41,834 nucleotides of DNA from an uncultured Acetobacteraceae bacterium (GTDB lineage Bacteria; Pseudomonadota; Alphaproteobacteria; Acetobacterales; Acetobacteraceae): positions 1 to 41,834 of the forward strand of contig CAIRCM010000142.1 in NCBI GenBank assembly GCA_903877125.1, written 5' to 3'. The position numbers were made by a program, and so were the translations under genes. Under the pieces are notes generated by a model, which saw nothing but the letters and a program-made list of their open reading frames with translations, was not told the origin of the DNA and searched no databases. Of this stretch, positions 1-41,834 are shown piece after piece. Position 1 is the first letter of the stretch, and each line of letters begins with the position of its first letter.

Positions 1-730
1 CCTGGACGTCGTAACGGTCGGCGACGGACAGGCAGTTGTCGATGGCGGCGGGGGTGGTGCCCCAGTCTTCATGCAGTTTCAGGCAGGATGCGCCGGCGCG
101 CAGCATTTCCTCCAGCGCCTGGGGCTGCGATGCGTTGCCCTTGCCGGCGAAGGCGAGGTTGACGGGCAGTCCCTCGGCGGCTTGCAACATGCGCGCGAGA
201 TGCCAGGGGCCCGGCGTGCAGGTGGTCGCGGCGGTGCCGGTGGCGGGGCCGGTGCCGCCGCCAACCAGGGTGGTGATACCGGAGGCGATTGCGTCATCCA
301 CCTGCTGCGGACAGATGAAATGAATATGCGAGTCGATCCCGCCGGCGGTCAGTATTTTCCCCTCGCCGGCAATGATTTCGGTGCCGGGGCCTATGATGAT
401 ATCGACATTCGGCTGAACGTCGGGATTGCCGGCCTTGCCGATCTTGTGGATGCGGCCGTTCAGGATCGCGACATCGGCCTTCACGATGCCCCAATGATCG
501 ATGATCAGCGCGTTGGTGATGACGGTATCGACGGCACCTTGGGCCTGGGAAAATTGCGACTGGCCCATGCCGTCGCGGATGACCTTGCCGCCACCGAATT
601 TCACTTCCTCCCCGTAGAGCGTGAAATCCCTTTCGACTTCGACAATCAGGTCAGTATCGGCGAGGCGCACACGGTCCCCGACGGTGGGGCCGAACATGTC
701 CGCATACGCGGCTCGGGTGATGCGGGCCAT
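1..730 (-). CDS. ureC: Urease subunit alpha (UreC), 3' end cut by window edge
   Basis: This is the catalytic subunit of the nickel urease, which hydrolyses urea to ammonia and carbamate in the cytoplasm. The first 243 residues are visible (family length is about 570). They begin [19 protein letters not shown], the classic UreC start. The nickel ligands in the S-H-I-H-F motif fall at His135 and His137, and the lysine that is carbamylated to bridge the nickels is Lys218 in C-L-K-L-H-E-D, matching the usual numbering within one residue. The ATG at 730 has an AGAGGAA ribosome-binding site. It is the last gene visible of the urea operon, 13 bases after the second TIR gene. The accessory genes ureE, ureF and ureG are presumably beyond base 1. 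Confidence 0.97.
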
Positions 731-743
731 GATGCTGTTCCTC

Positions 744-1160
744 TTAAGCCGCCGTTGCGGGCTGATGTTGCTGTAGCCGGTCCCTGATTTCCATCGCGAC
801 GGCGGTTAGGTCGCGTTTTCCGATCCTCACGAAATTCCATCGGCGCAATTGGACCGGCATCCCGGCAGGCATGCCCTTACTGTTTGCCAGTATGGGGATA
901 ATGATCTTGCCAGTAGCGATCGCGGCGCCGACCTCCGACATAACGGCGGGGCTGCCGAGAGCGGCGGCGGTCATCAAAATGATTACGACATCGGCGGCGC
1001 CCATCACCCTGCGGAGGTAACTACCCCAATCGCTACCTATCGGAATGCCGGTGTCGAAGTCGACGTCGATTCCGGAATCCAATAGCGCGCGGCCCAACTC
1101 ACGGGCGACCGCGCCGTCGCGATGGGCATAGGAAAGGAATACCTTAACGGGCGTTTGCAT
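744..1160 (-). CDS. Small stand-alone TIR-domain protein (second of pair)
   Basis: This 138-residue protein is essentially a single TIR domain. It starts with strand A ([11 protein letters not shown]), has a helix rich in Ala/Leu, then D-V-V-I-I-L-M around residues 57-63 and S-P-A-V-M-S-E-V-G at 70-78. Glu76 is in the place of the catalytic glutamate of NAD-cleaving bacterial TIR domains. No transmembrane segment, coiled coil or effector domain is present. The ATG at 1160 has a GAGGA site 7 bases upstream and overlaps the end of the preceding TIR gene by 17 bases, so the two are translationally linked. It lies between ureB and ureC. Whether it degrades NAD, makes a signal nucleotide or is only a scaffold is unknown. 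The domain call is confident; the role is not. Confidence 0.85.
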
Positions 1161-1545
1161 GACCGATCCTCGCTTTCAGTTCCACGAGATAGGTGTCGAA
1201 ATCGTTGAGCTGGCGCTCGACAGTTCCCGTCAACGCGCCATCCCCACCGGATTCAGCCAGATCGCGCTTCGTCATACCATGGAAAATTGGTACGACGCGC
1301 TTTCTATTCAGCCGCATCACGCCGACTTCCATCCAAACCCAGGCGCGGCTCCTGGAAAACGGTGTGAATAGAACCACGAGCTCGGTGGCTTGTTCCAGGA
1401 GACCGGACAGGCGCTCCGTAACGTCGTCACCGGATTCAAGGTCGTAAGCATCGATCAGCACCTCCGCACCTGCTTCCCCGATGCACCGTGCCATCTGGCG
1501 GGCAATCCAGGAATCCTGCGATCCGTGGGAGACGAAAACTTTCAT
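1144..1545 (-). CDS. Small stand-alone TIR-domain protein (first of pair)
   Basis: This 133-residue single-domain TIR protein opens with MKVFVSHGSQDSWIARQ, the typical strand A and helix of the fold. It then has A-E-V-L-I-D at 27-32, E-L-V-V-L-F-T at 55-61 and the S-R-A-W-V-W-M-E-V-G block at 66-75. Glu73 is the expected catalytic glutamate and the Trp-x-x-Glu pattern is typical of TIR NADases. It starts 18 bases after ureB ends and overlaps the next TIR gene by 17 bases, so it belongs to the urea operon. It is clearly diverged from the neighbouring TIR protein, so this is not a recent duplication. No Thoeris ThsA or other partner is visible in the window. Its role is unknown. Confidence 0.85.
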   Translation of the reverse strand: MKVFVSHGSQDSWIARQMARCIGEAGAEVLIDAYDLESGDDVTERLSGLLEQATELVVLFTPFSRSRAWVWMEVGVMRLNRKRVVPIFHGMTKRDLAESGGDGALTGTVERQLNDFDTYLVELKARIGHANAR

Positions 1546-1563
1546 GGTTGCGACGCGGTCCTG

Positions 1564-1872
1564 CTAATCCAGCGGTCCGGTCACGATACCCCGGAACCCG
1601 TAAACACGGCGCGTCCCGCGATAGGGAATAAGGATGATCTCACGGGTCTGGCCGGGTTCGAAACGCACGGCGGTGCCGGCGGCGATATCCAGGCGCTGAC
1701 CTCGCGCGGCGGCGCGGTCGAACGACAGCGCGCCGTTGGTTTCCGCGAAATGGTAGTGGCTGCCAACCTGGATCGGGCGGTCACCGGTGTTGGCGACGGT
1801 CAGCGTGGTGCGCGGTAGGCCGGCATTCAGTTCGATGTCGCCAGGTTCGGGGAGGAGTTCTCCGGGGATCAT
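1564..1872 (-). CDS. ureB: Urease subunit beta (UreB)
   Basis: The 102-residue small structural subunit of urease assembles with UreA and UreC into the (alpha-beta-gamma)3 enzyme. It begins [16 protein letters not shown] and carries the family-typical [10 protein letters not shown] motif at about residues 37-46, followed by P-G-Q-T-R-E-I and G-x-R-x-V-Y-G-F. Length matches the family. It starts 12 bases after ureA. What is odd is that its usual neighbour ureC does not follow directly: two TIR genes intervene. Confidence 0.97.
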
Positions 1873-1884
1873 TGCACGTACTCC

Positions 1885-2187
1885 TTATCTGATCGGCTCA
1901 TGCACAGTCACCAGCTTGGTCCCATCCGGGAACGTCGCCTCCACCTGCACGTCATGGATCATCTCGGCGATCCCATCCATCACCTGATCCCGGGTCAGCA
2001 CCTTGGCGCCGGCCTGCATCAGATCAGCCACGGAACGGCCATCCCGAGCGCCTTCGATCACGAAATCGGTGATCAGGGCGACAGCCTCGGGATGGTTCAA
2101 TTTCACGCCGCGTTCCAGCCGGCGGCGCGCGACGATCGCGGCCATGCTGATCAGCAGCTTGTCCTTCTCGCGGGGGGTCAGGTTCAT
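1885..2187 (-). CDS. ureA: Urease subunit gamma (UreA)
   Basis: This 100-residue smallest structural subunit of urease has the canonical N-terminus [13 protein letters not shown], then [18 protein letters not shown], and ends with [14 protein letters not shown], all diagnostic of UreA. It is encoded as a separate subunit, not fused to UreB as in Helicobacter. It sits 12 bases downstream of ureD and 12 upstream of ureB, in one operon. Confidence 0.98.
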
Positions 2188-2199
2188 GGAAAAGCCTTC

Positions 2200-3042
2200 T
2201 CAACACATCCAAACGCGGGGCAGTGGGCGGGGTGCCCGAATAATGTTCAGCACCGCCGCGACGGCTTGGCGCAGCAGTGCGCTGTCGGGCGCCAGCATAC
2301 GCGCGACCAGCATGCCGTTCCATGCGCTAACGCCTGTTTCGGCGCCATGATCGGCAAGAACATCGCGCACCGGGGTCAGAAATGCCTCGGCATCCGGCGC
2401 GACATGCAGCAGCGTGGCCATCGCGCGTGCACCGGCGGCGATGGCTGGCCTGGCCAGGATGTCATGCAGGGCACCGTCCATACGGATCGCGTCTTGCAGC
2501 AGCCAACGGTCGTCTCGGCGGACGTGGATTAGATCGCGCAGCCAAGCGTTCGTAACCTGCTCACCCATGGCCGCGCGGCCGAATATCAGGGACTCAACGC
2601 CCAGGAAGGAGGCATCCGGGGCCAAATTGATCTCCAAACGCCGGTCCAGCGCGCAATTGTCGAACAGGATCGTCTCCTGTGGCAGCCACTCCATCGCCGC
2701 ACCGGCTTCGACGTCCACTTGGGTCCGCACGAACGACGGAAGTCCGCCCGGCGGTGCTCGATAGAACCGCTCGGCGGCCTGCGCGGAAATGGTGGCCCGC
2801 GCGTCTTTCCCGATCGCGAAACTCGCAATCAGCCGGTCGCCGCTGGCCACGCCACCCGAGGTATTCAGCGTCGTCGCATCCGCCCAGCCCGCGGTCACCG
2901 GCCGAGGAAAGCGCGCCTTCAAACAGCCGGCCTGCCGCAAATCGTCCAGAACCGTGTCCGCGCCCCGGCGCTTGAACGTCACACGCAGTTCCCCAACCGC
3001 GCGCTGGAACCCAGCTTCAGACAGACAGGCGCCGTCGTACAT
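2200..3042 (-). CDS. ureD: Urease accessory protein UreD
   Basis: UreD is a chaperone that binds apo-urease and, with UreF and UreG, helps deliver nickel. This 280-residue protein shows family features: G-x-L-R-V-T-F-K-R-R near the start, T-S-G-G-V-A-S-G-D-R, W-L-P-Q-E-T-I-L-F-D-N-C, and E-S-L-I-F-G-R-A-A-M-G-E. I chose the ATG at 3042. A longer reading upstream to 3129 lies within urtE and looks like out-of-frame sequence. A GGGAGG lies about 15 bases before this ATG, a little far. The gene overlaps the end of urtE by 26 bases, which joins the transport and urease halves of the operon. Confidence 0.93.
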   Translation of the reverse strand: MYDGACLSEAGFQRAVGELRVTFKRRGADTVLDDLRQAGCLKARFPRPVTAGWADATTLNTSGGVASGDRLIASFAIGKDARATISAQAAERFYRAPPGGLPSFVRTQVDVEAGAAMEWLPQETILFDNCALDRRLEINLAPDASFLGVESLIFGRAAMGEQVTNAWLRDLIHVRRDDRWLLQDAIRMDGALHDILARPAIAAGARAMATLLHVAPDAEAFLTPVRDVLADHGAETGVSAWNGMLVARMLAPDSALLRQAVAAVLNIIRAPRPLPRVWMC

Positions 3043-3712
3043 CGGCTTCGTCAAGGTCCTCCCGACGGCCGGACAGCACGATGTCGCCGCGGTCCATGAC
3101 CGCGATCGTCTGCGCCAGCGCTTGGGCAAAATCGAAATATTGCTCGACCAGCAGGATGGCCATCTCCCCGCGTGAGCGCAACAGGTCGATCACCCGGCCG
3201 ATATCCTTGATGATGCTGGGCTGGATGCCCTCGGTCGGCTCATCCAGCACGATCAGGCGCGGTTTCATGATCAGTGCCCGAGCAATCGCGAGTTGCTGCT
3301 GCTGGCCACCGGACAGATCGCCGCCGCGCCGGCGGAGCATGGTTTTCAAGACCGGAAACAGGTCGAAGATCTCGTCCGGAATTTTCCGGTCGCGGCTCGG
3401 CAGCACCGCGAAGCCGGTTTCCAGGTTTTCCCGCACCGTGAGCAGCGGGAACACGTCGCGTCCTTGCGGTACCCAGGCGATGCCGCGCCGGGCCCGCTCG
3501 TAGACCGGAAGACGGGAGATTTCCTGACCTTCCCACTTGATCGATCCGGCGGAAATCGGATGCGCGCCGGTGATGGCGCGCAGCAGCGATGTCTTGCCGA
3601 CGCCATTCCGGCCGAGGATGCAGGTAACGCTGCCGGGACTCGCGGTGATGGATACCTGACGCAGGGCAATGGCGGCGCCGTAGTGCAGGTCGATACGGTT
3701 GACTTCCAACAT
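3017..3712 (-). CDS. urtE: Urea ABC transporter ATP-binding protein UrtE
   Basis: This is one of the two ATPases (LivF-like) that power the UrtABCDE high-affinity urea importer. The 231 residues contain a Walker A G-R-N-G-V-G-K-T-S at about 35-43, the signature L-S-G-G-Q-Q-Q-Q-L-A-I-A-R-A-L at about 135-149 and the Walker B L-I-V-L-D-E-P-T-E-G-I-Q-P-S-I-I. The E-G-I-Q-P-S-I-I stretch is characteristic of UrtE as opposed to amino-acid LivF proteins. It starts 2 bases after urtD and overlaps ureD. Its assignment to urea is strengthened by the linked urease genes. Confidence 0.95.
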   Translation of the reverse strand: MLEVNRIDLHYGAAIALRQVSITASPGSVTCILGRNGVGKTSLLRAITGAHPISAGSIKWEGQEISRLPVYERARRGIAWVPQGRDVFPLLTVRENLETGFAVLPSRDRKIPDEIFDLFPVLKTMLRRRGGDLSGGQQQQLAIARALIMKPRLIVLDEPTEGIQPSIIKDIGRVIDLLRSRGEMAILLVEQYFDFAQALAQTIAVMDRGDIVLSGRREDLDEADVRRRLSV

Positions 3713-3714
3713 GA

Positions 3715-4476
3715 TCAGCGTCCCAGATAGACTTCGACCACGCGGGGATCGGCGCTGACGTTGTCGATGGAGCCTTCGGACAACACCGAACCCTCATGCA
3801 GCACGGTGACCTTCACGTCCAAGGCACGGACGAAGGCCATGTCGTGCTCGACCACCACGACGCTGCGGGTTTTGTTGATCTCGCGCAGCAGTTCGGCTGT
3901 TTGCTCAGTTTCGGCGTCGGTCATACCCGCGACGGGTTCGTCGACCAGCAGCAGTTGCGGTTCCTGCGCGAGCAACATGCCGATCTCCAGCCATTGCTTC
4001 TGGCCATGCGACAGATCGCCGCCAAGACGATGGCGCTGGTCCTTCATGCGGACGGTTTCGAGCACGGACTCGATGCGCGTCCGTTCTTCAGCGGTTTCCT
4101 TCGCCCATAGCGAAAAGCGAGGTTTCCGGTCGCCCGCCAGTGCCAGCAGGATATTGTCCCAGACAGTGTGCGGCTCAAACACCGTCGGCTTCTGAAATTT
4201 CCGCCCGATGCCAAGCGCCGCGATGGCGGGTTCGTCGAGCTGAGTCAGATCGGTATTGACACCGAACATCACCTTGCCCGTGTCCGGGCGGGTTTTGCCG
4301 GTGATCACGTCCATCATCGTCGTCTTGCCGGCGCCGTTGGGCCCAATCACCGCGCGCATCTCGCCTTTTTCCAGCACCAGCGACAAGGCGTTCAGGGCGC
4401 GGAAACCGTCGAAAGAAACCGTCACGCCACCGAGGTAGAGCAGGGTGTCGCCGGGGAGAGTTTGGGTCTCGGTCAT
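3715..4476 (-). CDS. urtD: Urea ABC transporter ATP-binding protein UrtD
   Basis: The second ATPase (LivG-like) of the urea importer has 253 residues. Walker A is G-P-N-G-A-G-K-T-T-M-M-D, the signature is L-S-H-G-Q-K-Q-W-L-E-I-G-M-L-L (the H-G-Q-K-Q-W-L-E-I form is typical of UrtD), and Walker B is L-L-L-V-D-E-P-V-A-G-M-T. The start is the ATG at 4476, overlapping the urtC stop in an ATGA arrangement. The same frame stays open upstream through urtC to 5226, which could be misread as a 503-residue fusion, but that part is the wrong frame of urtC. Confidence 0.95.
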   Translation of the reverse strand: MTETQTLPGDTLLYLGGVTVSFDGFRALNALSLVLEKGEMRAVIGPNGAGKTTMMDVITGKTRPDTGKVMFGVNTDLTQLDEPAIAALGIGRKFQKPTVFEPHTVWDNILLALAGDRKPRFSLWAKETAEERTRIESVLETVRMKDQRHRLGGDLSHGQKQWLEIGMLLAQEPQLLLVDEPVAGMTDAETEQTAELLREINKTRSVVVVEHDMAFVRALDVKVTVLHEGSVLSEGSIDNVSADPRVVEVYLGR

Positions 4477-5567
4477 TCCGCGACCTCCAGGACCGCGACG
4501 GGTTTCGCGGCGCGCTTCGCGAACAGACCCATGATGCCCTTCGGCAGGAACAGGGTAACGAAGATGAACAATGCCCCGAGGGCGTAGAGCCAGTAGTCGG
4601 GCAACATGCCGGTGAACCAGGTCTTGCCGAAATTCACCGCGACCGCGCCGAGAATGGCGCCGCTCAGCGTGCCGCGCCCGCCGACCGCGACCCAGATCAC
4701 GGCCTCGATGGAGTTCGCGGGGGCGAATTCGCTCGGATTGATGATGCCGACTTGCGGCACGTAGAGCGCGCCCCCGATCCCGGCCATCACGGCGGACAGC
4801 GTCCAAACCACCAGCTTGTAGGCTTCCGGCCGGTATCCGAGGAAACGGGTGCGGGATTCGGTGTTGCGCACCGCGATCAGCACCTTGCCGAAGCGGGACT
4901 GGACCACGAAGCGGGCGACTAGATACTGCACACACAGGCACAAGGCGGAGATGACCATCAGCGCCGACCTCGTGCTGTCGGCCTGGACATTGAGCCCAAG
5001 GATATCCTTGAAGTCGGTCATACCGTTGTTGCCGCCGAAACCCATGTCGTTGCGGAAGAATGCCAGCAGCAGCGCGTAGGTCAGCGCCTGCGTGATGATC
5101 GACAGGTAGACCCCGGTCACGCGGGAGCGGAAGGCGAGCCAGCCGAAACCCATCGCCAGCACGCCCGGCACGATCAGCGCCATTGCCACCGCGAACGGGA
5201 ACCACTGGGAGCCCTGCCAGTACCATGGCAACTCATGCCATCCCAGGAACACCATGAAGTCGGGCAGTTCGGCATTGCCGTAAACGCCGCGGGTGCCGAT
5301 CTGGCGCATCAGGTACATGCCCATCGCGTAACCACCCAGGGCGAAGAAAGCGGCATGGCCAAGGGACAGAATGCCGGCGAACCCCCAAACCAGATCCACC
5401 GCCAGGGCCAGCATCGCGTAGCACAGATATTTCCCAGCCAGCGCGACGACGTAGGTCGGAATATGCAATGCCGATCCGACCTCGGTGGTCTGATTCAACA
5501 ACGCCAAGGCAACTGGGACGCCGAGGGACAACGCCAAAGTGAGGTATGCGGTGCGATCGAGTTTCAT
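4473..5567 (-). CDS. urtC: Urea ABC transporter permease UrtC
   Basis: LivM-like permease of the urea importer, 364 residues with about nine hydrophobic segments. Family hallmarks include G-F-A-G-I-L-S-L-G-H-A-A-F-F-A-L-G-G-Y and the late V-W-V-A-V-G-G-R-G-T-L-S-G-A-I-L-G-A block. It overlaps urtB by 4 bases (ATGA) and urtD by 4 bases, so subunit translation is probably coupled. It sits in the inner membrane and pairs with UrtB. Confidence 0.95.
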   Translation of the reverse strand: MKLDRTAYLTLALSLGVPVALALLNQTTEVGSALHIPTYVVALAGKYLCYAMLALAVDLVWGFAGILSLGHAAFFALGGYAMGMYLMRQIGTRGVYGNAELPDFMVFLGWHELPWYWQGSQWFPFAVAMALIVPGVLAMGFGWLAFRSRVTGVYLSIITQALTYALLLAFFRNDMGFGGNNGMTDFKDILGLNVQADSTRSALMVISALCLCVQYLVARFVVQSRFGKVLIAVRNTESRTRFLGYRPEAYKLVVWTLSAVMAGIGGALYVPQVGIINPSEFAPANSIEAVIWVAVGGRGTLSGAILGAVAVNFGKTWFTGMLPDYWLYALGALFIFVTLFLPKGIMGLFAKRAAKPVAVLEVAE

Positions 5568-7147
5568 GACTCCACCGCCCTACCCTTGAGCGGGAACATC
5601 CCCCGCGGCCGCCTTTGAATGAACAGTATCAGCAGGACCAGCACCACGATTTTGGCGACCACCGCGCCAGCCACGGGTTCGAGGAACTTGTTGACGATGC
5701 CCAGCGTCAGCGCGCCCAGCGTGGTACCCCACAGGTTCCCGACGCCGCCGAACACGACGACCATGAAACTGTCGATGATGTAGCTTTGACCAAGGTTCGG
5801 GGACACGTTGTCGATCTGCGACAGCGCCACCCCGGCCATGCCGGCGATGCCCGACCCCAATCCGAACGTCAGTGCATCGATCCAGGGCGTGCGGATGCCC
5901 ATCGCGGCGGCCATACGTCGGTTCTGCGTAACCGCCCGCATCCGCAGACCCAGCGAGGTATAGCGCAGCGCGGCCATCAGCCCCGCGAGCACCACGGCGG
6001 AAAACAGAATAATATACATGCGGTTCCAGGTCAGGGTCAGGCCGCCGAGCGCGGTCGCCCCGCTCATCCAGGGCGGTGTGTCCACGTCCTGGTTGTTGGC
6101 GCCGAAAATGGTGCGCACGGCCTGCTGCAGGACCAGCGAGAGGCCCCAGGTGGCGAGCAAGGTCTCCAACGGCCGGCCGTAGAGCCAGCGGATCAACGTA
6201 CGCTCGATGACGATGCCTATCGAACCGGAGACCATGAACGCCAGCGGCACGGCGAACAGCAAACTGGCGCCATACAGGCCGGGCGTATGCGCGCGCATGA
6301 ACTGCTGCACCACGAAGGTCGTGTAGGCCCCGATCATCACCATCTCGCCATGTGCCATGTTGATGACGCCCATCACGCCGAAGGTGATGGCCAGACCGGC
6401 TGCCGCGAGCAGCAATACGGAGCCGAGGCTCAGGCCGTAATAGATGCTCTGACCGACGCTCCAGATCTGAGCCAGACGATCGATGGCGGTGAGTGCGGAG
6501 GTGATGGCAGCAGCGACCGCGGGGGGTTGATCGGACAGGGAAGCCAGGAAACCGCGCGCATCTATGTCGCCGCGCGCGCGCAGGACACCAACGGCCGCGA
6601 CCCGATCCGCCTCCGCCCCATCCGGTGACGCCAGTACAACGGCCGCTCGGGCCTGCTGCATGCGGACTTTGACCGCGGGGTCGGCTTCTTTCTCCAGAGC
6701 CTTGGTCAGCGCTGGGAGAGCGGCGGGGTCGGCTGCGTGGAAGACCGCCTCAGCGGCGGTCATGCGCGTCGCAGCGTCGGGCGAGAAAAGGCGGAGTGCG
6801 CCCAGGGCGGCATCCATCGCCCCGCGGATCGCGTTGTTGACCTTGACGGGCTTGACGGCGCCGGCCTCAGCCGGTGTGCCGGTCAGCGCGCCGACATATG
6901 TGCCGTCATCCTGTTTGATAAAGAGCGTATGATCGGGCCGGAAATACAATTTCCCATTTTGCAGCGACCCGATGATCGCGGCGGCGCGTGGGCTGCCGGA
7001 AGCGACGAGCTGACCGACGCCTTCATGCACCGAATCGAAACTGCCGGACGACAGTGCGGTGACCGCGTCGTCCACCGGGTCGGCCTTCGACGGGCCTGAC
7101 GCCAGGGACACGGCCGCGATCATCAGAAAGGCGAGGAGACGGCGCAT
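5564..7147 (-). CDS. urtB: Urea ABC transporter permease UrtB
   Basis: LivH-like permease of the urea importer, about 527 residues. As usual for UrtB, it has an N-terminal signal peptide (MRRLLAFLMIAAVSLASG), then a roughly 200-residue periplasmic domain absent from LivH, then the membrane domain with G-V-M-G-V-I-N-M-A-H-G-E-M-V-M-I-G-A. I prefer the ATG at 7147 because the signal peptide begins cleanly there; a GTG at 7159 in the same frame is possible and adds four residues. It follows urtA after 59 bases containing a terminator-like hairpin and ends overlapping urtC. Confidence 0.94.
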   Translation of the reverse strand: MRRLLAFLMIAAVSLASGPSKADPVDDAVTALSSGSFDSVHEGVGQLVASGSPRAAAIIGSLQNGKLYFRPDHTLFIKQDDGTYVGALTGTPAEAGAVKPVKVNNAIRGAMDAALGALRLFSPDAATRMTAAEAVFHAADPAALPALTKALEKEADPAVKVRMQQARAAVVLASPDGAEADRVAAVGVLRARGDIDARGFLASLSDQPPAVAAAITSALTAIDRLAQIWSVGQSIYYGLSLGSVLLLAAAGLAITFGVMGVINMAHGEMVMIGAYTTFVVQQFMRAHTPGLYGASLLFAVPLAFMVSGSIGIVIERTLIRWLYGRPLETLLATWGLSLVLQQAVRTIFGANNQDVDTPPWMSGATALGGLTLTWNRMYIILFSAVVLAGLMAALRYTSLGLRMRAVTQNRRMAAAMGIRTPWIDALTFGLGSGIAGMAGVALSQIDNVSPNLGQSYIIDSFMVVVFGGVGNLWGTTLGALTLGIVNKFLEPVAGAVVAKIVVLVLLILFIQRRPRGMFPLKGRAVES

Positions 7148-7160
7148 TACATTGTCCACG

Positions 7161-7198
7161 AAAAAGAGTGGGGGCGGCCGGGGAGGAGACGGCCGCCC
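7161..7198 (-). terminator. Hairpin plus T-run between urtA and urtB (attenuator)
   Basis: A perfect 9-bp inverted repeat, GGGCGGCCG (7172-7180) with CGGCCGCCC (7190-7198), has a 9-base loop. Read on the minus strand it is followed six bases later by TTTTT (7165-7161), the form of an intrinsic terminator. It lies inside an operon, so partial termination or 3'-end protection of urtA mRNA is likely. That would give more binding protein than permease, a common arrangement in ABC import operons. Confidence 0.75.
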
Positions 7199-7206
7199 GC
7201 CACCGC

Positions 7207-8532
7207 CTAGGCCTTCTTACCGGCTGTGCAATGGCCAGTTTTCACGTTGAAGGCCCCGCAATGCAGTGGTGCCCGCCAATCGCCGATCAGGTCCTTGGTA
7301 TCGGCGACGTAGGGCGACCACTCCTGGGCCACCACAAGGCCCGGCGTCTGGGACACGATGTTGAACTGTCCATCGGCCTGGATTTCGCCAATGAGCACGG
7401 GCTTCGTGATGTGGTGGTTCGGCATCATGGCGGAATATCCGCCCGATAGGTTCGGAACCGAAACGCCGAGCATGGCGTCGATCACCGCGTTGGAGTCGGT
7501 GGTGCCGGCGGCTTCCACTGCTTTGACCCACATGTTGAAGCCGATGAAGTGGGCTTCCATGGGGTCGTTCGTGGTGCGGGTCGGCTTCTTCGTATAGGCG
7601 TGCCACGCGTCGATGAACGATTTGTTGATCGAGGTGTCCACGCTCTGGAAATAGTTCCACGCGGCGAGATGGCCGAGCAGCGGCTTGGTATCGATGCCGG
7701 CGAGTTCTTCTTCGCCGACGGAGAAGGCAACGACCGGGATATCGGTTGCCTTGAGGCCCTGGTTGCCGAGTTCCTTGTAGAACGGCACGTTCGCATCGCC
7801 GTTGATGGTCGACACGACAGCGGTTTTCTTACCGGCGGAGCCGAATTTCTTGATCGAGGCGACGATGTTCTGCCAGTCTGAATGTCCGAACGGCGTGTAG
7901 TTGATCATGATGTCGTCTTTGGCGACGCCCTTCGCGATCAGGTAGGCTTCCAGAATCTGGTTGGTCGTGCGCGGATAGACATAGTCGGTGCCGGCCAGCA
8001 CCCAGCGCTTCACCTTGTTTTCCTTCATCAGGTAATCGACCGCCGGGATCGCCTGCTGATTCGGAGCCGCGCCGGTGTAGAACACGTTACGGCTGCATTC
8101 CTGCCCTTCGTACTGCACTGGGTAGAACAGGATGGAGTTCAGCTCCTCGAAGACCGGCAGCACGGACTTGCGCGACACCGATGTCCAGCAGCCGAAGGTC
8201 GCGGCACATTTTTCGACCGAAATCAGCTGGCGGGCCTTTTCCGCGAACAGTGGCCAGTTCGATGCGGGATCGACAACCACGGCCTCCAGTTTTTTGCCGA
8301 GCAGGCCGCCTTTGGCGTTTTGCTGCTCGATGAGCATGAGCATGACGTCCTTCAGCGTCGTTTCGCTGATCGCCATTGTGCCGGAGAGCGAGTGCAGAAT
8401 GCCGACTTTGATGGTGCCGGACGTTTCCGCGGCGGCGGCGGTTTTGACCGCGCCGATGGCTGCGACCGTAGCGGCGGCAGCACCCAGGCGGGCCAATCCG
8501 CGGCGTGATATCGTTGGTTCTGTGATTGCCAT
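7207..8532 (-). CDS. urtA: Urea ABC transporter substrate-binding protein UrtA
   Basis: Periplasmic urea-binding protein, 441 residues, first gene of the operon. The N-terminus S-R-R-G-L-A-R-L-G followed by an Ala-rich hydrophobic stretch ending A-A-A-A looks like a twin-arginine (Tat) signal, common in UrtA proteins. Family motifs visible are K-V-G-I-L-H-S-L-S-G-T-M-A-I-S-E, the F-G-C-W-T-S-V-S-R-K-S-V-L-P-V-F-E segment and L-F-Y-P-V-Q-Y-E-G-Q-E. I chose the ATG at 8532 with AGAGG just upstream; 28 further in-frame residues upstream do not resemble a signal. A sigma-54 promoter lies about 80 bases before the start. Confidence 0.96.
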   Translation of the reverse strand: MAITEPTISRRGLARLGAAAATVAAIGAVKTAAAAETSGTIKVGILHSLSGTMAISETTLKDVMLMLIEQQNAKGGLLGKKLEAVVVDPASNWPLFAEKARQLISVEKCAATFGCWTSVSRKSVLPVFEELNSILFYPVQYEGQECSRNVFYTGAAPNQQAIPAVDYLMKENKVKRWVLAGTDYVYPRTTNQILEAYLIAKGVAKDDIMINYTPFGHSDWQNIVASIKKFGSAGKKTAVVSTINGDANVPFYKELGNQGLKATDIPVVAFSVGEEELAGIDTKPLLGHLAAWNYFQSVDTSINKSFIDAWHAYTKKPTRTTNDPMEAHFIGFNMWVKAVEAAGTTDSNAVIDAMLGVSVPNLSGGYSAMMPNHHITKPVLIGEIQADGQFNIVSQTPGLVVAQEWSPYVADTKDLIGDWRAPLHCGAFNVKTGHCTAGKKA

Positions 8533-8610
8533 TTGCCTCTGTCCTGTTTCCCGGTTCCGGGCTTGTTGCGTTCCGACGCGGGCTGTGGGTAGCGCCGCTG
8601 ACAGATAAGT

Positions 8611-8627
8611 ATGCAACTAGTGTGCCA
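8611..8627 (-). promoter_or_regulatory. Sigma-54 (RpoN) promoter of the urt-ure operon
   Basis: On the minus strand the sequence TGGCACACTAGTTGCAT matches the RpoN consensus TGGCAC-N5-TTGCA. The invariant GG (8626-8625) and GC (8614-8613) are separated by exactly 10 bases. Transcription would begin near 8601, giving a leader of about 70 bases before urtA. An NtrC-like half site TGCACC lies about 60 bp upstream (8690-8685), without a convincing second half. Nitrogen control of urea uptake is established in many Proteobacteria. Confidence 0.88.
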
Positions 8628-8697
8628 CAACGTACTGGGCGGGTAGCAGGCAGTTGTCGATTTATTTTCGCGCAACCCGTTGGAGGTGCACATAAAT

Positions 8698-8714
8698 AGG
8701 GCAATGCGTGCCCT
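8698..8714 (-). terminator. Short hairpin at the end of the flavodoxin-like gene
   Basis: The 6-bp inverted repeat AGGGCA/TGCCCT with a 5-base loop spans the stop codon of the flavodoxin-like gene. On the minus strand it is followed by ATTTAT. It may be a weak terminator separating this gene from the urea operon promoter. The call is tentative. Confidence 0.4.
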
Positions 8715-9205
8715 TAAAAAATCCCCGCGTCCAATCCGGCCGCGAAAGCCGCGCCGACGTCTCGGCACCGGGCAATATCGGGTGCCGTAAGGGTCTTGGG
8801 CGCCAAAATGGCCTCCGGCGTCTGGGCGTGCGTGCATACCACGATTGGTTCGGCGATCCGGCGCAGACGCCATCCGGTGGCGATGCGGGCAATCTGGCGC
8901 GCGGCGTTGTCGCCGTCGCTGCCCGCGCAGATCAGGGCCGCATACGGCCGGCCTTCAATGCGGCCCAGCACCGGATAGTAGGTCCGATCGAAGAAATCCT
9001 TCAACGGTCCGGAAATGGCGGCCAAGTTTTCCGGACCGGAAAAGATAAATCCATCCGCCCCCAGCAGGTCACTGGGTCCGGCGGTTTCGGCGGGCAACAG
9101 CCGCGCCTCCACCGCTGGTTCGTTCGCCGCCCCGTCGCGTGCTGCCTCCGCCATCTGACGTGCCCCGCCGGTGCGGGAATGCCAGACGATCAGCAGCGTC
9201 CGCAC
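8714..9205 (-). CDS. Flavodoxin/NADPH-FMN reductase-like protein
   Basis: A 163-residue flavodoxin-fold protein. The N-terminus L-L-I-V-W-H-S-R-T-G-G-A-R-Q-M-A is a phosphate-binding loop (S-R-T-G-G) for FMN after strand 1. Then come A-D-G-F-I-F-S-G-P-E-N at about 50-60 and L-K-D-F-F-D-R-T-Y-Y-P, both typical of flavodoxin-like NAD(P)H-dependent oxidoreductases. The start is a GTG at 9205. It lies 3 bases after the ribbon-helix-helix gene and so appears to be in the parA transcription unit. There is no obvious functional link. Electron partner and substrate are unknown. Confidence 0.8.
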   Translation of the reverse strand: MRTLLIVWHSRTGGARQMAEAARDGAANEPAVEARLLPAETAGPSDLLGADGFIFSGPENLAAISGPLKDFFDRTYYPVLGRIEGRPYAALICAGSDGDNAARQIARIATGWRLRRIAEPIVVCTHAQTPEAILAPKTLTAPDIARCRDVGAAFAAGLDAGIF

Positions 9206-9208
9206 GCG

Positions 9209-9550
9209 CTAGCCGAGTTCGCGCTTCAGCGCCGCGAGAGCGTGTTCCAGTGTCTCGCCCAGGACCCAGCCTTTGGCGTCGCTGATCGCATAAAACGCGT
9301 CCACGGTTTCCTGCGAGGCTTTGACGTTGAACTGCACGTTGCGGCCGGTGCGATGGCGGCGCTGCACCCGTTTCGGCGCTGGCGCCGGCGCCGGCGCGGG
9401 CTGCTCGCGGCTGCGGAAATGGGCAGCTTCGGTGATCGCGCGCACCTGGTCAGCCGCCGGCGCCGAGGAGTCGGGCCCCGGCTTCGGCGCGAAACCGCTG
9501 ATGTCGAGATCGTCCGCGTCGAAAATGCTCGCTCGCGCGCTGGTCATCAC
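9209..9550 (-). CDS. Ribbon-helix-helix partition-type DNA-binding protein (ParG-like)
   Basis: A 113-residue protein. Residues 1-65 look disordered and basic, with an Ala-Pro repeat encoded by a GGCGCN hexamer run (9375-9398) and then R-R-H-R-T-G-R. The last 45 residues read as a beta strand (N-V-Q-F-N-V-K-A) and two helices (Q-E-T-V-D-A-F-Y-A-I-S and L-G-E-T-L-E-H-A-L-A-A-L-K-R-E-L), the layout of a ribbon-helix-helix dimer. It overlaps parA by 4 bases. A small ParA followed by a short RHH protein with an unstructured tail is the layout of type Ib plasmid partition systems. The fold and role are inferred from pattern, not from close similarity to a known protein. Confidence 0.65.
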   Translation of the reverse strand: MMTSARASIFDADDLDISGFAPKPGPDSSAPAADQVRAITEAAHFRSREQPAPAPAPAPKRVQRRHRTGRNVQFNVKASQETVDAFYAISDAKGWVLGETLEHALAALKRELG

Positions 9551-10242
9551 GCCACCCTCCGTTCCGCCGCTGCCGGCCGCGGTTCCTTCAAGATCGCCAC
9601 CGTCTCGGCAGCGAAAGCGCGGGCGTTCGCCATGGCGGCGGCGATGTTCGGCACCTGCGTATCATCGAGGCCCGTCAGCGTACCGCCGAAGGCGAAGATG
9701 GCGCGATACGCCTCCCGCTCATGGATCTGGGTGCCGAAGACGCGGATGCCGGCGCTGAGGAATTCCGCTTCGATGCTTTTCAGCGTGCGCGGCCGGATCG
9801 CCGCGCTGGTGCGGGTGAACAGGACGGCGAGCGGAATGGCCTTGGCGAAAGCCCGTTCCTGGCGACGGATGAGCGCGATCGCCTTGACCGCTTCCGCTGC
9901 GTCAAGCTGGGAACCCTGGGTCGGAATAATCGCCAGATCGGCGCGGGACAGCGCGTAGCCGACCATCATCGATGCCGTGCCTTCGAGGTCGACCACCACG
10001 AAAGCGGTCTCCACGGCGGCCTGTTCGATCGTGTCGATAATTGTGTCTTCGGTGATATTCGCCAGGATCGTCAATTTCTCAGGCTTGCCCGGGCGGCTGC
10101 CCCAGCGGGAGACGGGCTTGTTGGGATCGGCGTCGATGAAGGTGACGGTGGCGCCACGCTCCGCCAATTCGGCCGCGAGAAGGACGGCCGAGGTAGACTT
10201 TCCGGCGCCGCCTTTGGGGCTGGCGAAGACGATGGTGGGCAT
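9547..10242 (-). CDS. ParA-family partition ATPase (short, type Ib-like)
   Basis: A 231-residue deviant Walker A ATPase. It starts MPTIVFASPKGGAGKSTSA, with the K-G-G-A-G-K-S-T loop containing the signature lysine at position 11. Later come F-I-D-A-D-P-N-K-P and V-V-V-D-L-E-G-T-A (Walker B). It lacks the N-terminal HTH of larger type Ia ParA proteins, so it fits the short type Ib class. A GAGG site lies 6 bases before the ATG at 10242. Upstream lie palindromes and direct repeats suited to autoregulation or a centromere. No replication gene is visible and the flanks are core genes, so the module appears chromosomal. Confidence 0.88.
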   Translation of the reverse strand: MPTIVFASPKGGAGKSTSAVLLAAELAERGATVTFIDADPNKPVSRWGSRPGKPEKLTILANITEDTIIDTIEQAAVETAFVVVDLEGTASMMVGYALSRADLAIIPTQGSQLDAAEAVKAIALIRRQERAFAKAIPLAVLFTRTSAAIRPRTLKSIEAEFLSAGIRVFGTQIHEREAYRAIFAFGGTLTGLDDTQVPNIAAAMANARAFAAETVAILKEPRPAAAERRVA

Positions 10243-10255
10243 AACGGCCTCGTGT

Positions 10256-10324
10256 CCTGTCGGTCAGGACCGACAGGTATCCGATAGCTGTCTGGAATGC
10301 AAATGGATATCCGATAGGTATCGG
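10256..10324. repeat. Palindromes and direct repeats upstream of parA (operator/centromere candidate)
   Basis: The 82-base gap between accC and parA is almost entirely repeats. A perfect 10+2+10 palindrome with half-site CCTGTCGGTC occupies 10256-10277. TATCCGATAG occurs at 10278-10287 and again exactly 30 bp later at 10308-10317. CCGATA-GG-TATCGG forms another palindrome at 10311-10324. GACAG/CTGTC arms (10272-10276 and 10288-10292) flank the first direct repeat. This is the position where type Ib systems keep the operator or centromere bound by the RHH protein. Function is inferred. Confidence 0.72.
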
Positions 10325-11662
10325 TTAGGTTCCGACGAAACCCTCAAGCCAATGAATGGTATAATCCCCAGCCTGAAACTGCGCCGAATCGACAATCCGC
10401 CGGTGCAAGGGGATCGTGGTTTTGATCCCCTCGACAGCGAATTCATCCAGCGCGCGGCGCATACGGTTGATCGCATCGGTCCGAGTCGGCGCGTGCACGA
10501 TCAGCTTGGCTACCATGCTGTCGTAGTACGGCGGCACGAAATAGCCAGCATACAACGCGCTATCGATCCGTACCCCGAGCCCACCGGGGGCGTGGTAGGA
10601 TGTCACCTTGCCCGGTGTGGGCATGAACGTGAGGGGATCCTCCGCATTGATGCGGCACTCGATCGCGTGGCCCGAGAAGGTGATGTCGGACTGGCCGTAG
10701 CCTAGCTGCGCACCGGCGGCCACGCGGATCTGTTCGCGGACGAGGTCGACATCGCACACCATCTCAGTGATCGGATGTTCGACCTGCAGTCGGGTATTCA
10801 TCTCGATGAAGGCGAATTGCCCATCCTGGTACAGGAACTCCAGCGTCCCCGCATTCCGGTAGCCGAGCTGCCGCAGCGCCGCGGTCGCGGTGGCACCAAG
10901 ATCGTTGCGTTGCGCCGGCGAAAGCGCGGGGGAACCGGCTTCTTCCAGCACCTTCTGATGCCGCCGCTGCAAGGAGCAGTCGCGTTCACCGAAATGCACG
11001 ACATTGCCGTGCGAATCGGCGAGAATTTGCAGCTCGATATGCCTCGGACGATCCAGATATTTCTCGATATAAACGGCATCGTTACCAAAAGCCGCCCGGG
11101 CCTCGGTACGGGCGCCGCGAAAAGCGTCCTCCAGCTCGTCGGGGGACCGGGCCACACGCATGCCGCGCCCACCGCCGCCCGCCGCTGCCTTGATCAACAC
11201 AGGGTACATGATCTTATCGGCTACCGCCCGCGCGGTTTCCATGTCCGGCACCGCGCCGTCCGATCCAGGGACGAGGGGTACGCCAAGCGTGGCCATGGCG
11301 GTCTTGGCGGCGATCTTGTCGCCCATCATCGCGATATGGTTGGCGGACGGACCGATGAAGGTCATCCCATGAGCTTCAACCATGTCGGCAAAACCGGCAT
11401 TTTCCGACAGAAATCCGTAACCGGGATGGATCGCGTCGGCGCCGGTGATGTGTGCCGCGGTCAGAATCGCGCTGACGTTCAGATAGCTTTCCTTGGCCGA
11501 CGGCGGGCCGATGCAAACCGCCTCATCCGCGAGGCGGACATGCATCGCCGTCGCATCGGCCGTGGAATGCACGGCCACGGTCGCGATGCCGAGTTCCCGG
11601 CAGGCGCGCTGGATGCGCAGCGCGATCTCGCCCCGGTTGGCGATCAGGATCTTGCGGAACAA
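10325..11662 (-). CDS. accC: Acetyl-CoA carboxylase, biotin carboxylase subunit
   Basis: This subunit carboxylates the biotin of AccB using ATP and bicarbonate, the first step of fatty-acid synthesis. The 445 residues match the usual length. The start MFRKILIANRGEIALRIQRA is diagnostic. Other motifs are the glycine-rich ATP loop A-A-A-G-G-G-G-R-G-M-R, the H-F-G-E-R-D-C-S-L-Q-R-R-H-Q-K segment, and F-I-E-M-N-T-R-L-Q-V-E-H-P-I-T-E, which holds the Mg-binding glutamates and catalytic arginine. It lies 4 bases downstream of accB, the conserved accBC operon. Confidence 0.97.
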   Translation of the reverse strand: MFRKILIANRGEIALRIQRACRELGIATVAVHSTADATAMHVRLADEAVCIGPPSAKESYLNVSAILTAAHITGADAIHPGYGFLSENAGFADMVEAHGMTFIGPSANHIAMMGDKIAAKTAMATLGVPLVPGSDGAVPDMETARAVADKIMYPVLIKAAAGGGGRGMRVARSPDELEDAFRGARTEARAAFGNDAVYIEKYLDRPRHIELQILADSHGNVVHFGERDCSLQRRHQKVLEEAGSPALSPAQRNDLGATATAALRQLGYRNAGTLEFLYQDGQFAFIEMNTRLQVEHPITEMVCDVDLVREQIRVAAGAQLGYGQSDITFSGHAIECRINAEDPLTFMPTPGKVTSYHAPGGLGVRIDSALYAGYFVPPYYDSMVAKLIVHAPTRTDAINRMRRALDEFAVEGIKTTIPLHRRIVDSAQFQAGDYTIHWLEGFVGT

Positions 11663-11666
11663 CGGA

Positions 11667-12125
11667 TCAGTCCACGATCATCAGGACTTCGCCGAATTCC
11701 ACCGGCGCGCTGTTTTCGACCAGGATCCGTGTCACGGTGCCCGATTTCGGCGCCTTGATCTGATTGAAGGTTTTCATCGCCTCGATCAGCATGACCGTCT
11801 GCCCAGCGGAAACCTGCTGCCCAACATGGACGAAGGAAGGGGACCCGGGTTCCGGCGAGAGATAGGCGACGCCAACCATGGGGCTGGTGATGGCGCCGGG
11901 GTGGGACGCATCGATCGCAGCGGGAGCCTCTGCAGCCGCGGGCGTGGCGGCGGGCGCAGGTGTGGAGGCCGGAGCGGCAACCACGGCAACCGGTGCCACG
12001 GCATGGCCCCGCACCACCTTGATACGGGCATCCTTGATGCACAGTTCCAGTTCGGTCATCCCGGTTTCAGCCATGATGAGGCCGAGACGGCGGAGTGAAT
12101 CCGGATCGGTGGGGATGGGGTTCAC
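11667..12125 (-). CDS. accB: Acetyl-CoA carboxylase biotin carboxyl carrier protein
   Basis: A 152-residue carrier protein. There is an N-terminal helical region, an Ala/Pro-rich linker at about 45-75 and a C-terminal biotinyl domain. The biotin site is M-L-I-E-A-M-K-T-F-N-Q, with Lys as acceptor; the residue after it is Thr where many species have Met. The start is a GTG at 12125 with a good GGAGG 6 bases upstream. It is transcribed with accC and divergently from thiS. Confidence 0.96.
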   Translation of the reverse strand: MNPIPTDPDSLRRLGLIMAETGMTELELCIKDARIKVVRGHAVAPVAVVAAPASTPAPAATPAAAEAPAAIDASHPGAITSPMVGVAYLSPEPGSPSFVHVGQQVSAGQTVMLIEAMKTFNQIKAPKSGTVTRILVENSAPVEFGEVLMIVD

Positions 12126-12259
12126 GCGGAGTCCTCCGGCAAATTCGGGGGTGGGTCAGATCGGTGCAGCCCGTAGCATAGCACCGCGTCCCGGTCCAAT
12201 CGGGGTGCCGATGGGGGTGCCGGTTGCCGCGCGTTCGGGCCAGGGCCATAATCGTGGGC
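12126..12259. promoter_or_regulatory. Divergent accB/thiS intergenic region
   Basis: This 134-base spacer must hold both promoters. I see an inverted repeat CGGTGC (12162-12167)/GCACCG (12181-12186) and a direct repeat GGGGTGCCG at 12202-12210 and 12214-12222. No convincing -35/-10 pair stands out. I see no thi-box (TPP riboswitch) before thiS. Confidence 0.4.
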
Positions 12260-12484
12260 ATGACGAGTACCGTGACCCTGACCCTGAATGGCGAAAGCCG
12301 AATCTTCGACGCGCCGGAAAAGGGATCGCTTTCGGTCCAGGGATTGTTGATCCTGCTGGAACTCGACATGCGCAAGGTGGCGGTGGAACTGAACGAGGAG
12401 ATCGTGCCTCGCTCCCGCTACCTGGAAACCTGGCTGGCCAGCGGCGACTCGTTGGAAATCGTGCATTTCATTGGTGGAGGCTGA
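12260..12484 (+). CDS. thiS: Sulfur carrier protein ThiS
   Basis: A 74-residue ubiquitin-fold protein that donates sulfur as a C-terminal thiocarboxylate for the thiazole ring of thiamine. It has the N-terminal T-L-T-L-N-G-E-S-R strand pair, [20 protein letters not shown] typical of ThiS, and ends I-V-H-F-I-G-G-G with the required terminal Gly-Gly. I chose the ATG at 12260; a TTG at 12224 is in frame but adds non-conserved residues. It directly precedes thiG, its reaction partner. Confidence 0.93.
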
Positions 12485-12485
12485 C

Positions 12486-13277
12486 GTGGACGGTTCAATC
12501 ACGGGCGAGGATACTTGGACGGTCGCCGGTCGCACCTTCCGCTCCCGCCTGATCGTGGGCACCGGCCGTTACAAGGATCTCGAGGAGACCGGCGCGGCAA
12601 TCGAGGCGAGCGGCGCGGAAATCGTCACCGTCGCGGTGCGCCGGGTCAACCTGTCCGATCCCAAGGCGCCGATGCTTCAGGATTATGTCGACCCGAAGAA
12701 ATTCACCTATCTGCCCAATACCGCCGGTTGCTTCACCGCGCGGGAGGCCGTGCGCACCCTTCGTCTGGCCCGCGAAGCCGGCGGTTGGAACCTTGTGAAG
12801 CTGGAGGTGCTCGGGCCGGCACCCCTGCTCTACCCCGACATGCCCGGCACCTTCGAGGCAGCGGCGGAGCTGATCAAGGACGGGTTCGAAGTCATGGTCT
12901 ACTGCGCCGACGATCCGCTTGCGGCGAAACGGCTGGAAGACATGGGTTGCGTGGCAATCATGCCGCTGGGCGCGCCGATCGGGTCGGGCCTGGGGTTACA
13001 GAACCCGGCAATGCTGTCGATGATCATGGAAAATGTGAAGGTCCCCTTCGTGGTGGACGCGGGGGTCGGCACGGCGTCGGACGCGGTGATCGCGATGGAA
13101 CTGGGCTGCGACGCGGTGCTGCTGAACTCGGCGATCGCGCACGCGAAAAACCCGGTCACGATGGCGAAGGCGATGAAGCATGCGGTGCAGGCCGGACGCT
13201 TGGCGCATCTCGCTGGTCGGATGCCCCGGCGGATGGGGGCCGATCCTTCGAGCCCACTGACCGGACTGATCCGGTAG
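12486..13277 (+). CDS. thiG: Thiazole synthase ThiG
   Basis: ThiG condenses deoxyxylulose phosphate, dehydroglycine and ThiS thiocarboxylate to the thiazole phosphate of thiamine. The protein is about 263 residues. Visible are the start region [11 protein letters not shown], the Schiff-base lysine in [22 protein letters not shown], and [11 protein letters not shown] with A-V-L-L-N-S-A-I-A. The best start is the GTG at 12486, placed 7 bases after the GGAGG that ends thiS; an in-frame TTG at 12471 would overlap thiS. No other thiamine genes follow. Confidence 0.95.
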
Positions 13278-13324
13278 CAGGTCGCCAGCACGCCAGCGGG
13301 CAGCGGTTTTGACGGGGTTTGCCG

Positions 13325-13738
13325 ATGCCACGAGTCACAGGTGTTCTCGAAACGTCGCTGTATGTGCAGGACCTCGGCCGCGCGCGGCGCTTTTATGAGC
13401 GTGTGTTCGGGTTCGAGGTGTTTTTCGCCGATGCCCGCATGTGCGCCATGGGCGTGCCCGCCAGCCAGGTCCTGCTGCTGTTTCAACGTGGTGCGACGTT
13501 GGAACCGGCGCCGGTCAACGGCGGCTTCATCCCCCCGCATCATGGCGACGGGCCGTTGCATGTCTGCTTCGGCATCCCCTTCGGTGAACTCGAAGCCTGG
13601 ACGGCGCATCTGAAATCGCTGGGCATCGCCGTCGAAAGCCGCCTGCGTTGGGCGCGGGGCGGTACGAGCCTGTCTTTCCGCGATCCGGACGACAATTCGG
13701 TCGAGGTCGCAACCCCTGGCCTTTGGCCGCACCACTAG
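13325..13738 (+). CDS. VOC-family (glyoxalase/bleomycin-resistance fold) protein
   Basis: A 137-residue vicinal-oxygen-chelate protein. It begins with V-L-E-T-S-L-Y-V-Q-D-L-G-R-A-R-R-F-Y-E, the standard first beta-alpha unit, and ends F-R-D-P-D-D-N-S-V-E-V-A-T-P-G-L-W, with the usual D-P-D-G-N-x-x-E block and its metal-ligand Glu. Metal ligands are probably a residue near the N-terminus, His76-79 and the late Glu. The substrate cannot be predicted. It lies 47 bases after thiG and just before the transporter, and may be cotranscribed. Confidence 0.85.
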   Translation: MPRVTGVLETSLYVQDLGRARRFYERVFGFEVFFADARMCAMGVPASQVLLLFQRGATLEPAPVNGGFIPPHHGDGPLHVCFGIPFGELEAWTAHLKSLGIAVESRLRWARGGTSLSFRDPDDNSVEVATPGLWPHH

Positions 13739-13747
13739 CCGCCGGGC

Positions 13748-15043
13748 ATGGCACGCGCCACGACTCTGGTCGCTTTGGGCGCGCTGCTGGTGCTCGCCGG
13801 GATCGCCGCGGCATGGCCGTCGATCCTGTCGGAGCAGGTGGCGGCCGCGGCGATTTTCCTTGGCAGCTATGTCGCGCTCGCGATGGGAAAGATCCCAGGA
13901 CTGGCGATCGACCGGGCGGGCGTGGCGCTGGTGGGGGCAGGACTGATGGTGGCGGCAGGGGTGTTACCCCTGAAGGATGCCTATCGCGCGATCGACCTCG
14001 ACACGATCACACTGTTGTTGGGCATGATGATCGTGGTGGCCAACCTGCGCCTCTCGGGCTTCTTCGCGCTGGCCAACGCATGGGTGGTGGTTCGGGTGCG
14101 TCGGCCTGTCACGTTGCTGGCAGCGGTGATCGCGGTGTCGGCGGTGTTCTCGGCGTTTCTGGTTAATGACGCGATCTGTCTGGTGCTGGCGCCGCTGGTC
14201 GCTGACGTGGCGAAGGGCGCGCGGCGCGATCCGGTGCCGTATTTGCTGGGGGTCGCCTTGGCGTCCAACGTCGGGTCCGTGGCGACAATAACCGGCAACC
14301 CGCAAAACATGATGATCGGCAGCCTGTCGGGCATTCCCTACACACAGTTTGCGGCCGCCCTGACGCCCATCGCTTTGGCGGGCGCACTTCTGACCTTCGC
14401 GCTGCTGGTGGTCCTCTATCCCGCCGAATTCCTGACCGGCGGCCGGTTGGCCGCCCGACACGCCGAAGCCCGGATCAACCGGGTGCTGGTCGGGCGGTCG
14501 CTGCTCGCGACCGTCGCGGTGGTGATATTGTTTTTCGCCGGTCAACCGCCGGCCAAAGCTGCTATCGTCGTGGGCGGGCAGCTGCTGCTGACCCGTCGAA
14601 TACGCAGCACGCGAGTCTATGCCGAGATCGACTGGTCGCTGCTGTTGATGTTCTCGGGTCTGTTCATCATCGTCGCCGGCGCCGAGCACGCGCTTCTGAC
14701 AGGAGATGTGCGGGCCGCGGCCGGGGGGTTGCATCTGACACGACCCTGGGTGCTGAGCCTGCTGACTGCCGTGCTGGCCAACCTGGTGAGCAATGTTCCG
14801 GCGGTGCTGATGCTGCAACCGTTTGTGGCCGGCCTGCCCGATCCGACAAAGGCATGGCTGACAGTTGCAATGGCATCCACCCTGGCGGGCAATTTCACCA
14901 TGCTGGGCTCGATCGCCAATTTGATCGTGATCGAAAAGGCGTCCCGCCGGGGTGTCGCGATCGGTGGCTGGGCCTATGCCCGGGTGGGCATCCCGCTGAC
15001 CGTGCTCACCCTGGCGTTCGGCACCTGGTGGCTGGTTCAATAA
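13748..15043 (+). CDS. ArsB/NhaD-superfamily anion/ion transporter
   Basis: A 431-residue membrane protein with about 11 hydrophobic segments. The repeated signature regions S-A-F-L-V-N-D-A-I-C-L-V-L-A-P-L (about 136-151) and N-L-V-S-N-V-P-A-V-L-M-L-Q-P (about 340-353) are the paired hairpin loops of the ion-transporter superfamily that includes ArsB, NhaD and SLC13. T-I-T-G-N-P-Q-N and L-G-S-I-A-N-L-I-V-I add further family evidence. The closest type is the uncharacterised YbiR-like group. No arsenic genes are nearby, so an arsenite role is not supported. Substrate unknown. Confidence 0.85.
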   Translation: MARATTLVALGALLVLAGIAAAWPSILSEQVAAAAIFLGSYVALAMGKIPGLAIDRAGVALVGAGLMVAAGVLPLKDAYRAIDLDTITLLLGMMIVVANLRLSGFFALANAWVVVRVRRPVTLLAAVIAVSAVFSAFLVNDAICLVLAPLVADVAKGARRDPVPYLLGVALASNVGSVATITGNPQNMMIGSLSGIPYTQFAAALTPIALAGALLTFALLVVLYPAEFLTGGRLAARHAEARINRVLVGRSLLATVAVVILFFAGQPPAKAAIVVGGQLLLTRRIRSTRVYAEIDWSLLLMFSGLFIIVAGAEHALLTGDVRAAAGGLHLTRPWVLSLLTAVLANLVSNVPAVLMLQPFVAGLPDPTKAWLTVAMASTLAGNFTMLGSIANLIVIEKASRRGVAIGGWAYARVGIPLTVLTLAFGTWWLVQ

Positions 15044-15101
15044 ACACGGTTGCGCACGACACCGAAATCGCTGTGAATTGGCGGAAACAGAGAGGAACGC
15101 C

Positions 15102-16664
15102 ATGTCACAGATCACCCAATTCCTGCGCCGCGCCGTGCAGATCAACGGGCGCGGAACCGCGACAATTTGCGGCGACCGGCAGCAGGACTGGATCAGCTTC
15201 GCGGATCGGGTTGCTCGGCTCGCTGGCGGACTCGCGGCGTTAGGATTCGTGCCGGGCGACCGGATCGGGATTCTGTCGCTGAACTCCGACCGGTATCTGG
15301 AGAGTTTCTTCGGTCTTAGCTGGGGCGGTTTCGTGTTCGTGCCCATCAATACCCGCCTGGCACCGCCCGAAATCGTGTTCTGGCTGACGGATTCCGGCTG
15401 CGCGGGGCTGCTGGTGGACGACGCCTATCTGCCGGTGCTGCCGAAGTTTCTGCCGGAGACGCCAGCGGTGCGGCATGTGATACATATCGGGGACGGTCCG
15501 ACACCGGACAGGCAGATATCGTATGAGGCGCTGATCGACGGATCGGCGCCCGCCGGGGACGCGGGACGACGCGACAGCGATATCGCCGGTATCTTCTATA
15601 CCGGCGGGACGACTGGCCGGTCGAAAGGCGTGATGCTCAGCCACGACAATGTCCTGTCCAATGCCAACAATATCGCGACCGCGGTGCCCTTCCTTCCGGA
15701 GACATGCTATATTCACGCCGCCCCGATGTTTCACATCGCCGATGGCGCGATGACTTTCATCGTGACCGCGAACGGGGGCAGGCATGTGTTCCTGCCCCCG
15801 TTCGATCCGGGCACCTTTCTTGCCATGATCGAAACGCATCGGGTGACGGTGTCGCTGATCGTGCCGACCATGATCAACATGACGGTGCATCATCCGGATG
15901 TGACCACACGCGATCTGTCGAGTTTCAAGGACATGCTGTACGGCGCCTCGCCGATGCCGGAAGCCGTGATTCTGCGGGCAATGGAGGTGATGCCGAACGT
16001 CCGGTTCACGCAGGCATACGGTCAGTCCGAGGCGTCGCCGCTGATGACCCTGATGCCGCCGGAGGCGCTCTGGATCGACGGGAAACTGTCGAAACGTTTG
16101 AAATCGGCCGGGCGAGGCGTCCTGGATTGCGAAATCGCGATCATGGACGAGAACGACCGGGAAGTGCCGCGTGGCACGGTGGGCGAGGTCTGTGGGCGCG
16201 GCAAGATGGTTATGTTGGGGTATTGGAAACAACCCGAGCTGACTGCGCACACACTGCGTAACGGATGGCTGCACACCGGCGATGGCGGCTACATGGACGA
16301 GGACGGGTTCGTCTACATCGTCGACCGGGTGAAGGACATGATCGTGAGCGGCGGAGAAAATGTGTACTCGGCCGAGGTCGAGGAGGCGTTGTACGCCCAT
16401 CCCTCCGTAGCGGAATGCGCGGTGATCGGCGTGCCCGACGATAAATGGGGCGAGCGGGTGCACGCGATCGTCCGTTTCAAGGAGGGGATGGCCGTGTCCG
16501 AGGAGGAACTGATCCGGTCGTGCCATGAGCGGATCGCAGGTTACAAGTGTCCGCGGAGCGTGATGATCCGGGATGAGGCTCTGCCGTTGTCCGGGGCGGG
16601 GAAGATTCTGAAGTCGGAGTTGCGGAAGCCGTATTGGCAGGGGTTGGAAAAACGGGTGAACTGA
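15102..16664 (+). CDS. Acyl-CoA synthetase (AMP-binding, FadD-like)
   Basis: A 520-residue adenylate-forming enzyme that activates a carboxylic acid to its CoA thioester. The P-loop is F-Y-T-G-G-T-T-G-R-S-K-G-V-M-L-S-H (about 166-182). Then come Y-G-Q-S-E-A, the hinge D-R-V-K-D-M-I-V-S-G-G-E-N-V-Y-S-A-E-V-E, and the catalytic lysine in G-A-G-K-I-L-K-S-E-L-R. The ATG at 15102 has an AGAGAGGA site. It resembles medium/long-chain or cyclic-acid ligases; the substrate is not readable. It opens the catabolic island and converges with an enoyl-CoA hydratase gene. Confidence 0.92.
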   Translation: MSQITQFLRRAVQINGRGTATICGDRQQDWISFADRVARLAGGLAALGFVPGDRIGILSLNSDRYLESFFGLSWGGFVFVPINTRLAPPEIVFWLTDSGCAGLLVDDAYLPVLPKFLPETPAVRHVIHIGDGPTPDRQISYEALIDGSAPAGDAGRRDSDIAGIFYTGGTTGRSKGVMLSHDNVLSNANNIATAVPFLPETCYIHAAPMFHIADGAMTFIVTANGGRHVFLPPFDPGTFLAMIETHRVTVSLIVPTMINMTVHHPDVTTRDLSSFKDMLYGASPMPEAVILRAMEVMPNVRFTQAYGQSEASPLMTLMPPEALWIDGKLSKRLKSAGRGVLDCEIAIMDENDREVPRGTVGEVCGRGKMVMLGYWKQPELTAHTLRNGWLHTGDGGYMDEDGFVYIVDRVKDMIVSGGENVYSAEVEEALYAHPSVAECAVIGVPDDKWGERVHAIVRFKEGMAVSEEELIRSCHERIAGYKCPRSVMIRDEALPLSGAGKILKSELRKPYWQGLEKRVN

Positions 16665-16762
16665 TTGGGGTCAAAGCCCATCGCTCCGATCGGTCGGCTC
16701 GCATCCTGGGGTATCTGCCCGACAGCCCCGGGAAATGGCGCTATAACGGCATTCGTCACCCC

Positions 16763-17560
16763 CTAACGGCCGGAGAAATTAGCCTGTCGCTTCTCCTTGA
16801 AGGCGGCAACCCCCTCAGCATGGTCCTCGGTCATGCCGGCGCGCTTCTGTTCGCGGACTTCCAGTTCGAGTTGCTGCTCCAGCGTGTTGTCCAGGCTGGC
16901 CCAGGCCATCCGACGGATCATGCCAAGGGATTTTGGGCCATTCGCCAGGGCATTGGCGAGCGCGAGGGCTTCCGGCATCAGCGCGGCGTCATCGACCAGG
17001 CGATTGATCATGCCCCATTCCAGCGCTTTTTCGGCGGGCAGGCGTTCGGCGAGCAAAGCGAGTTCCATCGCACGCGCCATGCCGATCAGGCGCGGCAGGA
17101 CGTAGGACGAGCCTGCATCCTGGACCAGACCGATCCGGGCGAAGGCTTGCAGAAATGACGCCGATTTCGCAGCGATCTTGATATCCCCGCAAAGGGCGAG
17201 GCTCATGCCCGCGCCGGCGGCGATGCCGTTGATGGCGGTCACGACCGGAATGTCCATATTGCGCAAGCGGATGAGCGTGGGGTTGTACCAGGCTTCGAGG
17301 TCGCTTTTGACCTCACCGCGCAGTTCGGCGGCGCGGTCGCGTGGCGGGCGGTTGGGGTCGTTCAGATTGGCACCCGAGCAGAAGGCGCGGCCGGCGCCGG
17401 TGATCAGGAGGCAGCGGGCGTCGGAGGCGTCGACCGCGTCCAAGGCCTCGGTCATATCCTGTTTCAGGAGATAGCCGAGCGCGTTCAGCACGCTGGGGTC
17501 GTTCAGCGTCAAGACGGCGACTTTGTCGTGGAATTCGAGGCGGATGCGGTCGTGTTTCAT
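16763..17560 (-). CDS. Enoyl-CoA hydratase/isomerase family protein (PaaG-like)
   Basis: A 265-residue crotonase-fold protein. G-A-G-R-A-F-C-S-G-A-N-L and I-N-G-I-A-A-G-A-G-M-S-L-A-L form the oxyanion hole. The catalytic area reads F-A-R-I-G-L-V-Q-D-A-G-S-S-Y, with Asp in the position where PaaG-type isomerases have Asp and true hydratases a second Glu. Isomerisation or a ring reaction is therefore as likely as hydration. The C-terminus F-K-E-K-R-Q-A-N-F-S-G-R is family-typical. It overlaps the upstream monooxygenase gene by 4 bases. Confidence 0.9.
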   Translation of the reverse strand: MKHDRIRLEFHDKVAVLTLNDPSVLNALGYLLKQDMTEALDAVDASDARCLLITGAGRAFCSGANLNDPNRPPRDRAAELRGEVKSDLEAWYNPTLIRLRNMDIPVVTAINGIAAGAGMSLALCGDIKIAAKSASFLQAFARIGLVQDAGSSYVLPRLIGMARAMELALLAERLPAEKALEWGMINRLVDDAALMPEALALANALANGPKSLGMIRRMAWASLDNTLEQQLELEVREQKRAGMTEDHAEGVAAFKEKRQANFSGR

Positions 17561-18744
17561 ATTGGAAACCTCCGGTTTACGATTTTATCAGGCGTGTTGG
17601 CTGCGAGCAGGCCGGTTTTCAGGCCGGCGAGGGTGCGGATCATTTCGCGGTGCAAATGCGGGACGCGTTTCATCGGATGGAAGAACGCATCGCGCAGCGC
17701 TGGCAAGACCCGGGAGTCCGATTGGAAGAACGACGTCAGCAGCAGGCTGGCATATTGGTAGAACCGAACATGATCGTGCCGTGCCCCGGCGTAAAGACGG
17801 AAGGCCTGAGGCAGGTCGTCGCTCGCGGTCAGTGCGTCTGCCAGCACCACGGCATCGATCAGCGCCTGATTGGCTCCCTGCCCCAGTTGCGGGGATGTTG
17901 TGTGGGCAGCGTCGCCGGTGAGCAGCAGGTTGCCGCGCCAGGGGTGGGATTCGATGAAATGAAGGTAGGTCGCGTGGGTGAATGCGTCCGGGCCATCGAG
18001 GCTTTCGAGCACCGGCGCCAGATCGGGCCAGAGCGTTCGCGCCTCCCTCCGCCAATCGTCGAAGCCGGCGTGCCATCTGGCGTAGTCTTTGGCGCGCAAG
18101 CTCCAGAACAGCGCCGCCATAGGCTGGTCGTTTGGGGCGCGCAGGCCGACGGGCAGGTAGCCCAGCATGATTCGGGCGGCGATGTATCGTTGTGATAGAG
18201 TTTCGGTGGAAATGCCTATATCGGGCACCGATGCCCAGACCGCGCCGTATGCGAAGGCTCGGGGTGGCTTGTTGCACACGAACGGACGCAACGCCGAGCG
18301 GGCGCCGGATGCGTCGATGACGAGGTCGGACGTGGTAAGCATCGGGTCGGTCGGGTTTGATACTTCATGGCCGAGACAAAGCGTGGCGCCGCAGGTTTCG
18401 AAGGCGTCCCAAAGGACACGGTGCAGTGCCGCGCGATGCACGCCGACAGCGTATAATGCGGGGTCCAGGTCGGTGTAGCGCAGGTCGAAGATCGTGCGCC
18501 CGCGTGCCGTCATCCCGTGCAGGTAAGTGATGCGGTGCCCCAGCGCCTCCAGCGGGGTGCGCAAGTTGAGCCGGTCGAGGGCGGCGAGGCCTGGGGGCTG
18601 GATCATGAGGCCGGAGCCTAAGGGCCTGGGTTCGGCGAAGCGTTCGATCACCGTGACGTCGTGGCCAAGGCGCGACAGCAGGATGCCGTGCGCCAGCCCG
18701 CCGACGCCCGCGCCGACAATCGCGATCCGGAGTGGTCTTTTCAG
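17557..18744 (-). CDS. FAD-dependent aromatic-ring-type monooxygenase
   Basis: A class A flavoprotein monooxygenase of about 395 residues. The N-terminal Rossmann motif I-A-I-V-G-A-G-V-G-G-L-A-H-G is followed by V-I-E-R-F-A-E-P-R. The second FAD motif is L-L-L-T-G-D-A-A-H-T-T-S-P-Q-L-G-Q-G-A-N-Q-A, where most relatives have Pro-Pro-x-G-Q-G. It probably hydroxylates a ring or ketone using NAD(P)H and oxygen. The start is unclear: no ATG or GTG fits. A CTG at 18744 overlaps the upstream stop as CTGA, with GAGGG just before it, and gives the family-normal N-terminus. The only standard alternative is TTG at 18798, deep inside the upstream gene. Confidence 0.87.
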   Translation of the reverse strand: MKRPLRIAIVGAGVGGLAHGILLSRLGHDVTVIERFAEPRPLGSGLMIQPPGLAALDRLNLRTPLEALGHRITYLHGMTARGRTIFDLRYTDLDPALYAVGVHRAALHRVLWDAFETCGATLCLGHEVSNPTDPMLTTSDLVIDASGARSALRPFVCNKPPRAFAYGAVWASVPDIGISTETLSQRYIAARIMLGYLPVGLRAPNDQPMAALFWSLRAKDYARWHAGFDDWRREARTLWPDLAPVLESLDGPDAFTHATYLHFIESHPWRGNLLLTGDAAHTTSPQLGQGANQALIDAVVLADALTASDDLPQAFRLYAGARHDHVRFYQYASLLLTSFFQSDSRVLPALRDAFFHPMKRVPHLHREMIRTLAGLKTGLLAANTPDKIVNRRFPI

Positions 18745-19940
18745 ATCACGCCCTCGGCCTTCAGGCTCTCCAGGTCGCTGGCGGACATGCCGAGCCAAGT
18801 GCCGTAGATGGCTTGGTTGTGCTCGCCGACATGGGGGCTGAGGGTTGTGGGAACCTTTTCGGCGCCGTGGAACCGCAGCGCGGAGTTCGGCAGGACAACC
18901 GGGTAGTCGTAGTCATAGTGGTCGAGCCATTCCAGCGTGCCGCGGCCGTGCATGTGGGGGTCGTTCATGACCTCCTCGATATCGCGGACAGGCGCGCAGG
19001 GCACTTTTTCGCGGCCGGTGGCGGCGAAGATCGCGGCTCGGGTATTCGCCCGGGTCCAGGCGGTGACGACAGCTTCCGTCGCTTCATAGTTCTCGACACG
19101 GGCGGTGTTGGTGGCGAAGCGGGGGTCGTCGTTCAGATCCTCGCGGCCCATGGCACGCAGCAGGTTCTTCCACTGCGCTTCGGTGACCAGAATGATGGCG
19201 ACGTGGCCGTCAGCGGCCTCGTAGACGTTGTAGGGTGCGCGGTTGTGATTGGCGAATGCGTTGCCGGTGCGGGCGGGGATTTTACGGCCGGCGCGGTGGT
19301 ATTGGTCCAAGACCGTGGCGAGGCAGGGATAGACCGCCTCGACCATCGCGACCTCGACGAGGCGCCCGACGCCGGTGCGAGCCTGTTCCAGCAGGCCGGT
19401 CATCAGTGCGCCATAGAGGTGGGCGCCGCCGAGGATGTCCACGTAGGGTGCGCCGGTGCGCAGGGGCGGGCCGTCGGCGTAGCCAGTGGTGCTCATGACG
19501 CCGGACGCGGCCTGGACGGTGAAATCCATGGCGAGGTTGTTGCGATCCGGTCCGGACAGCCCGAAACCGGTGGCGGACGCGTAGACCATCCGCGGATTGA
19601 TCGCATGCAGGACGGAAAATCCGACACCAAGGCGGTCCATCACCCCGGGGGCGTAGTTCTCGACGAGGGCATCGGCCTTCAGCACGAGGCGACGAAGGAT
19701 GTCCTTGCCCTTGTCGGTCTTCAGATTGAGGGTGATGCCACGTTTGTTGGCGTTCAGCATCGCGACCGGCATGGAGGTTTCCTTGCCGGGCGGGGCCATC
19801 AGGCGGAGACTTTCGCCGCCCGGCGGTTCGATCTTGATGACGTCGGCGCCAGCCTTGGCCGCCATGAAGGTCGCATAAGGGCCTTGGTAGAACTGGGTAA
19901 AATCCAGGATCGTGTAACCGGAGAGCGGTGTGTTCGACAT
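18741..19940 (-). CDS. CaiB/BaiF family CoA-transferase (first of tandem pair)
   Basis: A 399-residue class III CoA-transferase that moves CoA between acids without ATP. It has the N-terminal I-L-D-F-T-Q-F-Y-Q-G-P-Y-A and A-D-V-I-K-I-E-P-P-G-G-E. The catalytic aspartate is expected at Asp168 in P-Y-V-D-I-L-G-G, close to Asp169 of formyl-CoA transferase. It ends L-K-A-E-G-V-I like its neighbours. It lies 3 bases after a paralogue of similar length and pattern, so the pair arose by duplication and may form a heteromer or act on related acids. Confidence 0.93.
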   Translation of the reverse strand: MSNTPLSGYTILDFTQFYQGPYATFMAAKAGADVIKIEPPGGESLRLMAPPGKETSMPVAMLNANKRGITLNLKTDKGKDILRRLVLKADALVENYAPGVMDRLGVGFSVLHAINPRMVYASATGFGLSGPDRNNLAMDFTVQAASGVMSTTGYADGPPLRTGAPYVDILGGAHLYGALMTGLLEQARTGVGRLVEVAMVEAVYPCLATVLDQYHRAGRKIPARTGNAFANHNRAPYNVYEAADGHVAIILVTEAQWKNLLRAMGREDLNDDPRFATNTARVENYEATEAVVTAWTRANTRAAIFAATGREKVPCAPVRDIEEVMNDPHMHGRGTLEWLDHYDYDYPVVLPNSALRFHGAEKVPTTLSPHVGEHNQAIYGTWLGMSASDLESLKAEGVI

Positions 19941-19943
19941 CGT

Positions 19944-21131
19944 TCAGATCACTCCCTCGCCTTGCAGGACGGCGATTTGTTCGGTCGTCAGCCCCAGCCA
20001 GCCGCCGTAGATTTCTTCGTTGTGCTGGCCGACACGGGGGCTGGGCACCATCGGCGCGACATCCAGCCCGTGCAGCCGCAGCGGCGTCGTCGGCATCACG
20101 ACATGGCCGAGGTCGGGATGATCGACCCATTGCAGCGCGTCCCGGCCGTGCATGTGCTCATCGCGCATGACTTCGTCGACGTCCCGCACCGGGGCGAGTG
20201 GGATACGGAATTTTTGGGCCTGCGCAACAGCTTCGTTCTTCGTCAGACCACCGGTCCACGCTCCGACGATGGCGTTGACCTCGTCGGACCGGGCGGCGCG
20301 GTCGTGCATGGTTCGGAAGCGCGGCTCGTCCTTGAGTTCGGGGCGGCCGGCGGCGTCGAGGATGTTGTGCCAATGGCCCTCGGTGCCGGTGTGGATGGCG
20401 ACGAAACCGTCTTTCGCGGGATAAACGCCATAGGGGGAGATCGCGCCGTTGCCACCGTTGCCGCTTCGCTTCGGCAATTTGCCCGTGCGGTTATACTGCT
20501 CCAGAGACCCGGCCAACGTGTAATAGACCGCCTCCTGCATGGCGATCTCTACCAGGCGTCCCACGCCGGAACGATCGCGCTCGTACAGCGCTGTCAGAAT
20601 GCCGGCGTACAAATGGGTACCGCCCATGAAGTCGGCGACCGTGACGCCGGCGCGCACCGGCGGGCCGTCCGCGAAACCAGTAACGGACATGATACCACTC
20701 GCCGCCTGTACCGTCAGATCCATTGCCAGATTGTCGCGGCTCGGCCCGCTCAGGCCGAACCCGGTCCCCGAGGCATAGATCAGCCTTGGATTTATCGCAC
20801 GCAGCACGTCCCATCCGGTGCCCAGGCGATCCATCGCGCCGGGTCCGAAATTTTCCAGCACGACGTCGGCGCGTTTGACCATCTCAAACAACAGCTCCAG
20901 GCCGCGTTGGGTTTTGAGATTGAGGGTGATCGCGCGCTTGTTGGCGTTGAGCATGGCGAAGGACATCGTCGTCTTCGCACCAGGGGGTGTGCGCTTGCGC
21001 AACGGCTCGCCCCCTGGCGGTTCGATCTTGATGACATTGGCGCCACCCTTGGCCATCAGGACCGTGGCGTACGAGCCTTGGAAAATCTGGCCGAAATCCA
21101 GAACGGTGACGTCGGAAAGAGGAAGGCTCAT
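19944..21131 (-). CDS. CaiB/BaiF family CoA-transferase (second of tandem pair)
   Basis: A 395-residue class III CoA-transferase, paralogous to the next gene. It shares V-I-K-I-E-P-P-G-G-E, M-L-N-A-N-K-R-A-I-T-L-N-L-K-T and N-L-A-M-D-L-T-V-Q-A-A-S-G-I-M-S. The expected catalytic Asp is Asp167 in V-A-D-F-M-G-G. It follows the upstream enoyl-CoA hydratase gene by 1 base and precedes its paralogue by 3 bases, so the minus-strand run from 21921 to 16763 (hydratase, two transferases, monooxygenase, hydratase/isomerase) reads as one operon. Confidence 0.93.
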   Translation of the reverse strand: MSLPLSDVTVLDFGQIFQGSYATVLMAKGGANVIKIEPPGGEPLRKRTPPGAKTTMSFAMLNANKRAITLNLKTQRGLELLFEMVKRADVVLENFGPGAMDRLGTGWDVLRAINPRLIYASGTGFGLSGPSRDNLAMDLTVQAASGIMSVTGFADGPPVRAGVTVADFMGGTHLYAGILTALYERDRSGVGRLVEIAMQEAVYYTLAGSLEQYNRTGKLPKRSGNGGNGAISPYGVYPAKDGFVAIHTGTEGHWHNILDAAGRPELKDEPRFRTMHDRAARSDEVNAIVGAWTGGLTKNEAVAQAQKFRIPLAPVRDVDEVMRDEHMHGRDALQWVDHPDLGHVVMPTTPLRLHGLDVAPMVPSPRVGQHNEEIYGGWLGLTTEQIAVLQGEGVI

Positions 21132-21132
21132 A

Positions 21133-21921
21133 TTAACGTCCTTTGAATGACGGCTTGCGGCGCTCGCGCCAGGCTTGATGGCTTTCCGCCCGGTCCTCGG
21201 TCATTTCCAGCACGGCGAAGCGGTAGAGGTCGGCGAGCACAGCCTCGGGCAGCGGGGAGTCCAGGCCGGACCGCAGCGATTCTTTTGTCACCCGCACCGC
21301 GAGCGGTGGTTGGTCGCAGATGTGCAGCGCGACTTCCATCGCCTTCTCCATCAGCTTGTCCGGCGGTACCAGCCATTGCGCGAGGCCGATGCGATAGGCT
21401 TCCTCGGCCGGCAACGGGAAGCCGAAGGCGAGCCGGGACGCGAGGCCCTTGCCGATCCAGCGGGCCACCCGCACCGCTCCACCCTGCGCCGGCATGATGC
21501 CGAGGCGGCTTTGCGGCAGGCGCCACTCCGCGCGTTCCGAGGCGACGATCATGTCGCAGCAGTAGGTGACGATGCAGCCGATGCCGATCGCGTAGCCGTT
21601 TACCGCCGCGATGATCGGTTTGGAGAAATCGGTCACCAGCGCGATCGCGCTGCGCCTGCGGCGTTCAGGCAACTCATCGAGGAAGTCCGCCATCGACGCG
21701 TGCGCATGGGTCATCGGGTTCTTCAGGTCGGCCCCGGCGCTGAACGCGTTGCCGGCGGGATCGCCTGTCAGGATGACGCAGCGGATATCCTTGTCTGCCT
21801 CCAGCGTGGGCAAAAGCTCGATAAATCCTTCGTTGTATGCCTCGCACCAGGCGTTTCGGGCCTCGGGCCGGCTGAGCGTCAGGATGGCGACCTGACCGCG
21901 TTTTTCGCAGAGCAACGGCAT
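21133..21921 (-). CDS. Enoyl-CoA hydratase/isomerase family protein
   Basis: A 262-residue crotonase-fold protein and first gene of the minus-strand CoA operon. F-S-A-G-A-D-L-K and V-N-G-Y-A-I-G-I-G-C-I-V-T-Y form the oxyanion hole. The catalytic segment L-P-Q-S-R-L-G-I-M-P-A-Q-G-G-A has Gln where classical hydratases have the first Glu (P-E), so the chemistry may differ. The start is the ATG at 21921; an in-frame upstream extension lies in the divergent intergenic region and is not family-like. C-terminus R-R-K-P-S-F-K-G-R is typical. Confidence 0.88.
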   Translation of the reverse strand: MPLLCEKRGQVAILTLSRPEARNAWCEAYNEGFIELLPTLEADKDIRCVILTGDPAGNAFSAGADLKNPMTHAHASMADFLDELPERRRRSAIALVTDFSKPIIAAVNGYAIGIGCIVTYCCDMIVASERAEWRLPQSRLGIMPAQGGAVRVARWIGKGLASRLAFGFPLPAEEAYRIGLAQWLVPPDKLMEKAMEVALHICDQPPLAVRVTKESLRSGLDSPLPEAVLADLYRFAVLEMTEDRAESHQAWRERRKPSFKGR

Positions 21922-21999
21922 CGCTCGTGTCCCCCTTATTTTGCGTCCCCTCAGGCTAGCGAGTAAATTCCACAGGACAAGGTACGGAGGGAACATAAA

Positions 22000-22800
22000 G
22001 TGGCGGACGAAGCAGAACGGCAATACGTAGACTATGAATACAAGGACCACATCGTCACGATCGCGATGAACCGGCCGGAAAAACTCAACGCTGTCAGCGA
22101 TGAGGTCGTCCGCCAGTTGATCGCGGCGATGCGCCGGTTCGATGCCGATCCGGATGCGTGGGTGGCGATCCTGTGCGGCCGCGGTCGGGCTTTTTGCAGC
22201 GGGGCCGACGTGTTGCAGCGGCAATTGCGGTCCCGCGAGGAATTCGAGCGTCTGGGCGGCCCGCAGGGGCATGGTGCGAATTCCGGCGATCTATTGACAC
22301 AGTCCGTCAATTACAAACCCGTTATCTGCGCCGTACACGGGTATGTGCTGGGGCTGGGTACCGGGATGATGTTGGATTGCGATCTGATCGTCGCGGAAAA
22401 AGGAACGAAACTACAAATCACAGAAACATCGCGCGGCCTGGGCGCGGCGAAACACTGGGCACAAATGCACTTCCGCAATGCCGGCGCGTTCGGGGACGAT
22501 GTGGTACTGACCGGCCGGTATTTCACCGCCGAGGAGGCCCATGCGGCGAACGTCATCAATCGTCTGGCGCCGAAAGGCAAGGTGATGGATGTCGCGTGGG
22601 AATTGGCACAACAAGTGGCCGCGAATCCGCCGCTTTCGGTGCGTGCCACTGTGCGAACCCGCAGGTTCACCCTGGCACAATATACACGCGAAGCGGCATT
22701 TCAGATGGCGCCGCTAAAACTCTACCTCAGTGAGGATTTTCACGAGGCCGCGCTGGCCTTCAAAGAGAAGCGCAAGCCGCGTACCTTCAAAGGCAAATAA
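22000..22800 (+). CDS. Enoyl-CoA hydratase/isomerase family protein (divergent copy)
   Basis: A 266-residue crotonase-fold protein transcribed away from the previous gene. It shows M-N-R-P-E-K-L-N-A-V, G-R-G-R-A-F-C-S-G-A-D-V and V-H-G-Y-V-L-G-L-G-T-G-M-M-L-D-C-D-L. The catalytic region reads I-T-E-T-S-R-G-L-G-A-A-K-H-W, unlike the usual P-E-x-x-x-G-x-x-P, so its reaction is uncertain. GTG start at 22000 with GGAGG 9 bases upstream. It ends at a strong bidirectional terminator shared with mucR. Confidence 0.9.
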   Translation: MADEAERQYVDYEYKDHIVTIAMNRPEKLNAVSDEVVRQLIAAMRRFDADPDAWVAILCGRGRAFCSGADVLQRQLRSREEFERLGGPQGHGANSGDLLTQSVNYKPVICAVHGYVLGLGTGMMLDCDLIVAEKGTKLQITETSRGLGAAKHWAQMHFRNAGAFGDDVVLTGRYFTAEEAHAANVINRLAPKGKVMDVAWELAQQVAANPPLSVRATVRTRRFTLAQYTREAAFQMAPLKLYLSEDFHEAALAFKEKRKPRTFKGK

Positions 22801-22813
22801 CACAGGAGGCGCA

Positions 22814-22843
22814 ACGGCCCTGATTCACCCCAATCAGGGCCGT
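22814..22843. terminator. Bidirectional terminator between hydratase gene and mucR
   Basis: A perfect 12-bp inverted repeat with arm ACGGCCCTGATT and a 6-base loop CACCCC sits in the 50-base gap between two convergent genes. It has no T-run. Its symmetry and position support termination on both strands. Confidence 0.82.
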
Positions 22844-22850
22844 CAGCCAA

Positions 22851-23327
22851 TCAGTCGGCCGAGCGGCGGCCCGGCTTACGTCCGCCACGCTTGGGCTGCG
22901 CCGCGCGTCCCAAGCCCATCTTCTTCGCGAGATTGGACCGTGTAAGGGCATAGCTCGGTGCGACCGTAGGGTAATTGGACGGCAGGTTCCATTTGGCACG
23001 ATATTGATCGACCGTCATGTTGTGTTCGTTCATCAAATGCCGTTTCAACATCGTCATTTTCTTGCCATCTTCGAGGCAGATGATATGGTCGTTGAATACG
23101 GACTTCGTGATCGGTACCGCAGGTTGTAACGATGGGGCGGAGACCGGTTCGGCGGCTGCTGCCGCCTTCGTCGTTTTCGTCGCCGACGGTGCGGGGTCGC
23201 CGCCAAGCTCGGCCAGGGTTGTGTGTACTTCACGGATCAGTGCCGCCACTTCGTCTACGGCCACGGCATTTCGCTGCACGTGCGCGCTGACGATTTGGGC
23301 TGTAAGGCCCAGGATGTCTTCTGCCAT
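22851..23327 (-). CDS. MucR/Ros family transcriptional regulator
   Basis: A 158-residue member of the alphaproteobacterial Ros/MucR family, nucleoid-associated regulators. The N-terminal helix L-T-A-Q-I-V-S-A-H-V-Q-R-N-A-V is the usual oligomerisation region. A linker of about 35 Ala/Pro/Thr residues follows. The zinc-finger-like domain is I-I-C-L-E-D-G-K-K-M-T-M-L-K-R-H-L-M-N-E-H, then Y-R-A-K-W-N-L-P and a basic C-tail. The second zinc cysteine of Ros (C-x-x-C) is Asp here, as in several family members that fold without zinc. It probably acts on its own promoter region, which contains GATTTGC repeats. Confidence 0.92.
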   Translation of the reverse strand: MAEDILGLTAQIVSAHVQRNAVAVDEVAALIREVHTTLAELGGDPAPSATKTTKAAAAAEPVSAPSLQPAVPITKSVFNDHIICLEDGKKMTMLKRHLMNEHNMTVDQYRAKWNLPSNYPTVAPSYALTRSNLAKKMGLGRAAQPKRGGRKPGRRSAD

Positions 23328-23340
23328 TATTTGCTTCCCA

Positions 23341-23448
23341 ACAGATTTGCTTTGCCCGAGTGCCTCGAACCAACCAGCATCACGGTGGACGACTGCATAG
23401 GACGAAATTATGGAGACTGTCTACAGATTTGCTGCCCGGTGGATTTGC
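23341..23448. repeat. GATTTGC repeats in the mucR/SDR intergenic region
   Basis: The 11-base direct repeat ACAGATTTGCT occurs at 23341-23351 and 23423-23433, with a third GATTTGC at 23442-23448. The first copy lies 14 bases upstream of the mucR start, the others just upstream of the SDR gene. T-rich sites of this kind are plausible MucR targets, but binding is only inferred. Confidence 0.5.
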
Positions 23449-23486
23449 GAGCAATATGCAGCGAGAGAAGTCAGGAGGAACGCAGT

Positions 23487-24269
23487 ATGGAACTCGGCTT
23501 GAGCGGCAAGGTCGCGCTGGTGACTGGGGCGAGTCGCGGTATCGGCGCGGCGATTTGCGCGGCGTTGGCGCGGGAGGGTATGGATATTTGTCTGGTTGCC
23601 CGAGACGAAGATAAAATGCGGGAGATTGCCGCCAACCTCCACCAGTCGAATGTGCAAACGCACGTGCATACGGCGGATTTGCGCGCGCCGAATTCAGGCG
23701 ACAAAGCTGTCGCGGCGGCGGTCGCAACATTTGGGCGACTCGATCTGATTGTTAACAACGCGGGCGCGACCAAACGCGCCGATTTCTTCACGTTGACCGA
23801 AGACGATTGGCAGGATGGCTTCGCCTTGAAGTTCCACGGCTATGTCAGAATGACCCGAGCGGCGTGGCCGCATCTGCGCGAATCCCGCGGATCGGTGGTC
23901 AATATTGTCGGCATCGGATCCCGCGCCGGCTCGGCGGAATTCACCATCGGTGGATCCGTCAACGTCGCGATCTTGAACTTTACCAAAGCGATGGCCGACA
24001 TCGGCGTGGAGCATGGGGTGCGGGTAAATGCGATCAACCCCGAGTTGATCGAGACAGATCGATTTACCCGAAATGTCGAACGAACGATGCGCGAGCAGTC
24101 ACTGACCCGGGAAGATGCCGTCCGGCATTTGCTCGAAGCGCACCGGACAACACGCGTTGGTCGTCCGGATGAAGTGGGGGCGCTGACGGCCTTTCTCGCA
24201 TCCGATAAGGCAGATTTCATTCAAGGCTCCATCATCGATATCGATGGCGGCGCGACCCGTTCACTTTAA
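23487..24269 (+). CDS. SDR-family protein with altered active site
   Basis: A 260-residue short-chain dehydrogenase/reductase fold protein. The cofactor loop V-T-G-A-S-R-G-I-G-A-A-I is intact and N-N-A-G is present. Near residues 153-165, where the catalytic Y-x-x-x-K should be, the chain reads G-G-S-V-N-V-A-I-L-N-F-T-K, so both Tyr (Gly) and Lys (Asn) appear replaced. The Ser of the triad is also unclear (N-I-V-G-I-G-S). NAD(P) binding is likely; standard alcohol oxidation is doubtful. ATG at 23487 with AGGAGG upstream. It heads the plus-strand operon of the catabolic island. Confidence 0.88.
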   Translation: MELGLSGKVALVTGASRGIGAAICAALAREGMDICLVARDEDKMREIAANLHQSNVQTHVHTADLRAPNSGDKAVAAAVATFGRLDLIVNNAGATKRADFFTLTEDDWQDGFALKFHGYVRMTRAAWPHLRESRGSVVNIVGIGSRAGSAEFTIGGSVNVAILNFTKAMADIGVEHGVRVNAINPELIETDRFTRNVERTMREQSLTREDAVRHLLEAHRTTRVGRPDEVGALTAFLASDKADFIQGSIIDIDGGATRSL

Positions 24270-24288
24270 GCTGCTGGGGAGCGGATCC

Positions 24289-25644
24289 ATGGCATTTGAA
24301 GAGAGCGAAGTCACTGCCCGCCTTGCGGATTATGTGGTCGGGACAAGGCCTGGGGATTTGCCCCAGCGTGTGCGGGATGAAGCGTTACGGTCATTCTTCA
24401 ATATCGTCGGGTGTACGATTGGCGGCGCGAGGCATGAGATCGTGGACCTCGCGGACAAGACGCTGGCGCCTTTCGCGGGGCCGCAGCAAGCGACGTTGTT
24501 CGCCCGTGGCCGCAAAGCCGATATCCTGCATGCCTCCCTGATCAACGCGTTCGCGTCGAGCATTTACAGCTTCGACGATACCCATGCGCAGGCGGTTGTC
24601 CATCCCGCCGGCCCGGTGGCGGCGGCCGTGCTGGCATTGGCCGAGTTGCGACCGGTTTCGGGCGTGGACCTGCTCACGGCTTTCGCGCTTGGTGTCGAGC
24701 TGGAATGCCGGCTGTGCAAAGGCGTGTCCGTGCCACCGGCGAAGGGTTCCATGGCATGGTCCGGCACCGGCATATCGGGCGGGTTCGGCGCCGTCGCGGC
24801 GGTTGGCAAACTGTTGAAGCTCGACACGGAACACATGCGTTGGGCGATGGGCATCGCGTTGTCTCAGGCCTCGGGATTTCGAGCGATGCACGGCAGCATG
24901 CAGGCTTCGATGATGCCGGCGCAGGGGGCGCCAATCGGTTTGCGCGCGGGCATTCTCGCCGAGCGGGGGTTCACCGCGTCGTCGGTGGGGCTCGAAGGGA
25001 AATATGGGTTTTTGTCCGTGTTTTGCGAAACGCCGGATCTGGATGCGTTGGCAGGCGGGTTGGGATCGCGGTTCGAACTGCTCAACAATACCTATAAGGC
25101 CTATCCTTGCGGGATCGTTATCCAGCCGATTATCGACGCCTGTCTGCAACTCAGGCGCGAAAAACACATCGTTGCCAACGAAATCGCACGTGTCGATATT
25201 CAGGCCTCGCCGGGGACGATGGCCCTTTGCAACAACCGCAACCCCAAGGATGAGCTGCAGGCCCATGTCAGCCTGCATCACTGGGTCGCAGTGGCGTTTA
25301 TTCGCGGCACCGCGCGCATCCAGGATATGGACACTGAAACCGCGGTGCGCGAACCCGCGCTGATGGCGTTTCAGGACAAGGTGGAAGCGGTGCTGAACCC
25401 CGCCATTCCGTCCGATGGCACCGAGGTCACGCTGACCATGAACGACGGTACCCGGCATGTGTGTAAGATCGAGCATTGCATCGGCAGCGCGACCAATCCG
25501 ATGACCAACGCCGACCTGGAGCGGAAATTCTCCGACATGTCCGAAACGGTGATCGGTGCGGCGCGGACGCGGGAGCTGGTGGCGAAGACCTGGGAGGTCG
25601 AAGCCTTGGTGGACGCGGGGGAACTGGCGCGCGCCGCGGGTTAG
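24289..25644 (+). CDS. MmgE/PrpD family protein
   Basis: A 451-residue member of the family that includes 2-methylcitrate dehydratase PrpD and cis-aconitate decarboxylase. Visible traits are the N-terminal helical part with F-F-N-I-V-G-C-T-I-G-G, H-A-S-L-I-N-A-F-A-S-S-I-Y-S-F-D-D-T-H at about 95-113 (the family D-D-T active-site region), G-F-G-A-V-A-A-V-G-K-L-L and N-T-Y-K-A-Y-P-C-G. A dehydratase or decarboxylase role on a tricarboxylate-like acid is plausible. The start ATG at 24289 follows the SDR stop by 19 bases. Confidence 0.88.
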   Translation: MAFEESEVTARLADYVVGTRPGDLPQRVRDEALRSFFNIVGCTIGGARHEIVDLADKTLAPFAGPQQATLFARGRKADILHASLINAFASSIYSFDDTHAQAVVHPAGPVAAAVLALAELRPVSGVDLLTAFALGVELECRLCKGVSVPPAKGSMAWSGTGISGGFGAVAAVGKLLKLDTEHMRWAMGIALSQASGFRAMHGSMQASMMPAQGAPIGLRAGILAERGFTASSVGLEGKYGFLSVFCETPDLDALAGGLGSRFELLNNTYKAYPCGIVIQPIIDACLQLRREKHIVANEIARVDIQASPGTMALCNNRNPKDELQAHVSLHHWVAVAFIRGTARIQDMDTETAVREPALMAFQDKVEAVLNPAIPSDGTEVTLTMNDGTRHVCKIEHCIGSATNPMTNADLERKFSDMSETVIGAARTRELVAKTWEVEALVDAGELARAAG

Positions 25645-25701
25645 ACCCGTCCGGCGGGACGTTGTAATGGTGGGGCAATCGTAACCGGAGACTGTCCCAT
25701 C

Positions 25702-27072
25702 ATGCCCGCCAAGGAAGTTCGCCTGCTCTCGGCAACCGCCATTCTGGGCTATGGCTTTCCCGAAGCTTCGCTGAAAGCCGGCATGGCGCGCCAGCCGGAC
25801 ATGATCGGTGTCGATGGTGGCAGCGTCGATCCCGGGCCACATTATCTTGGTGCGGGTGTGCCGTTCTGCTCGCCGATCGCGATAAAGCGCGACCTGCGGC
25901 TGATGCTGCGGGCAGCGATTGAGGCCAAAATCCCTTTGGTGATTGGCACCTGCGGTGGCGCGGGAGGGGAACCGCACCTCGACCTGGTGGCGGGCATGGC
26001 GCGCGAGATTGCTCGCGAAGACGGCCTGCATTTCAAAATGGCACTTATTCACGCCGAGCAGACGCCGGCGGAGATCAAGCGCCGGATCGCGACGGGTGGC
26101 ATCCATCCGCTGGCGCATCAGCCGGCCTTGACCGACGCGGTCGTGGACCGCTCGACCCGAATTGTCGGCATGATGGGTCCCGAACCGTTCATCGAGGCGT
26201 TGGACAACGGCGCGCAGGTGGTGCTGGCCGGCCGCAGTTCCGACCCCGCGCCATGGGCAGCGATGTGCATCCGCGCGCAGTTGCCGCCGGCACCCGGATG
26301 GTACGCCGGCAAGATGCTGGAATGCGGGGCGACCCCTTCCATCCCGAAAGGGCACGATTCCCTATTCGTCACGGTGCGCGAAGATCATATGGAATGCGAG
26401 CCGATGAATCCCATCCGGCGCTGCACCCCGCTCTCGGTCGCCAACCATTCGCTGCACGAAAACTCAAGCCCGATTCATCATATCGAGCCAGGCGGCATGC
26501 TCGACACTTCGGACTGTCGGTTCGAAGCGATCAGCGATAGGGCGGTGCGCATATCCGGAATGAAATGGACTCCTGCCAGCCAGTACACTGTCAAGCTGGA
26601 AGGGGTGGAGCTGGCCGGCTATCGCGCCATCTGCATCGCCGGCACACGTGATCCCCTGTTGATCGGCCGATTGGATAATTTTCTGGAGTCCGTTCGGTCG
26701 GAGGTCGCGACGAAAGCGGCGGCGTTCGGCGCAACACCCGATACCTATCAACTGGGCTTTCGCGTCTACGGCCGCGATGGGGTCATGGCAGCCCGCGAAC
26801 CGGTGCGCGATGCGGTGCCGCATGAGGTCGGTTTCGTGATCGAAGTCGTCAGCCGCCAATCCCGCGAAATGGCCGCCGCCGTCCTCGGTGTCGCCCGTGC
26901 CAACATGCTGCACACCGATTTTCCCGGACGTTTGTGTCGGGAGGGCAATATGGCGTTTCCATTCTCGCCGTCCGACATCGACGTTGGACCCGTCTATCGT
27001 TTCAGTGTCTATCATGTCGCGGATGTGACGGACCCTCGCGAGATGTTCCCCATTGAATATGAGACGGTGTGA
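25702..27072 (+). CDS. AtuA-family protein (acyclic terpene utilisation type, DUF1446)
   Basis: A 456-residue protein of the AtuA family, named from the Pseudomonas acyclic-terpene utilisation cluster. The N-terminal region has G-V-D-G-G-S-V-D-P-G-P-H-Y-L-G and V-I-G-T-C-G-G-A-G-G-E-P-H. Then come V-V-L-A-G-R-S-S-D-P-A and the C-terminal F-R-V-Y-G-R-D-G. The biochemical role of the family is not settled. It is followed after 1 base by the small DUF4387 gene, a recurrent partner, suggesting a two-subunit enzyme. Context is CoA-linked acid degradation rather than an obvious terpene cluster. Confidence 0.87.
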   Translation: MPAKEVRLLSATAILGYGFPEASLKAGMARQPDMIGVDGGSVDPGPHYLGAGVPFCSPIAIKRDLRLMLRAAIEAKIPLVIGTCGGAGGEPHLDLVAGMAREIAREDGLHFKMALIHAEQTPAEIKRRIATGGIHPLAHQPALTDAVVDRSTRIVGMMGPEPFIEALDNGAQVVLAGRSSDPAPWAAMCIRAQLPPAPGWYAGKMLECGATPSIPKGHDSLFVTVREDHMECEPMNPIRRCTPLSVANHSLHENSSPIHHIEPGGMLDTSDCRFEAISDRAVRISGMKWTPASQYTVKLEGVELAGYRAICIAGTRDPLLIGRLDNFLESVRSEVATKAAAFGATPDTYQLGFRVYGRDGVMAAREPVRDAVPHEVGFVIEVVSRQSREMAAAVLGVARANMLHTDFPGRLCREGNMAFPFSPSDIDVGPVYRFSVYHVADVTDPREMFPIEYETV

Positions 27073-27073
27073 C

Positions 27074-27385
27074 ATGACCCTGATCCGCGATGCCGCCCGC
27101 GTGTGCAAAAGCAAGAACGCCGGCCCGTTCGAATTGACCGTCGATGTGGTCTTCGACGATGCCGAGACCTATCGGAAAGTGAAGGCAACGGGGGTGCTGT
27201 GCCCAGCGTTGTTTTCGCGCCTTTACAATGTGCCGGAAGAGCACGTGCTGTTCACCCCGTACGACGCGGCTTTCGCCTTCAAGGCGACCTTCCCGCGCCT
27301 GGTACCCGCCGGTGAATTCGGGGATACGGATGTCTACGGTTGCCAGCAGCACGCTCCGCTGTTGGACGTTGATCTACCCATCTGA
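27074..27385 (+). CDS. DUF4387 family protein (small partner of AtuA-like protein)
   Basis: A 103-residue protein of unknown function. It has D-A-A-R-V-C-K-S-K-N-A-G-P-F-E-L-T-V-D-V-V-F, V-L-C-P-A-L-F-S-R-L-Y-N-V-P and G-D-T-D-V-Y-G-C-Q-Q-H-A-P-L-L-D, which I recognise as DUF4387. It carries three cysteines and no signal peptide. It begins 1 base after the AtuA-like stop, so equal expression is likely. Family assignment is by memory of conserved motifs. Confidence 0.82.
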   Translation: MTLIRDAARVCKSKNAGPFELTVDVVFDDAETYRKVKATGVLCPALFSRLYNVPEEHVLFTPYDAAFAFKATFPRLVPAGEFGDTDVYGCQQHAPLLDVDLPI

Positions 27386-27406
27386 AACGCGAAAGAACCT
27401 CACACC

Positions 27407-28776
27407 ATGACCGACCGTATGATGACCCTGGTTGCCTTCCTGCAGGCACAGAACTGTTCCAACCTGCCGGGTTCGTGGCGGCATCCGTCCACGATGCTGG
27501 ATTTTCTGACCCCGGAATATTACCAGCGTATTGCCCGCATTCTGGAAGCCGGCAAAATCCAGTTGGCCTTCTTCGATGACCGTCTGGCTCTGCCCGATCT
27601 TTACACCGGCAACCATCTGGAGGCGATCAACGCCGGGGTGCGCGCGGTGAAGATGGACCCCTCCACCCTGTTGATGGCGATGGGCATGGCAACGTCCCAG
27701 TTGGGCTTGGGCACGACCTATTCGACGACCTATTATGAGCCGTACCATGTCGCGCGGGTGTTCGCGACGATGGACCTGATGCTCAAGGGCCGGGTCGGCT
27801 GGAATATCGTGACCTGCTGAACAGCGCGGAGGCGGCGAATTTCGGGCACGCCGAGCATATGGAACATGACGCGCGGTACGATCGGGCGGACGAGTTCATG
27901 GACGTGGTTATGAGCCACTGGAACACCTGGGACGACGATGCGCTGATCCTCGACAAGGCGAACAACCGCTTTGCTGACGGCTCGATGGTCCACCGGGCCG
28001 ATCATGTCGGCAAATATTTCAAGTCGCGCGGACCGTTCAGCGTGCCGCGGTCGCCGCAGGGGCATCCGGTCTTGATTCAGGCCGGACAATCCGGTCGCGG
28101 TCAGGCTTTTGCCGCGAAATGGGCCGAATTGGTCTTCGTCATCCATCACAATCTGGAAGCCGGCAAGATCGCCTACAAGAACTTCAAGGAACAGGTCGCG
28201 GCGGCGGGACGCGATCCCTCGAAGGTGCATATGGCACCGGCCTGTTATGTCTGCGTCGCGGAATCGGAGGCTGCCGCGCAGGAAAAACGCGCGATCATCG
28301 AAGCGACAGCAAAACCGGTCGATGCACTGGTGCTGATCTCCGAAGTCTTGAACTACGATTTCGGCAAGAAGGGCTACGACGAGCCGTTTACCGACGAGGA
28401 GCTTGCCGGTTTCAGCTGGCATGGGTTCCGCGAGCGCGTGATTCAGCATTCCGGCCGCAAGAACCCCACCGTGCGGGACTTCGTGGAGGTGTCCGGGCGC
28501 GGCACGATCGCGGAGCACAAGGTATTCTGCGGCACGCCGAAGCAAGTGGCCGATCAGATGGAGGAATGGTTCGTGGCACCGGCCTGCGACGGGTTCGTTC
28601 TCGCCGCCACGCATATGCCGGGCAACCATGAAGACGTGGTGCGGCTGCTGGTGCCCGAACTGCAACGGCGTGGGTTGTTTCAGAAGGACTATCGCGGCAG
28701 CACCCTGCGGGAGAACCTCGGGCTCCACATCCCCCGCGCCAAGGACTACCACATGGCTCGGAAGGCCGCGCAATGA
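27407..28776 (+). pseudogene. LLM-class flavin monooxygenase (NtaA/SnaA/DszA type), frameshifted
   Basis: Two adjacent reading frames together encode one bacterial luciferase-like monooxygenase. The first covers 27407-27820 and ends G-R-V-G-W-N-I-V-T-C-stop. The second continues in another frame from about 27821 to 28776 with L-N-S-A-E-A-A-N-F-G-H-A. Family members read G-W-N-I-V-T-S-x-N-x-x-E-A-x-N-F-G, so a single missing base near 27813-27818 (ACCTGCTGA where ACCTCGCTGA is expected) explains the break. Restored length is about 456 residues, normal for NtaA-type enzymes. No slippery site for programmed shifting is seen. It is either a real pseudogene or a sequencing error. These enzymes need a reduced-flavin supplier, and none is adjacent. 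Confidence 0.88.
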
Positions 28777-29624
28777 GAAGCTTGCTGTTCGCCCCGGGCA
28801 ATCACGCTCGGCGAGTCGAAAAGGCTTTGTCCCTGCCGGCGGACGGCGTCATCCTCGATCTGGAAGACGCCGTTGCCGTCACCGAGAAGCCGCCCACACG
28901 CGCCAAGGTGGTGGCTGCGTTCGGGGCACCCCGGCACGGGAAGTTGTATGTGCGGGTCAACGCGCTGTCGACGGAATGGTGCTTCGCGGACTTGCTGGCG
29001 ATCGTGCATGCCGGGCTGGACGGGATCGTTCTGCCGAAGACCGAATCCGCCGACGAACTGAAAGCGGCGGATTGGGTCATCGGATCGTTGGAACAGGAAC
29101 GCGGGCTGCGGCGCGGCGCGATCGATCTGATACCGATCATCGAAACCGCGCGGGGCATCCAGGCGCTGCCGTTGATTTGCGGCGCGGGTAGCAGGGCGCG
29201 GACTCTGGCCTTCGGTGCGGGGGATTTCACGCTCGATCTGGGCATGATCTGGTCTCGCGACGAAAGCGAACTGTTGCCGCACCGCGCTGCTTGCGTGGTG
29301 GCCTGCCGGGCGGCGGGGATGGAACCGCCGCTGGACACGGTATGGGCTGATTTGCGCGACACGGAGGGGTTCGCTCAGTCCGCCAAACGGGCGGCGGCGC
29401 TCGGGTTTCAGGGGAAGATGTGCATCCATCCGGATCAGGTGGCGGTCACGAACGCGGCCTTCACGCCGGACGATGCGACAATTGCCCAGGCGCGTCGCGT
29501 GATCGCGGCGTTCGACGAGGCCGAGAAGCAGGGCCTGGCATCCATCCAGCTCGATGGACAGTTCATCGACTATCCCATCGTGCAGCGCGCCCGGCAGGTT
29601 CTGTCGCGGGGAGGCATCCAATGA
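28773..29624 (+). CDS. CoA-ester lyase (HpcH/HpaI, CitE-like)
   Basis: A 283-residue TIM-barrel lyase that cleaves or forms C-C bonds in acyl-CoAs such as citramalyl- or malyl-CoA. It starts M-R-S-L-L-F-A-P-G-N-H-A-R-R-V-E-K-A-L-S, then G-V-I-L-D-L-E-D-A-V-A (Mg-linked acidic pair), I-P-I-I-E-T-A-R-G-I with the metal-binding Glu, F-G-A-G-D-F-T-L-D-L-G and G-K-M-C-I-H-P-D-Q-V. It overlaps the flanking genes by 4 bases each. Next to a CaiB transferase and an MmgE/PrpD protein, it may carry out the last cleavage of the pathway. Confidence 0.92.
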   Translation: MRSLLFAPGNHARRVEKALSLPADGVILDLEDAVAVTEKPPTRAKVVAAFGAPRHGKLYVRVNALSTEWCFADLLAIVHAGLDGIVLPKTESADELKAADWVIGSLEQERGLRRGAIDLIPIIETARGIQALPLICGAGSRARTLAFGAGDFTLDLGMIWSRDESELLPHRAACVVACRAAGMEPPLDTVWADLRDTEGFAQSAKRAAALGFQGKMCIHPDQVAVTNAAFTPDDATIAQARRVIAAFDEAEKQGLASIQLDGQFIDYPIVQRARQVLSRGGIQ

Positions 29625-30823
29625 TCGACGTTCAGGCGCTGCAAGGATGCCGGGTGCTGGATATCGCGACGTTTCTGGCCGGTCCGTTTGCCGCGACCCA
29701 GTTGGGCGAATTCGGCGCCGAAGTGATCAAGGTCGAGCTGCCGGGGGTTGGCGATGCCACGCGACGGTTCGGCACGATGACGGATTGCGGGGATTCGCTG
29801 CCGTGGTTGTCTGAATCCCGGAACAAGAAGTGCATCACGCTGGATTTGCGGAAACCGGACGGTGTGGCGCTGCTGAAACGGCTGGTCGCGCAATCTGACG
29901 TGCTGATCGAAAATTTTCAGCCGGGCACCATGGAGAAATGGGGCCTGGGCTGGGACGTGCTGTCGGCGGTCAATCCCCGGCTGATCATGGTGCGGATTTC
30001 CGGCTATGGGCAAACCGGTCCCTACAAGGATCGACCGGGTTTCGGCCGCATCGGCAATGCCTTCGGCGGGCTGTCGTTCCTCGCCGGTTATCCCGACCGC
30101 GCGCCGGTCACCCCGGGGTCTGCGACGATTCCGGATTACATGGCAGGTATCTACGGCGCGATGGGCACCCTCCTGGCGATGCAGGCACGGGAGAAAACCG
30201 GGCGCGGCCAGATGGTGGACATCGGGCTGTATGAGCCAATTTTCCGCATCCTCGACGAACTCGCCCCGGCGTTTCAGCACAAGGGCTATGTGCGGCAGCG
30301 CATGGGGCCCGGCACCGTCAATGTCGTACCGCACAGCCATTACCCAACCAAGGACGGCCGCTGGATCGCGATCGCCTGCACCAGCGACAAAATTTTTGCC
30401 CGGTTGGCCGAGGCGATGGGCCGTCCCGAGCTGGCGGACCCGGCTTCCTGGGGCGTCTTGGCGCACCGCGAGCGCGATCGGGCCGCGGTCGATGAAACCG
30501 TGGCTGCGTGGACCGAGACCTATGATCGTTCGGACCTGATGAAGCTCTGCGAAACCAACCAGGTGCCCTGCGGCCCGGTTTATGCGATCGATGAGATTTT
30601 CGAGGATCCGCACTATGCCGCACGCGGCAATATCCTGCGGATGGCAGATTCGCGGGTGGGCGAACTCGCGGTGCCCAACCTTGTCCCCCGCCTCAGCGAA
30701 ACGCCGGGGGCCGTCCAGTGGCTTGGCGAGGCGCTCGGTGGGCATAACGACGAAATCTATAAAGGCTTGTTGGGATTGGACGACGCGGAAATGGATCGGC
30801 TGCAAACCGAAGGGGTTATATGA
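29621..30823 (+). CDS. CaiB/BaiF family CoA-transferase (third)
   Basis: A 400-residue class III CoA-transferase. It shows R-V-L-D-I-A-T-F-L-A-G-P-F-A-A, A-E-V-I-K-V-E-L-P-G-V-G-D, N-K-K-C-I-T-L-D-L-R and I-S-G-Y-G-Q-T-G-P-Y. The catalytic Asp is probably Asp172 in T-I-P-D-Y-M-A-G. It is clearly more distant from the tandem pair on the other strand than those are from each other. Start ATG at 29621 overlaps the lyase stop (ATGA). A transferase paired with a CoA-ester lyase resembles itaconate- or citramalate-type degradation units; this is inference. Confidence 0.93.
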   Translation: MIDVQALQGCRVLDIATFLAGPFAATQLGEFGAEVIKVELPGVGDATRRFGTMTDCGDSLPWLSESRNKKCITLDLRKPDGVALLKRLVAQSDVLIENFQPGTMEKWGLGWDVLSAVNPRLIMVRISGYGQTGPYKDRPGFGRIGNAFGGLSFLAGYPDRAPVTPGSATIPDYMAGIYGAMGTLLAMQAREKTGRGQMVDIGLYEPIFRILDELAPAFQHKGYVRQRMGPGTVNVVPHSHYPTKDGRWIAIACTSDKIFARLAEAMGRPELADPASWGVLAHRERDRAAVDETVAAWTETYDRSDLMKLCETNQVPCGPVYAIDEIFEDPHYAARGNILRMADSRVGELAVPNLVPRLSETPGAVQWLGEALGGHNDEIYKGLLGLDDAEMDRLQTEGVI

Positions 30824-31347
30824 ACGCTGTTATCGCGCGGCGTGTGGCCTTATGTGGCTTTGTTTTGCCGGCGTTACGCGGTGCCTGGGCGCAGGGGTTG
30901 CCGAGCGTCAACGGCCAGCGGCCGGAGGTTGCTTTTATATCGCAGACCTCCGTTGATGCGTCCCCGGCACAGCGGGGCTACACGAAGGTCCTCGCGGATC
31001 AAATACGCGCCCGGCTGACCGGCGATCCGTCGATGATACTGCTGCCGACCGCGCTGAACGACAACGCTGTCGTGGGCATGCCTGTGCCCGGTTTCGTGGC
31101 GTCAGCAGATGAACTGACCCAAGCCGTGCGACGCCTGCCGGCGATCTGCAATACCGTGCTCGTGTTCGGACCTCATCCGGGCCCGGTCGGGCTGTTTCCC
31201 GTGCGGGTTTTGAGACGTGGCACCATCGCAGGCATCACGTTCTATATTAGTGCACCCAAGGGCGATTTGCCCTCCGCGAGCGAGATCGATCAGGTCTTCA
31301 GCACGGTGCGCCGTGATATTGCCACGATCAACAAATCCTCCCGGTAG
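30820..31347 (+). CDS. Exported protein of unknown function
   Basis: I do not recognise this 175-residue protein. Residues 1-25 form a signal peptide: a short basic start (A-R-R), a hydrophobic core and A-W-A-Q as cleavage site near residue 24. The mature part has alternating strands and helices, with G-Y-T-K-V-L-A-D-Q-I-R-A-R-L, L-V-F-G-P-H-P-G-P-V-G-L-F-P-V and S-E-I-D-Q-V-F-S-T-V-R-R-D-I. One cysteine remains after cleavage. The ATG overlaps the CoA-transferase stop by 4 bases, so it is translated with the pathway, yet it would work in the periplasm. Confidence 0.75.
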   Translation: MNAVIARRVALCGFVLPALRGAWAQGLPSVNGQRPEVAFISQTSVDASPAQRGYTKVLADQIRARLTGDPSMILLPTALNDNAVVGMPVPGFVASADELTQAVRRLPAICNTVLVFGPHPGPVGLFPVRVLRRGTIAGITFYISAPKGDLPSASEIDQVFSTVRRDIATINKSSR

Positions 31348-31464
31348 CCCCCCGCTAGCACCGAGCGCTCAATACAATCCGTTGGCAGCCCCCGCGGGTA
31401 AGCCTATAGAGTGGCCCGCACGGCTGGGCGGGGACGAATGCGTCCAAGCCGTTATGGAGGTTTC

Positions 31465-31704
31465 ATGGGTGGTTTGAGCATCTGGCACTGGATGATCGCG
31501 CTGCTGGTCATACTGATGCTGTTCGGCGGCGGCAAAGTCAGCGGCCTGATGGGTGACTTCGCGAAGGGCATAAAATCCTTCAAGAAAAACATGGCTGAGC
31601 CTGACGACGAGTCGATGGAAGCTGGGGCCAGCAAGCCGACCGGCACGCTTCCCGGCACGCAGACGCCCAATCGGGAACGCGAAACCACCACCACGCATTC
31701 CTGA
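31465..31704 (+). CDS. tatA: Sec-independent translocase protein TatA
   Basis: A 79-residue TatA. There is an N-terminal membrane helix ([15 protein letters not shown]), the F-G-G-G-K hinge, an amphipathic helix [16 protein letters not shown], and an acidic, Thr-rich tail. TatA forms the pore-like assembly for folded-protein export. The ATG at 31465 has GGAGG 5 bases upstream. tatB and tatC do not follow, so it stands alone here. Possible Tat substrates in this window include UrtA and the Rieske protein. Confidence 0.92.
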
Positions 31705-31716
31705 ACGGGGACATTC

Positions 31717-32658
31717 ATGGCCACGCATCGCCTCACCTCAACGCCCGAGACCATCCGTTGGGGCATGTTCGATGCGGCCTTTCCGCCGCTGATCACGGTC
31801 GCTTCCGGCGATACAGTGGTCATGGAGTGTGTCTCCGGCGGGCCCGAGGTCATGCCGCCACCCGGCTCCGGATTGACCGTGCCTCCGGCACTGGCGGCGA
31901 TCCATGCCGCCAAACCGCCGCGCGGTCCTGGCCATATCCTGACCGGTCCGGTGGCCATCGCGGGCGCCATGCCGGGCGACATGCTGGAAGTGCACATCGA
32001 TAAGATCGATGTGGGGTGCGACTGGGGGTACTGTGGCTTCCGGCCGTTGGCGGGCACGCTGCCTGAAGATTTCACCGAAAAATACCTGTCGCACATCCCG
32101 GTCGATCGGGCGCGCGGTGTTTGTACGCTGCCTTGGGGCACCGAACTGAAACTGGCGCCGTTCTTCGGCGTGATGGGCGTCGCACCGCCACCCGCGTACG
32201 GCACGATCTCCACGATTCAGCCACGCGAGCATGGTGGCAACCTCGATAACAAGGAACTGACGGCAGGCTCGACCTTGTTCCTGCCTGTCTGGGCCGAGGG
32301 CGCGCTGTTTTCCGCCGGCGACGGGCACGGCGTACAGGGCGACGGGGAGGTGTGCATCAACGCGCTGGAGATCTGCCTGACCGGCACCTTCACGTTCACG
32401 CTGCACAAAGCCGCCGGACTGACCTATCCGCGGGCGGAAACCCCGACCCATTACATCAGCATGGGTATGCACGAGGATTTGGATCAGGCGATGAAGCAGG
32501 CGCTGCGGCAGATGATTGCCTTCATCGTCGGGCGCACCAACCTGACCCGGGAGCAGGCCTATCAGTTCTGCTCCCTCGCCGTGGACTTTCACGTCACGCA
32601 GACGGTGAACGGCGAAAAAGGGGTACATGGGCTGCTTCGGAAGGGCTTGCTGCTGTAG
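31717..32658 (+). CDS. Acetamidase/formamidase family protein
   Basis: A 313-residue member of the FmdA/AmdA family, which hydrolyses short amides to ammonia and acid. It has the family's H-I-L-T-G-P-V-A-I-A-G-A-M-P-G-D-M-L-E-V block at about 73-91, then G-G-N-L-D-N-K-E-L and P-V-W-A-E-G-A-L-F-S-A-G-D-G-H-G-V-Q-G-D-G-E-V, which carries acidic and His residues likely to bind metal. It begins 12 bases after tatA. It is somewhat shorter than classical formamidases. A nitrogen-release role would fit the urea operon, but no shared control is seen. Confidence 0.88.
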   Translation: MATHRLTSTPETIRWGMFDAAFPPLITVASGDTVVMECVSGGPEVMPPPGSGLTVPPALAAIHAAKPPRGPGHILTGPVAIAGAMPGDMLEVHIDKIDVGCDWGYCGFRPLAGTLPEDFTEKYLSHIPVDRARGVCTLPWGTELKLAPFFGVMGVAPPPAYGTISTIQPREHGGNLDNKELTAGSTLFLPVWAEGALFSAGDGHGVQGDGEVCINALEICLTGTFTFTLHKAAGLTYPRAETPTHYISMGMHEDLDQAMKQALRQMIAFIVGRTNLTREQAYQFCSLAVDFHVTQTVNGEKGVHGLLRKGLLL

Positions 32659-32690
32659 CCGCCGGCCGGGCTGAAGCTCTCCTTCAATCT

Positions 32691-32704
32691 ACACCGTGTG
32701 GTGT
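32691..32704. terminator. Weak inverted repeat after the amidase gene
   Basis: ACACC-GTGT-GGTGT lies 33 bases after the amidase stop. The stem is only 5 bp with no T-run directly after it, so this is a weak terminator or a protein site in the gcrA upstream region. Confidence 0.3.
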
Positions 32705-32713
32705 GACGAATAG

Positions 32714-32769
32714 TTGTCCACAACTTTTTGTATGGGTTCTTCGATTCGTTGTTGACCCCCACGGTGGGG
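32714..32769 (+). promoter_or_regulatory. gcrA upstream region: DnaA-box-like site, GANTC site, inverted repeat
   Basis: TTGTCCACA at 32714-32722 differs at one position from the DnaA box TTATCCACA and is embedded in the palindrome GTTGTCCACAAC. GATTC, a CcrM (GANTC) methylation site, is at 32743-32747. TTGACC at 32752-32757 could be a -35 element, overlapping an inverted repeat CCCCAC-G-GTGGGG at 32757-32769. In Caulobacter, gcrA is known to be activated by DnaA. The sites are read directly; their use here is inferred. Confidence 0.55.
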
Positions 32770-32813
32770 TCTATACCGTATCTTGTGGTTAGACCAGCAA
32801 GGGGGCCCACAAG

Positions 32814-33353
32814 ATGGGGTGGAACGAGGAGATCATCAGCCGTCTGAGAGACCTTTGGGCAGAAGGACACTCGACAGCTGAGATCGGACGCCGGCTTGGC
32901 GTATCGAAGAATGCCATCGTGGGAAAAGCGCACCGGCTCGATCTGCCGGCACGCCCGTCACCCATTCGGCGCGAAGGCAGCGAACCTCTGGCAGATCGTA
33001 AAGTCGCTCAGCCCCGGCGGGTCGAAGGACCGACGCTGCCACCGTTGGCAAGCTCCGGCGGTCCAGCCGAAGAGCCGGCGCCGATGGAGGTCGTAGTGGA
33101 GCCGCCACCACCGCCAATGCCGCCGAAAATTGCCGCGCCCCGCCCAGTGTTGGTCGCGCCGCCACGGCCGCAACCGGTTGCGGCGCCGCGTCCTTACGGC
33201 CGTATCGTGACCTGCTGCTGGCCGATTGGGGAGCCCGGGACGAAGACCTTCCGGTTCTGCGATGATCGTTCGGAGCCCGGCAAACCCTATTGCGAAGACC
33301 ATGCCAAATTGGCCTACGTCAAAGTGCGTGATCGGCGCGAAGACGCGGCCTGA
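32814..33353 (+). CDS. gcrA: GcrA cell-cycle regulator
   Basis: A 179-residue GcrA, an alphaproteobacterial sigma-70 cofactor that reads GANTC methylation and controls cell-cycle genes. The N-terminal DNA-binding helices are W-N-E-E-I-I-S-R-L-R-D-L-W-A-E-G-H-S-T-A-E-I-G-R-R-L-G-V-S-K-N-A-I-V-G-K-A-H-R-L, diagnostic of the family (given here with separators; residues 3-41). A Pro-rich linker spans about 50-120. The C-terminal region has C-C-W-P-I-G-E-P-G and F-C-x-x-x-x-x-x-G-K-P-Y-C-E-D-H. ATG at 32814 fits the domain start. Confidence 0.96.
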   Translation: MGWNEEIISRLRDLWAEGHSTAEIGRRLGVSKNAIVGKAHRLDLPARPSPIRREGSEPLADRKVAQPRRVEGPTLPPLASSGGPAEEPAPMEVVVEPPPPPMPPKIAAPRPVLVAPPRPQPVAAPRPYGRIVTCCWPIGEPGTKTFRFCDDRSEPGKPYCEDHAKLAYVKVRDRREDAA

Positions 33354-33386
33354 GTTCCGACGATCTCCCCCATATTGCACCTTGCA

Positions 33387-33417
33387 GGCAGGCGGCGTAT
33401 GCGTCCGCCGCCTTGCC
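33387..33417 (+). terminator. Hairpin after gcrA
   Basis: A GC-rich stem, GGCGGCG (33391-33397) with CGCCGCC (33406-33412), is extended by GGCA/TGCC with one bulged T. The loop is 8 bases. A TTTTT run starts about 15 bases later. It probably ends gcrA transcription or forms part of the kup leader. Confidence 0.6.
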
Positions 33418-33446
33418 ACAAGGTTGCCGTATTTTTAGGAGATCGC

Positions 33447-33491
33447 ATGGCTGACGTCATCGCAGAGACAGCCGTACGGGTACGCGGGTGA
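33447..33491 (+). CDS. 14-codon leader ORF overlapping kup
   Basis: ATG at 33447 is preceded by a strong TAGGAG site and encodes [14 protein letters not shown] then TGA. The stop overlaps the kup GTG start as GTGA. kup itself has no visible ribosome-binding site, so its translation may depend on this short ORF. Alternatives are a chance ORF or a frameshift that detached the true kup N-terminus. No regulatory codon run is seen. Confidence 0.5.
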
Positions 33492-35377
33492 GCGACGTGC
33501 CGGCGGTTAGCCATCAAGGCACAGGAAAACTCTCGGTTGGCATGCTGCTGGGAGTTTTGGGTGTCGTCTACGGCGACATCGGCACCAGCCCACTCTACGC
33601 GTTCAAGGCAAGCCTCGATCTTTTCAAAGGCGTTGCCATCACGAACGTGGAAGTCCTGGGTATTCTGTCGCTGATCTTCTGGGCCTTGGCGCTGATTGTC
33701 ACCATCAAATACGTGATGCTGGTCATGAGTGCCGACAACCGCGGTGAAGGTGGCATTCTCGCCCTGATGGCGCTGGCGCAGCGGGTCGCGACCGGCACCG
33801 CAATGCGGCAGGCCCTGGCGCTCGTGGGTATCGCCGGCGCCTGCCTGTTCTTCGGCGACGGCATCATCACACCTGCCATTTCCGTGCTTTCCGCGGTCGA
33901 GGGGTTGGAGGTCTCCGCACCGGACCTGAAAGAGGTCGTACTGCCCCTGAGTGTCGCGATCATCGTTTTGTTGTTCGCAATGCAATACCGCGGTACCCAT
34001 TCGGTTGGCCGGGTGTTCGGGCCGGTGATGACGGTATGGTTCCTGATCATCGGCGTCTTGGGATTGCTCGAGGTCGTGCGATATCCCTACGTGCTGATGG
34101 CGATCTCACCTACTTATGCCGTCGCGTTGTGCATCCAATACAAGGGCCTGTCCTTCATCGTGCTCGGCGCCGTCGTGCTGTGCGTGACAGGGGCGGAGGC
34201 GCTCTACGCCGACATGGGCCACTTCGGGGCCAAACCCATCCGCTACGCCTGGATCGGTCTGGTGCTGCCCTGTCTGGTGCTGAATTATTTCGGCCAGGGC
34301 GCATTGGTCCTCCACGATCCCGGAGCCGCCGAGAATCCGTTCTTTCTGCTCGGCCCCGCCTGGACGCGCTACCCGATGGTGGCGCTGGCGACCGTTGCCA
34401 CGGTGATCGCCAGCCAGGCGGTCATTTCAGGCGCATACTCGATGACACGCCAATGCATGCAGTTGGGCTTTTTGCCCCGTATGACGGTGCGCCACACCTC
34501 GACGACCGAGGAAGGGCAGATCTACGTCCCGCAGGTCAATAGCGCATTGCTGGTCGGCGTGGTGATCCTGGTGCTGGCGTTCAAGACGTCGGACAATCTC
34601 GCCTCGGCTTACGGCATCGCGGTGACCGGCACGTTCATCTGCACCGCGGTGCTGGCGATGGTCGTTTTCCGCCGACAGTTTCACTGGTCCCGTCTCGCCG
34701 CCGTCGCGGTGTTCGGCAGCTACTTCGTCATCGACGGCGTCTTCTTTTCCGCCAATACGCTGAAAGTGGTGGAGGGTGGTTGGGTACCGCTGGCGCTGGG
34801 CATTTTCCTGACCGTTCTGATGACATCGTGGAAGCGCGGTCGCGACCTGATGTTGGCCCGCTGGCAGCAGGACAGCATGCCTTTGGCGCCGTTTCTGGCG
34901 CGCCTGCCGCAGTCCCGTACGGTGCGGGTGCCGGGGCTGGCGATCTTTCTAACCGGCAACCCCGATTACGTTCCGACGTCGCTGCTGCATAACCTCAAGC
35001 ACAATAAAGTACTGCATGAGAAAGTGCTCTTCGTGACGGTGCAGAACGAGGACGTCCCGGAAATCCTCCCTGCCCGGCGGGCGACGGTTTCGGAACTGGC
35101 GCCGGGCGTAAACCGGGTCGTCCTACGCTACGGGTTCATGGAAAGCCCCAACATCCCGAGGGAATTGGAGGAGCTGGGGGCGAGTATCGGCTTCGATCCG
35201 ATGCAGGCGAGCTATTTCCTGGGGCGGGAAGTCATTGTCCCCGCCATGGCACCGAAGATGCCCTGGTGGCGGTTATGGCTGTTCCTGGTCATGGCCCGCA
35301 ACGCCGTGCCAGCCACCGAGTTCTTCCGTATCCCCAGCGACCGCGTGGTGGAACTGGGGGTACGGGTAGCGATCTGA
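33488..35377 (+). CDS. kup: KUP-family potassium transporter
   Basis: A 629-residue inner-membrane potassium uptake protein, probably a proton symporter. The N-terminal [15 protein letters not shown] is the KUP signature. [30 protein letters not shown] and [10 protein letters not shown] follow, over about 12 membrane segments. The cytoplasmic C-terminal part (about 450-629) has [10 protein letters not shown]. Start GTG at 33488 is weak and coupled to a 14-codon ORF; the first membrane helix begins about 15 residues later, so the N-terminus is adequate. Confidence 0.95.
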
Positions 35378-35389
35378 CCAACCCGGCGG

Positions 35390-35542
35390 TCAGTGCAGCG
35401 GCGGACCGGCAATCCAGACCGACACGACGGCGGACAGCAGGAACAGAACAACCGCCACGGCGAGCGGCATCACGTGGCCGTTCGACGGTTCGGTGATCTC
35501 GATCGTCGGATGGCAGTCTTCGGGCAATATGGCGGTGGTCAT
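35390..35542 (-). CDS. Small single-span membrane protein, 50 residues
   Basis: I do not recognise this protein. It reads MTTAILPEDCHPTIEITEP, then S-N-G-H-V-M, one hydrophobic helix (P-L-A-V-A-V-V-L-F-L-L-S-A-V-V-S-V-W-I-A-G, residues 26-46) and a short tail P-P-L-H. The ATG at 35542 has GGAG 8 bases upstream on the minus strand. An FNR/FixK-type box lies 57-70 bases upstream with a -10-like TTGAAT (35576-35571), placing the box near -41.5. That makes a real, oxygen-regulated gene likely. It could be a small subunit of a membrane complex; that is speculation. Confidence 0.65.
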   Translation of the reverse strand: MTTAILPEDCHPTIEITEPSNGHVMPLAVAVVLFLLSAVVSVWIAGPPLH

Positions 35543-35875
35543 GGGGACACTCCAGAGTTGGTGCGGGGCGATTCAATCCCGCATGGCGGGTCCGCGCGTT
35601 GATTTGAGTCAAAGCAACCGGAAACGTTTCAATCCACCACCGCACGATGGCCGGGCCGGACCGTGACTTGATCCGACCGAAATTGCCGAGCCTCGGTTTG
35701 CGGCGAAATTCTCGCAAAGTTGTTCGGGCGCCACTCGGCATGGACACGAATTTAGTTGAATACCGCTTCGTTTCGGGACACGTTCAGCCCAGGGGAAGAA
35801 TCGGAAACCCGGGTCGCCGGCAGTTGGGGACTCCGAATTGGCAGGATGCCGGTCCAATCGAAAGGTACAATCAAC
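35543..35875. other. 333-base region without a confident gene
   Basis: This stretch between the divergent small membrane protein and marR holds the FNR/FixK-like box at 35599-35612 and presumably both promoters. The right half can be read as an N-terminal extension of MarR from a TTG at 35756, or from an ATG at 35846, but these residues do not look conserved. I see no hairpin or RNA gene. Confidence 0.5.
35599..35612. promoter_or_regulatory. FNR/FixK-type box
   Basis: TTGATTTGAGTCAA matches the anaerobox TTGAT-N4-ATCAA at nine of ten positions. Its centre is 41-42 bases from a start point predicted from TTGAAT (35576-35571) on the minus strand, the classical class II activator spacing, pointing to the 50-residue membrane protein gene. 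Confidence 0.7.
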
Positions 35876-36268
35876 ATGAGTGGCAGTGACGAGACTGAAA
35901 ATCTGGTTGGCACGTTGCGTGGCACGGTGGTTGCGCTTGTTCGGCGTGATGGCCCCGATCTGTCCGCTCGCCAACTCGCGGTACTGTTGACCTGCTATCT
36001 GGAATCCGACGCACAGACCGTACGAGGCTTGGCGGGGGTCTTGGATGTTTCCAAACCGGCAATCACCCGGGCGCTGGACCGTCTGGCGGAGTTCGATCTG
36101 GTCCGCCGTAAGACCGATCCTGCCGATCGCCGCAGTGTTCTGGTACAGCGTACACCCAAGGGTACGTCGTTCATTCGCGATCTGCGCGGCATCATGAAGG
36201 AGGCCGCAAAGGCAAAGCCGTCTGGCGAAGCTGGTCCCCGCAAAAAGGCACCTCGCGCGACCAGGTAA
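35876..36268 (+). CDS. MarR-family transcriptional regulator
   Basis: A 130-residue winged-helix regulator. L-S-A-R-Q-L-A-V-L-L-T-C-Y leads to the helix-turn-helix T-V-R-G-L-A-G-V-L-D-V-S-K-P-A-I-T-R-A-L-D-R-L and the wing V-R-R-K-T-D-P-A-D-R-R-S-V-L-V, typical MarR (D-x-R-D/R-x-x) wing residues. A basic Lys/Arg/Pro tail follows. ATG at 35876 is chosen for domain fit; AAAGG lies 11 bases upstream. It is followed after 4 bases by msrC, so it may sense oxidative or electrophilic stress and control that gene. Confidence 0.88.
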   Translation: MSGSDETENLVGTLRGTVVALVRRDGPDLSARQLAVLLTCYLESDAQTVRGLAGVLDVSKPAITRALDRLAEFDLVRRKTDPADRRSVLVQRTPKGTSFIRDLRGIMKEAAKAKPSGEAGPRKKAPRATR

Positions 36269-36272
36269 CACC

Positions 36273-36782
36273 ATGCACGATGCAACGCACGCCGCGCCCT
36301 GGTCCGCGGGACATGGGGCGACGGAGGATAAAGCGCGCCTCTATCGCGATCTTGCTCAGGAGTTGGAAGCACTCCTCGCTGGGGAAACCGATCCGATCGC
36401 CAACGCCGCGAACGCCGCCGCCGCGATATACCACAGCCTGCCAACCCTGAACTGGGCTGGCTTCTACTTCGTGCGAGGCGAGCAGCTTGTTCTGGGTCCA
36501 TTTCAGGGCAAGCCGGCCTGCGTGCGTATCCCGATTGGCCGGGGCGTATGCGGCACCGCAGCAGGGGATCGACGGTCGATCCTGGTACCGGACGTCGACG
36601 CGTTCCCTGGTCATATCGCCTGCGATTCGGCGTCGCGCTCCGAACTGGTGATCCCGCTGCTGGATGGCGGCCAATTGCTGGGTGTTCTGGATATGGACAG
36701 CCCGGAACTGAACCGTTTCGATGGCGATGATCAAGTGGGGTGCGAGGCGTTGGCCGCGATCGTGGTTCGGCATTTGCGCTGA
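36273..36782 (+). CDS. msrC: Free methionine-(R)-sulfoxide reductase (GAF domain)
   Basis: A 169-residue single GAF-domain enzyme that reduces free methionine-R-sulfoxide. It has L-N-W-A-G-F-Y-F, L-G-P-F-Q-G-K-P-A-C-V-R-I-P, G-R-G-V-C-G-T-A and D-V-D-A-F-P-G-H-I-A-C-D-S-A-S-R-S-E. The cysteines Cys83, Cys93 and Cys117 line up with the catalytic and resolving trio of E. coli fRMsr (84, 94, 118). It is cotranscribed with the MarR regulator and acts in repair after oxidative stress. Confidence 0.94.
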   Translation: MHDATHAAPWSAGHGATEDKARLYRDLAQELEALLAGETDPIANAANAAAAIYHSLPTLNWAGFYFVRGEQLVLGPFQGKPACVRIPIGRGVCGTAAGDRRSILVPDVDAFPGHIACDSASRSELVIPLLDGGQLLGVLDMDSPELNRFDGDDQVGCEALAAIVVRHLR

Positions 36783-36838
36783 TCCGTGCTTAATCTGCGG
36801 CGCCGCCGATCCGCGGTCTTGTTTTAGGGAGATCCAAT

Positions 36839-37162
36839 ATGCTCGTCGACCACCGCACGTACACCGTGAAGCCGGGTACCATGGCCAAACAGATGGCACT
36901 GTATCAGGAATATGGCCTGAAGGCTCAAAAGCGGCACCTTGGCGAACCGCTCGCCTACCTGATCACGGAATCCGGCGAGGTGAACACCTACATCCATATC
37001 TGGGTTTACAAGGACGCCGCGGACCGCGCCGCGAAGCGGGCCGCGATGCAGGCGGATCCGGAATGGCAGGTGTTCATGCAAAAGAACGCCGAGGCCGGCT
37101 ACCTGATCGCCCAGCGCAATAATCTGATGAACGACGTTCCGTTCGCGCCGATCGTTCGCTGA
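36839..37162 (+). CDS. NIPSNAP family protein
   Basis: A 107-residue ferredoxin-like alpha/beta-barrel protein. M-L-V-D-H-R-T-Y-T-V-K-P-G-T is the family start, and Y-I-H-I-W-V-Y-K-D-A-A-D-R-A-A-K-R and D-P-E-W-Q-V-F are conserved NIPSNAP blocks. Bacterial members are small, cytoplasmic and of unknown function. ATG at 36839 has GGGAG upstream. It lies 56 bases after msrC and ends at a terminator shared with yggS. Confidence 0.9.
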   Translation: MLVDHRTYTVKPGTMAKQMALYQEYGLKAQKRHLGEPLAYLITESGEVNTYIHIWVYKDAADRAAKRAAMQADPEWQVFMQKNAEAGYLIAQRNNLMNDVPFAPIVR

Positions 37163-37170
37163 TCATGCAC

Positions 37171-37204
37171 GCGACATGGCTGGGAACCTGCCCAGTCATG
37201 TCGC
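37171..37204. terminator. Bidirectional terminator between NIPSNAP gene and yggS
   Basis: An inverted repeat with arms GCGACATG-x-CTGGG and CCCAG-x-CATGTCGC (one internal mismatch) and a 6-base loop lies in the 51-base gap between convergent genes. It has no T-run. Confidence 0.78.
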
Positions 37205-37213
37205 AATGCGCGT

Positions 37214-37879
37214 TCATCGCGATCCGAAAATCGCGCTGCCGACCCTGACCCAGGTCGCCCCTGCGGCGATGGCGATTTCGAAATCCGCCGACATGCCCAT
37301 CGATAGCGTTGCCAGCCCATGTTTCGCGGCACGGTTTGCCAGCCAATCGAAGTGCGGACGGGGGTCTTCCCCGTGCGGCGGCACGCACATCAGACCCGCA
37401 AGCAAATCGCCGAAACGCCCCTTGCAGTCGCCGATGAACCCATCGGCATCGTCGCGGGAAACGCCGGATTTCTGAGGCTCCGAGCCGGTATTCACCTCGA
37501 TCAGCAGTTTGGGCCGGCGACCTTCCTTTTGCATCGCCGCCGCCAGTGCATCGGCCAGACGCGGGCGGTCGAGCGTTTCGATGACGTCGGCCACACGCAC
37601 CGCGTCACGGGCCTTGTTGGTCTGCAGCCCGCCAATGATATGAAGATTGAAGCTGTGCGCGGCGCGTAAGGGCGGGAACTTGGTTTCAGCTTCCTGCACC
37701 CGGTTTTCGCCGAATACCGTTTGCCCGGCGGCCAGTGCGGCGAGCACGGCGTCCTGAGGCTTGGTCTTCGACACCGCGACCAGGGTCACCGCGTCCGGCT
37801 GCCGCCCCGCGGCGATTGCGGCGTTGGCGATACGGTCGCGGATGCGTCGGATGTTTTCGGCGATATCGGGCGTATCCAT
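37214..37879 (-). CDS. yggS: YggS/PROSC family PLP-homeostasis protein
   Basis: A 221-residue PLP-binding protein that buffers cytoplasmic pyridoxal phosphate. The PLP lysine is Lys38 in L-V-A-V-S-K-T-K-P. F-G-E-N-R-V-Q-E-A, L-L-I-E-V-N-T-G-S-E-P-Q-K-S-G, L-S-M-G-M-S-A-D-F-E and V-R-V-G-S-A-I-F-G are family motifs. The common W-H-x-I-G-x-L-Q-x-N-K reads H-I-I-G-G-L-Q-T-N-K here, without the Trp. It follows the DUF6165 gene by 3 bases. Confidence 0.95.
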   Translation of the reverse strand: MDTPDIAENIRRIRDRIANAAIAAGRQPDAVTLVAVSKTKPQDAVLAALAAGQTVFGENRVQEAETKFPPLRAAHSFNLHIIGGLQTNKARDAVRVADVIETLDRPRLADALAAAMQKEGRRPKLLIEVNTGSEPQKSGVSRDDADGFIGDCKGRFGDLLAGLMCVPPHGEDPRPHFDWLANRAAKHGLATLSMGMSADFEIAIAAGATWVRVGSAIFGSR

Positions 37880-37882
37880 GGC

Positions 37883-38272
37883 TTATTCATACCGCGCGTA
37901 TTGTTTTTCTTCCACTAGCACGGAGCCGAGCAGGTCGTTGATCGCCCGTTTGATGCGGGCGCGATGGTCGTTTTCATGGTAGACGGAACGTGCCAGAGCA
38001 ACGAAAGCATCGTCGAAATCCTGGGCGGCCTCCTTTTCGCGGATACGATCCTCGATGTCCCAGAGACGCTGGTTCACCTCGGTCAGAGCGGCGCGCTCGG
38101 CGGCGATGCGTTCGGCAACGGGGGTGAGCACGGCAATCAGCGCCGCCCTTTCCCGTTCGGCGTTCGCGATGGCCTCAGGGGAACGGAGACGGGCACATTT
38201 AATCTCGAGGATCGAGACCTTGTCGGCCAGCTCGCCCCAGGAAACAGGGATCATTGGTGATTCGGCGGTCAT
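37883..38272 (-). CDS. DUF6165 family protein
   Basis: A 129-residue protein with no known function. It begins T-A-E-S-P-M-I-P-V-S-W-G-E-L-A-D-K-V-S-I-L-E-I-K and is otherwise mostly helical (E-R-E-R-A-A-L-I-A-V, R-L-W-D-I-E-D-R-I-R-E-K-E-A), ending K-R-A-I-N-D-L-L-G-S with E-K-Q-Y. The motifs match what I recall of DUF6165. ATG at 38272 is chosen; an ATG nine bases upstream (38281) is equally possible. It lies immediately before yggS and is likely cotranscribed. Confidence 0.82.
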   Translation of the reverse strand: MTAESPMIPVSWGELADKVSILEIKCARLRSPEAIANAERERAALIAVLTPVAERIAAERAALTEVNQRLWDIEDRIREKEAAQDFDDAFVALARSVYHENDHRARIKRAINDLLGSVLVEEKQYARYE

Positions 38273-38331
38273 GCCCCGCATTATGCCGCGATGCTGGGGG
38301 GAATGACCACCGAAGCCGGCGGGCGGGCCGG

Positions 38332-39393
38332 TTAGGACACGACGATCGGGCCGGTGACCAGCGCGCCCGAGGTCGCCCCGCCGCCGGCCTGCGCCAGTAG
38401 CCAGAGATAGTACGTCCCGGCCGTCGCCGGAGCATTGAACCATTGCCCCCAGCCGTTGGTCACGCCATCGGCACCACCGCCGATCAGTCCGGATGTCGGC
38501 ATCGTCGTGTTGCTCGCAGACCAGGCGAACGCGCCGCCCGTCACCGCGGTCGGGGCGGCCACGGCGATCAGATTCGCACCGCCATTCGGGGCGATGGCGG
38601 CGCCATGGGTCTGGGTGCTCGCGGGGACCCAGCCGCCAGGCGCAACCGTCGCGCCCCAGGTCGAGGCAGTGGTGCTCGCGGACCAGGCGCTCGGGCTGGC
38701 GGCGGCATTGGTTGCCTGCGCCTGGACGTCGTATGCAGTACCGCCATTCAGGCCGGTGATCGTGGCGGGGCTGGAAACACCGGTGACAGTCGTCCACGTG
38801 CCGGCGCCCGAGGGGCTGTAGCGGAGATTATAGCCGGTTGCCGCACCATGCGTGCTGTCAGCGGACGGCGCGGTCCATGCGACCGCCAACTTGGTGACCG
38901 TACCATCGGCCACCGGGGCCACGCTGACGATCGAGGGCACGTTCGGTGCGAAGGGGCCCGGGATTGCAGTCGCAAGTGTCGCGGTCGCCGACCAGGGGCC
39001 AGGGCCCGTCGCATTTATGCTTTCGACCCGCACGTCGTAAGCCGATCCAGCGGTGAGGCCGGTGATATTGAACGGGCTCGTGGCACCCGGCACGGTCGTC
39101 CAGGTGGCCGTACCGGCAGGGCTGAAGGCCAGATTGTAGGATGTCGCGACGCCCTGGCTGGCGCTTGCCGCCGGCGCCGACCAGGTGGCGATCAGCACAC
39201 CGGACGCACCCTGCGCCAGGGATAGGCCGACCGGCGTACCCGGCAGCGGCAACGTCATGCTGCGTGCCAGACCGGGTGAGCTTCGATTGAGTTCCGGCCA
39301 GTTTGTTCGGGGTGTGGCGGCGTTCGGATGGCCGAACGTGTGGATCGCGGCCATACGCGGGTTGCTGGTGGCCTGGGCGGGCGATTTTGTCAT
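38332..39393 (-). CDS. Fibronectin type III repeat protein
   Basis: A 353-residue protein. Residues 1-48 are a non-hydrophobic head (F-G-H-P-N-A-A-T-P-R-T-N-W-P-E-L-N). Two fibronectin type III domains follow at about 50-145 and 148-245, each with W-x-A-P, Y-N-L-x-x-S-P-x-G, W-T-T-V and I-T-G-L-x-x-G-x-A-Y-D-V. The last 100 residues are Gly/Ala/Thr-rich and beta-like, ending G-P-I-V-V-S. There is no signal peptide, so export, if any, is by another route. Such domains occur in surface and phage-structural proteins; no phage genes are nearby. A leader hairpin covers its ribosome-binding site. Confidence 0.8.
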   Translation of the reverse strand: MTKSPAQATSNPRMAAIHTFGHPNAATPRTNWPELNRSSPGLARSMTLPLPGTPVGLSLAQGASGVLIATWSAPAASASQGVATSYNLAFSPAGTATWTTVPGATSPFNITGLTAGSAYDVRVESINATGPGPWSATATLATAIPGPFAPNVPSIVSVAPVADGTVTKLAVAWTAPSADSTHGAATGYNLRYSPSGAGTWTTVTGVSSPATITGLNGGTAYDVQAQATNAAASPSAWSASTTASTWGATVAPGGWVPASTQTHGAAIAPNGGANLIAVAAPTAVTGGAFAWSASNTTMPTSGLIGGGADGVTNGWGQWFNAPATAGTYYLWLLAQAGGGATSGALVTGPIVVS

Positions 39394-39402
39394 TGTGCGA
39401 GC

Positions 39403-39428
39403 AGCTCCTGTTAGTACGGTTAGGAGCT
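39403..39428 (-). promoter_or_regulatory. Hairpin sequestering the ribosome-binding site of the FnIII gene
   Basis: On the minus strand AGCTCCT (39428-39422) can pair perfectly with AGGAGCT (39409-39403) across a 12-base loop. The second arm contains the AGGAG ribosome-binding site, 9-10 bases before the ATG at 39393. Upstream to about 39480 the DNA is unusually AT-rich for this window. Closed, the hairpin would block translation, so control by temperature, a ligand or a small RNA is possible. Confidence 0.6.
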
Positions 39429-39553
39429 AATCAAGTCGGTTTTTCGCGCCAATAGTTATTTAATTTAACATATACGAAAACCCGCCTTCGACTGCCCACT
39501 GTTGCCGGAATGCGACACAGGGCTAGATTGCCCGGCCGCAGGGAGCACACAGG

Positions 39554-40015
39554 ATGAGCGACGATATCCGTCCGCATGAGATCGCGGTCGCTTTGCCGGA
39601 TCGCACCGACGCCGGCGTGTATTTCATCGGCCGCATCCGCACGCCGTGGAAAACCCGCGACGACTGCCCCAGGCGGGTCGATCCGGATGGCCCGATCTGC
39701 CGCATCGAGATCGATCCCCGTTGGGCCGAGGCCTTACGCGGGTTGGAAGCGCCGGCCGAGGTGCAGGTGCTCTACTGGATGCACCAGGCGCGCCGCGACC
39801 TGGTGGTGCAGGCGCCGCGCCGGCGGGGGGTCATCGCCGGTACATTCGCGCTGCGCTCACCGGTGCGGCCCAACCCGATCGCGTCTTCGATGGTCGCGCT
39901 CGTCGGGGTCGACGGCGCGACGGTTCTGGTGCGCGGCATGGACTGCGTGGACGGCACGCCGCTGATCGACCTGAAGCCGGCGCCGTCGAAGGCCGGGGCA
40001 CTGGCGCATTCGTAG
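39554..40015 (+). CDS. trmO: tRNA methyltransferase TrmO family (TsaA/UPF0066)
   Basis: A 153-residue single beta-barrel protein of the TrmO family, which methylates t6A37 of tRNA using SAM. I-G-R-I-R-T-P-W-K opens the domain. V-L-Y-W-M-H-Q-A-R-R-D-L is the mid motif (usually Y-W-x-H). F-A-L-R-S-P-V-R-P-N-P-I is the conserved R-S-P-x-R-P-N-P active-site segment. The C-terminal part is shorter than in E. coli TrmO, as in many alphaproteobacteria. It converges with hemF, with a 5-base gap. Confidence 0.9.
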   Translation: MSDDIRPHEIAVALPDRTDAGVYFIGRIRTPWKTRDDCPRRVDPDGPICRIEIDPRWAEALRGLEAPAEVQVLYWMHQARRDLVVQAPRRRGVIAGTFALRSPVRPNPIASSMVALVGVDGATVLVRGMDCVDGTPLIDLKPAPSKAGALAHS

Positions 40016-40020
40016 CGCGT

Positions 40021-40890
40021 TCAGGCCCACTTCACCTCGGGCGGCAGGCTCATGAGGATCGCGTCGACATTGCCGCCGGTTTTCAGGCCGAACAGGGTGC
40101 CGCGGTCGTGGATCAGGTTGAACTCCACATAACGGCCGCGCCGGATCAGTTGGTGTTCGCGTTCTTCGGGCGTCCAGGGTTCATCCATGCGGCGGCGGAC
40201 GATCGCGGGATAGGCGGTCAGGAAGGCCTCACCCACATCACGGACAAAATCGAAGTCCCGTTCAGCCGAGCCGGTATCCAGGCGGTCGAAGAAGATGCCG
40301 CCGGCGCCACGCGGCTCATTGCGATGCGGCAGGAAGAAGTAGCGGTCGCACCACGCCTTGAAATCGGGGTAGTAGGATGGATCGTGCCGATCGCAGGCGG
40401 CTTTGAACGCAGCGTGGAAGCTGATGGCGTCCTCCTTTGCCTCGGGCGCGTCGAGGCGCATGGGCGTCAGATCGCCGCCCCCGCCGAACCAGCCTTTGGT
40501 GGTGATCAGCATCCTGGTGTTGAAATGCGCCGCCGGGACCCGGGGGCTGCGCATATGCGCCACGAGGCTGATGCCGCTGGCCCAGAATCTTGGGTCCTGT
40601 TCGGCGCCGGGAATCTGGGATCGGAAATCGGGGCTGAACTCGCCGGATACGGTCGACACGTTGACGCCGACCTTTTCGAAGACGCGCCCTTTCATCACGC
40701 TCATGACCCCGCCGCCGCCGTCCGATCCGTCGTCGGTCGGGCGTTGCCATGCTGTGCGTTCGAACCGGCCGCTGCCGTCGATATCCTCGAACGCAGCGCA
40801 GATTCGGTCGCGCAGAGTCTCGAACCAGGTGCGAGCCTGCACCTTCAATGCAACATGGGTGGGCGGAGTAGCTGAATCGGACGATTTCAC
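40021..40890 (-). CDS. hemF: Oxygen-dependent coproporphyrinogen III oxidase
   Basis: A 289-residue enzyme of haem synthesis that converts coproporphyrinogen III to protoporphyrinogen IX using oxygen. Conserved blocks are [64 protein letters not shown] (given with separators; about residues 245-285). The start is a GTG at 40890 with AGGAA about 15 bases away, so the exact start is not firm. It is divergent from petAB, and both supply the respiratory cytochromes. Confidence 0.95.
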
Positions 40891-40961
40891 GGTGATGGAT
40901 ACTTGTTCCTGGGGCCGAGGCAGAGTAGCCCATGGCCATCATGTTCGGGAGGGGTCTGTTG

Positions 40962-40980
40962 CGGGCACAGCGTGTGCCCG
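40962..40980. repeat. Inverted repeat in the hemF/petA intergenic region
   Basis: CGGGCACA-GCG-TGTGCCCG is a perfect 8-bp inverted repeat with a 3-base centre. It lies 72 bases before hemF and 100 before petA in the 190-base divergent gap. It could be an operator for a regulator of both transcripts. No known motif is recognised. Confidence 0.45.
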
Positions 40981-41080
40981 GTAGAACCCACCCGGTAACT
41001 TAGAGTGTACGGGCTGGCCAGACGGTTGGCTCGGGGTTAGACGCGCGCTGCTTCTGACCGAACGGACCACAGAGGGGAAG

Positions 41081-41653
41081 ATGGCTGAATCGACCGCCGC
41101 CAGCACGACAGACTCCCATGGGGGTCACCCCGCCGACCCGAGCAAGCGCGACATGCTCGGGCTTATCGCCAGCGCCGGTGCCGCGGTATTGGGCGGCGGA
41201 ATAGCCTGGGATCTGATCGCATCCATGAATCCGGCGAAAGACGTCCTCGCGCTTTCGTCGGTGGAGGTCGATCTGGCTCCCATCGCGGTGAATATGGGCA
41301 TCGTTGTGTCCTGGCAGGGCAAGCCGATTTTCGTTCGGCACCGCACGCCCGAGGAAATCAAGTCGGCCCAGGCTGTCGCATTGTCCGAACTGCCGGATCC
41401 AGCATCCGACGCATCGCGGGTGAAGGACGGTCATAGCGAGTGGCTGGTGCTGGTCGGGATTTGTACTCACCTGGGGTGCATTCCGCTGGGCAACAAGCCG
41501 TCGGATCCGCGCGGTGAGTACGGCGGCTACTTCTGCCCCTGCCACGGCAGCCAATACGATACATCCGGCCGCATCCGGAAAGGGCCCGCCCCGTTGAATC
41601 TGGCGGTTCCGCCCTACGCCTTCGAATCCACCACCAAGATCAAGATCGGCTGA
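41081..41653 (+). CDS. petA: Ubiquinol-cytochrome c reductase iron-sulfur subunit (Rieske)
   Basis: The 190-residue Rieske protein of cytochrome bc1. The [2Fe-2S] ligands are Cys128 and His130 in C-T-H-L-G-C, and Cys152 and His155 in C-P-C-H-G-S; Cys133 and Cys154 form the disulfide. The N-terminal membrane anchor is [13 protein letters not shown]. The preceding S-K-R-D-M-L-G has Lys-Arg where most relatives have the Arg-Arg Tat signal. ATG at 41081 follows GAGGGGAAG closely. It leads into petB 47 bases later. Confidence 0.97.
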
Positions 41654-41700
41654 TCCAGCCGCCCCGCGCCCCCAACGGGACAAGTTCCAGGGAATCAACT

Positions 41701-41834
41701 ATGGCCGGCCTGCATAAAAGCGAAATCGCGAACCCAGTCCTCAACTGGGTCGATTCACGTCTGCCCATCTTCACGATGATGCAGAAGGAGTACGGGGTTT
41801 TCCCGACTCCCAAGAACTTCAACTATTTCTGGAA
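41701..41834 (+). CDS. petB: Cytochrome b (PetB), 5' end only
   Basis: The first 44 residues of the bc1 cytochrome b are visible before the window ends. V-L-N-W-V-D-S-R-L-P-I-F, K-E-Y-G-V-F-P-T-P-K-N-F-N-Y-F-W is the standard alphaproteobacterial N-terminus. It follows petA by 47 bases in the usual petABC order. petC presumably lies beyond the edge. Confidence 0.95.
   Translation, partial: MAGLHKSEIANPVLNWVDSRLPIFTMMQKEYGVFPTPKNFNYFW

Follow-up and report, generated by a model that had tools for sequence, protein, structure and literature searches.

Two small genes, TIR1 and TIR2, lie between ureB and ureC in the urea operon of an uncultured Acetobacteraceae bacterium, and this position is not the product of chance or of faulty assembly, because another genome bin (G195, locus L049) has the same order, ureB-TIR1-TIR2-ureC, with the same 836-nt spacing. 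At the adjacent junction, between ureA and ureB, other species of the genus hold the TIR pair itself, toxin-antitoxin genes and candidate defence genes. We give even chances to the reading that TIR1 and TIR2 together form an NAD-processing module of the immunity or abortive type, an accessory cassette whose expression depends on the urease operon around it.

The urea operon and its two TIR proteins

The window, the whole stretch of DNA analysed, is an entire contig of 41,834 nt (C142) from a 231-contig genome assembly (genome G000). On its minus strand the operon runs in the order urea-binding protein, two permeases, two ATPases, ureD, ureA, ureB, TIR1, TIR2 and ureC (Table 1). The transporter genes are presumably urtEDCBA, a name taken from gene order. 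UreA, UreB and UreC all score over their Pfam cut-offs. TIR1 and TIR2 overlap by 17 nt and are separated by 18 nt from ureB and by 13 nt from the ureC start (730), and ureC retains a Shine-Dalgarno-like AGAGGA behind TIR2 (read from the sequence). Elsewhere in the window, a ParA/MipZ-like ATPase gene (9209-10242; Pfam VirC1, CbiA), followed downstream by a small 113-aa ORF, sits between an FMN-reductase-like gene and a biotin carboxylase gene.

Table 1. Features of the urea operon, in window coordinates
Feature	Position	Strand	Description	Evidence
ureC, 5' part	2..730	-	cut by contig end	Pfam Urease_alpha 6.1e-56
TIR2	744..1160	-	138 aa, stand-alone TIR protein	Pfam TIR_2, alignment of four TIR2
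TIR1	1144..1545	-	133 aa, stand-alone TIR protein	Pfam TIR_2, alignment of four TIR1, PDB matches
ureB	1564..1872	-		Pfam Urease_beta 2.7e-43
ureA	1885..2187	-		Pfam Urease_gamma 3.8e-48
ureD	2200..3129	-	longest ORF, true start uncertain	Pfam UreD 2.2e-49 on 2200-3066
Urea ABC transporter genes	3017..8616	-		Pfam ABC_tran, BPD_transp_2, Peripla_BP_5
Transporter ABC ATPases	3017-3712 and 3715-4476	-		Pfam ABC_tran
Transporter permeases	4473-5567 and 5564-7159	-		Pfam BPD_transp_2
Urea-binding protein	7207-8616	-	longest ORF, likely ATG at 8532	Pfam Peripla_BP_5
Sigma-54-type -24/-12 site, TGGCACACTAGTTGCA	8612..8627	-	upstream of operon	sole zero-mismatch match in the window scan

A preliminary description of this DNA had reported two TIR proteins with a catalytic glutamate in the urea operon. 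An ORF check found its coordinates, lengths and glutamates all correct, the gene order and Pfam matches bear out the location, and the TIR identity is upheld by Pfam scores and active-site alignments. Both proteins belong to Pfam TIR_2 (PF13676), TIR2 with 60.2 bits and TIR1 with 47.4 bits against a cut-off of 28. When the TIR1 and TIR2 proteins of G000 and G150 are aligned with one another, TIR1 E73 and TIR2 E76 fall in one column that does not vary, and a first-strand Phe (F4/F8) and other core positions are likewise invariant. Alignments of all four known members of each protein show F8 and E76 in 4/4 TIR2 and E73 in 4/4 TIR1, the N-terminal part of one TIR1 (G190) being out of frame and so unaligned; they also show a conserved C-terminal stretch of TIR1 beyond the Pfam match. 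At position E-4, TIR2 has Ala in G000 and Tyr or Trp in the other three. Besides the pair, G000 is rich in TIR proteins: its genome has 13 TIR_2 matches, 12 of them over the cut-off and the pair included, most in large open frames, on contigs C43, C40, C39, C52, C143 and others.

Judged by sequence, both proteins have the conserved Glu and first-strand Phe of catalytic TIR NADases, and F4, W69 and E73 of TIR1 agree with the expected NAD-cleaving site. In the PDB, the TIR1 profile matches 7uxr (8.9e-9), 7uwg (1.1e-6) and AbTIR 8g83 (2.3e-6), with TIR NAD hydrolases among the matches; TIR2 matches a wider set, SARM1 and plant TIRs included. Alignments of the TIR1 profile to solved proteins (7uxr, 7uwg, 4c7m, 8g83 and 3h16) span residues 3 to about 100, and in those to 7uxr and 7uwg the W69-x3-E73 of TIR1 is in register with the WxxxE Glu. 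To our knowledge, none of these solved proteins belongs to an overlapping pair in a metabolic operon. Given the active-site alignments, and the Ala at E-4 of the G000 TIR2, NAD processing is possible for both proteins and better supported for TIR1.

Defence models match both proteins in part. In PADLOC, TIR1 comes closest to the phage-defence candidate PDC-S66 (E 4.9e-9) and TIR2 to a ThsB model (5.1e-7), each match being partial; the ThsB matches, at E 5e-7 and 1e-6, are both partial. Neither protein reaches a model cut-off for a ThsB-type TIR. The pair nonetheless resembles ThsB1/ThsB2 of Sau-Thoeris, a type I system with two TIR sensors, in its adjacent TIR genes and, for the pair by sequence alone, in a putative active site made of a Glu facing a Phe (PMC12578639). 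In that system the TIR that recognises a phage capsid protein brings in its partner; the catalytic Glu of this partner is required, and the active site of only one of the two TIRs is needed (PMC12578639). By analogy, the pair plausibly works with a similar division of labour. It differs in its single domains of about 135 aa, its location in a urease operon, its model scores, which lie well under Thoeris cut-offs, and the failure to find a ThsA/STALD effector. Because of the scores and the missing effector, these tests do not place the pair in Thoeris.

A related possibility is that the pair supplies the sensors of a Thoeris-like system and that the matching effector gene lies at another place in the genome. 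This is quite unlikely. Two-TIR sensor pairs do exist in Thoeris (PMC12578639), and there are weak ThsB/ThcB model matches. Against this, the best NCBIfam scores for a ThsB-type TIR, 31.5 bits for TIR2 and 20.7 bits for TIR1, are far under the cut-off of 220 (the NCBIfam matches to ThcB4 and retron TIR models all fall far short), and a search of the G000 genome for a STALD effector, made with no positive control, returned no match. No effector gene adjoins the pair in G000, where its neighbours are ureB and ureC (ureC is cut and the sequence beyond it unseen), nor does one adjoin the other pairs, except for a HEC-07 candidate in G190, described below.

Urease gene junctions and the carriers of the pair

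The genus was sampled with 33 genomes, each one a species, and 29 of them have ureB. The length of the ureB|ureC junction was counted between the final aligned codon of ureB and the start of ureC; where it is short in the genus, the sequence is usually TGATG or TAATG, in which the stop and start codons overlap. No insert other than the TIR pair was seen there, and the pair occupies it in 2/29 genomes. Beyond the genus, 80 of the 186 ureB-bearing family genomes were sampled (ureB was present in 193/299, 7 of these in the genus), and none has the pair within the stretch fetched. Because the junction is short in 27/29 genomes of the genus (2 to 5 nt) and in 80/80 other family loci (no more than 67 nt), the insertion in G000 is specific to few genomes and interrupts an otherwise tightly coupled junction.

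TIR1 occurs in 4/33 genomes of the genus: G000, G195 (93% identity), G190 (76%) and G150 (51%). The TIR2 profile has matches in 7/33, with four strong ones in the same genomes; the far weaker matches are the TIR1 of G150 and, in G156, G169 and G162, TIR domains within larger open frames. Between G000 and G195, TIR2 identity is 66%. The pair occupies ureB|ureC in these two genomes and ureA|ureB in G190 and G150. In 4/4 carriers TIR1 and TIR2 are adjacent, overlapping and in sense orientation, the overlap being 17 nt in three and 11 nt in G150 (GTG start as read). Both frames are open in G000, G195 and G150; the exception among the four is a frameshift near the start of the G190 TIR1.

Wider searches returned few relatives. 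A scan of genome contigs with two peptide patterns found the same three relatives and one weak betaproteobacterial match. The TIR1 profile, run against 397 family and 395 order genomes (overlapping draws from larger groups, with at most 10 candidates scored per genome), matched only G000, G150 and G195 at E<=1e-10; G190 was presumably not in the draw and is missing here. In 150 family genomes, a single-protein search found G000 and one 30% match, in G091. Every close TIR1 relative found is in a urease operon; this agrees with a functional tie to urease no less than with an accessory pocket. Recent phage or plasmid cargo was considered and set aside: a pattern-limited search of viral contigs confirmed no TIR1 or TIR2 relative, a search of phages with TIR1 only found none, and plasmids gave two weak TIR1 matches (30-34% identity) and no TIR2 match. 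The five loci scanned for tRNA integration sites (L037-L041) had none.

The ureA|ureB junction could be measured in 28/29 genomes, G196 being without ureA beside ureB. It is compact (12-27 nt) in 14/28, 105 nt long in one, and filled by inserts of 512 to 2,535 nt in 13/28. In G000 it is empty (15 nt by the measure used). Eleven of the 13 large inserts hold the TIR pair, BrnT/CopG, BrnT/HTH or HTH-only genes. Their contents are: the TIR pair (G150, G190); an antisense BrnT toxin with a CopG antitoxin (G195, G158, G155, G157, G194); an antisense CopG without BrnT (G161, and broken in G189); a sense BrnT with an HTH protein (G161, G189 and G169, the BrnT frameshifted in G169); an HTH protein alone (G191); an HNH-repeat ORF (G158); a 166-aa ORF without assignment (G193); and an insert without assignment (G171). 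Pfam backs the BrnT, CopG_antitoxin, HTH and HNH_repeat assignments in the ten proteins tried, minus two that had no match. Mapped on an AccC tree, the occupied and empty states require 8 changes by parsimony (26 rows, 12 occupied; the rows of the tree described below minus G152, G160 and G196).

Some further arrangements were seen in passing. BrnT/CopG and BrnT/HTH genes, some broken, recur at ureA|ureB in loci L039-L044 and L068-L070, and in G196 (L066), where ureB-ureC lacks an adjacent ureA, ureB is immediately preceded by a broken BrnT/CopG pair. In 6/80 loci outside the genus, ureA|ureB holds an insert longer than 200 nt, and by eye these inserts differ in content (GNAT-like, globin-like, lysine-rich and others). 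One other genus of the family has the junction occupied by a GNAT-like acetyltransferase ORF (L082 and L093, from G020 and G285), and in L101 a globin-like ORF occupies it, both named by eye.

At the G190 locus (L037), a 541-aa ORF (13497-15122) lies between TIR2 and ureB. It matches the PADLOC candidate defence model HEC-07 with E 1.1e-133 over its first 450 aa and has no Pfam match; the name presumably stands for Hma-embedded candidate. This gene shares with the pair its place in the ureA|ureB junction, directly 3' of TIR2, but encodes one larger protein of another family, and it was not seen among the urease genes of G000, G195 or G150. The C-terminal part of the ORF resembles a stretch also found upstream of ureB in G169.

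The type II BrnT/CopG and BrnT/HTH systems of sister species are likewise small cassettes, patchily distributed at a urease-gene junction. They differ from the pair in their unrelated proteins and in orientation, BrnT/CopG being antisense. Islands, prophages and plasmids are the usual settings in which defence and toxin-antitoxin genes are described. In the open-access literature, where absence is weak evidence, no paper was found on TIR or toxin-antitoxin genes in urease operons, by searches some of which could not separate the gene name ureA from the word urea. None was found with both HEC-07 and PADLOC, and one uses the term Hma-embedded candidate.

The pair is not an isolated oddity: the adjacent junction of the same operon repeatedly holds toxin-antitoxin or candidate defence genes. 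Nor is it unique to one strain and decaying, the outcome named in the preliminary description as fatal to its proposal: it is found in four species-level genomes, and TIR1 is strongly constrained relative to its nearest relative.

Expression, selection and history

The pair appears to be a member of the operon: it lies on the same strand as its neighbours, with the short gaps and overlap given above and no sigma-70-like site in 1-3200 (0 found, 0.8 expected). The space 5' of TIR1 is 18 nt in G000 and G195; at the G150 and G190 loci there is none, since the GTG of TIR1 and the end of ureA with its stop share 4 nt. The sense BrnT modules of G161, G189 and G169, by contrast, start with a TTGAC and a palindromic stretch of their own (read from the sequence). 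With neither promoter room nor a sigma-70-like site, the TIR pair, unlike those modules, would depend on the urea operon for its transcription.

The sigma-54-type site upstream of the urea-binding-protein gene is the sole zero-mismatch match in the window; with two mismatches allowed, the scan gave 14 matches against 20 expected, no more than chance. G150 has a perfect site of this type (TGGCACACCTGTTGCA, 1309-1324 of L051) at an equivalent distance, 6.4 kb upstream of ureA; at no more than one mismatch, a chance match arose in 79/200 shuffles of this locus. Such perfect sites upstream of the operon in both genomes make nitrogen control plausible. Of the earlier proposal that the pair sits in a nitrogen-controlled operon, the position in the operon thus stands, and the control is a plausible reading of these two sites.

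Rates of change were estimated with our own Nei-Gojobori script, at dS values near or above 1, which are saturating, and were undefined for some pairs. Between G000 and its nearest carrier, G195, TIR1 is as constrained as ureC, with dN/dS 0.035 (dN 0.038, dS 1.08) against 0.043, and TIR2 changes faster, with dN/dS 0.21 (dN 0.246, dS 1.15). Across more distant pairs the TIR1 ratio is 0.063 (G000-G190) and 0.26 (G000-G150), both at dS beyond the reliable range; given the latter, strong constraint is established for near relatives only. TIR2 dN exceeds TIR1 dN in 6/6 carrier pairs, which are not independent of one another.

A reading of the pair as the neutral or decaying remnant of some old insertion is very improbable. 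Its patchy distribution, the frameshift in the G190 TIR1 and the want of an aromatic at E-4 of the G000 TIR2 would suit a passenger. The low G000-G195 ratios of both genes, at dS about 1.1 for TIR1, and the open frames of three carriers speak against it.

GC content is 0.55-0.60 in the TIR genes against 0.63-0.70 in the urease genes, in 4/4 carriers. Two trees were used to follow their history: one of a single gene, AccC (29 rows, without G165 and G171, which gave paralogue matches only, and without G164 and G168), and one of two genes, ureB+ureC (26 rows, without G171 and without G167 and G162, whose sequences were too short to keep). Both reject a single clade of carriers, with p-AU 4e-129 for AccC and 2.8e-5 for ureB+ureC. 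On the AccC tree, G190 is far from the other carriers, yet its TIR1 is nearer to that of G000 than the TIR1 of G150 is. The ureB+ureC tree joins G195 to G159, which is empty (99/97), and G190 to G153/G156, and mildly rejects a G000+G195 clade (p-AU 0.013). That the carriers form no clade on either the host-gene or the urease-gene tree indicates movement or repeated loss: the pair has undergone either transfer or several rounds of gain and loss, for the most part independently of its neighbour genes.

Two simpler histories are disfavoured. Joint transfer of the pair with its flanking urease genes does not agree with the places of G195 and G190 on the ureB+ureC tree. A swap of TIR2 alone, suggested by its lower identity between G000 and G195, is disfavoured because the dS values of TIR2 and TIR1 are alike.

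Proposed role of the pair

If the pair is an immunity or abortive module, its operation likely involves: transcription together with the urea-uptake and urease genes from a sigma-54 promoter, mainly under nitrogen limitation; cleavage of NAD+, or synthesis of a cyclic ADP-ribose signal, by TIR1, probably the conserved catalytic subunit; and gating of TIR1 by TIR2, probably a variable partner or sensor. Activation would then deplete NAD+ or produce the signal, and growth would slow. The part assigned to TIR1 draws on F4, W69, E73 and its constraint, and that assigned to TIR2 on its faster change. The module reading is based on the TIR family itself and on the scattered distribution of the pair, together with the accessory pocket and the HEC-07 gene that adjoins the pair in G190. 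Several observations count against it: the constraint on TIR1, like that on ureC, is unusual for a selfish passenger, the Thoeris and retron-TIR model scores are weak, no effector gene adjoins the pair in G000, all close TIR1 relatives found are in urease operons, and the G190 TIR1 is frameshifted.

A different possibility would be that TIR1 and TIR2 regulate urease or nitrogen use, by binding or modifying urease subunits or by coupling the NAD+ level to urea hydrolysis, and that the pair is retained in the operon since it acts on the operon. We consider this unlikely, and it draws its place among the candidates from the location of the pair within ureABC in 4/4 carriers. The ureC-like constraint on TIR1 between G000 and G195, the lack of room for a promoter, and searches that found no further close relative bar the weak betaproteobacterial match are all consistent with it. 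The pair is, however, not conserved with urease across genomes: it accompanies the urease genes in 4/29 ureB-bearing genomes of the genus, leaving 25/29 without it, and in 0/80 family loci outside. Its carriers are scattered and form no clade, TIR2 is poorly conserved, and the adjacent junction carries unrelated toxin-antitoxin genes. The repeated presence of toxin-antitoxin and candidate defence genes at that upstream junction favours an immunity or abortive module over a urease assembly factor.

A broader extension of the immunity module is tentative, and we hold it as possible but doubtful: that in this genus an immunity pocket is embedded within the urease operon, with a promoterless TIR pair selected for co-expression with urease under sigma-54 and nitrogen control. 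Toxin-antitoxin, TIR-pair and other candidate defence genes would come and go between the urease subunit genes, and NAD+-based immunity or growth arrest would be tied to nitrogen limitation.

In this genus, a core metabolic enzyme has defence and toxin-antitoxin genes repeatedly placed among its subunit genes, and the TIR pair apparently has no promoter of its own. Should the pair act on urease, TIR proteins would have a role beyond immunity. Should it instead cleave NAD as a module under nitrogen control, it would connect nutrient state with TIR immunity in a direct and testable way.
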